From IMG/VR virus record IMGVR_UViG_3300043803_001324, positions 1 through 41,814 of that record: a stretch of DNA of 41,814 nt; one strand, given 5' to 3'. Below the pieces are notes generated by a model. It did no database searches and had not been told where the DNA came from. It was given only the letters and a program-made list of their open reading frames with translations. Source of the DNA: a virus. Positions within the stretch are counted from its first letter, which is position 1. Each line of letters opens with the position of its first letter. Positions 1 to 41,814 of this stretch are shown here, one piece after another. The translations under genes and the position numbers were made by a program.

Positions 1-129
1 TCCGACGCGCAGATCTCCTCGTGGTGTCGCTCGACCTCTGTCTTGCGTGCTCCCTCAGATCGGACTTCCGAACTACTGGGCGCTCTCGCAGGCGCCGCCG
101 CCCCATCTTCAACCAGCAAGGACAACAAC

Positions 130-534
130 ATGGCCAACCGCCCCGCCGACTTCTCCGCCTCCGCTTCCGAAACCCTCGACATGCTCAAGGAGGCGACCGC
201 CACGGGCATCAAGGCCGGGCTCGCGTCCGAGCTGGCCGACCGCCTCGTCGAGACCATCGAGAGCAAGTTCGGCAGCGCGCCGATGTACCCGGCGCTGCTC
301 AAGACCCCTCTCGGCCGCCGCGGCCTCTCCTACGGTGCCCCGGTGCTCCTCTACTTCCTCGCCGCCACGTTCCCGGAGCGCATCCCGGTGAACGCCGACG
401 GGGTCAAGGCCGCCGCCCGCTACGCGGTCATCGGCCACTCGGTCAAGCTCATCGCGCCGCTCTTCGCCCTGCTCACCCCGCTCTGGGAAGAGCTGGCGAA
501 CTTCGCCAAGTCCGAACTGCGCGAAGTCAAGTAG
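130..534 (+). CDS. Hypothetical small helical protein
   Basis: A 134-residue protein of unknown function. Two hydrophobic stretches (around YGAPVLLYFLAATF and LIAPLFALLTPLW) lie in an otherwise helical, alanine-rich sequence, so peripheral membrane association is possible but no clear signal peptide is present. I chose the ATG at 130, which follows an AAGGA-like site. The same frame is open back to the window edge with a TTG at 43, so an N-terminal extension cannot be excluded. It stands alone, followed by a hairpin and then the VWA gene. Confidence 0.6.
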   Translation: MANRPADFSASASETLDMLKEATATGIKAGLASELADRLVETIESKFGSAPMYPALLKTPLGRRGLSYGAPVLLYFLAATFPERIPVNADGVKAAARYAVIGHSVKLIAPLFALLTPLWEELANFAKSELREVK

Positions 535-559
535 CGCTCCCCGCCGACCCTGCCCGCTG

Positions 560-588
560 ACCCCTGCCGCCCAACCAGCAGCAGGGGT
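560..588 (+). terminator. Stem-loop after the first gene
   Basis: An 8-bp perfect inverted repeat (ACCCCTGC at 560-567 and GCAGGGGT at 581-588) with a 13-nt loop lies 26 nt after the stop of the 130-534 gene and before the VWA gene. There is no T-run, so it may be a processing or attenuation structure rather than a classical intrinsic terminator. Confidence 0.35.
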
Positions 589-645
589 TCGGGCACTCGT
601 GCGCCCTGATCCCACAACCTGCCATCCTGCACCCGGAGCACCCCC

Positions 646-3129
646 ATGAAGTTCGCCCTCCGAAACTACGCTGGTCAGATCAAGAAGTTCTTCATCGCCG
701 AGGAGCGGACGCTCCCTCCGGTTTCGCTCTCCGCGGAGGTCGGGCACCACATCCTCGTGGTCGACCGCTCCGGCTCCATGTACTACTCGATGACCGAGCT
801 TCGCTCGATGGTCGAGAAGGTGCTGACCATCGAGGAGTTCGCCAACGCCGGCCAGCTCGTCAGCCTGTTGTCCTACTCCTCGCAGGGCGACCTCACGGTC
901 CACTTCGAGCGGACGCCCGTGCAGGATGTCCTCGCTCCAGGCTCCCACCACGTCGAGTCGATCCGCCAGCTCCGCGCCACCGCGTTCACCTGCGTCTCGC
1001 AGGCTCTGGAGTACGCCTCCAAGCTCGTCCGCCCTACCGAGACGACCGGCGTCAGCGTCCACACCGACGGCTATTTCAACGACCGTTCCCCGACGCTGGA
1101 GCAGCGCGCCATCGACCGTTGGATCGAACAGATGCGCCCGGCCAAGAACGTGTTCGTGAACACCATCGCCTATGGCGGCTGGTGTGACTACGTTCTGCTC
1201 GATCGAATGGCCAACGCGCTCTCCGGCAAGATGGTCCGAGCTTCGACTGCCAAGGACGTCTACCAAGCGCTCCACGACACGTCCAAGCTGCTCGCCGGCC
1301 GCACCGTGCCTTCGGTCACGTTGGACTCCGACGGCTCGTGGCAGGTCGCCTACGCCCCGAAGGCGCGCAAGGTCAACGGGACCGCGCAGGACATCACGCT
1401 CCGCGGCCTGAGCCCCGACGAGACGCCGCGGGTCTGGCGCTTCCGGCAGGTAACGGAAGCGGCCTACCGCAAGTCGCAGGAAGTCGAGAACGGCGACCTC
1501 ACGCCCATCTACGCCTTCGCCCGTACCTCGCTGGCCGCCGGCCGCCTCAACGACGCGAAGTACGCCTTCGTCACGACCCGCGACGCCCGGCTCGGGCAGT
1601 TCGCCAAGGCCATCACGCCGGAGCAGCTCGCGGACTTCGCTGAGGCCCTCGACGGGGCGCTCTACGGTCGTCCTGGTGTCTACACCGCGGAGGGCACCGG
1701 CTACGGGCTGTCGGGAGGGAAGTGTTCGATCCCGCAGCTCTGCGACATCCTCCTCCACCACCGGAACTCGTGGTCTCTCGACCTCCCCACCTTCCTCGCG
1801 GGCTACCAGAAGCGCGGGCTGAAGCGTCTTCAGGGGAGCTGGGTGACCGACCCGGAGACGAACGAGACCACCTTCGTCCCCGCGTCATACAATCTGGTGA
1901 GCACGGAGGACCAGACCTGCCTCTCGGTCTCGGCGTTCGAGTTCAACAACTCCACGGCTACGATCAACATGCTCGTGACGCAGAAGGCGAACCTGACCGA
2001 CGCCAAGACGGGCAAGGTCATCCCGATGGTGGGAGGACAGAAGCTCGATCTGCGCCAGCACAACTTCTACACCCTCGTCGGAGACGGTACGGTCAACGCC
2101 AAGGTGCTCCCGATCTTCGTGGCGACCCAGAGCCTCTGGCGATCGCTCGTCTCCCTCGGTGTGGCGGAAGACAACGGCTTCCGACCCGGCCAGCCCCACG
2201 TCATCGACCTGACCGAGCTTCCGGTCCTCGACTACGCCAGCGACCTAGCTCCGCCCATGGACGTGTTCAGCCAGCTCGCCGGCTGCAAGATCCTGCTGAG
2301 CCTCATCAACGCCGCTCTTCCGGCCGGCGGCGAGGCCGCTCTCGACCTGACGGACGAGCAGAAGGCCGATCTGTCGGCGCACGACCTCACGGCCAAGCTC
2401 AACTTCTCGCCGCCGACGACGACGCCCTACACCGATCTGGCCGTTGCCGTGGCGACGGGGTTGGTAGACCTCCGGACGAGCTACAAGGTCGAGTTCCTCG
2501 GGACGGACATCGCGGGGCTCGGAGACCTGTACTCGGCCAACGCGGCGGTGCAGCGATACCTGACGGCCAAGAAGGACGACAAGGAGCTGGAGAAGTTCAC
2601 GGTCGCTGATGCGCTCGCGGATGGCGTCTCGATCTCGCTGACGCCGCCGAAGAAGCTCAACTCGGTGGATGCCTTCACCCTCCCGTACATCTGTGACTTC
2701 TTCCGCGTCGGGTACAACAAGGAGCACTTCATGACCATCACGGCGCTGCTCAAGGAGACCGGCTACTCGGGCAAGTGGCTCGCGGACTACCTGCCGGAGA
2801 AGCTCGTCGAGATCAAGAAGTACGTCGAGGAGTACCAGGAGGGCCTCTACAGCAGTCAGGTCCGGCCCGCTGCGTTCTACATCGGTTCCACCGGCATGCT
2901 CCCCGACACCTGGGGCGAGGTGCCGGCGCTCGATGCTGACAGCCTCAAGGCGCGCATCCCGACGCTCGGCCTGACCAAGAAGCAGAAGGAGAACGGCACC
3001 TTCTTCGTCCTCGACAAGATCGAGGGACAGACGCTGATGGTCCTTGGCGTCTACGCGGAGAACGTCCCCTTCTCGACCCCGGCAGGTGTGGCTGCGGCGA
3101 AGGCAATCTCGTCCGTCGAAGCCGAATGA
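646..3129 (+). CDS. von Willebrand factor A (VWA) domain protein
   Basis: An 827-residue protein with an N-terminal VWA domain. The metal-ion-dependent adhesion site is visible: DRSGS at residues 40-44, a threonine in RATAFT near 113, and an aspartate in HTDGYFND near 141. VWA domains bind Mg2+ and mediate protein-protein contacts, often with MoxR/AAA+ ATPases. The remaining ~600 residues are not recognised and show no membrane segment. The start has a GGAG site 9 nt upstream. The next gene overlaps its stop (ATGA). Role in the phage is unknown; the AAA+ protein at 26516-27688 is only a distant candidate partner. Confidence 0.85.
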   Translation: MKFALRNYAGQIKKFFIAEERTLPPVSLSAEVGHHILVVDRSGSMYYSMTELRSMVEKVLTIEEFANAGQLVSLLSYSSQGDLTVHFERTPVQDVLAPGSHHVESIRQLRATAFTCVSQALEYASKLVRPTETTGVSVHTDGYFNDRSPTLEQRAIDRWIEQMRPAKNVFVNTIAYGGWCDYVLLDRMANALSGKMVRASTAKDVYQALHDTSKLLAGRTVPSVTLDSDGSWQVAYAPKARKVNGTAQDITLRGLSPDETPRVWRFRQVTEAAYRKSQEVENGDLTPIYAFARTSLAAGRLNDAKYAFVTTRDARLGQFAKAITPEQLADFAEALDGALYGRPGVYTAEGTGYGLSGGKCSIPQLCDILLHHRNSWSLDLPTFLAGYQKRGLKRLQGSWVTDPETNETTFVPASYNLVSTEDQTCLSVSAFEFNNSTATINMLVTQKANLTDAKTGKVIPMVGGQKLDLRQHNFYTLVGDGTVNAKVLPIFVATQSLWRSLVSLGVAEDNGFRPGQPHVIDLTELPVLDYASDLAPPMDVFSQLAGCKILLSLINAALPAGGEAALDLTDEQKADLSAHDLTAKLNFSPPTTTPYTDLAVAVATGLVDLRTSYKVEFLGTDIAGLGDLYSANAAVQRYLTAKKDDKELEKFTVADALADGVSISLTPPKKLNSVDAFTLPYICDFFRVGYNKEHFMTITALLKETGYSGKWLADYLPEKLVEIKKYVEEYQEGLYSSQVRPAAFYIGSTGMLPDTWGEVPALDADSLKARIPTLGLTKKQKENGTFFVLDKIEGQTLMVLGVYAENVPFSTPAGVAAAKAISSVEAE

Positions 3130-3461
3130 GCCGCATCCTCGAAGCAGAGCTGGAGCTGTGCCCGGCCTGTGGTGCCTTCCACCGCCACCGGGCTGGGATG
3201 CCGGCGACGGCGGCTGCCATCGACTACCTCATGGAGGAGATCGGACTCGACCTGCTCGACACCTGTGCGGACCTTCTGGTTTGTGGTTCCTGCGGTCAGC
3301 AGGAGATCCTCGACGCCGAGTTGTTCGAGCGGGCTTCCGAGCAGTGCAGTGGTTACGTTGGGTGGGACGCCATCTCTGGCGACCCCATCTTTCACCTTCG
3401 CCCGCGCTGGTTGGCCGGGCTCTCACCTTGGCAAGCTCCCGGGAACGTAGCCTGCGCGTGA
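3126..3461 (+). CDS. Small zinc-ribbon-like protein
   Basis: A 111-residue protein with two CxxC pairs, CPACG near residue 12 and CGSCG near residue 56, spaced as in a zinc ribbon. Its ATG overlaps the stop of the VWA gene by 4 nt, so translation is probably coupled to it. No family recognised. It could be a small DNA- or protein-binding accessory factor. Confidence 0.65.
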   Translation: MSRILEAELELCPACGAFHRHRAGMPATAAAIDYLMEEIGLDLLDTCADLLVCGSCGQQEILDAELFERASEQCSGYVGWDAISGDPIFHLRPRWLAGLSPWQAPGNVACA

Positions 3462-3549
3462 TTCCTCTGTTCGGTGGCGTGCTTCCCACCGCTTCACGCG
3501 CACCCAAAGGCCCGTTTCCGGGAGCCTGCCCTCCCTCCACCTGTGAGCC

Positions 3550-3981
3550 ATGAACACCGTCGCAACCTTGCTCGATGCGCCCTTCAATGAGCTGGTCGAG
3601 GACGACACGATGCGGCCCGAGCAAGTCTCGCCAGAGATGGCGGCGGAGCTGCGCGAGCCAGAGAATGCCGTTCGCTGGCGGCTCGCTCTCGTCCGGAAGA
3701 AGCTGAAGATCCAGACCTCTCTCCGCGCGGCGAACCTGAACCTCCGGGAGGGCATGGGCAACCGGAGCGAGCTTCTGACGCGCCGCAACCGAACGGCCTT
3801 CGCCCTCGGGCGCGTCGAGCTTCGCCTCCTCGAAGCGGCGGCTGGCGTCAAGGCGCGACGGAACCGCGCGTTCGATTCCCGCACGCTCCTCGACCGGGCG
3901 CAAGCGCTTCTTCTCACGATCTCGCCGAAGGATCCGAGGGTCCTCAAGTGGATCGAGGACCGCGAGAAGGATGCCCCCTAA
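3550..3981 (+). CDS. Hypothetical charged helical protein
   Basis: A 143-residue protein rich in Arg, Glu and Leu, predicted helical through most of its length (for example the stretch around NAVRWRLALVRKKLKIQ). No motif recognised. It overlaps the start of the downstream SNF2 helicase by 11 nt, which suggests coupled expression and perhaps a shared task. It is preceded by an 88-nt spacer after the zinc-ribbon gene. Confidence 0.6.
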   Translation: MNTVATLLDAPFNELVEDDTMRPEQVSPEMAAELREPENAVRWRLALVRKKLKIQTSLRAANLNLREGMGNRSELLTRRNRTAFALGRVELRLLEAAAGVKARRNRAFDSRTLLDRAQALLLTISPKDPRVLKWIEDREKDAP

Positions 3982-6010
3982 GCCGCCGAAGTGCGCCTAC
4001 GCCCACCTCACGACGGGCCCTCTCTCCGAGGACGCGCGGGTTGCCGTCTGCGCGATCCCAGGAGTCAAGTTCTTTCGAGGCCAGATCTGGGCGCCGTGGC
4101 ACGCCATCAAGGCGGTAGATCGGCTCGGGCTCATCTACCACGCAGTCTCGTGGGCGCAGGCTCCGCAGACGCCTTGGACATGGGAGCAGGTCGAGGAGGC
4201 GCTCAGGACGGGCGGAGAGGCCCGTCCAGACGTTCTGGAGCCGGGTTTCCTGCTCGACCACCAGAAGGGGGCGCTGCTCAAGGGCGCGAGCCTCCCGGGC
4301 TTCCACATCCACCACGCGACGGGCGCAGGGAAGACGCTGACGGCGTACCTCCTCGCGCTGCTGACGTCGGGGGCGGTCGTGTTCGTCACCAAGTCGAGCG
4401 CGCGTGTCCAGATGTCCCGCGAGCTGGCGCGGTTCACCACGGTCCAGCCCTACATCCTCCGCAACACCTCGTCGGAGTCGCCGGAGAGCATTGACCGGCG
4501 GGTAGACGAGCTGCGGCAGCTCCGCCGCGGGGCTACCGACCCTGCCGTGTTCCTCGACCTCACAGGGGCGACCCCCCGAGACGAGAAGCGGCTGCGTGCA
4601 GCCGAGCGGGAGGCCAAGGACACCATCCACCGCCTCGACAGACAGCTTGCCCGAGCGCTGGACCGCCAGAAGCGCATCCATGCAGCGTTCGAGAGCACGT
4701 TCGACCGGTACCTCGAACGCTGCGCTGAAACCGAATCTCGTCCCTTCGTGATCGTGGGGTGGGACACGCTCGCCAGCTACTTGCCGCTCCTTCGCCAGCT
4801 CAAACCGGAGATCGTCGTGTTCGACGAGAGCCACCGCGGGAAGTCCAGCAAGCGCTGGGATCGAATCCCGCTCGGCTCGATGCCGGATATGGACTCGGAC
4901 GTCGAAGGCTACCGGAGCGTCATCGAGACGCAGGCCGCGGAGGCGAAGTCGCGAGGAGGCTTCATCGCGGAGGACGAAGGCTCGCGGACCATGATCGTCC
5001 CCAAGAACAACATGAGCGTCGCGGGGGGAGAGCTGGCGCGCATGGCATCCGTGCGCCGCCGAATCTGCACGACAGCTACGCCCGTGAAGAACCTGCTGCA
5101 AGACTTCTGGTCGCAGCTCGATTTCGCCGAGCCGGATGCTTGGGGCAACGCCGATTCTTTCGAGAAGCGCTACTGCAACAAGCATCGCGACAACAACGGC
5201 TTCATGGACGCGAAGGGAATCAGCAACCCCGACGAGTTGGTGGAGCGCCTGCGGTACGTCGTCCACCGGGTCGAGTACGCTGAAACGCACAAGAACCTCC
5301 CGCCGAAGCGGAGAATCTCGCTCTACGTGGCGCCGGAAGACCAGTGCGCGCCCTCTGGCGACTTCGTTCGAGAGATCAGAGAGGCCAAGGCGCGCGGGGC
5401 GAACGCCGTCATCGAGGTGAAGCTCGCCGAGGCCGCAAGCAAGAAGCGGAAGGTCGTCTGCTCGTACGTGGAGGATCACGTCCGCTCGGGACACAAGGTC
5501 GTGCTCTTCACGGCTCGCCGCCGAGACTGCGAAGAGCTGGGCAAGGAGCTGCGCCGGGTGCTCGGGAAGGACGTGCAGATCTGGGCGGCCCACGGCGGCC
5601 AGCCAGACACGCTGCGCCAGCAGATCGTAGACGACTACATGGACCACACAGGGCCGTGCGTGTTCGTCGGGACCGGCGATGCGTTCGGAGAGTCCATCAA
5701 CCTCCAGCGGACGGATGCCGCGTTCTTCGTGATGCTCCCGTACACACCGGGGCAGTTGCGGCAGTGGGAAGGCAGGTTCTTCCGTCAAGGGCAGGACCGG
5801 CCCTGCATCGTGTACTACGTGATCGCAGAGCAGACGATTGACGAGCACGTCGCGGGCATCCTCATCAGCAAGCTCCCCGCCATCGAGAAGATCGTCCTCG
5901 ACTCGGAACTCGCGGCCGCGGGGGCGGTGCTTGGCGGCATCGAGGACCAAGAGGCCATCGTGGCGAGCATCATTGGAAAGCTGACGTTCTACGATGATGA
6001 TGACGAATAA
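3971..6010 (+). CDS. SNF2/superfamily 2 DNA helicase-like ATPase
   Basis: A 679-residue SF2 ATPase. Walker A HATGAGKT is at about 115-122, motif II is DESH in VVFDESHRGKS near 285, and the C-terminal RecA lobe has VLFTARRRDCEEL, GTGDAFGESINL and the SNF2-type motif VI (QWEGRFFRQGQ). Family members translocate on duplex DNA and remodel protein-DNA complexes or branched DNA. The N-terminal 100 residues resemble the region preceding the ATPase core in SMARCAL1-like proteins. A charged insertion of about 80 residues sits between motifs Ia and II. It is one of two SNF2-like genes in the window (see 24533-26095). Probable role: DNA replication or recombination support. Confidence 0.9.
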   Translation: MPPKPPKCAYAHLTTGPLSEDARVAVCAIPGVKFFRGQIWAPWHAIKAVDRLGLIYHAVSWAQAPQTPWTWEQVEEALRTGGEARPDVLEPGFLLDHQKGALLKGASLPGFHIHHATGAGKTLTAYLLALLTSGAVVFVTKSSARVQMSRELARFTTVQPYILRNTSSESPESIDRRVDELRQLRRGATDPAVFLDLTGATPRDEKRLRAAEREAKDTIHRLDRQLARALDRQKRIHAAFESTFDRYLERCAETESRPFVIVGWDTLASYLPLLRQLKPEIVVFDESHRGKSSKRWDRIPLGSMPDMDSDVEGYRSVIETQAAEAKSRGGFIAEDEGSRTMIVPKNNMSVAGGELARMASVRRRICTTATPVKNLLQDFWSQLDFAEPDAWGNADSFEKRYCNKHRDNNGFMDAKGISNPDELVERLRYVVHRVEYAETHKNLPPKRRISLYVAPEDQCAPSGDFVREIREAKARGANAVIEVKLAEAASKKRKVVCSYVEDHVRSGHKVVLFTARRRDCEELGKELRRVLGKDVQIWAAHGGQPDTLRQQIVDDYMDHTGPCVFVGTGDAFGESINLQRTDAAFFVMLPYTPGQLRQWEGRFFRQGQDRPCIVYYVIAEQTIDEHVAGILISKLPAIEKIVLDSELAAAGAVLGGIEDQEAIVASIIGKLTFYDDDDE

Positions 6011-6023
6011 TGTAGATACATGA

Positions 6024-6052
6024 TTGACAAACAACTGGACCCAGGATAGGAT
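6024..6052 (+). promoter_or_regulatory. Promoter for a leaderless transcript (site 1)
   Basis: TTGACA at 6024-6029, 17-bp spacer, TAGGAT at 6047-6052, then exactly 6 nt to the ATG at 6059. This is sigma70-type spacing with the expected transcription start on or next to the start codon. It is one of seven sites with the same architecture. Confidence 0.75.
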
Positions 6053-6058
6053 TGCCCC

Positions 6059-7705
6059 ATGACCGACTCCAAACCTGCCCCGCTCTCTCCGATCAAAGCC
6101 CTCGTGGTTGGCGGAGACAACGGCTTCGCCAACCGTACACTTCCCAACGTCCTCTCGAAGTTTCGCAAGGATGGGCGGCCCGTACTGGTCCAGTGGCACT
6201 GGAGCCATAAGCCCCCCGCGACGGGTGGCATACCGGCTGGGTGTGAGCTGGTGTTCCTGATGATCTCCCAGTCGAGCCACTCCCTCTCCCAGCAAGGCGC
6301 GGCGATGGCGAAAGCTGCCGGAGTCCCCACCGTGACGGGCTCGTTCAAGGCGACCGAGTGCATCGAGTCGTTCCGGCGGGCCGGCTTCACCTACTCCAGC
6401 AACCCGGTGCCTGTCCCGGTTGCGCCCGCCGTGGAACCGGCCCCAGCTACGCTCACGGCCGACGAGAAGGCCGCCGTGGCTCGCTGGAAGAACGCTCGGC
6501 TCCGAGATCTGGCCTGCCGACAGCCGAGCGACACGTTCGAGAACTACCGCAAGGTGATCCGAGCTGAGGTCGCAGCGACATTCCCCCGCGAAGTCGAGGA
6601 CACGCCTACGCTCCTCAACGTGCCCGACGAGCAGCTCCACCGAGCACTCCTCGACGTCGGCGCCCACCCGTTCGACTGGCCCATCTACCGAAACGCCTGC
6701 CGTGACCGCAACATCCCACCGGCGCTCTCGCCTCCCCCTCCCAACACCGAGATCACCATGCCGCCGGCTACGCCGTCCAATGTCCGCACCTTCCTCCTCC
6801 ACAACCCCAGCGCGCCGTTCCATGTGCTCCATGAGAAGTTCGGCCTCTCCGCGGAGCGGAGCCGAGCTGCTCGACGGGAACTCGGGATCGACACGGTGCT
6901 GGGGAACTCACAGAGCGGCGGCATCTACCTCCAGCCCGCCTTCTACGCGGCGTGTGACGAGGCGAAGTTGCCCCATCCGGACACCGGCCTTCCGGGATTC
7001 TTCGTGGACCAGGGGCCGGTCGACCTCGCCACCCTGCCGCCAAGCTCCCTGTTCCAGAAGGCGTTGAAGTTCCTCGCGGACGACCCGACGGTGGACGTCA
7101 CCGAGGAGTTCCCGACCATCGCCCCGCCGCAGCTTGCCCTGCTGCGCCGCGCGTGTGGCATCCTCGTCTTCGGCTCGTCCAAGCAGGACCCGACGGTGGT
7201 CTACCCAGCGCGCCTCGAAGCCGTCCGCGAGATGTTCAAGGAGCGCGCGGCTCCCGTCGCCCCCGCCCCCGCCGCCCGCATCGCCGCCACCCCCCGCGCT
7301 GCCGCCCCTGACCCCATCGCGGGCTCCAAGTCCCACGAGGAGGTAGCGTTGGGCTTCCTGAAGGACTACCCCCACCTCCCCAAGCAGAAGCTGAAGAACC
7401 ACTTGGCGCGTGTCGGGATGCCGTGGACTTCGCTGACCACGGCAGAGTTCCGGCGCCTGCACGCACTGGCCCAGCCTGTGAAAGCTCCCGCGCCTGCGCC
7501 GCCGTTGGCGCCTGTGCCGGCCCAGACCACGCCGGATAAGACCGTAGCGGCTGACGACATCCGGGCGGCGCTCCACCTCCTCGTGGACGCTCTGGCTGCC
7601 GCGGGCTACGACCTCTCAACCGTGCAGATCGACGTGGGCGGTCGCAAGCTCACCGGCAAGAAGCCGGTGGTCATCACGGTCATGCAGGACGTGGAGATCG
7701 TGTGA
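6059..7705 (+). CDS. DUF2325-like domain protein with winged-helix-like repeats
   Basis: A 548-residue protein. Residues ~13-115 resemble the DUF2325 fold: LVVGGD at the start, a conserved SH in SQSSHSL after a hydrophobic strand, and AKAAGVPTV near the end. The rest contains at least three ~40-residue units with helix-turn-helix character (around NPSAPFHVLHEKFGLSAERS, LKFLADDPTVDVTEEF and FLKDYPHLPKQKLKNHLARV), separated by Pro/Ala-rich linkers. This suggests a DNA-binding protein with a sensing head. It is the first gene after a leaderless-type promoter and overlaps the next gene (GTGA). Function unknown. Confidence 0.7.
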   Translation: MTDSKPAPLSPIKALVVGGDNGFANRTLPNVLSKFRKDGRPVLVQWHWSHKPPATGGIPAGCELVFLMISQSSHSLSQQGAAMAKAAGVPTVTGSFKATECIESFRRAGFTYSSNPVPVPVAPAVEPAPATLTADEKAAVARWKNARLRDLACRQPSDTFENYRKVIRAEVAATFPREVEDTPTLLNVPDEQLHRALLDVGAHPFDWPIYRNACRDRNIPPALSPPPPNTEITMPPATPSNVRTFLLHNPSAPFHVLHEKFGLSAERSRAARRELGIDTVLGNSQSGGIYLQPAFYAACDEAKLPHPDTGLPGFFVDQGPVDLATLPPSSLFQKALKFLADDPTVDVTEEFPTIAPPQLALLRRACGILVFGSSKQDPTVVYPARLEAVREMFKERAAPVAPAPAARIAATPRAAAPDPIAGSKSHEEVALGFLKDYPHLPKQKLKNHLARVGMPWTSLTTAEFRRLHALAQPVKAPAPAPPLAPVPAQTTPDKTVAADDIRAALHLLVDALAAAGYDLSTVQIDVGGRKLTGKKPVVITVMQDVEIV

Positions 7706-8085
7706 GGCAGGACGCAGGCAAGCTCGACAAGGTATCCATGCTCCGTGCGACCGGGACTGCCCATGCGGCAGTTCTGGACCACCTCGACCGCGCAGCTCGT
7801 CTCCAGCGAGACGACCAGCGCGTAGAGCGCATGTCGCGCGGGCTCTGCTCGTCTTGCTTCTACCTCCAAGGCTGGGCTGGCTGCGCAAGCTGTACGACTC
7901 GGCCTTGTGCCCTCTGCCACAAGGATCAGAGCTATGGCAGCACGGCTACGGACGTGCTGTGCCTGTCGTGCGCGTGCTCGAACTCGCTCTGCAAGCGCTG
8001 CGGCGGAGACATCGACCTCCGCATCCTCCGCCGGAAGTGGCCCGACGCCAGCGAAAGTAGCTCGGACGCGCCCTCGCGGGATTGA
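7702..8085 (+). CDS. Cysteine-rich putative zinc-binding protein
   Basis: A 127-residue protein starting at a GTG that overlaps the upstream stop. The middle holds eleven cysteines in repeated CxxC pairs (CSSC, CASC, CALC, CLSCAC, CKRC) between about residues 49 and 100, so it probably folds around two or three zinc ions. The N-terminal 45 residues are helical and charged. No family recognised. Similar treble-clef or ribbon proteins often bind nucleic acid. Confidence 0.65.
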   Translation: MRQDAGKLDKVSMLRATGTAHAAVLDHLDRAARLQRDDQRVERMSRGLCSSCFYLQGWAGCASCTTRPCALCHKDQSYGSTATDVLCLSCACSNSLCKRCGGDIDLRILRRKWPDASESSSDAPSRD

Positions 8086-8109
8086 CAACCGGCGCGCTCC
8101 CATTACGGG
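8082..8109 (+). promoter_or_regulatory. Promoter for a leaderless transcript (site 2)
   Basis: TTGACA at 8082-8087, 16-bp spacer, TACGGG at 8104-8109, then 6 nt to the ATG at 8116. The -10 is the poorest of the set. The -35 overlaps the end of the upstream gene. The G-rich run before the ATG could also act as a ribosome site. Confidence 0.55.
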
Positions 8110-8115
8110 TGGGGG

Positions 8116-9006
8116 ATGCCGATTCTCCTCGACCCTGGGCCCAGCCGCCGTGGCTGGCACCGCCTCCAGACGTTTCTGGAGTGCCCACAGAAGTACGCCT
8201 GGGAGTACCTGCGGCCATCCGGGGGAGAGAAGCCGGTACCGAAGGACGGACCGCTGGTGATTGGCAGCCTCACGCACGTCGGCATCGCGCACCACTACGC
8301 GCGGTTGCGTGAGACGCAACACGGTCGCGACTCCAACATCTACCACGAGCCGTCCACCGCCATTGCGCTCCTGGCCGAGAAGAACGGCTGGCACCAGCAG
8401 GATGTCGAGCACGTACAAGACCTCGTGATCGACTACATCGCGCACTGGAGTGGGCGTGAACAGTGGCGCGTGTTGTACGTGGAAGAGGTCTTCGAGGCGC
8501 GCTATCCATTCGTCGAGGGTCCGATCCGCCGTAAGGTCCGCGACGAACGGGGCGTGTGGACGGGCGAATGGCGGGAGGAGGAGGACGCGCTCCTCACCGC
8601 GCGAGTCGATCTCGCCATCGAGATGGCGGGCAAGGTCTACTTCGTCGACCACAAGACCACGGGCCGGATCGACGTGAAGCACCCGAAGTTCTACACCATG
8701 AGCGGCCAGCTCATCAACTACCGCTGGCTGGGCACCATGGCGTTCGGCGAGAAGTTCGGCGGCGTGCTCCTGAACATGGTGCAGACGCAGGGCGGGCGGA
8801 AGTTCCAGCGGCCTCCGCTGGAGCCGGCCCCGGCGCTCTTCAACAAGTTCCCGCAGACCATCGAGGACGCGGAGCGCCGCATCGCTCAGCTCGAAGACGA
8901 GGACCGGGCAGTCTCTGCGTGGCCCGCGGCTACCAACGAGCTGACCTGCTTCCACCGCTACGGCGCCTGCTCGCATCTGGAGCGGTGCAAGTGGGGGCTC
9001 CTGTGA
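8116..9006 (+). CDS. Cas4/AddB-like PD-(D/E)xK exonuclease with Fe-S cluster
   Basis: A 296-residue RecB-family nuclease. Visible elements are GSLTHVGIAHH (helix with the first catalytic His region), ARVDLAIEM followed by KVYFVDHKTTG (the D...DxK core), and QLINYRW (the QxxxY motif). Four cysteines are placed as in Fe-S nucleases: C23 in LECPQKY, and C278, C285 and C291 at the C-terminus. The family resects DNA ends with 5'-3' or 3'-5' polarity. In phages it is often linked to recombination with a Sak4 or RecA-like annealase, which is encoded 750 bp downstream. It heads a new transcription unit. Confidence 0.9.
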   Translation: MPILLDPGPSRRGWHRLQTFLECPQKYAWEYLRPSGGEKPVPKDGPLVIGSLTHVGIAHHYARLRETQHGRDSNIYHEPSTAIALLAEKNGWHQQDVEHVQDLVIDYIAHWSGREQWRVLYVEEVFEARYPFVEGPIRRKVRDERGVWTGEWREEEDALLTARVDLAIEMAGKVYFVDHKTTGRIDVKHPKFYTMSGQLINYRWLGTMAFGEKFGGVLLNMVQTQGGRKFQRPPLEPAPALFNKFPQTIEDAERRIAQLEDEDRAVSAWPAATNELTCFHRYGACSHLERCKWGLL

Positions 9007-9551
9007 CGCTGTACCCTCCGGGCCACCCCGACTACGCGCCCCCTGGGACGCTCCAGACTGATCTCCTCGTGAAAGTCCTTCTCTGCTATACGATCGCGAA
9101 GTCCCCGCACGGCGGGTACAGCTCTTCCATGCCGGGCCAGTTGTCGCCACAGTTTGCGTGGAGCACCTACCGCCTCGCGCGTGGTGCTGACTTGCCACGG
9201 CACCTCAACCTGCGGCTGTTCACCTGCCCACGAGGGCAGGTAGGTCAGGGGTTCGATCGAGGAGCCACCACGACGGAAACCAACATGCAAGTCGGGTGCA
9301 TGTTTCCAGTCGAGGTGAACGTCAGCCACATGAGTTGGACGGTACAAGGGACAGATCGGTGGGACAGCCTCCAGCGTGGGACGCTCAAGTGGGAATGTGC
9401 GCAGTCCAGTTGGGGAGAAGTGCCCTTGTTCTATGGTAGCCGAGAAGATCAGCCCGGCGGCGTCCTTTCCTGTGTCGGTGTCTCCTACCCTGCGCCCGTC
9501 TGCCTCCCTACGGCCACTTCCTTCTCAATCGTCCTCTCCTTTGGGGCGTAG
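9003..9551 (+). CDS. Hypothetical protein coupled to the nuclease
   Basis: A 182-residue protein whose GTG start overlaps the nuclease stop (GTGA). No recognised domain. It is rich in Ser, Thr, Gly and aromatic residues, has five cysteines, and looks beta-rich towards the end (VGVSYPAPVCLPTATSFSIV). Composition differs from the charged helical replication proteins around it and is closer to a virion or secreted protein, though no signal peptide is present. It is the last gene before a 211-nt gap. Confidence 0.6.
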   Translation: MTLYPPGHPDYAPPGTLQTDLLVKVLLCYTIAKSPHGGYSSSMPGQLSPQFAWSTYRLARGADLPRHLNLRLFTCPRGQVGQGFDRGATTTETNMQVGCMFPVEVNVSHMSWTVQGTDRWDSLQRGTLKWECAQSSWGEVPLFYGSREDQPGGVLSCVGVSYPAPVCLPTATSFSIVLSFGA

Positions 9552-9762
9552 AGGTCTGGCCGGCTGCCCCCAACTGGTCCGGCGAGTTTCTATGGACACT
9601 AATCCATAGAAATAGAGAGATGGGGACGCGGGCTCTGTAGAGAGTCGAAATATCGGGCCTCGGAACGGAACAATCTGGAAATCTTCTCTCCGCTCAGAAC
9701 TTTCTCACGGCTTCGCAGGTGCCAACGGGGCATCTTGCTGGAGCCAAACGGACCTCCAGCCG
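9552..9762. other. Intergenic region with an inverted repeat
   Basis: A 211-nt non-coding gap, locally AT-richer than its surroundings, between the 9003 gene and the Sak4-like ATPase. Its main feature is the 9-bp inverted repeat at 9587-9612. I see no TTGACA-type promoter here, so the ATPase unit may use a different promoter class. Confidence 0.5.
9587..9612. repeat. Perfect 9-bp inverted repeat (operator or hairpin)
   Basis: TTTCTATGG at 9587-9595 and CCATAGAAA at 9604-9612 are exact reverse complements around an 8-nt centre. It is AT-rich in a GC-rich sequence, lies 36 nt after a stop codon and 150 nt before the next gene. It could be a repressor operator or a transcription-ending hairpin; no T-run follows. 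Confidence 0.5.
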
Positions 9763-10629
9763 ATGCCTGCTACCCCCGATTCTCCCGCCTTCATCTGCGT
9801 CTACGGCCCCTCGGGCGTGGGCAAGTCGACCGACCAAGGTCGTGCCTTCCCCAACGGGCTGTTCATCGCGGCGCCGGGTGCGCTGGAGAGCATCACCAGC
9901 ACTTGGGGCTATGGTGTTGCGCACGTTCCTGCAACGGACATCGAAGAGGCGACCGCCATCGTCAAGTCCAACGCAGGCAAGTTTGACGCCATCGTGGTGG
10001 ACGACTTCAGCTTCCTTGCGGAGAAGACCTTCGCCCGGCTGGAGAAGAAGCACACCGGCTTCAAGCTCTGGGGCGCGCTCCGCGACGTCACCCTCGACTT
10101 CCGCGACGCGGCGCGCTACGCCTCCATGCACGTCGCCCTGAGCTGCTGGATGCAGCCCCCTGCGACGAAGCCGGATGGCACCCGCGTGCGCGGCGGTCCC
10201 ATGCTCTCCGGCAAGCTCCCCGAGCAGCTCCCAGCCATGTGCGACATCGTGCTCCAGTGCGCACAGGAGCCCATGCGGAAGCCGTGGCCGACGGTCTACC
10301 GCTGCTACCCCAGCAACGACTACGTGATGAAGGACCGCTTCAACATCTCCACCGTCTGCGACCCGGCGCCCATGAATCTCGGCGAGATCCTCCGTGCGGC
10401 TGGGTACCAGTTGAGCCGCCACAAGTCGGCTCCGTGGCAGGAGGACATCGTGACCAAGCTGGCTGTCTCGTTCATCGACCCGACCAAGGACGGAGAGATC
10501 GCCAACGCCGCGTACCAGAAGCTGATCGCGGCGAACATCCCCCCCAAGATGGCCCGCCTCACCATCTCGGACGCGCTCGACCGTGCCGTCATCAAGCGGG
10601 GCCTCACGCTCCGAGATTCCACCTTCTAA
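9763..10629 (+). CDS. Sak4-like RecA-fold ATPase (phage nucleotide-binding protein, AAA_24 type)
   Basis: A 288-residue single-domain ATPase. Walker A GPSGVGKST is at residues 15-23 and Walker B is DAIVVDDFS near 75-83. Short RecA-like phage proteins of this layout (Sak4 type) promote single-strand annealing and strand exchange, usually together with an SSB-like partner. The following gene fits that partner. The protein lacks the RecA C-terminal domain, as expected for the family. Probable function: recombination-dependent replication or repair. Confidence 0.8.
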   Translation: MPATPDSPAFICVYGPSGVGKSTDQGRAFPNGLFIAAPGALESITSTWGYGVAHVPATDIEEATAIVKSNAGKFDAIVVDDFSFLAEKTFARLEKKHTGFKLWGALRDVTLDFRDAARYASMHVALSCWMQPPATKPDGTRVRGGPMLSGKLPEQLPAMCDIVLQCAQEPMRKPWPTVYRCYPSNDYVMKDRFNISTVCDPAPMNLGEILRAAGYQLSRHKSAPWQEDIVTKLAVSFIDPTKDGEIANAAYQKLIAANIPPKMARLTISDALDRAVIKRGLTLRDSTF

Positions 10630-10699
10630 GCCTACTCGCTCACAAACCGTACTGGCCCGGCCCGACCAGGACCTCTGCAACTGTCAAGGAAACATCACC

Positions 10700-11359
10700 A
10701 TGTCCCAGCTCGATCCCAACTTCGTCTTCGAGATCAATGTCGCGGGCGTCAAGCCTTTCGCCCCGGGCGCCCAGCTCGAAGCCGGCTTCTACAAGGGCCG
10801 CGTCATCGAATACGGTGCTCTCACCGTGAACACCAACAAGGGCCCCGCCCCGAAGATCTCCATCACCCTCGACATCGGCGGCGTCCAGCGCTCGCTCGAC
10901 GCCTGGGTGCCCTCCGCCGACGCGACCCCCGAGCAGGCGGCCAACGCCCAGAAGCGCTGGCGCGCGCTGCTGGAGTCGGCCGGCTACACCGACGCCCAGA
11001 TCGGCTCCGGCTCCGTGAAGGTCGCCCGCGGCGCCTTCATGGACCGCGAGATGCACATCGAGGTCCGCAAGGAACTCAACGAGACCGACGGCAAGACCTA
11101 CGACCGTCTCTTCGCCTGGGCCCCGACCGACTGGTCGAAGGCCAAGGAGAACTTCGAGAAGGCCGGCGGCGCCGCGGCGGCGCAGCCCATGACCCGTGCG
11201 GCGACCGGCGGGGCGGCGGCGGGCGCCCAGACGCTCGGTGGTGGCGCCCAGGCTCTCGGTGGCGCCCGTCAGGCCCCCGCGGTGACCATGCCCGCGCAGG
11301 CGGCGGCGCCCAACGGCGTCAGCACCGCGGCCCTCCTCGGCGCGCTCGGCGGCCAGTAG
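10700..11359 (+). CDS. Putative ssDNA-binding protein (SSB/DUF669-like)
   Basis: A 219-residue protein beginning at the ATG at 10700, preceded by AAGGAAA. The first ~160 residues are a compact beta-rich domain (KISITLDIGGVQRSLDAWV, YDRLFAWAPTDW). The last ~60 residues are a low-complexity Ala/Gly/Gln tail ending LLGALGGQ, resembling flexible SSB tails. It follows the Sak4-like ATPase, the usual position of a phage SSB or DUF669-type accessory. The assignment rests mainly on layout and context rather than on a diagnostic motif. Confidence 0.6.
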   Translation: MSQLDPNFVFEINVAGVKPFAPGAQLEAGFYKGRVIEYGALTVNTNKGPAPKISITLDIGGVQRSLDAWVPSADATPEQAANAQKRWRALLESAGYTDAQIGSGSVKVARGAFMDREMHIEVRKELNETDGKTYDRLFAWAPTDWSKAKENFEKAGGAAAAQPMTRAATGGAAAGAQTLGGGAQALGGARQAPAVTMPAQAAAPNGVSTAALLGALGGQ

Positions 11360-11363
11360 GCAT

Positions 11364-11379
11364 TCCCGGGCAACCGGGA
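11364..11379 (+). terminator. Hairpin after the SSB-like gene
   Basis: TCCCGG (11364-11369), GCAA loop, CCGGGA (11374-11379) directly follow the stop of the SSB-like gene. The short GC stem with a GNRA tetraloop is stable but has no T-run, so it may be a weak terminator or an mRNA 3' end protector. Confidence 0.4.
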
Positions 11380-11475
11380 TCGTGAACGCCCACGAAGTCT
11401 ACGAACCCTTGGGAGGGGGAACGTAGGAGGCGTGACTCTCGGGAGAGACCGAGTCCCCCCAAGCTGGATGCGACC

Positions 11476-11670
11476 GTGACCAAGCGCGCTGCCCCTCGAC
11501 CTGATACGACGCTCGGGGCTCTGCCCGAGGACCGGTCGGTGAAACACGAAGCGGGCCGCCTCTGGTGCGGTCACGTCGAAGCCGCTCGCCGAAAGGACTG
11601 GGAGGGCACGGAAGTCTGCGTTCTCTGCTCCCACCTTGTCGAAGAGGCCCAACAGCATGTACGAGCCTGA
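11476..11670 (+). CDS. Small CxxC/His protein
   Basis: A 64-residue product from a GTG at 11476, with WCGH near residue 30 and CVLCSH near residue 48, a likely single zinc site. It overlaps the polymerase start by 14 nt, typical of coupling in this genome. Composition is plausible for a real gene, but the start and the coding status are less certain than for its neighbours. Confidence 0.45.
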   Translation: MTKRAAPRPDTTLGALPEDRSVKHEAGRLWCGHVEAARRKDWEGTEVCVLCSHLVEEAQQHVRA

Positions 11671-14600
11671 GCGCTGCGGAGCGCAGTGCTGGAGATGCCC
11701 CCTCCACGACATGCGGGATGGGGTTCCCGTCCCTCCTGAGTCCAATCCGCACGCCACCATCGCCATCATCGGGGAAGCTCCCGGCGAGCACGAGGTTCGT
11801 GAGGGCCGCCCCTTCGTCGGGCCCTCCGGCACCGAGATCACGCAGGCGCTCCACAACGTGGGCATCCTGCGCGGCCAGCTCCACATCGACAACGTCCTGC
11901 TCTGTCGACCCCCGAACAACAAGCTCTCGGCGGTGCTGGCGAAGATCCAGAAGCGGAACCGGGACATCAAGGAGGAGAACCGGCACCGACTCGCCTGCGG
12001 CGACGCTCCGCTCCCGATGGTCCCGACCCCGCAAGAGTGCTGCACGCCGCGGCTCTTCTCGTCGATCCAGTCCTACCGCCACATCATCGTGGCAGGCTCC
12101 GTCGCTTCTCGCGCTCTGATCGGCCCAACGTCCATCATGGACCTCCGCGGAGGCATGATCACGGCGTACTGGCACGAGGGCCGACTCCGCCTGTTGGAGC
12201 CTGGCTCCGAGCCTCCGCCGGGCTTCCCCGAGGTGAAGATCCTGCCGACGCTCCACCCGTCCTTCGTGATGCGGGCTCGACGGTGGACGCCCGTGTTCCG
12301 TGCGGACCTCGCGCGAGCGGCCAGGTGGTTCAACGGGGCCATCGAGTGGGAAGAGCCGGTCATCCACTACAACCCTCCGATCGAGTTCGTCGAGGCGTTC
12401 CTGTCGCGTCCGGAGCAGGTCTGGACCTACGACACCGAGACTGACGGCATCGAGCCCCTGACGGCGAACCTGCGCACGGTCCAAGTCGGCACCAAGAACG
12501 AGGTGTTGATCGTTGCGTACCTCGGGGTAGATGGATCGACCCACTTCTACACGCCGGAGCAGGAGCAGCGGCTGAGTCGGGCGTTCAACGGGTTCTTCGC
12601 GAACCCCAAGACCGTCAAGTTCGGCTGGAACAACATCGCGTACGACTCGCACCTGATCCGTCGCTTCTTCGGCGTCCGCGACATCCCGGGGCACCTCGAC
12701 GGCATCCTCCTGCACCGACTCAAGGAGTCGGAGCTGCCGCACAACCTCGGCTTCGTCGCAACCTACTACACCGACGCGCCGCAGTGGAAGGTCGATCGTG
12801 CGGGCAAGAAGCGCGCATATGGCTCGGAAACCGACGAGGAGCTGTGGCTCTACGGCGGCCGCGACGTCGCGCTGACCGCGCGCGTGCTCGACCCTCTGTG
12901 GGCGGCCGTGCAGGTTCGGGGGCAGGCCCATCTGGTCAAGCCCGACCACCAGATGGCGCAGGTCTGCGCCGGCATGAAGGAGAACGGCATGCCCGTGGAC
13001 CAGAAGCGCCGGCTCTGGTGGGAACGCATGCTGACCATCGGCGGCACGGAGAAGAAGAAGGACGGCAAGGAGAAGAAGTACATCGGCATGTTCACGTACC
13101 TCGCGAACCTGCGTGAGCTGTCCGGCCTGCCGAACCTGAACCCGGGAAGCGTCACCCAGCTTCGGGATCTGCTCTTCGAGCGCTGGAAGCTGGAGTCACC
13201 GCTGGACATCGAGGAGCGGACGACCGAGACGGGAGACCCGTCCACGTCGGACACGGTCCTGCGCAGCTTCCTGACGATCCCCAAGCTCGACCCGCACCAC
13301 AAGGACTTCATCCTCCAGCTTCGGCGCTACCGCGCTGTCCAGAAGAAGCTCGGGACCTACGTCGTGAAGCTCCGCTACCAGGAGCAGCTCGCGGAAGAGG
13401 GATTCGACGACGAAGAGGAGCAGGCCGACCGTGAGTCGCGCCTCGCTCGGGGCGACAAGAAGTTCGGGATCGTCTCGTCCGTGACCGGCCGGATGTACCC
13501 CGGCTGGAACGCGCACGTCGCCGTGACGGGCCGCCTGTCCAGCTCCAAGCCGATCAACGCGATGAACTTCCCGTCCAGCCTCAAGGACATCGTCGCGGCG
13601 CCAGCCGGCCGCCTGTTCGTCGGTGCGGACGCCAACCAGATCGACCTTCGAGTTGCCGCGGCTCGCTGGGGCTGCGAGCTGTACCTCGACGCCTTCCGCC
13701 GAGGAGCCGACCCTCACGCCATGACGGCGTACATGGTCTTCGGCGAGCGCTTCAAGCGGGCGCAGGGCTTCGCCAAGGGCCGCTGGGACGGCAACCTCTT
13801 CCTCCCCGACGCCGATGCGAAGTGGAGCGGGGAAGCCAAGGCCCTCCGTGACCTCGCCAAGCGCGTGTGCTACGCCTGCGCGCGGCAGGGGACGCGGGTG
13901 GTCACGCTCGGCCCAGAAGGCTCCAAGCCCATCGAGCAGATCGTTCCAGGGCAAGACTGGACGTGGGCGTGGAGCATCACGCGGCAGAGATATGAGCCGG
14001 CCAAGATCGTTGCGAAGATGCAGACTGGCGTGCGCCGCCTTGTTCGCATCAAGCTGCGAGACGACCGGCAGAAGGGGCGCCGGAAGTTCACTGAGATCGA
14101 CCTCACGCCGGATCATCTCTGCATGCTGCGGGATGGTACGTTCCGAGCTGCGGGGAACCTTCGCCCCGATGACCGGTTGATGCCTTTCCGTCGCTGGGCG
14201 TCGTCGGAAGGGTACCGGGTGCTCGATGCCACCAACACGAACACGCGCAATGGGGAGCACCGACAGGTCCTTGGGCTGGAGGCTAAGGTTCCTGGACACG
14301 TTCACCACCGAGATCGGCTTCGGTGCAACAACGCGCCTGAGAACCTGGAGTACGTCGCGTCGATGTCGGAGCACTCGAAGCTGCACTGGCAGGAGGATCG
14401 AGAGTCGAAGCTGACGGCTCTTCGACTCAACCTTCCAGCAGACATGCAAGCACGACTCGCTGCGGGCCGGAAGAAGAGCGCGAAGTGGCACGAAGCGATC
14501 CGAAGGGAGATGCAAGATCGGTGGAACGGCCCCCGGCGAGAAGAGGCGATTCGTAAGATCAAAGTCGGTAAGGCTGCCAACCCCCAGCAGTATACGAGCA

Positions 14601-15676
14601 AGCTCGATGCTTTCTCCGACAAGATCGGTGTTCTTCCCGACCGTGAGGTGGCAGAGCTGGCAGGCTGCACGCCCGAGAACGTAGGCATGTACCGCAGGAA
14701 GAACGGGATCCCTCCCCGAGGGAAACGTGTGGGGTATACGGATCACGTTCACGCCTTGCGGGAGAAGCTGGGTGTCCTGTCCGATACGGAAGTTGCGGAG
14801 ATCGTTGGATGCGACCGCGCGGTAGTTGCCCGGGTTCGCGGAGAGCTGGGAATCCCAAGCGCGCCGCGGAGCCCTCGTCAGCCGAGCAAGCTCGATGCTT
14901 TCTCCGACAAGATCGGTGTTCTTCCCGACCGTGAGGTGGCAGAGCTGGCAGGCTGCACGCCAGAGAACGTGTCGTACTACCGGAAGTCTCGTGGTATCCC
15001 TGCGTACTGGCGAGGGAACTCGGAGGCAGTCAACCACGTTGTCGTCTCGGTCGAGGACGTCGGCGAAGACAAAGTGTGGGACATCGAGGTAGATCACGAG
15101 GATCACAACTTCGCGACCGACTCGGGCGTGTTCGTCCACAACTCGCTCTACATGGGGACCGCGGAGACCGTCCACAAGGTGCTCACCGAGACCGAGGTCG
15201 AGCTGGACGACGGCACGACCGACCTGCCGTACATCAACCTGAGCCTCCGCGAAGTTCGATCCATGCACACCAACTGGGTGCAGAACGCGGTGGGATTCGA
15301 GGCGGGATGGGAGCGCGAGGTCGCGACGTGGCGCGAGAACGGCTTCCTCCTCGAACCGGTCATGGGCCGCCGCCGCGACTTCCTCGACGGGGAGAACCCC
15401 AACGAGATCGTCAACTTCCCCATTCAGGGCGGGGCCGCGGGCCTGATGAACATGGCCATGCTGGACCTGATTGAGCAGGTCCCGTTCTTCAAGTGGGGCC
15501 CCGGTACGGGGGTTATCAACCAGTGCCACGACGCCATCGTACTGGAGGTCCCAGAGAGCGAGGCTGAATCTGTCGCGGCAGTATTGACAAAGTGCATGGG
15601 CCGGATACATCCGGGTCTGCCGGGCGTCGAGTTCTTTGGCGAAGCTGCAATCGGGAGGACGTGGAAGGATGTCTGA
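11657..15676 (+). CDS. Family A DNA polymerase with N-terminal uracil-glycosylase-like and 3'-5' exonuclease domains, containing an intein
   Basis: A 1339-residue precursor, 917 after intein removal. Residues ~5-230 resemble family 4 uracil-DNA glycosylase (GEAPGEHEVREGRPFVGPSG at 39-58, with cysteines CGAQCWRC and LLCRPP for an Fe-S cluster), the fusion type known from SPO1-like phage polymerases. The 3'-5' exonuclease begins at DTETD (259) and includes FGWNNIAYDSHLI and YGGRDVALT. The polymerase shows motif A GADANQIDLRV (Asp 658), motif B (O helix, K735...Y739, continuing after the intein) and motif C CHDAIVLEV (Asp 1292). This is the replicative polymerase candidate. Start: ATG 11657 after GAGG; a TTG at 11636 is an alternative. 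Confidence 0.92.
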   Translation: MYEPERCGAQCWRCPLHDMRDGVPVPPESNPHATIAIIGEAPGEHEVREGRPFVGPSGTEITQALHNVGILRGQLHIDNVLLCRPPNNKLSAVLAKIQKRNRDIKEENRHRLACGDAPLPMVPTPQECCTPRLFSSIQSYRHIIVAGSVASRALIGPTSIMDLRGGMITAYWHEGRLRLLEPGSEPPPGFPEVKILPTLHPSFVMRARRWTPVFRADLARAARWFNGAIEWEEPVIHYNPPIEFVEAFLSRPEQVWTYDTETDGIEPLTANLRTVQVGTKNEVLIVAYLGVDGSTHFYTPEQEQRLSRAFNGFFANPKTVKFGWNNIAYDSHLIRRFFGVRDIPGHLDGILLHRLKESELPHNLGFVATYYTDAPQWKVDRAGKKRAYGSETDEELWLYGGRDVALTARVLDPLWAAVQVRGQAHLVKPDHQMAQVCAGMKENGMPVDQKRRLWWERMLTIGGTEKKKDGKEKKYIGMFTYLANLRELSGLPNLNPGSVTQLRDLLFERWKLESPLDIEERTTETGDPSTSDTVLRSFLTIPKLDPHHKDFILQLRRYRAVQKKLGTYVVKLRYQEQLAEEGFDDEEEQADRESRLARGDKKFGIVSSVTGRMYPGWNAHVAVTGRLSSSKPINAMNFPSSLKDIVAAPAGRLFVGADANQIDLRVAAARWGCELYLDAFRRGADPHAMTAYMVFGERFKRAQGFAKGRWDGNLFLPDADAKWSGEAKALRDLAKRVCYACARQGTRVVTLGPEGSKPIEQIVPGQDWTWAWSITRQRYEPAKIVAKMQTGVRRLVRIKLRDDRQKGRRKFTEIDLTPDHLCMLRDGTFRAAGNLRPDDRLMPFRRWASSEGYRVLDATNTNTRNGEHRQVLGLEAKVPGHVHHRDRLRCNNAPENLEYVASMSEHSKLHWQEDRESKLTALRLNLPADMQARLAAGRKKSAKWHEAIRREMQDRWNGPRREEAIRKIKVGKAANPQQYTSKLDAFSDKIGVLPDREVAELAGCTPENVGMYRRKNGIPPRGKRVGYTDHVHALREKLGVLSDTEVAEIVGCDRAVVARVRGELGIPSAPRSPRQPSKLDAFSDKIGVLPDREVAELAGCTPENVSYYRKSRGIPAYWRGNSEAVNHVVVSVEDVGEDKVWDIEVDHEDHNFATDSGVFVHNSLYMGTAETVHKVLTETEVELDDGTTDLPYINLSLREVRSMHTNWVQNAVGFEAGWEREVATWRENGFLLEPVMGRRRDFLDGENPNEIVNFPIQGGAAGLMNMAMLDLIEQVPFFKWGPGTGVINQCHDAIVLEVPESEAESVAAVLTKCMGRIHPGLPGVEFFGEAAIGRTWKDV
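14595..14682 (+). repeat. Direct repeat copy 1 inside the intein
   Basis: 88 bp that match 14883-14970 with one mismatch; the first 79 bp are identical. The unit encodes a helix-turn-helix-like segment beginning SKLDAFSDKIGVLPDREVAE. A third, diverged protein-level copy (LREKLGVLSDTEVAEIVGC) lies between the two. Confidence 0.95.
14883..14970 (+). repeat. Direct repeat copy 2 inside the intein
   Basis: Second copy of the 88-bp unit, 288 bp downstream of the first. Identity at third codon positions indicates a recent duplication or gene conversion rather than conserved function alone. Confidence 0.95.
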
Positions 15677-15998
15677 TGTCTACATGAAAGTCCGGGCCGC
15701 TCTCGACGCGCTCGAAGAGTGGGAAGACGACCTCCGCAAGCGTGCGGGGGAGCAGGAAGAGGACGAGCAGTCAGCGTCTCACGCCTACGATGAAGAGGAG
15801 GCCCACTTCACGGAGTGGGCTGCGGAGCTGCTTGAGCGGGAAGAGCGGCTCACGGTAGCTCTCGACTGGGCACACGCCCCGAACCCGACGATGGATCGTC
15901 CGATGCAGCGGCTCGTCCTTCGGACGCTCCTGTTCGACGTGGCACCTCACGCTCCCTACTGCCAGATCGAAGCGGCGGCTTCTCGGATGCTGCCGTGA
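15669..15998 (+). CDS. Hypothetical acidic helical protein
   Basis: A 109-residue protein very rich in Glu and Asp (EEWEDDLRKRAGEQEEDEQ), predicted helical and possibly coiled-coil over its first 70 residues. It starts within the polymerase stop region (8-nt overlap) with GGAAGG just upstream. No family recognised. Close coupling to the polymerase makes a small replication accessory role conceivable, but this is only inferred from position. Confidence 0.6.
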   Translation: MSDVYMKVRAALDALEEWEDDLRKRAGEQEEDEQSASHAYDEEEAHFTEWAAELLEREERLTVALDWAHAPNPTMDRPMQRLVLRTLLFDVAPHAPYCQIEAAASRMLP

Positions 15999-16405
15999 AC
16001 GTCTTCTACGCGCACCGGAAGGGGGACGATACCCTCGCCGTGCAGGAGGCCATCGAGATGGCGACCGCCCTCATTGGGAACGATGCCATCGTAGTGTCTG
16101 GGGTGATCGACCACGAGCGACACTTCTCGCGCTGTGGAGGCTGGAACGGCTGGACGTACGACGTGGCGAAGGGCGTGGACTACACCACGCGGAAGCCGCG
16201 GTACGACGTGTTTCTGGTCCCCGACATCGACATCGGAAAGGCCACTCGGGACATCATCCAGCACGCGCTGGACGTGCGGAAGCCCGTCCTGTACTGGCGG
16301 CCGGGCGAGAAGCCCCAGACGGTGGTAGCCGTCGCCTCGAACGAGAACGAGAGCTGGGCGAACGGTTGGTCGCTCGTACTTGACAACCGACAGCCGGGCG
16401 GGTAG
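15995..16405 (+). CDS. Hypothetical Rossmann-like protein (possible nucleoside deoxyribosyltransferase-type fold)
   Basis: A 136-residue protein from a GTG overlapping the upstream stop. It opens with a strand and Ser/His-type turn (VFYAHRKGDD), then a helix, then DVFLVPDIDIGKATRDIIQHA and RKPVLYWRPGE, an alternating beta/alpha pattern like nucleoside 2-deoxyribosyltransferase or related small nucleotide-binding folds. The catalytic Glu of that family is not obvious, so function is unassigned. Confidence 0.55.
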   Translation: MNVFYAHRKGDDTLAVQEAIEMATALIGNDAIVVSGVIDHERHFSRCGGWNGWTYDVAKGVDYTTRKPRYDVFLVPDIDIGKATRDIIQHALDVRKPVLYWRPGEKPQTVVAVASNENESWANGWSLVLDNRQPGG

Positions 16406-16408
16406 AAG
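16380..16408 (+). promoter_or_regulatory. Promoter for a near-leaderless transcript (site 3)
   Basis: TTGACA at 16380-16385, 17-bp spacer, TAGAAG at 16403-16408, then 8 nt to the ATG at 16417 of the small HTH gene. It lies inside the last codons of the upstream gene. The same transcript would carry the UvrD-like helicase and the methyltransferase. Confidence 0.65.
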
Positions 16409-16416
16409 TATGTCGA

Positions 16417-16608
16417 ATGGACCAGACACTGAACTTGGCCGAGCTGTTGCATCAGCTCTTCAGCAAGGGGCACACCCCCGAGACGATCTCCGCTGCTCTG
16501 AGCGGGCGAGTCTCGGTCCGAACGGTGTACCGCTGGAAGAAGGGCGAGCACCAGCCGCAGAACAAGACCGATCTCGAAGCGCTGCGGGAACTCGCCGCGG
16601 CGAGCTGA
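16417..16608 (+). CDS. Small helix-turn-helix DNA-binding protein
   Basis: A 63-residue protein with a single HTH: HTPETISAALSGRVSVRTVYRWKKGEH, of the Cro or transposase-like type with a tryptophan in the recognition helix. It is the first gene after promoter site 3, so it may autoregulate this unit or serve as a small replication-site binding protein. Its stop (TGA 16606-16608) overlaps the presumed CTG start of the helicase. A -1 frameshift near the end would join the two proteins. Confidence 0.65.
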   Translation: MDQTLNLAELLHQLFSKGHTPETISAALSGRVSVRTVYRWKKGEHQPQNKTDLEALRELAAAS

Positions 16609-18719
16609 CCGACGAGCAGGCCCGAGTCGCCGCGTGGACCCCCGCGGACGGGAACCTTCGCGTTGTCGCTGCGGCCGGCGCCGGCAAGACGACGACCCTG
16701 GCCCATCTGGTCGCCAACCTCCTCTCGAATCGGATCGTTGTTCCCGAGCGGCTGGTCGCCACGACCTTCACGAACAAGGGCGCGGGCGAGCTGAAGGCGC
16801 GCATCCAGAAGTACGCTCCGCTCGACCTCCTGAACCGGACGCACATCGGCACCTTCCACGCGCTCGCTCTCCGGCGGATGCAGACGCTGGAGCCGAAGCG
16901 GTGGCCCATGAACCGCAACATCGACCTGCCGGGAAAGTCGCGCGAGGGCGACGTGCCCCACGCAGCCGTACTCTGGAAGGCGATCCTCCAGTACGGCTCC
17001 ATCCCGGGGTCGAAGAAGACCTCCCTCAAGCTCGTCAACACGGACGAGGCCACGCGGAACTACTCGACCGCGGTGGGACTCCTGCGGGCGAAGGGCATCA
17101 CCGACCCCAACGACCCTCGCGTCGCGGCGATGAAGCTCGACGACCTTTCTCTCGCCTACGCGGCTTTCAACGAGGCGAAGCTCAAGGGCAAGTTCTGGGA
17201 CTTTGGTGACGTTCTGGCCGCCTATGCGGCGTTCGTGAAGTCTGGCCCGCCATTGGCAGACGTGGTGATCGTGGACGAGGCGCAGGACCAGTCGCAGGTT
17301 CAGTTGGAGATCGCTTCGGCGCTCGGCAAGAACATCGTCCTCGTGGGGGACGGAGCGCAGGCCATCTTCCAGTGGGCCGGCGCGTACCCAGCGATCTTCC
17401 TCGAAGCCGACAAGCAGCTCCACGCGAAGACCTCGCACCTGTCCTACAACTTCCGGTCGGTCCCGGAGATCGTGGACCTCGGCAACCGCATCGTGAAGAA
17501 CTACTCGTGGTCGCTCGACCACGCGATGCTGCCGGTCCATCCGAGCAAGGGCACTGCCCTGCGCGTCCGTCGCGCCGGACAGAAGGCCGAGGAGGAGGCC
17601 AACTGGATCGCTGAGGACGTGAAGCGGCTCCTCTCGGGCCCCGGTGCCCCCAAGCCCGGCGACGTCACCATCCTCACGCGCACCAACGCGCACCTGTTCG
17701 ACATCCAAGCCGAGCTGACGCTGCGCGACATCCCGACGGTGGTCATGGGCTCCTCCGGGCTCTTCGACAGCCGCGAGGCCATGGACGTGCTCTGCTACCT
17801 GACGTTGTCCCGCTCGGACAGCCCGGCAGCCATGGGCGCCCTGGATCACGTCCTTGACCGGCCGAAGCGCTTCCTCGGCAAGGCTGCTGCTGGCCGCATC
17901 CGCGAGGAGCTGGGCAAGGTGGGGTCGATCCGGCACGCGCTCCGAAACACCTGCCCGACGCCGGAGGCGCGGAAGCTGTCGATGCTCTTGGATCAGCTCC
18001 GTCGGGCGACGTGGCCGCAAGCCATCGAGCTGGTCGAGACGCTCTTGGTGGACGGGGGCAAGGAGCGCCGCGAGAACAAGGGTGATCCTGACGAGGACGC
18101 GCCTGGCATCTACAAGGCGCTCTGCTCCATCGCCAAGAAGTTCCCGGGGCCCCGCGAGTTCATCGAGTTCACGGAGAAGTGTACGCGGGGTGGTACGACG
18201 GACGACCCGTCCGATCCGGCCAAGGTGGTCCTCTCGACCATCCACAAGTACAAGGGCCGCGAGAACGGTCACGTCTACGCCCCTGGCACCGAGCAGGTCC
18301 TCCCGCACGGGAAGGCCACCAACTCAGACCGGAACCAGATGCGGGGGCCGGACGTCGAGGGCGAGCTGCGCCTGTTCTACGTGGCCTGCACCCGCGCGAA
18401 GGAGAAGCTCACGCTCACCTACTGGGGCAGCGAGCTGGAGAACCGCGGCGTCTCCCGCTTCGTCCGGGAGTTCTGCCGAGACGCGCTCTCCGACCCCCTC
18501 TCCGGGTACATGCAGCGCCCTGTGGTCCCGCTGCTCCAGACGGGCATGTCCGGGGACTTCGATGACGACGACCACGACCACGACGACGACCCCGCCCTCG
18601 GGGGGACTGGCCTCTCCGCCTCCCTCCCCGCCCCTTCCTTCCTCGGCGACTATGACGAGCGCACGAATGCGCAGATCGAAGCCCTCACTGGCATCAACCT
18701 CAACGGACTGCTGAAGTGA
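16605..18719 (+). CDS. UvrD/PcrA/Rep-type superfamily 1 helicase
   Basis: About 704 residues if translation begins at CTG 16605, where homology starts (LTDEQARVAAW). All SF1A motifs are visible: I AAAGAGKTTTL, Ia FTNKGAGELKARI, II/III VDEAQDQSQ and GDGAQAIFQW, IV YNFRSVPEI, V STIHKYKGREN, VI LFYVACTRAKEKL. It should unwind DNA 3'-5' at forks or in repair. No ATG/GTG/TTG exists between ATG 16410 and the homology start; the 65 residues from 16410 are the shifted reading of the HTH gene and look non-native. The C-terminus carries an acidic DDDDHDHDDD run. Confidence 0.9.
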   Translation: MTDEQARVAAWTPADGNLRVVAAAGAGKTTTLAHLVANLLSNRIVVPERLVATTFTNKGAGELKARIQKYAPLDLLNRTHIGTFHALALRRMQTLEPKRWPMNRNIDLPGKSREGDVPHAAVLWKAILQYGSIPGSKKTSLKLVNTDEATRNYSTAVGLLRAKGITDPNDPRVAAMKLDDLSLAYAAFNEAKLKGKFWDFGDVLAAYAAFVKSGPPLADVVIVDEAQDQSQVQLEIASALGKNIVLVGDGAQAIFQWAGAYPAIFLEADKQLHAKTSHLSYNFRSVPEIVDLGNRIVKNYSWSLDHAMLPVHPSKGTALRVRRAGQKAEEEANWIAEDVKRLLSGPGAPKPGDVTILTRTNAHLFDIQAELTLRDIPTVVMGSSGLFDSREAMDVLCYLTLSRSDSPAAMGALDHVLDRPKRFLGKAAAGRIREELGKVGSIRHALRNTCPTPEARKLSMLLDQLRRATWPQAIELVETLLVDGGKERRENKGDPDEDAPGIYKALCSIAKKFPGPREFIEFTEKCTRGGTTDDPSDPAKVVLSTIHKYKGRENGHVYAPGTEQVLPHGKATNSDRNQMRGPDVEGELRLFYVACTRAKEKLTLTYWGSELENRGVSRFVREFCRDALSDPLSGYMQRPVVPLLQTGMSGDFDDDDHDHDDDPALGGTGLSASLPAPSFLGDYDERTNAQIEALTGINLNGLLK

Positions 18720-20428
18720 TCTACGCCCGCATCATCACTGGCGACTGCGTGGCCTCCATGCAGGCTCTCCCCGCCAACTCGGTCGATTCCATCGTGTGCG
18801 ATCCGCCCTACGGTCTGGAGTTCATGGGGAAGGAGTGGGACAAACTTGACGTGCCGTCGGATGCGGATGGCTTTCGTCGGGCAGTCAACGCCGCGGACGC
18901 GGGGCGGGACAACGTGTTTGGTCGAGCTTCGAGATCCTCCCCGGAGTACAAGGCGAGCGCAGCAATGCAGGTCTGGCATGAGGCGTGGCTGCGCGAAGCC
19001 CTCCGAGTCCTCAAGCCAGGGGGCCACATCGTAGCGTTCAGCGGAACGCGCACCTCCCACCGGCTCGTCTGTGCCGCGGAGGATGCTGGCTTCGAGATCC
19101 GCGACAGCCTTGTTTGGATGTATGGATCGGGCTTCCCCAAGAGCCTCAATGTCGGCAAGGCTGTCGACCGGCGCCTCGGGTTGGAGCGGAAGGTCGTCGG
19201 GTACAAGCGGGGGGTCAGGGGAGCGGACGGGACGGGCCACGAGAAGGCGATGCCGGGCAAGGCTGTCGGAGTCAAGCAGGTGGACTGCGACGTACCCGTG
19301 ATAGCCCCTGCGACCCCTGAAGCGGCTCAATGGGAAGGCTGGGGAACCGCGCTGAAGCCGGCGCACGAGCCCATCATGCTCGCGCGGAAGCCCCTCGCAG
19401 GAACCGTGGCCGCGAACGTGCTGAAGTGGGGGACTGGAGCCCTCAACATCGACGGATGCCGGGTCAAGCTCGCTGCCGGAGAAGAGGTCCACGCGCCCCA
19501 ATCTTCCCCGGCAAACCGAGGAGGGGTCGTTGGTTCAGACCTTGGATTCTCAGAGAACGACGCAGACGCTTTCCAGCAGGCGCAGCGTGAGAGCATCGAG
19601 CGCACGAACACGCTCGGGCGCTGGCCGCCGAACATCATCCTCTCGCACTCGCCAGACTGTCGCTGTGTGGGAACCCAGACGATCAAAGGCGACCTCAGAG
19701 GACCGGACGAGACTGACGGAGAGCAGGAAGGTGGCTTCGGCGACGTCGGAGCGGCCAAAGGCGACGGCAAGCCGAACGCGGCGGTCTACGGGAACGAGGA
19801 GGTACCAGTCTACGAGTGCGCTCCTGACTGCCCCGTTGCTCTCCTCGATGCACAGAGTGGCGGCGCTGCCCGGTTCTTCCCTCAGCTCAACTTCGATCCC
19901 GAGTACGACCTGCCGGCCTACTACGCGGCCAAGGCCGGGCGGAAAGAGCGCGAGGAGGGCCTCGAACACCTCAGAGAGGTTGACGCGGAGACGACTGTTC
20001 AGCGCAAAGTGGACAGCAAAGGAAGTAAGAACCCACGAGCGGGGTCTGGAAACATCGCAGGGGGTGAAATCGAGCGGTGTTCAGCGTGCGGGAAAGCTGC
20101 GGGCGCGAGTGCCCGACGAGGCATCGAGGCCAAGCCGTGTGAAGGAAACAAAGACGGTATCTGCACGCCAGAAGTAGTCGGTGTACGGGAAGGGCGGAAG
20201 AACAGCCACCCGACAGTGAAGCCCGTGGCGGTCATGCGCTGGCTCATCCGGCTGGTCACGCCTCCGGGCGGACTGGTTCTCGACCCGTTCATGGGCTCGG
20301 GGACGACCGGGGTCGCGGCCGCGCTCGAAGGGGTTTCGTTCTGCGGCATGGAGCGGGAGGCGGAGTACGCCGAGATTTCCTTTGGCCGGATCCGGCACCA
20401 CTCTGGACAGCCGCCTTCGATTGAGTGA
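18716..20428 (+). CDS. Beta-class DNA methyltransferase (N6-adenine or N4-cytosine)
   Basis: A 570-residue methyltransferase. Motif IV DPPYGLEF is at residues 29-36, the SAM-binding motif I equivalent DPFMGSGTTGVA is near 522-533, and the target-recognition region lies between, giving the beta order IV-TRD-I. KNSHPTVKP and VWMYGSGFPKS are typical phage/MTase elements. No endonuclease partner lies beside it, so it is probably an orphan enzyme that masks phage DNA from host restriction. It is longer than usual owing to a low-complexity insert of ~200 residues before motif I. GTG start overlaps the helicase stop. Confidence 0.9.
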   Translation: MIYARIITGDCVASMQALPANSVDSIVCDPPYGLEFMGKEWDKLDVPSDADGFRRAVNAADAGRDNVFGRASRSSPEYKASAAMQVWHEAWLREALRVLKPGGHIVAFSGTRTSHRLVCAAEDAGFEIRDSLVWMYGSGFPKSLNVGKAVDRRLGLERKVVGYKRGVRGADGTGHEKAMPGKAVGVKQVDCDVPVIAPATPEAAQWEGWGTALKPAHEPIMLARKPLAGTVAANVLKWGTGALNIDGCRVKLAAGEEVHAPQSSPANRGGVVGSDLGFSENDADAFQQAQRESIERTNTLGRWPPNIILSHSPDCRCVGTQTIKGDLRGPDETDGEQEGGFGDVGAAKGDGKPNAAVYGNEEVPVYECAPDCPVALLDAQSGGAARFFPQLNFDPEYDLPAYYAAKAGRKEREEGLEHLREVDAETTVQRKVDSKGSKNPRAGSGNIAGGEIERCSACGKAAGASARRGIEAKPCEGNKDGICTPEVVGVREGRKNSHPTVKPVAVMRWLIRLVTPPGGLVLDPFMGSGTTGVAAALEGVSFCGMEREAEYAEISFGRIRHHSGQPPSIE

Positions 20429-20434
20429 CCTTCC

Positions 20435-20463
20435 TTGACGGATGACGAACACTTAGATACAGG
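20435..20463 (+). promoter_or_regulatory. Promoter for a leaderless transcript (site 4)
   Basis: TTGACG at 20435-20440, 17-bp spacer, TACAGG at 20458-20463, exactly 6 nt to the ATG at 20470. The site occupies the 41-nt gap after the methyltransferase. Confidence 0.7.
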
Positions 20464-20469
20464 ACTGAC

Positions 20470-20823
20470 ATGCGCTCCCTCCCGACCCACTCGCCCTCCA
20501 ACGCTGCCGCTCTCGACCCTCTTGACCCGAAGGCGGGTAGTGCTTCGCACGTCTACGGTGTCCAGTTCGGTGGCCCGAAGGATGTCCTCCGCATCAGCTT
20601 CCAGCACGGAGCCCGCGGGCTCCCGGAATCGACTGCGGGCATCTTCGATGACGACCTGTTGGCCATCGTTGAAGACCGCCTCGCCTGCTTCCAGGCGGGA
20701 GCGTTTGCCTGCAAGGAGAACGCGGAGGCGATCACTGCCGTGCAGGCTGCGCGGAAGGCCCTCGGGGCGCGGGTCGCGGCGCGAATCGCCAAGGGTGTCC
20801 TCGGCGCCAACGAGAAGCACTGA
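20470..20823 (+). CDS. Small conserved phage protein with C-terminal helical hairpin
   Basis: A 117-residue protein: a short beta-like segment (VLRISFQHGARG) followed by two long helices (DDDLLAIVEDRLACFQAGAF, then CKENAEAITAVQAARKAL). This pattern, ending in ARIAKGVLG, recalls a widespread family of small phage proteins of unknown function. Small helical-hairpin phage proteins include the Acb2-type cyclic-nucleotide sponges, but I cannot show membership from sequence. First gene of a unit that starts with a leaderless-type promoter, as expected for an early gene. Confidence 0.65.
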   Translation: MRSLPTHSPSNAAALDPLDPKAGSASHVYGVQFGGPKDVLRISFQHGARGLPESTAGIFDDDLLAIVEDRLACFQAGAFACKENAEAITAVQAARKALGARVAARIAKGVLGANEKH

Positions 20824-21074
20824 TGCAGTACCTCCTGACGCAGCAAGAGTACGACAAGCTGGTGCCCAAGGCTGAGCTGGACAACGCCGAGGCCGCGCTC
20901 GAACTTGCTCGGGTGGAGATGCTGCGGCTGGCCAAGTTCACCTGCATCCACAACAATGGGCAGTCGAGCAGAAACCGAGGTTATTGCGACGCTTGTCCCG
21001 CCGGGGACCTCAGCAATCTCCCCTACACGAGCAGCAAGCTCATCTGCACGCTCTCGCGCAACTACTCCCAGTAG
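20823..21074 (+). CDS. Small cysteine-containing phage protein
   Basis: An 83-residue protein starting at an ATG that shares one base with the upstream stop (TGATG). N-terminal half is helical (QQEYDKLVPKAELDNAEAAL); the C-terminal half has FTCIHN, GYCDACPAG and KLICTLSR, four cysteines that could hold one zinc. It resembles short proteins common in phage early regions; function unknown. Confidence 0.65.
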   Translation: MQYLLTQQEYDKLVPKAELDNAEAALELARVEMLRLAKFTCIHNNGQSSRNRGYCDACPAGDLSNLPYTSSKLICTLSRNYSQ

Positions 21075-21083
21075 GACGGCCCC

Positions 21084-21422
21084 ATGGACGACACCTTCTC
21101 CAACCTCCGCGAAGACCCGCTCGGCCAGCCGATGACCGGAGTGCTGCTCCGCTGCGGCGGCATCGTAGGCCGGGGGTCGTTCTCGCGCCGGATCTGCGGC
21201 AAGCCGTTCATCCTCCCCCCGACGTTCCCCGCAGACTGGAAGGCGCTGGTCGACCTGCTCAAGCCTCACGGCTGGGTCCTCGCGCTGGCGTCTGTGGGCA
21301 AGCAGGGCAGCTACATCGACGAGAAGGGCAAGCTCCGCGTCAACGGGGATGCGGTCATGGACCCGCTCTGCCCTTCCTGTGCGGCCGCTCTCGTTGAGCG
21401 GATGCAGTCCTCCTCTTCGTGA
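21084..21422 (+). CDS. Hypothetical protein with CPSC zinc knuckle
   Basis: A 112-residue protein. Cysteines at LLRCGG, RRICGK and PLCPSCAA near the C-terminus could form a zinc site. The central part (PPTFPADWKALVDLLKPHGWVLAL) is likely a helix-strand unit. It sits 9 nt after the preceding gene. No family recognised. Confidence 0.6.
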   Translation: MDDTFSNLREDPLGQPMTGVLLRCGGIVGRGSFSRRICGKPFILPPTFPADWKALVDLLKPHGWVLALASVGKQGSYIDEKGKLRVNGDAVMDPLCPSCAAALVERMQSSSS

Positions 21423-21454
21423 TTCTCCTCCCCACCCTCTGCCGCCAGGTTCTC

Positions 21455-23617
21455 ATGTCTGACCTCACCATCACCCGCATCGAATCCAGCGTGAAGGGCG
21501 GCCTGTCCGCTACACTGGGCCCTCGCACCCTCTTCGTCGGCGTCAACGGCTCGGGCAAGAGCGCGTACACGCAGGCTGTTGAGCTGGCTACCAGCTCGAC
21601 CGCGAGCGACATCACGGGCCGGGGCGTTGTCTCCGCAACCCACATGCTCACGGCCCTCGCAGGGGGTGGCTCGACGCTCTTCGCTGCCGCGACCTTCTCG
21701 GACGGAGCGGTCTCCCGCTTCTCCGTCGAGCCCGGCAAGGAGGCAGAGTTCACGCCGGCCCACCCGGTCCAGTTTCCGATCCGCGACGTGGTGGAGAACC
21801 TCACCGGCTCCGCGGACAAGGCGCGCGAGTTCCTACTCAACCGGGCGGCCCTCACCGTTTCACGCGCCGACGTTCTGAAGCGCCTCGGCGACATGGTCGA
21901 GGCGTATGAGGACGCTGCCAAGCCCTACGTGGGGATGGTGGAGACGACCATCCTCCAGCGCGTGCTCGACCGGGCCGAGAAGGACACCCGCGACCGCACG
22001 AAGGAAGCCAAGACGATCCGCTCGATGGGCGCGAGCCTCTCCAACGGACTCCCCCCCGAGCCGACGGAGGCTCAGATCGCCGAGGCCGAAGAGGACGAGC
22101 GCATCACCACGCTGGCGTGGGAGACGGCTGTGAAGGACCAAGCCGGGCGCGTCACGGCAGCCAGCTTGGATGCCCTCCGGGCGAGCGCGGCTGAGTGGGT
22201 GGCCAGCTTCCAGGAGGTATCCGCGGCAGTCGGGGAGCCCGTGCGTGCCCCCTCGGACGCTCAGCTCGCGGCGGTGGCGCAGGCCGAGAAGCTCGCCCCC
22301 ATCTGCGCGATGCACGAAGGCGCGGCTGAGTGCCTCGTCTGCGGCGGCGATGCTGCGGACGCTGTCCGGCGTGGCCAGCTCTACGCCGCTGGCGTGGCCA
22401 AGACTCGCGCGACGAACAGCGCCTACTGGACCCAGCAGGAGCGCGCCAAGCAGGCTGAGGCGACGCGGCAGCGGGCTCTGGCAGCGGTCCAAGCGGTACA
22501 GGCGGCTGAAGCGGAGCCGACCTACGATGGCGTCGATCCTGCCGAGGCCCGTGCGGCCATGGAGCAGGCCCGCTTGACCCTCTCGACGCTCCGGGGCGCG
22601 CTCCAGAAGTACGAGTCGGTGCGGGCGACCGAGGTGCAGGCGCGCGCGGTCGAGGCGTCGGCGAAGGTCGCTGAGCAGCTCGCGGCAGCGTGCTCGGATG
22701 CGGTTGCTGGGCTCCTCGCTACTGCGGTCACGACCCTCCAGAAGCGGGTGCAGGCGTACCTGCCGGCCACCGACACGTTCATCCTGCGCCTGAAGGAAGG
22801 CCAGAAGGACGTCTGCAAGTTCGGCTTCGAGCGCGGCGGCCGGCTCGACACGGCGCTCTCTGGCGCCGAGTGGGCGCGCCTGCTCGTGGCCATCGCTTGC
22901 GCGGTCTCGGAGGGCAAGGCCGGGCTCAACATCTTCATCCCGCCCGACCGCGCCTTCGATCCCGACACGCTTCGTGCGGTGCTGGTCGCGCTGGCCAAGG
23001 CTCCCGGACAGGTCCTGTTCTGCTCCCCGATCCGTCCTTCCGGCAAGATCCCTGCTGGCTGGACGCTGGTCGAGGTCGGCGAGGCGAAGGCGGCCACGCC
23101 GCGCAAGCGGGCCGCCCCCGAGGAGCCGGCGGCCCCCCGCCAGCTCGACAACGCCGACGACGACGCCCTGACGGGCCTCGCTCGCGGCCTCTCTGACGGG
23201 GTCTACACGATCTCGGGAGGGACGGTCTCGGACTCGGGGGGCATCCCCGTCGTCTCGGGGGCGGACGCGCCGGACGGGACGCTCAAGGTCGAGGGGAACT
23301 TCGCGGTGGACTTCGTCCCGGCGCAGGCCGAGCCCGAGCCCGAGCCCACCCAGGAGCAGGAGGAGACCGCCCCCGAGCCGGAGACCGAGCGGCCTGCGGA
23401 GGTCGTCCAGAACGACGAGCAGTTCGCGGATGCCTGCAAGAACCTCGGGTTCACGGCCGCGCAGGTGAAGAAGATGAACCCCAACGCGATCCGCTACGCC
23501 GCTCTCAACGGGCTGGACCCGAAGTCGTACAGCATCATCGCCGACGGTTCGATCTTCGATGTCGTGAAGGGCCGCACGCTGGCAGCTACGACGCCGAAGG
23601 CACGCCTGAGCGCGTGA
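21455..23617 (+). CDS. Rad50/SbcC/RecF-like ATPase with CxxC hook
   Basis: A 720-residue SMC-type ATPase. Walker A GVNGSGKS is at residues 29-36. Long Ala/Glu-rich helices flank a CLVCGG motif near 293-296, the position of a Rad50-type zinc hook. The signature-like ALSGAEWARL is near 468, followed by a degenerate Walker B (NIFIPPDRAF, lacking the usual DE pair). The C-terminal 200 residues are a Glu/Pro-rich linker and a small helical tail not seen in Rad50. No SbcD/Mre11-type nuclease is adjacent. I chose the ATG at 21455; a GTG at 21419 overlapping the upstream stop is possible. Likely role: DNA end recognition or recombination. Confidence 0.8.
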   Translation: MSDLTITRIESSVKGGLSATLGPRTLFVGVNGSGKSAYTQAVELATSSTASDITGRGVVSATHMLTALAGGGSTLFAAATFSDGAVSRFSVEPGKEAEFTPAHPVQFPIRDVVENLTGSADKAREFLLNRAALTVSRADVLKRLGDMVEAYEDAAKPYVGMVETTILQRVLDRAEKDTRDRTKEAKTIRSMGASLSNGLPPEPTEAQIAEAEEDERITTLAWETAVKDQAGRVTAASLDALRASAAEWVASFQEVSAAVGEPVRAPSDAQLAAVAQAEKLAPICAMHEGAAECLVCGGDAADAVRRGQLYAAGVAKTRATNSAYWTQQERAKQAEATRQRALAAVQAVQAAEAEPTYDGVDPAEARAAMEQARLTLSTLRGALQKYESVRATEVQARAVEASAKVAEQLAAACSDAVAGLLATAVTTLQKRVQAYLPATDTFILRLKEGQKDVCKFGFERGGRLDTALSGAEWARLLVAIACAVSEGKAGLNIFIPPDRAFDPDTLRAVLVALAKAPGQVLFCSPIRPSGKIPAGWTLVEVGEAKAATPRKRAAPEEPAAPRQLDNADDDALTGLARGLSDGVYTISGGTVSDSGGIPVVSGADAPDGTLKVEGNFAVDFVPAQAEPEPEPTQEQEETAPEPETERPAEVVQNDEQFADACKNLGFTAAQVKKMNPNAIRYAALNGLDPKSYSIIADGSIFDVVKGRTLAATTPKARLSA

Positions 23618-23619
23618 CC

Positions 23620-24459
23620 TCAGACGATGTCAACCCGGAACTGTTCGAGAACAGCCGTGTTGTTGGCGTTGTTGGGCATGGTGATCTGCACGTCCACCGT
23701 GAGCGCGCCGTTGGTCGCGAGGTTCGCGGTGGTGCCAGAAGGGAGCTGGGAGCTGCCTGCGGTGTTCCAACCGGCACGACCGGCGCCGACGACGGCGACC
23801 GCAGCTCCGGCAGCCGCGCGCGCGGTGAAGTCTGCGACCAAGTAGCACCGCTCTCCCACGAGCGCTGCGACCGCGGCCGAAGTCACGTAGGTCGTGCCGC
23901 CGATGCGGAGTCCGACGGTTGCGGTGTCGGCGGCGTTGATGTTCACGCGGCGAACGACCGCGACGACACGGATGGTCGAGCTGGCCCCGAGCGTGTTCGC
24001 CGGGATGATGTAGGACTGGTCGAAGCTCTGCGCTGCGCCGTTGCCGGTGATGGTTCCGGAGTCGGCCATCGTGGCCAAGCACAGGCCGCCCACCACACGG
24101 GCAGTCCCGCTCGGGATGCCGTCGGTCGTGGTCATGCGTGCGCCGACTGCGAGCCGCTCGGAGTTGTTGGTGGTGTTGAAGACCAGCATGTTCGTCAGGC
24201 CGCCGGTCCCGATCGTCCACGCAGCCGCCGTGTTGTCCACCAGCGACCACGTCATCGCGGCGTCGAAGGTAGAAGAACCGCCGCCCGTGGTCAGGAACTG
24301 GACCCAGTTGAAGGCTCCGTCCGTGTTCTGGAACAGGCCAACCGTACCCGGAGCCGAGACGATGCCGAGGGAGCCGATGCCGGCGCTCGTCAAGCCGTCG
24401 TAGGGGGTGGACTGGTTGTGGACTTCGAGATCCGTGATCCACTGAACGATGAGTGCCAT
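23620..24459 (-). CDS. Putative virion/fibre-like beta-rich protein
   Basis: A 279-residue protein on the minus strand, between two plus-strand genes. It is rich in Ala, Thr, Gly, Asn and Val with few charges, and has alternating strands such as ATVGLRIGGTTYVTSAAVAAL, typical of phage tail or fibre surface domains. No enzymatic motif. Start is the ATG at 24459 (MALIVQWITDL). Its stop lies 2 nt from the stop of the convergent Rad50-like gene. The solitary orientation suggests a separately acquired and late-expressed gene. Confidence 0.65.
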   Translation of the reverse strand: MALIVQWITDLEVHNQSTPYDGLTSAGIGSLGIVSAPGTVGLFQNTDGAFNWVQFLTTGGGSSTFDAAMTWSLVDNTAAAWTIGTGGLTNMLVFNTTNNSERLAVGARMTTTDGIPSGTARVVGGLCLATMADSGTITGNGAAQSFDQSYIIPANTLGASSTIRVVAVVRRVNINAADTATVGLRIGGTTYVTSAAVAALVGERCYLVADFTARAAAGAAVAVVGAGRAGWNTAGSSQLPSGTTANLATNGALTVDVQITMPNNANNTAVLEQFRVDIV

Positions 24460-24532
24460 GTTTGCAGGCTCCAGCGGACGAGGATACTGTGATGGTTGTT
24501 CCTTGCCCACCCGTAGCGCAAGATCGAGTGCT

Positions 24533-26095
24533 ATGAACCAGCTTCGGACGTTCCAGCAAGAAGACGTAGACAGCATCGCCCGCGCGGGTTTCCGTGCCCT
24601 ACTCGCGAGTGCCCCGGGCGTCGGGAAGACCATCATCGCGTTGTCAGCGATGTCGAAGGGCTACCCGAGTCTCACGCCAACGCTGGTTGTCGCGCCTTCC
24701 TCCGTGACGACCAACTGGGCCCGCGAGTCCCGAAAGTGGTCCCCTTGGGCCAAGCCCTTCATCGTGGAAGGGGAGACAGGACGAATCCCGCGAGACCGCC
24801 ACCTCTACGTCTGCTCGTGGGCTCTCCTCGATGCTCGCCACGACGATCTGGTGTCTCTCGGAATCAAGTGTGTGATCGCAGACGAGGCGCACTTCGCGAA
24901 GTCCCCTGACTCGAACCGGTCGATGGCGCTCGCTTCGCTCATGCACCAAGCGGATGGGCGTCTCCTCCTCACGGGAACGCCCATCGTCAACCGCGAGGAC
25001 GAGCTGCAAGTCCTGTACGACCTGCTCGGGGTCGCAAAGCCGCTGATGATCCGGCGGCTTCTGGAGGACGTGGCGCCAGAGATTCCTCCGAAGACTCGCG
25101 GGTACGTCCACGTCCAGCTTCCGCCGAAGGTACTCGCCGAGTACCGGAAGATCGAGCGGGACTTTGCCGAGTGGCTGGAGGACCGCCTCGCCAAGCTCGC
25201 AGACGACGGGATGGACGAGCCCAGCCACGAGTTCGCCGAGCAGGCGCTCGCGGCTGAGGCCCTCGTGAAGATGGGCTACCTCCGGCGGACCCTCGCTGCG
25301 GGAAAGGTGCTGGCGGCCAGTGACTGGGCCGCACGCGCCGTCCGGTTGGGCGAGCCCGTCGTCCTCTTCGCCGAGCACCAGGAGGTCATCCAGAAGCTCT
25401 GCCGGCAGCTTCGGAAGCACCGTCTGCGCTACGTGCTGGTGGACGGCAACACGCCCCGGAAGGAACGGCAGGAAGCCATCGACGCTTTCCAGCGCGGCGA
25501 CGTCCCGATCTTCGTTGGCTCGAAGGCTGCGAAGGAGGGCATCACCCTCACGCGCGCCGCGAACCTGCTCTTCTGCGAGCGCTGGTACACGGCGGCGGAG
25601 GAAGAGCAGGCCGAAGACCGCATCCGGCGCATCGGCCAGACTCGGCCGACCAAGATCTGGTTCCTCCACGCGCCCGACACCATCGACGACCGCCTCGCGG
25701 AGATCGTGGAGGGCAAGCGGCACATCGTGCGCGAGGCCATCGGAGCGGCGGACATCGAGGAGTCGGGCGTGCAGGCAGTGCGCCAGCTCCTGCGCGCGTG
25801 GGGGGCCAAGGCAGGCATCCCACAGGCGAGCCAAGCGGCGCCTCTGGTCGGCTACGGGGCGCCCGAGCTTCCCGCTCTCCCGAGCCCGCGGGTGACCTGC
25901 GCGGTCGACTTCCGCAGTACGCTGTCCCACGCCGCCTCGTGGGCGAAGATGAACGGCTACCATCCGATCCGAGCGGTGCAAACGGCGCGAGGTGTACGCC
26001 TGTGGTGCCACGAGCAGACGCGGTTCATTCCTGGAAGTTTCCGTCGAGTGGTCTTGTCAAGTGACATTTCCATCGTTACAGGTGTGCGTTCCTGA
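24533..26095 (+). CDS. SNF2-family DNA helicase (SMARCAL1/HARP-like)
   Basis: A 520-residue SF2 ATPase. It shows FQQEDVDSIARAG (Q-region), Walker A ASAPGVGKT near residues 24-32, motif II DEAH in CVIADEAHFAKS, motif III LLLTGTPIVNR, and the C-lobe GSKAAKEGITLTRA and AEDRIRRIGQTRPTK. The family anneals or regresses branched DNA. It ends with an extra C-terminal region of ~90 residues (WAKMNGYHPIRAVQTARGVR). ATG 24533 chosen because homology begins there. It is a second, shorter SNF2 gene only distantly similar to the one at 3971-6010. Confidence 0.92.
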   Translation: MNQLRTFQQEDVDSIARAGFRALLASAPGVGKTIIALSAMSKGYPSLTPTLVVAPSSVTTNWARESRKWSPWAKPFIVEGETGRIPRDRHLYVCSWALLDARHDDLVSLGIKCVIADEAHFAKSPDSNRSMALASLMHQADGRLLLTGTPIVNREDELQVLYDLLGVAKPLMIRRLLEDVAPEIPPKTRGYVHVQLPPKVLAEYRKIERDFAEWLEDRLAKLADDGMDEPSHEFAEQALAAEALVKMGYLRRTLAAGKVLAASDWAARAVRLGEPVVLFAEHQEVIQKLCRQLRKHRLRYVLVDGNTPRKERQEAIDAFQRGDVPIFVGSKAAKEGITLTRAANLLFCERWYTAAEEEQAEDRIRRIGQTRPTKIWFLHAPDTIDDRLAEIVEGKRHIVREAIGAADIEESGVQAVRQLLRAWGAKAGIPQASQAAPLVGYGAPELPALPSPRVTCAVDFRSTLSHAASWAKMNGYHPIRAVQTARGVRLWCHEQTRFIPGSFRRVVLSSDISIVTGVRS

Positions 26096-26104
26096 GAGAC
26101 TCCT

Positions 26105-26491
26105 GTGCGCATCATCCTGTCCCACGAACTCACCATCGAAGAGATCGCCGAACTCCAGTCGAAGGGCCTCGACCCGATGGACTACGCCGCCATCCTCTGC
26201 CCCGCGCAGAACGTGCAGGCGGGGGTCCAGATTGATCCACGAGCGGGCCGCGTGGCCGTCTTCGCCGTGACGATCGTGCTGCCGAGTTCGCTCATGGAGC
26301 TGCCCACCGGCGGCGTGCTGGACGCGCAGGGCAACTCGGCGGCTTCGTCGAAGATCAAGAACGCCATGCCCATCGCGCCCCTCGTGCGCATCCCGGTCTC
26401 CCGTTCGATCCTCGGCCCAGACGCCAAGAACCAGTTGGCGGCGTTGGAGGCCGGTCGTCCGCCTTCTTCTTCCGGTGCCCTTGACAGTTGA
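26105..26491 (+). CDS. Hypothetical protein
   Basis: A 128-residue protein from a GTG at 26105, 9 nt after the SNF2 gene. It has an N-terminal helix with LTIEEIAELQSKGLDPMDY and a beta-like middle (RVAVFAVTIVLPSSLMELP). No motif recognised. The next promoter (site 5) overlaps its last codons. Confidence 0.55.
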   Translation: MRIILSHELTIEEIAELQSKGLDPMDYAAILCPAQNVQAGVQIDPRAGRVAVFAVTIVLPSSLMELPTGGVLDAQGNSAASSKIKNAMPIAPLVRIPVSRSILGPDAKNQLAALEAGRPPSSSGALDS

Positions 26492-26509
26492 CAGACTGGT
26501 AGATACAAG
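26481..26509 (+). promoter_or_regulatory. Promoter for a leaderless transcript (site 5)
   Basis: TTGACA at 26481-26486, 17-bp spacer, TACAAG at 26504-26509, exactly 6 nt to the ATG at 26516. A second TTGACA at 26488-26493 inside the spacer makes a tandem GTTGACA repeat. Confidence 0.75.
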
Positions 26510-26515
26510 TAGGGC

Positions 26516-27688
26516 ATGATTTCAGCTCCTACCCTGCCGCTCCTCCTCATCAAGATGGGGGTGCCTGTTCAGAGCTTCCCGTCGTGGCTCCGCGCCCCGC
26601 AGGGAGTGGAGGCGCACCAGTCGGCCACCAATGCCGAGATGCAGGAGCGGACGACCAGCGCTGTGTTGTTCGGCCTCACGTTGGCGGGGGAGGACAGCCT
26701 CTCCATCCTCTCACAGTACGCCCGAGTGGTTGGGCAGTTCTCGCCTGCCTTCCTTCGCGGGCTGGCAGACAGCGATTGGGCCATGGTCTGGTTCTCGGGC
26801 TCCCGAGTGCTGCTGGTCCACATGGAGCACCGCTGGCTTCTGGAGCTGATGGCGTTCCGCAGCGACGACGACCCAGGGCGAGTCACCCCCAAGGTGCATG
26901 GTCGCGCTGAACTCTACTTCCCGGTGCCCAGCTACGCGCACCCCGAGATCGAGAAGATTTCCAGCCGACTGACGACGCCGCGGGTTCGGCGGAAGGCTGA
27001 AGTTTGTGTCCTCGTCCGGACGCAGCATGGGCTCGCGTTCGCGGAAGTGAACATCAAGCCCAGCCGCGTCCCCGACCTCGACACCTTCTACGGCAAGGGC
27101 TTCACGAAGGACTTCCATGAGCCGCTGCTGACGCGGCTCCAGAACGAGCGGGGAGGGCTGGCCTTCCTGCACGGTCCGCCGGGTGGCGGCAAGACCACCT
27201 ACGTGCGGCACCTTGCCGGGCTCCTCGGGAGCAAGAAGCGGCTCCTGATTGTCCAGCGAGCGCTCATTGCGGCGATGGGCGAGCCCGACTTCATCGACCT
27301 GCTCATGCGGATGGAGCGGCGCCCCACGGTGCTGCTGGTCGAGGATGCGGAGGACGTGGTGAGCATTGACGGACGGAGCCTCAGTGCGGCGACGGGGACG
27401 CTCCTCAACCTCTCGGACGGGCTCCTCAACGACATCTCCGGCGTGCAGGCCATCGTGACGTTCAACTGCCCCGTAGACAAGATCGACCCGGCGCTGGTTC
27501 GTGCGGGCCGCAACCTCGGCATGCACGAGTTCCGCGCCCTGACCGTCCCCGAGGCTCAGAAGCTGGCCACTGCGATGGGCCGACCGATCGACCACCTCAC
27601 TGGACCCGGACCCTTCATGCTGGCCGACGTGCTCGCTGTTCCCCCCATCGGCCCCCCGCTCACTCCACGGAAAGGACGGTACTTCTGA
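26516..27688 (+). CDS. AAA+ ATPase
   Basis: A 390-residue protein. An N-terminal domain of ~170 residues is unrecognised. The AAA+ module has Walker A HGPPGGGKTT (219-228), Walker B VLLVEDAED near 278, the LLNLSDGLL helix, sensor-1 VTFNCPVDKIDPALV and an arginine-finger region RAGRN. It matches the bacterial AAA+ type with FNTD..IDPALLR.GR. Such ATPases remodel proteins; the substrate is unknown. It is the first gene of the unit that contains the ADP-ribose cassette, and its stop shares one base with the next start. Confidence 0.85.
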   Translation: MISAPTLPLLLIKMGVPVQSFPSWLRAPQGVEAHQSATNAEMQERTTSAVLFGLTLAGEDSLSILSQYARVVGQFSPAFLRGLADSDWAMVWFSGSRVLLVHMEHRWLLELMAFRSDDDPGRVTPKVHGRAELYFPVPSYAHPEIEKISSRLTTPRVRRKAEVCVLVRTQHGLAFAEVNIKPSRVPDLDTFYGKGFTKDFHEPLLTRLQNERGGLAFLHGPPGGGKTTYVRHLAGLLGSKKRLLIVQRALIAAMGEPDFIDLLMRMERRPTVLLVEDAEDVVSIDGRSLSAATGTLLNLSDGLLNDISGVQAIVTFNCPVDKIDPALVRAGRNLGMHEFRALTVPEAQKLATAMGRPIDHLTGPGPFMLADVLAVPPIGPPLTPRKGRYF

Positions 27689-28164
27689 TGCTTTCCCTGA
27701 AGGTGATTTCCGGAGGTCAGACGGGGGCCGACCAAGGCGCGCTCTTTGGGGCGCGTGCGGCGGGCTGGGAGACCGGCGGGACTGCTCCGAAGGGCTGGCG
27801 GACGGACGCCGGCCGGGCGCCGTGGTTGGCAGACTACGGCCTCGTGGAGCATGCCTCGTGGCAGTACGGTCCCCGGACCCTCGCCAACGTCCAGAACAGC
27901 CGTGGGACGCTGATCTTCGGCGACGCCACCTCCCCCGGTTGCACGCTCACCCGGAAGCACGCTCGGACTTGCTTCAAGCCCGTCCAGGTCCTCCTGTGGC
28001 CCGGCGACCACGACTGGCTGGCTGAGGCCGAAGCAGTCGCCGACTGGATGGCCCGAATGGGCATCACCACGCTCAACGTCGCCGGAAACCGCGAGCGATC
28101 CAACCCGGGTATCGAAGCCGCGACGTCGGCCTTCATCCAACTTCTGGCGCAGAGGATTCCATGA
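27688..28164 (+). CDS. Circularly permuted YpsA-like SLOG protein (putative nucleotide/NAD-derivative sensor)
   Basis: A 158-residue Rossmann-like protein. Hallmarks are VISGGQTGADQGALFGAR at the N-terminus, PKGWRTDAG, RTLANVQNSRGTLIFGD and CTLTRKHA, characteristic of the family once called molybdenum cofactor carrier and now cpYpsA (SLOG superfamily). SLOG proteins bind nucleotide or NAD/ADP-ribose-type ligands. Its direct neighbours are an AAA+ ATPase and an ADP-ribosylglycohydrolase (ATGA overlap), so an ADP-ribose or NAD-linked role is likely. No catalytic residues can be assigned. Confidence 0.85.
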   Translation: MLSLKVISGGQTGADQGALFGARAAGWETGGTAPKGWRTDAGRAPWLADYGLVEHASWQYGPRTLANVQNSRGTLIFGDATSPGCTLTRKHARTCFKPVQVLLWPGDHDWLAEAEAVADWMARMGITTLNVAGNRERSNPGIEAATSAFIQLLAQRIP

Positions 28165-29102
28165 CGTTCGATCGTGCCTACGGCGTGCTTCTCGGGCAGG
28201 CCATCGGCGACGCCCTCGGTATCCCCGCGGAGCACAAGACCCGTGAGTGGTGTCAGGCGCGGTACAAGGACGGAGGTCCGTACAGCTTCGAGCGGGTCGA
28301 GCGCCCGAGCCGCAACGAGGTCTTCGAGGCTGGTGAGTGGTCGGACGACACCGACCAAGCGTTCATCCTCGTGGATTCGTGGTTGGCTCATGGGCGCGTC
28401 CATCCACAAGATGTGGCTCGACGCCTCGTAGACTGGACGGCGACGCAGAAGGGACTCGGTTCGCACACGCGCGCAGTTCTGGCCGAGCCAGACTTCCTCG
28501 CGGATCCCGCGACTGCGGCTCTGCGAGTGTGGGAGCTGGGCGACCGCCAAGCGGCGCCGAACGGCGCTGTCATGCGCTCTGCCGTCGTCGGCCTGTTCTC
28601 TCCCGACTTCGACGAAGTGTGGGGGATGGCTATGGCGTATTCGCGAATCACACATGCCGACCCCCGCTGCCAGATCAGCTCGGCGATGGTCGCAGGGTTG
28701 GTCTGCCTTCTGCGGCAGGGGGCACGCATCGACGTAGCCATCGAAATGGTCCACGAGAAGCAGGAGCGCGATCCGCTCAAGTGCGGCGAAGTCTCAGAGG
28801 AGTTCATCATCTGGGACGGCTTGGCGCAGGGCTACACGTTCAAGCCGGTACAAGCTGCCATCCGCGCGCTCCGCCTGCTGGACGAGCTTCGTCCGGGACA
28901 GGACGACATGCTTACGGTCGTTCCGCTCTTGCTGGCCCGCCAGATTCGAGAGGGCGGCGACACGGACACCAACGCGGCCGTCGCAGGGGCGGTGCTCGGC
29001 GCGTACACCGGAGCAAGCGCGTTCCTCCTCTTGCGTGGAGGGCTTCTCCGGCTCGATGCCGTGCGCGAGCGCGCCGCCCGTCTCACTGGCTCGGAGGAGT
29101 AG
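28161..29102 (+). CDS. ADP-ribosylglycohydrolase (DraG/ARH family)
   Basis: A 313-residue member of the DraG fold. Metal-binding signatures are GQAIGDALGIPAE near the N-terminus, GEWSDDTDQAF near 60, ITHADPRCQ near 164 and GGDTDTNAAVAGAVLGA near 258. These enzymes remove ADP-ribose from proteins, nucleic acids or small molecules using two Mg2+/Mn2+ ions. The acidic residues are all present, so it should be active. It overlaps the SLOG gene and abuts the phosphoesterase. Probable role: reversing host ADP-ribosylation or handling ADP-ribose products. Confidence 0.92.
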   Translation: MTFDRAYGVLLGQAIGDALGIPAEHKTREWCQARYKDGGPYSFERVERPSRNEVFEAGEWSDDTDQAFILVDSWLAHGRVHPQDVARRLVDWTATQKGLGSHTRAVLAEPDFLADPATAALRVWELGDRQAAPNGAVMRSAVVGLFSPDFDEVWGMAMAYSRITHADPRCQISSAMVAGLVCLLRQGARIDVAIEMVHEKQERDPLKCGEVSEEFIIWDGLAQGYTFKPVQAAIRALRLLDELRPGQDDMLTVVPLLLARQIREGGDTDTNAAVAGAVLGAYTGASAFLLLRGGLLRLDAVRERAARLTGSEE

Positions 29103-29651
29103 ATGGCGACGTTCTTCACTTCCGACCTGCACTTCGGGCACGAGAACGTGATCCGCTACGCCAAGCGGCCGTTCAAGAACGCCGACGAGATGGACGCAGA
29201 GATGATCCGCCGCTGGAACAGCGTAGTCGGTCCGGCCGACGAGGTTTACGTGGTCGGCGACTTCGCGCTGTGCAAGCGGGACCGTGCCTTGGAGATCGCC
29301 AAGCAGCTCAACGGCACGAAGTACCTCGTGCGGGGCAACCACGATCGAGAGCCACCGGGCGCGGCCTTCGCTTGGATCAAGGACATGCACACGGCGAAGG
29401 TGCAGCTTGGCGAGACGGTGCAGCGCATCGTCCTTTGCCACTACGCCCTCCGGGTCTGGGACCGCTCCCACTATGGTGCCTGGATGCTCTACGGGCACAG
29501 TCATGGCAATCTCAAGGACGACCCCCACGCCCTCTCACTCGACATCGGCGTGGACTGCTGGAACTACACTCCCGTCAGCGTCGGGCAGATCGCAGACCGG
29601 ATGGCCCTGAAGGACTGGAAGCCGGTCGACCACCATGGGGAAGAACGGTGA
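29103..29651 (+). CDS. Calcineurin-like metallophosphoesterase
   Basis: A 182-residue single-domain phosphoesterase with the full metal-site set: SDLHFGHENVI, VVGDFAL, VRGNHDR, LCHYAL and YGHSHGN. Small phage members of this type hydrolyse phosphodiesters or phosphomonoesters; the substrate cannot be read from sequence. It starts directly after the ADP-ribosylglycohydrolase stop and so belongs to the same cassette. It is too short and of the wrong subtype to be an SbcD/Mre11 partner for the Rad50-like protein. Confidence 0.92.
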   Translation: MATFFTSDLHFGHENVIRYAKRPFKNADEMDAEMIRRWNSVVGPADEVYVVGDFALCKRDRALEIAKQLNGTKYLVRGNHDREPPGAAFAWIKDMHTAKVQLGETVQRIVLCHYALRVWDRSHYGAWMLYGHSHGNLKDDPHALSLDIGVDCWNYTPVSVGQIADRMALKDWKPVDHHGEER

Positions 29652-30094
29652 GCACCCCCAAGACTCTCCACACGTTCACGGTGAACAACGTCACCTACCA
29701 TCTGTGCCATTCGGAGTACGACATGCACAAGCTGGGGCTGTTCCGAGGACTTCACGACCCCTTCGGAACAGAGTACACAGAGCGAGTGGCCCCGGTAGAC
29801 TACGCGCACGTCCTGCGCTCTATGGCCCGCCCCCCCGAACTCAAGGGGTTCCCTGGAGTTACAGACTGGAGCGAGAAGTGGCGGCAGATCAGCACCGAAA
29901 CGAACGGGATTCGTCATGTGCTATTGACGCCACATGCCGCTGTCGAGGTCGGCCCGGCCGTCAAGACGCTTCGACTGGATCCTGCGATCAACACCTGTCT
30001 GGAAACCACGCTACCTCGCTGGGGTGAGGTAGGCACTTTCGGGTCGAGTGCCTGGATTCTCGACGTTATCCGCATGATTCTGGAGGCCCCATGA
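29648..30094 (+). CDS. Hypothetical protein
   Basis: A 148-residue protein from a GTG overlapping the phosphoesterase stop. It begins with TLHTFTVNNVTYHLCHSEYD and ends with a helix (GSSAWILDVIRMILEAP). No known motif. Translationally coupled on both sides. Confidence 0.6.
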   Translation: MSTPKTLHTFTVNNVTYHLCHSEYDMHKLGLFRGLHDPFGTEYTERVAPVDYAHVLRSMARPPELKGFPGVTDWSEKWRQISTETNGIRHVLLTPHAAVEVGPAVKTLRLDPAINTCLETTLPRWGEVGTFGSSAWILDVIRMILEAP

Positions 30095-30570
30095 CGATCT
30101 GCACGCTCCGACTCAGTGACGCTCTTGCTGAGCTTCCCACCCACGCGGACCGACTCGCCGTGGGGGAGGAGATCCAGCGGCTCACGGACCAGTTCCCGTG
30201 GGGAGTCGCTGACGAAGCGAACGGGGACCGTCCGGACATCTCTGCGGCGGTGCTCGTCGCCGGCCTGCGCCGCGCCCGAGCTGGGCTCCCAGCGCTCGAA
30301 GACCTCATGGGTGAGTGGCGCGAGTGGACTACCCCAGCTCGTGTGTGGATGCGGGAGCCCATCGGCCCGACGCTGGCCATCGCATCTGTGTTCTCCCGGA
30401 CGCTCTCTGCCGGTGATGGCTGGATGGTTTGCCAGTCGTGGGGGTTGGGTGTCGGCCCCAGTCGAGGCCCCGCGCACTCAGAAGCAGGGAAGGTCGCTGC
30501 TGACACCTGCTTGATGGTCGAGCGGGGCCTCGCGGTACTCGACGGGGAGGAGATTCGCTATGCCTGCTGA
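30091..30570 (+). CDS. Hypothetical protein
   Basis: A 159-residue, mostly helical protein (AVGEEIQRLTDQFPWGV, AAVLVAGLRRARAGLPALED) with no recognised domain. ATGA overlap with the gene before; its last 11 nt overlap the membrane-protein gene that follows. Confidence 0.6.
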   Translation: MTICTLRLSDALAELPTHADRLAVGEEIQRLTDQFPWGVADEANGDRPDISAAVLVAGLRRARAGLPALEDLMGEWREWTTPARVWMREPIGPTLAIASVFSRTLSAGDGWMVCQSWGLGVGPSRGPAHSEAGKVAADTCLMVERGLAVLDGEEIRYAC

Positions 30571-30844
30571 CCTGTCCTACTACCTCATCTGGTACGTGCT
30601 GAGCCGCCTCGCGCTTGTCTACGCCCTTCACCGGCGCATGAAGAACAGCGCGGCCAGAACCGGGGGCCGGGACATCCTCTCCAACGAGGATGGGTGTCTG
30701 TTTGTGCTGGGTTTCATCCCACTCCTTCCGGAGTTGGGGTGTGTCGCCGTCACCGGCTCGCTCATCCTGAGCGTAGCGATCGACGTGACTCTACGTGCGA
30801 TCTACGACTTCTACGGCCACCGCTACGGAGGATCCAAGCCATGA
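30560..30844 (+). CDS. Small membrane protein
   Basis: A 94-residue protein with an N-terminal hydrophobic helix (YYLIWYVLSRLALVYAL), a charged loop, and a long hydrophobic region (LFVLGFIPLLPELG, VTGSLILSVAIDVTL) that could form one or two more helices. Size and layout fit small phage inner-membrane proteins, including some holins, but no lysis enzyme is nearby, so the role is open. Confidence 0.6.
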   Translation: MPADLSYYLIWYVLSRLALVYALHRRMKNSAARTGGRDILSNEDGCLFVLGFIPLLPELGCVAVTGSLILSVAIDVTLRAIYDFYGHRYGGSKP

Positions 30845-31248
30845 TGTCGCCCGAGATCGCAGAGCTGGCCAAGAAGCTCGTGGTGCGCGAAGACTGGGAG
30901 TGGGCTCCGGGGATGCAGCCCTGTGTTGCTGGAAAGCCCGTCGAGCCTGCCTACCGCTGCGCCTTGACGTGCTACGAGGGCGACGAAGACGTTCGGCGCT
31001 ACATGGGAATCGCCTACGCGGGGGCATTCCCTGCGTGGGGCTGGCCCGCGAAGGGCTCCGGGTGGATCCCCAACCTCCTCGATGCTGCGACCGGGGGCGT
31101 TCTGCTCACGCGCGTGAAGTTCGGGCCCGATGACCAGCTCTACCGCGTCGGTCGAGGCTGGCGTATCCGCCGCGCGGGCGGGGGGATCCTCGCCGGCATG
31201 ACGCTGGGCGAGGTGGCGGCCAAGGCGATCCTGCTGGAGGAGCCGTGA
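30841..31248 (+). CDS. Hypothetical protein
   Basis: A 135-residue protein starting at the ATG at 30841 that overlaps the upstream stop. It contains aromatic-rich segments (FPAWGWPAKGSGWIPNLLD) and a C-terminal helix (TLGEVAAKAILLEEP). No family recognised. Coupled to both neighbours. Confidence 0.6.
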   Translation: MMSPEIAELAKKLVVREDWEWAPGMQPCVAGKPVEPAYRCALTCYEGDEDVRRYMGIAYAGAFPAWGWPAKGSGWIPNLLDAATGGVLLTRVKFGPDDQLYRVGRGWRIRRAGGGILAGMTLGEVAAKAILLEEP

Positions 31249-31538
31249 AGATCGTACCCGGAGAGTTCTACGGGAAGTGCTGGGCGCTCGTGTCGCGGCC
31301 TCCGCTGTGCCCGCGCTGTGGCCAGTACCAGCACACCCATTACCGGGTCGAGGTCACCGAAGTGGTCGTCGAGGCGTGGACGTCGTGGCGCGGGGGTGAG
31401 TGGACCGCGACCGTGGACGCGGAAGACCCGCAGGATCGGATCTGTCGTATCCGGTTGACGGTCCCGCTCAGCTACCTGTTCGAGACGCGCAAGGCAGCAA
31501 AGGCGGCGGCCCTGACCGCACGAGAGGAGGAAGGATGA
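31245..31538 (+). CDS. Hypothetical protein with CxxC pair
   Basis: A 97-residue protein from a GTG overlapping the preceding stop. PLCPRCGQYQHTH near residue 21 offers a CxxC plus His zinc site, followed by a beta-rich region (YRVEVTEVVVEAW, RIRLTVPLSYLF). Function unknown. Confidence 0.6.
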   Translation: MKIVPGEFYGKCWALVSRPPLCPRCGQYQHTHYRVEVTEVVVEAWTSWRGGEWTATVDAEDPQDRICRIRLTVPLSYLFETRKAAKAAALTAREEEG

Positions 31539-31774
31539 TGGCGCACCAGCTCGGGGATGGCGGCTTGTGCGTTCTGTGCGGGCGTTGGCCCGTCGTCGGT
31601 GACGGGGGCTACTGTCGTCCATCCATGCCCGTCACGGGGCGACTCCGGTGCTCTGAACCTTCGATGCAGAACCTTCCGATCCGAACGCCAGAGGGAGCGC
31701 GCATCCGCCGGCTGGTCTCGGCACAGGCCGAGCCCTCCTCCTACGGAGGAGACCCTCCCGAGGAGCCCGAGTAG
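31535..31774 (+). CDS. Small protein with a DNA polymerase I motif fragment
   Basis: A 79-residue product with two ATG candidates (31535, 31538) overlapping the previous stop. The N-terminal part has LCVLCGRW, a possible zinc pair. Residues ~33-63 read TGRLRCSEPSMQNLPIRT and EGARIRRL, which closely follows the family A polymerase segment TGRLSSSxPNLQNIPIRTEEGRxIR. No other polymerase motif is present. It could be a polA remnant, a product of recombination, or a protein that has adopted the segment. The gene ends in an acidic, proline-rich tail. Confidence 0.55.
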   Translation: MMAHQLGDGGLCVLCGRWPVVGDGGYCRPSMPVTGRLRCSEPSMQNLPIRTPEGARIRRLVSAQAEPSSYGGDPPEEPE

Positions 31775-31793
31775 CGCCTCGCGGCTGGACCCC

Positions 31794-31812
31794 TCGATCC
31801 CTCTGGGATCGA
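31794..31812 (+). terminator. Hairpin after the 31535-31774 gene
   Basis: TCGATCCC (31794-31801), TCT loop, GGGATCGA (31805-31812): an 8-bp perfect stem 20 nt past the stop codon that ends the long 26.5-31.8 kb unit. No T-run follows; the region is C-rich. Confidence 0.5.
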
Positions 31813-31949
31813 ACCCCCCAAGATGGCAGACCGGCACAACAGCCGCAACACCACAAACGCACGGGCATCGCGTGGCGCGTCCACGACATCGCCATTTCGC
31901 GAAAGTTGCGGTTGAACCTACGCTTTCCGGGGCTCCATAGGGGGGTACA

Positions 31950-31965
31950 GGAAATAGATATTTCC
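31950..31965. repeat. AT-rich palindrome (possible operator)
   Basis: GGAAATAGATATTTCC is a 7-bp inverted repeat around a central GA. Its AT content is unusual for this GC-rich sequence. Candidate binding site for a dimeric regulator or an unwinding element. Confidence 0.45.
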
Positions 31966-32047
31966 CGTTCTCGTTCTGGACGGGGTTCGGCGATTCGTCA
32001 GATTGAAGCTCCAATACGCGCGTGTAGGGCCTTCTGGCTGACCGAGG

Positions 32048-32068
32048 CTCTCTACCTTCGGTAGAGAG
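32048..32068. repeat. Perfect 9-bp hairpin
   Basis: CTCTCTACC (32048-32056), TTC, GGTAGAGAG (32060-32068). Lies about 100 bp before promoter site 6 in the non-coding region. Confidence 0.6.
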
Positions 32069-32109
32069 TGGGATGCAGTGCTCCGGTCATGCCCTACGTG
32101 CGTGGCGGC

Positions 32110-32130
32110 GCAGGAGACTACGTCTCCTGC
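32110..32130. repeat. Perfect 9-bp hairpin
   Basis: GCAGGAGAC (32110-32118), TAC, GTCTCCTGC (32122-32130). It has the same stem and loop lengths as the hairpin at 32048-32068, ends 32 bp before the -35 of promoter site 6, and could be an operator or a terminator for reverse transcription. Confidence 0.6.
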
Positions 32131-32162
32131 CAGCCGCCCGGCCCGCAGTTCGGGAAGATTTC

Positions 32163-32191
32163 TTGACAGCCGGCAATCTCTGCGATACAAG
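32163..32191 (+). promoter_or_regulatory. Promoter for a leaderless transcript (site 6)
   Basis: TTGACA at 32163-32168, 17-bp spacer, TACAAG at 32186-32191, exactly 6 nt to the ATG at 32198. No ribosome-binding sequence fits between. The -10 is identical to that of site 5. Confidence 0.75.
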
Positions 32192-32197
32192 TCTGGT

Positions 32198-32446
32198 ATG
32201 CCATCCTTCTCCGTCAATCTCTGGCTCCAGGAAGAGCTGGAACGCGCGGCCTGCGTTTACGTGCAGAACCTCGTCCGCAACCAGCATCCGGAGCTGGAGG
32301 GGAGGATCTGCGCCAAGTTCGAGCGCTTCGCCTACGGGCAGTTCGAGGTCTCTTGGGATGCGGAGCCTGGCCTCGAAGAGAGTGGGTGGGAGTACGTCTC
32401 TCTTGCGGCCCTCCTCCGTGACTACCTCGGGAAGGTGCCGTCGTGA
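32198..32446 (+). CDS. Small hypothetical protein
   Basis: An 82-residue, mainly helical protein (LWLQEELERAACVYVQNLVR) ending in SLAALLRDYLGKVPS. First gene after promoter site 6, so probably translated from a leaderless mRNA. No family recognised. Confidence 0.65.
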   Translation: MPSFSVNLWLQEELERAACVYVQNLVRNQHPELEGRICAKFERFAYGQFEVSWDAEPGLEESGWEYVSLAALLRDYLGKVPS

Positions 32447-32517
32447 GTCGGAAGCTGCCGAAGAAGAAGCCGGGGCAGGGCTGGGCGGCTGGCTGTACGA
32501 GTCCTACTCCTACGTGA
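32443..32517 (+). CDS. Tiny 24-residue reading frame, possibly the start of a frameshifted gene
   Basis: GTG at 32443 overlaps the upstream stop (GTGA) and reads VSRKLPKKKPGQGW before stopping at 32517, again as GTGA with the next frame. It may be a real micro-gene. Alternatively, its basic start was once joined to the following frame (which reads LGGWLYESYSYVIQ through the same bases), giving one ~93-residue protein by frameshift. Confidence 0.3.
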   Translation: MSRKLPKKKPGQGWAAGCTSPTPT

Positions 32518-32723
32518 TCCAACACGGAACCGCTGTAGACGCGAAGATCACCTCGACGTTCGTACCCGACCTCCGACCAGATCGGTTCGAGGGGGCTGTC
32601 GATGCGGTGCTGGACGATCTACGTGGTCGCCGCGGCTTCCGGCAGACGTGGGAGGGGATCGCCCCCGACACTCGGGCGGAGATCCGTTCGGCTCTGCTAA
32701 GCAAGATCAAGGAGCTGGCGTGA
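32514..32723 (+). CDS. Small hypothetical protein (start uncertain)
   Basis: A 69-residue product from GTG 32514. Sequence such as TFVPDLRPDRFEGAVDAVLD and helix APDTRAEIRSALLSKIKELA looks like a genuine protein. The frame is open and protein-like further upstream to about 32445 without a normal start codon, hence the frameshift suspicion described for the preceding entry. Overlaps the next gene by GTGA. Confidence 0.5.
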   Translation: MIQHGTAVDAKITSTFVPDLRPDRFEGAVDAVLDDLRGRRGFRQTWEGIAPDTRAEIRSALLSKIKELA

Positions 32724-33187
32724 CTCCTCTGCCCGCTGCTGTCCTGTCTGCTTTCCCTCAGCCCCGAGACCGGGTTGAAGACCGTCCGTGGTGGCGCTTT
32801 GGGGAGATGCGCAAGTTTGAAACGGTGGAGTGGGTTCGGACTGACGGGTGCCGCGTGTCGCTCGCACCGCGGCGCAAGTTCTTCGTTTACGGCGATGGGT
32901 CCCCGCCCGACATCGGAGGAGGGCCTGATCTCACTCAGCCTGTCGGCGATCTGCTGGCAGAGATCGACAGGCGGTGGCCCGTCCCTGTGCCAGGCTTTCG
33001 AGCAGGGCAGGTGTGGGCCAACCGTCATGGAGGCGCTGTGGTCCTGCTCAGCTCCCACCCGATGATGCGCGAGGCTGTCGTAGACGAATCGGACCGGCCC
33101 CTCACCCTGTCTGAGTTCTGCCGAGGCGTCTATCCCTACCTCGTGGCCGACCCGGCGTGCCCGCATCTCGCTCCGTGGGGCCCGTGA
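32720..33187 (+). CDS. Hypothetical protein
   Basis: A 155-residue protein from GTG 32720. It contains a beta-rich region (FETVEWVRTDGCRVSLAP), GFRAGQVWANRHGGAVVLLS and a helical end (LTLSEFCRGVYPYLVADP). The 'GQVW...' segment resembles small phage proteins of unknown function. Coupled on both sides by GTGA overlaps. Confidence 0.6.
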   Translation: MTPLPAAVLSAFPQPRDRVEDRPWWRFGEMRKFETVEWVRTDGCRVSLAPRRKFFVYGDGSPPDIGGGPDLTQPVGDLLAEIDRRWPVPVPGFRAGQVWANRHGGAVVLLSSHPMMREAVVDESDRPLTLSEFCRGVYPYLVADPACPHLAPWGP

Positions 33188-33354
33188 TCCTCCGGCTCGT
33201 CCTCCAGATGCAGTTCCCTCCACTGCCATTCTGGGCGGCAGGGCCGAGCTTCGGCCCTGACGTTCTCTACGTGGATCGGGAGACATGGCAGGACTTCCAG
33301 AAGTGGGCTTGTCGGCTGCACAAGGCCGAGCGCTACGACGCTCCCGTTCGTTGA
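33184..33354 (+). CDS. Short hypothetical protein
   Basis: A 56-residue product from GTG 33184, overlapping the upstream stop. It starts with a hydrophobic strand (VILRLVLQMQFPPLPFW) and ends with a helix (ETWQDFQKWACRLHKAE). Its stop codon lies inside the hairpin at 33347-33372, which marks the end of this unit. Confidence 0.55.
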   Translation: MILRLVLQMQFPPLPFWAAGPSFGPDVLYVDRETWQDFQKWACRLHKAERYDAPVR

Positions 33355-33372
33355 CGCCGGGGCGTCAACGAA
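33347..33372. terminator. Bidirectional terminator hairpin between convergent genes
   Basis: TTCGTTGACGCC (33347-33358) and GGCGTCAACGAA (33361-33372) form a perfect 12-bp stem, the longest inverted repeat I found. It overlaps the stop of the plus-strand 33184 gene and the last codons of the minus-strand integrase, so it can end transcription from both sides. Confidence 0.7.
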
Positions 33373-34171
33373 ACGCGGCCTCGACGACGTCGGCTGCGGT
33401 GTCGAGCTTCGTACGGCTCGCCTGCGCGTAGATCGCGGTGGTAGCGATGGACGTGTGGCCGAGGAGCTTCTGGATCTCGTTGAGCTGCCACCCGGCGTCG
33501 AGCAGCGCCTCCGCGTAGTTGTGCCGGAGCTGGTGCGGGTGGAAGTCGGCAAGCTCTTCGTGCCGCTTCCGCAGCTTCTTGATCCAGTTCCAGAGTCCGC
33601 TCTCCGAGAGCGAGCCCCCGAAGCGCCCCGGGAACACGAACTCGGCACCATCCTCGTGCCGTGCCGCCAGACGCTTGCGTAGGCCGCCGGAGAGGGGCAC
33701 CACGCGGTCCTTGTCACCCTTCCCGGTGACGTGCAGCCCGTTGGCCCGAACCGCGCTCCACGGCAAGCTGCGGGCCTCCTCCGAGCGCAGGCCGCAGCCG
33801 AGCATGAGGTCGAGGCAGAGCCGGATGTCCGCGGGCATGTCCGCGTTGCGGAGCACGGCGAGCTGCATGCGGTTGAGGCCCGAGACCAGCGCGTTGTGCC
33901 GGGCCTTGATCTTCACGTCGTCGTCGAGCAGCGACTTGAGCGCTCCGACGCCGCCTTGGTCCCCGAGGTACGCCGCGGCGTAGTGCATCGCCGTGGCCTT
34001 CCGCACGCACACGGTGCCCACCGGGCGCCCTTGGCACGCGGCTTGGAGGTCGGCGGCAAGCTCCTCAACGGTCTCGGCGCCATCGACGTGCTTGACCGCG
34101 TGCCGGTAGGTCTTGCGGCTCCCGTCCGCGAGCGCGCGTCGGTGGAACCGGGTTTCGAGCTTGTCTGCCAT
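33365..34171 (-). CDS. Tyrosine recombinase (phage integrase, XerC/D-like)
   Basis: A 268-residue site-specific recombinase. The catalytic set is visible: Arg in GCGLRSEEAR, Lys in TGKGDKDR, HxxR in HPHQLRHNYAE, and LLGHTSIATTAIYAQAS with the His and nucleophilic Tyr. N-terminal SAM-like core-binding region spans residues ~1-110. It would catalyse integration/excision or resolve multimers. Start is the ATG at 34171. It is transcribed opposite to its neighbours and divergently from the 34274 gene. No obvious tRNA-derived attachment site is adjacent. Confidence 0.92.
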   Translation of the reverse strand: MADKLETRFHRRALADGSRKTYRHAVKHVDGAETVEELAADLQAACQGRPVGTVCVRKATAMHYAAAYLGDQGGVGALKSLLDDDVKIKARHNALVSGLNRMQLAVLRNADMPADIRLCLDLMLGCGLRSEEARSLPWSAVRANGLHVTGKGDKDRVVPLSGGLRKRLAARHEDGAEFVFPGRFGGSLSESGLWNWIKKLRKRHEELADFHPHQLRHNYAEALLDAGWQLNEIQKLLGHTSIATTAIYAQASRTKLDTAADVVEAAFR

Positions 34172-34179
34172 GGGCCTCG

Positions 34180-34208
34180 ATCCTACCGCGGCTCCCTGCG
34201 GAGAGCAA
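34180..34208 (-). promoter_or_regulatory. Possible integrase promoter
   Basis: On the minus strand, TTGCTC (34208-34203), 17-bp spacer, TAGGAT (34185-34180), then 8 nt to the integrase ATG at 34171. The -10 equals that of site 1, but the -35 is weak, consistent with low basal expression of an integrase. Confidence 0.45.
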
Positions 34209-34237
34209 GAACTCTGGCAGTTGACCACATTCCTGCC

Positions 34238-34266
34238 TTGACAGGTTCGACATACCCTGATAGGCG
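34238..34266 (+). promoter_or_regulatory. Promoter for a near-leaderless transcript (site 7)
   Basis: TTGACA at 34238-34243, 17-bp spacer, TAGGCG at 34261-34266, 7 nt to the ATG at 34274. It faces away from the integrase promoter in a shared 102-bp divergent region. Confidence 0.7.
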
Positions 34267-34273
34267 GGGTGAG

Positions 34274-34651
34274 ATGAACTCCTCGCTCTTGACCATCGAG
34301 TGGCGGCCGAACCCCGCCGACCGCAAACAGCGTGGCTGGCCCGCCGCCGTGTGGATCCGCCACAGCACCTACGGCACCTCCGCGCTCCGCGATGCTGCCT
34401 TGGCCACCCTCTCGGCGGAGGGTCGGGCTCAGTTCCGCGCGACGGACGTTCCTCTGATCACACGGGAGTACATCGAGCGGGTACGGGGCGAGCTGGGAGA
34501 GCTGGACGAGCGCGAGTTCATCGTGTTCGACAGCATCAGCCCCCTGAGCCAGAAGCCAGTCAAGCAGCCTACGTGGGCGGAGTACAACGCACGCATGGAA
34601 GGGCTGAAGGCGCTCGTCCGTGGCTGGCAGAAGGGAGAGTCCCATGGATGA
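34274..34651 (+). CDS. Hypothetical protein
   Basis: A 125-residue protein, first gene after promoter site 7. It has beta-like N-terminal sequence (LLTIEWRPNPADRKQRGWP) and a helical C-terminus (YIERVRGELGELDEREFI, WAEYNARMEGLKALV). No family recognised. Its end overlaps the next start by 8 nt. Confidence 0.6.
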   Translation: MNSSLLTIEWRPNPADRKQRGWPAAVWIRHSTYGTSALRDAALATLSAEGRAQFRATDVPLITREYIERVRGELGELDEREFIVFDSISPLSQKPVKQPTWAEYNARMEGLKALVRGWQKGESHG

Positions 34652-35150
34652 CCTGTTCCGACTGACGGTGCAGGACGATCCCCGCGGCGTCTACGCGCGG
34701 CTCGTCCTCTTCGCGGGGCCTCCCAATGGGGTGGACGTTGCGACGGTTGCGCAGTCGATGTTCAAGGTTTGGGGGCAAGACAAGAAGATCGAACCGCACA
34801 TGAGCTGGATCCGAGCGTGGGTTGAGCGGGGCCTCCTTCCTCAGATCGAACAGACCTACCGCGAGATGCGCGCTGTGCCCTACCCAGAGCCTCACCCAGA
34901 CCTGCCGTGGAGCCACGAGGAGCTGGAGTTCGGCTGCGACTACGCGGCGATGGGGTACCCCGGATGGATGGACGACCGGGCCATCCGAGCTGCACGAAGC
35001 AGGTTCTCCCGGCCGGTTCCGGAGACCGAAGCGGAACAGGCGGCGCTGTTCGATGCGCTGATCTCCTACTTCGACATGAACCCCTGCGCTGACGGCTGGG
35101 CACTGGACATCCACAACCACTGGTTCAAGCGCTCTGGAGGTTCTTCGTGA
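34644..35150 (+). CDS. Hypothetical protein
   Basis: A 168-residue protein, mostly helical, with aromatic-rich motifs (FGCDYAAMGYPGWMDDRAIR) and VATVAQSMFKVWGQDKKIEP. No known domain. It sits between two unknown genes of the same unit, with stop-start overlaps at both ends. Confidence 0.6.
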   Translation: MDDLFRLTVQDDPRGVYARLVLFAGPPNGVDVATVAQSMFKVWGQDKKIEPHMSWIRAWVERGLLPQIEQTYREMRAVPYPEPHPDLPWSHEELEFGCDYAAMGYPGWMDDRAIRAARSRFSRPVPETEAEQAALFDALISYFDMNPCADGWALDIHNHWFKRSGGSS

Positions 35151-35629
35151 CAGTCACGCCCAAGTACAACATCGGGAACAAGCTCTTCTTCTTGCTGAGT
35201 CGAGACGCGCGTGTGGACCCTGTCTGCGGTGCCTGCGAAGGCGCCAAGGTCTTCCTTGTGCCGCACTTGGACGGCGAGACGCACGAGTTGCCCTGCGCCA
35301 AGTGCAAGGGCAAGGGCTCGATCTACAGCGGGAAGTCGGTGACTGTCTACGATGTGAAGTCCCTCCTCATCACGGGTTTCACCATCGAGGTTGGGTGGAT
35401 CAATGAGGTCGTCTCCTACGTTGAGCCGAAAGTCTCCTACCACGGGAAGAGTGGCGGAAAGACCTACAAGCTGACCCGCGAAGGCAGCCCCGAGGAAGTA
35501 TGGAACAGCCGCACGAATGACACCTTCTTCTGGACCGACAAGGAGATCTCGGGGGCTATCGCCGAGGCGTGGACGAAGGCCGCACAGGCCGACGCGGCTT
35601 CGCGGGCGGGGTATCGCGGATACCGTTGA
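35147..35629 (+). CDS. Protein with DnaJ-like CxxC zinc knuckles
   Basis: A 160-residue protein from GTG 35147. CGACEGAK near residue 27 and CAKCKGKG near residue 51 resemble the CxxCxGxG repeats of the DnaJ zinc domain, but only two repeats are present and no J domain. The following part is beta-rich (SVTVYDVKSLLITGFTIEVG) with a helical end. Perhaps a small redox or protein-binding factor. Its 3' end overlaps the convergent minus-strand gene by 74 bp. The start codon sits in a small palindrome (CGTGACAGTCACG). Confidence 0.65.
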   Translation: MTVTPKYNIGNKLFFLLSRDARVDPVCGACEGAKVFLVPHLDGETHELPCAKCKGKGSIYSGKSVTVYDVKSLLITGFTIEVGWINEVVSYVEPKVSYHGKSGGKTYKLTREGSPEEVWNSRTNDTFFWTDKEISGAIAEAWTKAAQADAASRAGYRGYR

Positions 35630-35960
35630 TCCAGTGGAGGAGACGGGCTGGCTCAGGGGAGTACGCCCACGCCACGAGCGCGAGGTGCCGGTCGGTTGGG
35701 CTGCCGTCCGGCCTCCAGAGAGGCTCCGCGTTCTTCTCGACCTGAGCGAGGTGGCGGGCAAGGAAACCAGCCCGGCGCTGCGCCCACGTCTCACCCGGCC
35801 GAGCAGGAAACGACCCCCACGGGCGACCCCAGCGCAGATAGCCCTCCATGAAGCCGTAGAGCGTGGCCCCGCGCTTCGCTCCTCGGGCTACTGCTGCGAC
35901 GCCTCGCCGGGCCATCTCCGCCTCGCAGGCGGCCACCGTGCTCGGCCGCAGCCACTTCAT
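35556..35960 (-). CDS. Hypothetical protein
   Basis: A 134-residue basic protein, last gene of the long minus-strand operon. It contains TLYGFMEGYLRWGRPWGSFP and PTDRHLALVAWAYSPEP; no domain assigned. The last ~25 residues are Pro/Arg-rich and lie antisense to the plus-strand gene 35147-35629, so the true end is plausible but the tail may be non-functional. ATGA overlap with the HAD gene upstream. Confidence 0.55.
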   Translation of the reverse strand: MKWLRPSTVAACEAEMARRGVAAVARGAKRGATLYGFMEGYLRWGRPWGSFPARPGETWAQRRAGFLARHLAQVEKNAEPLWRPDGSPTDRHLALVAWAYSPEPARLLHWINGIRDTPPAKPRRPVRPSSTPRR

Positions 35961-36610
35961 CGAGCGGGCGTCCGGAGAAGCAGGATAGCGCGCTGGGCTG
36001 CCTTGGGGAGCCCGATGCCGTCGCTGCCCCAAGTGAACGGAGGATCGACCTTCGCGATGTGGTTAGCGCGAAGCTGGTCCCCCACCCCTTCGGGGAGGTC
36101 ATCGTTCGGCGTCGCGATGATCTTCAAGGCCCACGCGAGCTTCCGAGAAGCTCCCTGCGCGTCGTCGAGGAGCACGAACCGCCGGCCCTTCTCCAGCACC
36201 GACCAGTCGTTGAGGGCATCTCGGGTCGAGTAGAGCCGCTTGAAGTACCGGGCGAGGCCGAAAGCGTGGAGCGCGCCCTCGGCGTAGTCTCGCTTCGCTG
36301 CCGTGAAGACGCACAGCTCGCCGTACTTGGCCAGCTCGGCCAGGACGGCCTCGGCGTAGGGGTTCACGACGAAGTCGTAGGTCACGTCGCCGAACTGGAT
36401 CGTCTCAGCCTCTCGCGCCTGTTCGATCTCGCGCTGGATCGACGGAATGCGCCGAGCCAGCAGCGCCGCGATGCGATCGTTGGAGACCTCCATCTTCTGG
36501 GTCGTGTGCGCAAGCTCCCACTCAGCCTGCTGGAGCATGTTCCAGCCGTTCTGCATGCGCGAGGCCCAGAGGGTCTCGTCGAGGTCGATGAAGATGAGCG
36601 GGCGCTTCAT
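35957..36610 (-). CDS. HAD-superfamily phosphatase (NIF/FCP1-like)
   Basis: A 217-residue HAD enzyme. Motif I is FIDLDETLW at the N-terminus (nucleophile and acid/base Asp), motif II is VFTAAKRDYAE, and motif III/IV is FVLLDDAQG. The arrangement and 'DLDETLW' match NIF-type/FCP1-like phosphatases, which dephosphorylate proteins or small molecules. About 65 residues between motif I and the body form a helical cap (IAALLARRIPSIQREIEQAR). Start ATG 36610 overlaps the preceding gene. In an operon with two kinase-fold proteins, so a phosphorylation switch is possible. Confidence 0.8.
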   Translation of the reverse strand: MKRPLIFIDLDETLWASRMQNGWNMLQQAEWELAHTTQKMEVSNDRIAALLARRIPSIQREIEQAREAETIQFGDVTYDFVVNPYAEAVLAELAKYGELCVFTAAKRDYAEGALHAFGLARYFKRLYSTRDALNDWSVLEKGRRFVLLDDAQGASRKLAWALKIIATPNDDLPEGVGDQLRANHIAKVDPPFTWGSDGIGLPKAAQRAILLLRTPAR

Positions 36611-37380
36611 GGGCCGGTTCGGGGGTTGGCTCGCTTGGCCGCGGCGACGGTATGATAGCCGATGGGCTGCTCTACGTCGGGAGCGACCGCGTCGAGCTGT
36701 TCGAGGTAGCGGTTGAGCTTCTCTGCATAGCCCATCCCGAACGACTTCACCAAGGCGTTGTACGCACGGCCGACTTCGTCCCGCTGCGCGGCGAACGCCC
36801 GCGACTCGGGGGAGTCGAGCCACTCCATCCAGTTGGAGCCCGGCGGCTTGTCCCAGACCTTCGCGTACAGGACGTCGTAGGTTCGCTTCAGTGCGGCGGC
36901 GGCCGCCAAGTCCGAGGGGCTTGCCTGCGCGACGTGCAGCGCGTTCGGGAGCGCCTGGAGAGCCTTCTGGGCGGCGGCCGGCGTGCGGCCCAGCGCAGCG
37001 CCCAGAGCGGCTTCCACGGCGTCGTACTTGGCCACGCGCTTGCCTTCGTAGGGCTTGATGAACCACCCGTTCGAGCTGATGCCGCCGAAGAGGTTCCACG
37101 AGCCCGCGGGCGTGTGGCCTCCGGTCCCCGTGCTCATGTAGAACGCCCGCCGCTTGCCAGGGGAGACCTCGACTACGGCAAAGGGCCGGACGGCATCCCC
37201 TGTCGTGGTGATCGTACCTCCGCCAAGCAGGAACCCGACGACCGTCGAGCGGGGCGCAGCCGCGCCGGCCGCGCCAGCCGGGCCCGCGGCCCGCTCAGCC
37301 TTCTCGCGGGTGTAGAACCACCGGTCGCCGACCATGTAGATCGTCCTACCTCGGGCGTCCTTGCCTTCTTGTATCATCAT
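36607..37380 (-). CDS. Hypothetical protein with N-terminal 'YTREKA' module
   Basis: A 257-residue protein. The N-terminus (GRTIYMVGDRWFYTREKAER) matches the short C-terminal module of the two metalloprotease-like proteins in the same operon. A Gly/Ala linker follows, then a beta-rich segment (VVEVSPGKRRAFYMSTG, WNLFGGISSNGWFIKPYEG) and a helical C-terminal half with GYAEKLNRYLEQLDAV. No enzyme family recognised. Double ATG at 37380/37377; the first overlaps the upstream stop. Confidence 0.6.
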   Translation of the reverse strand: MMIQEGKDARGRTIYMVGDRWFYTREKAERAAGPAGAAGAAAPRSTVVGFLLGGGTITTTGDAVRPFAVVEVSPGKRRAFYMSTGTGGHTPAGSWNLFGGISSNGWFIKPYEGKRVAKYDAVEAALGAALGRTPAAAQKALQALPNALHVAQASPSDLAAAAALKRTYDVLYAKVWDKPPGSNWMEWLDSPESRAFAAQRDEVGRAYNALVKSFGMGYAEKLNRYLEQLDAVAPDVEQPIGYHTVAAAKRANPRTGP

Positions 37381-37952
37381 GACTCGTACTCCGGGTTGCA
37401 CTCACCCGCGAACCGCTCCCACGAGTCCTCGCCCTTGTCCAGCTCGACCTGTAGGTTGTAGAGGTAGGTTCCAGCCATGTCGAAGTCCTGCCGACCGAGC
37501 GCGATAGCAGCTCCTCGGGCCCACGCCTGCGCCTTGTTGTAGACACGGAGCTTGGAATGCGCCATGGCGTAGGCCCGCCCGAGGGCGTAGAGCTTGTCCT
37601 CGGCTTCTGCAACAGTCTTGGGATACTTTGGATCGTCTCCCTGTTCCGCCACGTAAGCCACGTTGCTGCGGATCTGGCGGTCCATGTTGACAGCGGCTCG
37701 CTGAAGCACTCGGAGGGTCTTGTCGACCTTGTTTCCGACGTTGTGGTAGTTACCCTTGAACCAAGAGAACTTCTCTGACATGCGGTGAGTCAGGTCTCCA
37801 ACATGCTCACAGAGCCAGCCGTACTCTTGGGCGATCTGCGAGTGTTGGAGCTTCAGCATCGCCTCTTCTGGCTTGTACCGCTGAGCGGCGGCCAGCTCTT
37901 CGAAGAGCCTGTCTCGCTCCTTGGTCGAGCAGTGAGAGTTCTTGCGGATCAC
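37377..37952 (-). CDS. Hypothetical helical protein
   Basis: A 191-residue, almost entirely helical protein (RDRLFEELAAAQRYKPEEAM, VAEAEDKLYALGRAYAMAHS). GTG 37952 overlaps the upstream stop and is preferred over an in-frame upstream extension. It could be a coiled-coil structural or scaffold-like protein, but nothing identifies it. Confidence 0.6.
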   Translation of the reverse strand: MIRKNSHCSTKERDRLFEELAAAQRYKPEEAMLKLQHSQIAQEYGWLCEHVGDLTHRMSEKFSWFKGNYHNVGNKVDKTLRVLQRAAVNMDRQIRSNVAYVAEQGDDPKYPKTVAEAEDKLYALGRAYAMAHSKLRVYNKAQAWARGAAIALGRQDFDMAGTYLYNLQVELDKGEDSWERFAGECNPEYES

Positions 37953-38251
37953 CGCCCAACCTCCTTGAACGTCCGCGCTCCGAGGTGAACAGGTCGAAAG
38001 GATACCTGAAGGATGTCGAGGCACCCCTCCACCTCTGGAACCTCGTCCTCCACGTAGTCTGCGGCGTCTACCGCGTCCTGATACTCTATGAACAGCTCAG
38101 GCTCGTTCGAGAAGCCAAGTCCAGCGATCCAACGAGAGTAGAGGTGACCGTTCCAGAGCCCGATGACGTAGAACGTGTCGGTCTTTCGAGCGTACCCCCG
38201 GCGCTCTGGGTACTCAGCGCGAGGTGGCTGGATGGGGTTCCGTCGGCTCAT
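37949..38251 (-). CDS. Hypothetical protein
   Basis: A 100-residue protein beginning MSRRNPIQPPRAEYPERRGY. It has a beta-like core (TDTFYVIGLWNGHLYSRWI), an acidic helix (YQDAVDAADYVEDEVPEVEG) and ends with a strand. Resembles small phage proteins that fold as an antiparallel sheet; no function known. ATGA coupling upstream. Confidence 0.6.
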   Translation of the reverse strand: MSRRNPIQPPRAEYPERRGYARKTDTFYVIGLWNGHLYSRWIAGLGFSNEPELFIEYQDAVDAADYVEDEVPEVEGCLDILQVSFRPVHLGARTFKEVGR

Positions 38252-38460
38252 GGGCTTCGTTCCTGGTACGATCGGAGGAGGAGTTCGACGTCGTTGTAGT
38301 CGTTCTTGATCGAGTCGATGGTGCGGTAGACCTCCTCGTCTTGGTCGATTCCGTGCGCGGCGCACAGATCGAACAGGCGGGAGAGGTCCGCATACAGTGG
38401 GACGAGTTGGTTGCGCAGGTCGGCGATCAGCCGATCGTGCTTTCCCGTGCATGGATTCAT
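38248..38460 (-). CDS. Short helical hypothetical protein
   Basis: A 70-residue protein made of two predicted helices (RLIADLRNQLVPLYADLSRL, VYRTIDSIKNDYNDVELLL). ATGA overlaps on both sides within the minus-strand operon. No family recognised. Confidence 0.6.
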   Translation of the reverse strand: MNPCTGKHDRLIADLRNQLVPLYADLSRLFDLCAAHGIDQDEEVYRTIDSIKNDYNDVELLLRSYQERSP

Positions 38461-39455
38461 GCGATGCCTGCGAGCTTCATGGCCTTCTCCTTGGAGTAGG
38501 CGTACTTGGTGGTCTTCTTGCCGTCGCGGTAGACGAAGAACGCTGGGCGGCCGTATGGATCGTTCTCACGGCGAATCTCGACTGCCTTCTGCTGAGCCCC
38601 GAGCTTCTTCTTCTGGACCGCGGCTGCGAGCGCGGAACGCAGCTCATCGCCGCGGGGTCGACGCTGCGGGTAGAGCTGGCGGTGCGCAGCTTCCTTCGCT
38701 GCTGCCGCCTCGTCGGCTGCCTTCAGGAACTCTGCGGCAGCGATCTTCAGGCCATGCCTGTACTTCTCGGGGGCATGGGCCTTCCAGTGCAGGAAGGTCA
38801 GGCTACGTTCGACCAGCTCCATCGCACCGCTAACCGAGCCCGTTCGGCGCCGGATGCGGTCAGCCAGCGGCTCAAGCTCATCGCCGAGTCGCGTGTGGAA
38901 CTCGATGTCCCGCACAGCGTGGGCGTGGGGGACGGAATACTCAGTGCCACCCGGCACCTGCGACAGTTCGTCCTTTCCTCGCACCTTCCGCGGAGGCATC
39001 CCGCGCGCTCGCTTCGACGACTCCCACCGAAGCGTTGCACCGTCAAGGGTCAACCGTGACCCACGCCCACCGAGTGCGAACTGGACGAGGTGCCGAAGCT
39101 CGTGGCGAACGGTCTCTCGGAGGCTGGCGGAGATCGTCCGATCCTCGTAGAACCGGACCTTGTGAGGGTCGATCGCAACGGTGCCCGGAGCCTCGAACCA
39201 GGCTGCTGCCCCTTCGGGGAGATACTTGACAACTACCCTCAGAGCGCTCACGATCGGCTTGAGCCCGTACGGAAGCTCTACGCCAGGATGGAAGATCACG
39301 AACCCCTCTCCGACAGGACCCGTTGACTCTGGGTAGCCCCCGCGGGCGCGAAGGCTGTCGTACTCGACCCACGCTTCGATTGCGGCCTTGCACGTCGCCT
39401 CGACCAGCGGTTCAGGGAGCTTGATGAGCCCGTTCTTCTTCGTGCGCCGGATCAT
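38457..39455 (-). CDS. HExxH metalloprotease-like protein, copy B
   Basis: A 332-residue zincin-like protein. HELRH at residues 118-122 supplies two zinc His and the catalytic Glu; RDIEFHTRLGDE ~65 residues later is conserved with the neighbour and could give the third ligand. ARGMPPRKVRGK precedes it. The protein ends with DPYGRPAFFVYRDGK and KYAYSKEKAMKLAGIA. It is a diverged tandem paralog of the gene at 39452-40462. Substrate unknown; options are virion maturation, host protein cleavage or a structural role. Confidence 0.75.
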   Translation of the reverse strand: MIRRTKKNGLIKLPEPLVEATCKAAIEAWVEYDSLRARGGYPESTGPVGEGFVIFHPGVELPYGLKPIVSALRVVVKYLPEGAAAWFEAPGTVAIDPHKVRFYEDRTISASLRETVRHELRHLVQFALGGRGSRLTLDGATLRWESSKRARGMPPRKVRGKDELSQVPGGTEYSVPHAHAVRDIEFHTRLGDELEPLADRIRRRTGSVSGAMELVERSLTFLHWKAHAPEKYRHGLKIAAAEFLKAADEAAAAKEAAHRQLYPQRRPRGDELRSALAAAVQKKKLGAQQKAVEIRRENDPYGRPAFFVYRDGKKTTKYAYSKEKAMKLAGIA

Positions 39456-40462
39456 CCCTTCCCCCGGTTGAGCTTCTCCACGAGAGCCTGCGCCTTCTCC
39501 TTGGTGTAGGCGTACTTGTCGGTTCGGAGGCCGTCCTTGGTGTAGACCCGGTAGATCGGGCGGTTGTGGGCATCGAAGTCCGCGCGGGACTGACCGAGCG
39601 CTTGGTTGCCGGCCGCCTTCTGCTTGATCTTCGACTGGAGCTGCTCTCGCAGCGGCGTGAGGGGGCGCCCGAGCCAATCCTTCTTGACGGGGGCATTCTT
39701 GGCTGCAATGGCGTGGAACTCAGCCGCAGCGCTCTTCATTCCTGCACGGAACTTCTCGGGAGCATGCTCGCGCCAGACACGGAAGGAAGGCGTGTTCGAC
39801 AGCTTCCGGAGAGCGTCCTCGGGCGTGTAATCGCCGCTCGCGACCGAGTCAGCGTACAGCTCGACCTCGTCGCCGAGGCGCGTCTGGAACTCGATGTCTC
39901 GGACAGCATGCTCCCAGGGCACGCTTTGCGCCACTCCCCCAAACACCTGCGACTCGGCACTCTTGCCCCGGGCCTTCCGCGGCGGCATGCCCCGAGTTTC
40001 CTTGGGCTTGCCCCACCGCCCGAACTGCACCAGATACTTCCGGTCTCGATCTGGGACGGTCTTGAAGAACCGATCCTTCTGCCCCAGCGCGAACTGGATG
40101 AAGTGTCGAAGCTCGTGGCGGAGCACGTAGAGCAGCGTTGGCATGCTGTGCGGGTGGAAACGAGTACCAGGGTCGATTTCGATCAGACCGGGAGCCACGA
40201 ACCAGCCGCCCGCACCTCCCAGGGGCCGAACGGTGATGTGCAACAAGCCAATCCCCAACAGCCCATAGGGCATGTCCTGATCGGTGAGGAGCGCCGATGC
40301 CTCGCCTCGCGGGTCCGCGTTCCGCAGGGCCCGCTCTTCCTGGTACCCCCGGAGAGCTTCGACCAAGAGCTTCACCGCCTTCTTGGACAAGGCATCGGGA
40401 ATCTTGATGATCCCGTTCTTGCGGCAGCGCGAGCAGGTGATCTTGGGGCGGCGCTTCAGCAT
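39452..40462 (-). CDS. HExxH metalloprotease-like protein, copy A
   Basis: A 336-residue paralog of the downstream gene. HELRH is at 116-120, with shared blocks TRGMPPRKARGK, HAVRDIEFQTRLGDE and the C-terminal RPIYRVYTKDGLRTDKYAYT then KEKA. It additionally has an N-terminal CSRCRKNG zinc pair that copy B has lost. ATGA overlap with copy B and a 7-nt overlap with the kinase-like gene upstream. Same functional uncertainty. Confidence 0.75.
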   Translation of the reverse strand: MLKRRPKITCSRCRKNGIIKIPDALSKKAVKLLVEALRGYQEERALRNADPRGEASALLTDQDMPYGLLGIGLLHITVRPLGGAGGWFVAPGLIEIDPGTRFHPHSMPTLLYVLRHELRHFIQFALGQKDRFFKTVPDRDRKYLVQFGRWGKPKETRGMPPRKARGKSAESQVFGGVAQSVPWEHAVRDIEFQTRLGDEVELYADSVASGDYTPEDALRKLSNTPSFRVWREHAPEKFRAGMKSAAAEFHAIAAKNAPVKKDWLGRPLTPLREQLQSKIKQKAAGNQALGQSRADFDAHNRPIYRVYTKDGLRTDKYAYTKEKAQALVEKLNRGKG

Positions 40463-41058
40463 CCCTTCCCCGCTCGGATTCGTTGGATCGAAGCCATGCT
40501 GAACACGACATCGAGCAGGATCATGGTGCCGTTCTTGTCTACGCCGAGATTGCGCGGAGCAAACTCGAAGGTGTAGTCGCTGCCGTAGTCTGAAGCGTAG
40601 TCCCGCAAGGTCTCCAGAGCCTCGAACACCCCGGGCGAAACGACGCCCTCAGCGCATTCGAGCACCTTCTCCATCGCAACGTAGCCGAACTGCCGGTCGG
40701 CCCAATGGAGGCCACGCCAGCAGCGCTCCAGCGTGCGGTAGTCCGCCCACGCGACCTTGTTGGCCGCTCGGAGGGGGACTTGGTACCGCGGCATGACGAA
40801 AGCCTCACTGTCCGGCAAGCTGCCCAGCCGGCGCACGTAGGGGATGTGCGGATTCCCGCGCTCGTCCTCCCAGATGCGGGCGAGCAGCTCCTTGCTGAAG
40901 TCCTGCTTGCAGTCCGGGACGATAGCGACTACTCGATCGGGCTTGCCGACGACTTCGTAGACCGTGGCGAACGCGCCCTTTCCGATCTGTCGCAGAGGCG
41001 CCGTGTCGCCGGAGTCCAGATCGGTCAGCACGCCGCGATGGAGAGTCATGTTGCCCAT
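40456..41058 (-). CDS. Protein-kinase-fold protein, possibly inactive
   Basis: A 200-residue protein with a glycine loop QIGKGAFATVYEV (24-36) and a C-lobe element FAPRNLGVDKNGTMILLDVVF like the catalytic and metal loops. The usual VAxK lysine reads VVAIV, the catalytic Asp position appears to be Glu, and DFG appears as DVV. It may therefore be a pseudokinase or a divergent small phage kinase. Shares a base with the second kinase-like gene upstream. Confidence 0.6.
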   Translation of the reverse strand: MGNMTLHRGVLTDLDSGDTAPLRQIGKGAFATVYEVVGKPDRVVAIVPDCKQDFSKELLARIWEDERGNPHIPYVRRLGSLPDSEAFVMPRYQVPLRAANKVAWADYRTLERCWRGLHWADRQFGYVAMEKVLECAEGVVSPGVFEALETLRDYASDYGSDYTFEFAPRNLGVDKNGTMILLDVVFSMASIQRIRAGKGC

Positions 41059-41543
41059 CAGCGAGACGCCTCCTGCGCGTAGTCCAGCATGGCGACGCGC
41101 CCATCATAGATACCCCAGTTCTGCGGCATCCAAGCGTCATCGACGAACCACATGACCTCCTGCGCCGCCGCCAGCTTCCGCACCCAGCCGCGAGGGGCGC
41201 CCCCCGCATAGAAGGGCTTTGCTCGACGCATGATGAGTAGGCGCCCGTCGGCGTAGGTCCCCACGACCGGCACGAGCAGATCTCGCAGCTTCCACCAGTC
41301 ACGGTAGTTCTGCTCTTCGAGCAGGTTCGCACTTCCCTCCGGATCGAGGTCGATCTTGCCTACATGAGCTGCGTCCACGCTCACTACGATCCGCTGACCC
41401 CCTGCGCCAATGATGGGGAAGCCTACGTCCGCGAAGATGGTCTGCATCGTGTGTGGCTGGTATCGCCCAAGCGACTTCCCTGCGAACGTGCTGACCAACT
41501 CTTCGAGAGCGTACACCTTGGCCATGTCGAGGTGCGCGCGCAT
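41058..41543 (-). CDS. Kinase-fold-like protein (aminoglycoside phosphotransferase-type)
   Basis: A 161-residue protein. FPIIGAGGQRIVVSVDAAHV and GKIDLDPEG resemble an N-lobe with glycine loop and lysine, LLEEQNYRDWW gives the helix-C Glu, and PQNWGIYDGRVAMLDYA resembles the Asn/Asp metal-binding segment seen in small phage kinase-like proteins. Start ATG 41543 (another in-frame ATG at 41525). One-base overlap with the helicase stop upstream and with the next gene downstream. Activity uncertain. Confidence 0.55.
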   Translation of the reverse strand: MRAHLDMAKVYALEELVSTFAGKSLGRYQPHTMQTIFADVGFPIIGAGGQRIVVSVDAAHVGKIDLDPEGSANLLEEQNYRDWWKLRDLLVPVVGTYADGRLLIMRRAKPFYAGGAPRGWVRKLAAAQEVMWFVDDAWMPQNWGIYDGRVAMLDYAQEASR

Positions 41544-41814
41544 CAGATGACCCAGATGCGAACGTCTTCGACGGCGCGGGTGACTGCGGTGTAGGCCCAC
41601 TCGCGGGCGAACTGACGGTCGTCCTCGTCCGTGCTGGTCCACTTCCGCTGCATGCTGTACTCCCAGACTACCCCGACCTTCTTCCACTGGCTGCCCTGGC
41701 TCTTGTGGCAGGTCAGGCACTCGCCGTACTCGGCCCACAGGGCCACGTCCGGCCGGATGGCGCCGTACTGGTCGAACAGCTCCTCATCGGACAGCTCCTG
41801 CATCTCCAGTGGCT
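41543..41814 (-). CDS. C-terminal part of a RecD/Dda-like SF1 helicase (truncated by window)
   Basis: The last ~90 residues of a protein whose N-terminus lies beyond the window; the frame is open to position 41814. CLTCHKSQGSQWKKVGVV and REWAYTAVTRAVEDVRIWV correspond to motifs V and VI of the UvrD_C_2 region in RecD2/Dda-type 5'-3' helicases. It is the most upstream gene seen of the minus-strand operon. Confidence 0.8.
   Translation of the reverse strand, partial: PLEMQELSDEELFDQYGAIRPDVALWAEYGECLTCHKSQGSQWKKVGVVWEYSMQRKWTSTDEDDRQFAREWAYTAVTRAVEDVRIWVI

Follow-up and report, generated by a model that had tools for sequence, protein, structure and literature searches.

Two adjacent genes of the virus analysed here, A and B, are full-length tandem paralogs of one phage gene, and most of the signal that gave the appearance of a short tag hopping between proteins of one operon comes from this tandem duplication. 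The duplicated gene was probably one for a zinc-metallopeptidase-like protein, with the tail shared by A and B being a domain that both copies inherited and that would act as a non-catalytic adapter. Two points of interest are left. A and B form an orphan family of phage HExxH proteins that is not found in Pfam, PHROGs or NCBIfam, has almost no known relatives and has been duplicated within a single operon, and their small accessory domain is possibly reused in a neighbouring protein, C.

The window and the operon

The window, that is the whole stretch of DNA analysed, is 41,814 bases long, makes up an entire virus record of IMG/VR and has a GC content of 65.6%. The genome from which it comes is probably larger, as a second IMG/VR record of 31.9 kb (3300044608_001563) is 100% identical to positions 1-20407 and runs past the left end of the window, adding ~11.5 kb of the same virus leftward. 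The genes for A, B and C had been placed in one operon and they do lie in one transcription unit, consecutive genes being joined by start/stop overlaps that are mostly of four bases (ATGA or GTGA). In the order of transcription the gene at 41058-41738 is followed by that at 40456-41058, A, B, three small genes, C and a phosphatase gene.

35957..41738, minus strand: operon of nine genes with short start/stop overlaps, including A, B and C
41058-41738, minus strand: first gene of the operon, phage protein of no known function (phrog_4301, E 4.9e-10)
40456-41058, minus strand: phage protein of no known function, directly upstream of A (phrog_11084, E 2.6e-13)
39452..40462, minus strand: A, a protein of 336 aa that resembles HExxH metallopeptidases and has a C-terminal tail (open reading frame, full-length homology to B)
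38457..39455, minus strand: B, a protein of 332 aa paralogous to A and encoded in tandem with it, the stop of A and the start of B sharing ATGA
36607..37380, minus strand: protein C, 257 aa, of no recognised family in family searches
35957-36610, minus strand: NIF/HAD-like phosphatase (PF03031, E 8.2e-8), whose gene closes the operon

Homologs of phrog_11084, the family of the gene directly upstream of A, are present in 65 phage records; relatives of the gene were not found in IMG/VR. In Enterobacter phage vB_Ecl_MII_002 the homolog is found shortly before the RNA polymerase gene, in phiPsa374 it is found amid small genes of no known function near the terminal repeat, and both are typical early or accessory regions of phage genomes. 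From these non-structural locations in other phages we infer that the operon acts early and outside of the virion, which in turn would argue mildly against the idea that the shared segment docks to the virion. The product of the upstream gene also contains a glycine-rich stretch, IGKGAFATVYEV, that recalls the N-lobe of protein kinases, but the product has no match in Pfam.

Duplication of A and B

A and B align by BLASTP over 335 columns with 41% identity (E 1e-58), they are thus homologous over their full length, adjacent and overlapping by ATGA, as tandem gene duplicates are. At the DNA level there are repeats in register, ~1 kb apart, across both genes (D1, D2, D3 and D6), and these include GGGGAAGGGATG, the ribosome-binding and start region common to A and B (window 39444-39464 and 40451-40471); repeats in register that take in the translation start are as expected for duplication of a whole gene. 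The resemblance of RAGKGC at the end of the gene before A to NRGKG at the end of A has the same origin, since both overlap the duplicated start region. As the two proteins are homologous over their full length, the tail they share counts as one inherited event, and it is not established that the segment moves from one terminus to the other, for A and B have it by gene duplication and the match in C is statistically insecure.

Conservation between the paralogs is uneven. It peaks at 73% in a 30-column block around HAVRDIEF.TRLGDE, whereas some stretches of the linker have only 20-36%. The tail is 53% identical and the remainder of the protein 43%. An identity in the tail that is above that of the adjoining linker fits with selection acting on the tail.

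The HExxH core and its relatives

Both proteins contain RHELRH..QFALG and HAVRDIEF.TRLGDE, and on this ground they look like HExxH metallopeptidases that may be expected to bind zinc and to cleave proteins. HELRH, an HExxH motif of the zincin type, is found in both paralogs and in one remote relative (L009, described below), and is followed in all three by an invariant glutamate in RD(I/V)EF, as in HExxH metallopeptidases, although A and B fit no Pfam, NCBIfam, PHROG or solved-structure family significantly. The invariant glutamate may be the third zinc ligand, the confidence of the model of A being too low for its position in the fold to be read.

40103..40117, minus strand: HELRH (HExxH) motif of A, residues 116-120, from the comparison of A and B
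39090..39104, minus strand: HELRH (HExxH) motif of B, residues 118-122, from the same comparison
39890..39892, minus strand: possible third zinc ligand, Glu191 of A within HAVRDIEF.TRLGDE (the residue is the same in all of A, B and L009)

The family has very few relatives. No significant match to A or B was obtained in Pfam, PHROGs, NCBIfam, PDB, INPHARED (searched with A by tblastn) or plasmids (searched with B), profile searches of solved structures gave nothing significant, neither A alone nor the A/B alignment found relatives in IMG/VR and the alignment found none in bacterial genome contigs. The titles and abstracts of the literature on phage HExxH proteins contain nothing on the A/B family. 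A DNA pattern for RHELRH..Q(F/Y) had four matches in IMG/VR, of which one is a true relative (L009 1585-2796), the version of the pattern with AGR codons having none. The A/B profile aligns with the L009 protein by hhalign over 68 columns with 41% identity (94.5% probability, E 7.9e-8), the aligned region covering HELRHFIQF and, downstream of it, H..RD(I/V)EF.T.L.D. Two further candidates were set aside. Among ~595 bacterial genomes from two phyla the core profile matched part of one 64-aa frame (E 0.007), which was taken as chance, and the putative metallopeptidase family DUF6782 (PF20573) resembles A and L009 only in ~20 residues around HELRH, scoring 12 bits with A and 11.1 with L009 where the cut-off is 27.

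The L009 protein has a longer N-terminus than A and B and it ends without the tail, nor does a profile of the tail match anywhere in its record. The tail would therefore belong to the A/B branch and not to the catalytic core, being most likely an accessory part specific to that branch, which supports the earlier suggestion that the segment is an independent unit. With one remote relative to compare, gain of the tail in the A/B branch could equally be its loss in L009.

The tail domain of A and B

39455-39574, minus strand: tail module of A, residues 297-336, DAHNRPIYRVYTKDGLRTDKYAYTKEKAQALVEKLNRGKG, predicted strand-strand-helix (sequence, AlphaFold)
38460-38561, minus strand: tail module of B, residues 299-332, DPYGRPAFFVYRDGKKTTKYAYSKEKAMKLAGIA (sequence, profile)

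An AlphaFold model of A made from a two-row alignment is poor overall (mean pLDDT 48.6), its best part being the last 35 residues (pLDDT ~71), for which strands at 302-307 and 313-317 and a helix at 321-334 are predicted. The beta-beta-alpha shape that had been guessed from the letters is thus supported by the prediction. The tail is basic, with 10 K/R to 5 D/E in A and 8 K/R to 3 D/E in B.

The A and B tails match no Pfam family at E 10, and there was no significant match to the module in Pfam, PHROGs, NCBIfam, solved structures or IMG/VR; K(Y/F)AY(S/T)KEKA, written as a degenerate pattern at the DNA level, had 0 matches in IMG/VR. Foldseek searches with the models of A and C gave nothing at E 0.001. 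A three-row profile of the module run over 150 genomes of one bacterial phylum produced matches at or below the chance rate, those that were read lying in unrelated proteins which we take to be topoisomerase I, adenylosuccinate synthetase and a CsbD-like protein.

The arm-binding domains of integrases, which are AP2-like, are small basic strand-helix units at the end of a protein, in which a three-stranded sheet and a helix bind DNA. The tails of A and B are likewise small and basic, made of strands and a helix and placed terminally. The predictions give two clear strands and a helix for the tail of A, and three short strands and a helix for the start of C. By profile the tails do not belong to this family, there being no Pfam match, the distant Foldseek match to the Tn916 integrase (1b69; E 7.0, 25 columns) is not significant and a literature search on arm-type domains found nothing.

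Taken together, the ancestral phage gene would have encoded an HExxH core and a helical linker, then a small C-terminal strand-strand-helix domain. The KYAY(T/S)KEKA segment would be part of this domain as it stood before the duplication, and tandem duplication of the gene into A and B would have passed it to both copies. The tail may act as a basic, folded adapter without catalytic function, keeping the peptidase core at its target, for which nucleic acid or a protein bound to nucleic acid is the most natural guess, and the two paralogs could provide two specificities or two dosages. We infer the adapter role only from the charge and the architecture of the tail.

The N-terminus of C and alternative explanations

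37285..37380, minus strand: N-terminus of C, residues 1-32, weakly similar to the A/B tails (BLASTP, profile, AlphaFold); C begins with MMIQEGKDARGRTIYMVGDRWFYTREKAERAAG, at about 37282-37380

The preliminary description had the module in three proteins, and whilst it is real in A and B the case for C is weak. An explanation in which a mobile beta-beta-alpha tag, docking to a common partner, is carried C-terminally by A and B and N-terminally by C, all encoded in one operon, has in its favour that C ranks third after A and B among the 736 stop-to-stop frames of the window scored with the A/B-tail profile, and so is the best match that is not a paralog. Its 6.6 bits were reached by 8 of 20,000 shuffled versions of C (~0.02 expected when scaled to the coding residues of the window, estimated at ~13,000) and by none of 570 non-overlapping bacterial open reading frames (183,312 residues, one of them reaching 5.8), from which the expected number per window is below ~0.2 at 95%. 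The order of predicted elements is also similar to that in the tail of A, three strands (3-7, 13-17, 20-22) preceding a helix (25-32) in a single-sequence AlphaFold model of C; pLDDT is ~68-81 over residues 1-30 of this model, which is poor overall (mean 49.6). Against this, BLASTP gives E 0.015 for the N-terminus of C with the tail of A and no match to the module in B, the profile gives a domain E of 0.33 and a sequence E of 0.1 in the window, the 31.9-kb sister record holds no further copy and C lacks seven residues of the hairpin, so that the unit would be ~25-30 residues there and not the ~35 first given. C is itself without relatives in IMG/VR and, by tblastn, in INPHARED. A mobile tag of this kind is thus rather doubtful.

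It is quite possible that the resemblance of C is convergent, with a hairpin and then a helix that has an S/T-x-E-x-A cap being a common local arrangement and only A and B being related. The weak pairwise scores of C would be expected from this, and parts of the signature do occur in unrelated proteins, such as YGWTKEKAEE in a CsbD-like sequence, a GRRVYRV hairpin in a PepSY-like one and DKYAYTKQKA in SHIP1, which also counts against a mobile tag. Furthermore, residues 16-31 of C partially match the unrelated sunset domain (NF051437), to which the A and B tails have no match; at 14.1 bits, with a cut-off of 27, C was not assigned to this domain. Convergence has more difficulty in that the match in C covers the whole module including its D..(G/N)R start, and in that natural proteins rarely score as high. 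The N-terminus of C is then either a diverged relative of the tail domain or a case of convergence on a hairpin and an S/T-capped helix; its likeness to the tails, better than that of a random pick and short of proof, is suggestive, and that C shares the domain with A and B is possible with the balance somewhat against it. It is less likely again that a phage-specific addressing domain of ~30 residues, common to A, B and, at the opposite end, the unrelated C, brings all three to one target in the infected cell. It is highly improbable that A and B recognise the segment as a peptide, either inhibitory or like a substrate, with which they inhibit themselves through their own tails and which in C is a substrate; this would account for one motif occurring in two peptidase-like proteins and at the opposite end of an operon neighbour, but the module is predicted to be folded and not an extended peptide, and the match in C is itself insecure.

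The tails of A and B could also have been kept alike by gene conversion at the DNA level and not by selection on the protein, as 15 of their 18 identical residues share a codon where 57% is expected (P ~0.02) and a 32-nt repeat is 91% identical (D3). However, a similar repeat of 38 nt at 87% (D2) lies at the HELRH site, codon bias alone gives the 57%, and the tails differ at 16 of 34 residues. The sharing of codons points only weakly to DNA exchange or to codon bias, with gene conversion as the explanation being very unlikely. The inherited domain remains the preferred reading for A and B.

Other genes of the window

A frame of 1346 residues at 11636-15676 (plus strand) has a domain of the uracil-DNA-glycosylase superfamily (residues 33-216) fused to a family A DNA polymerase. 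An insert that resembles an intein, extending from about CARQGTRVV to VFVHN, interrupts it and contains both an HNH motif and HTH-like repeats, and two nearly identical 88-nt copies are found within the frame at 14595-14682 and 14883-14970. At 28161-29102 (plus strand) there is an ADP-ribosylglycohydrolase gene (phrog_6572, E 3.1e-28) that adjoins a phosphoesterase gene at 29103-29651, a pairing which suggests ADP-ribose metabolism in this phage.
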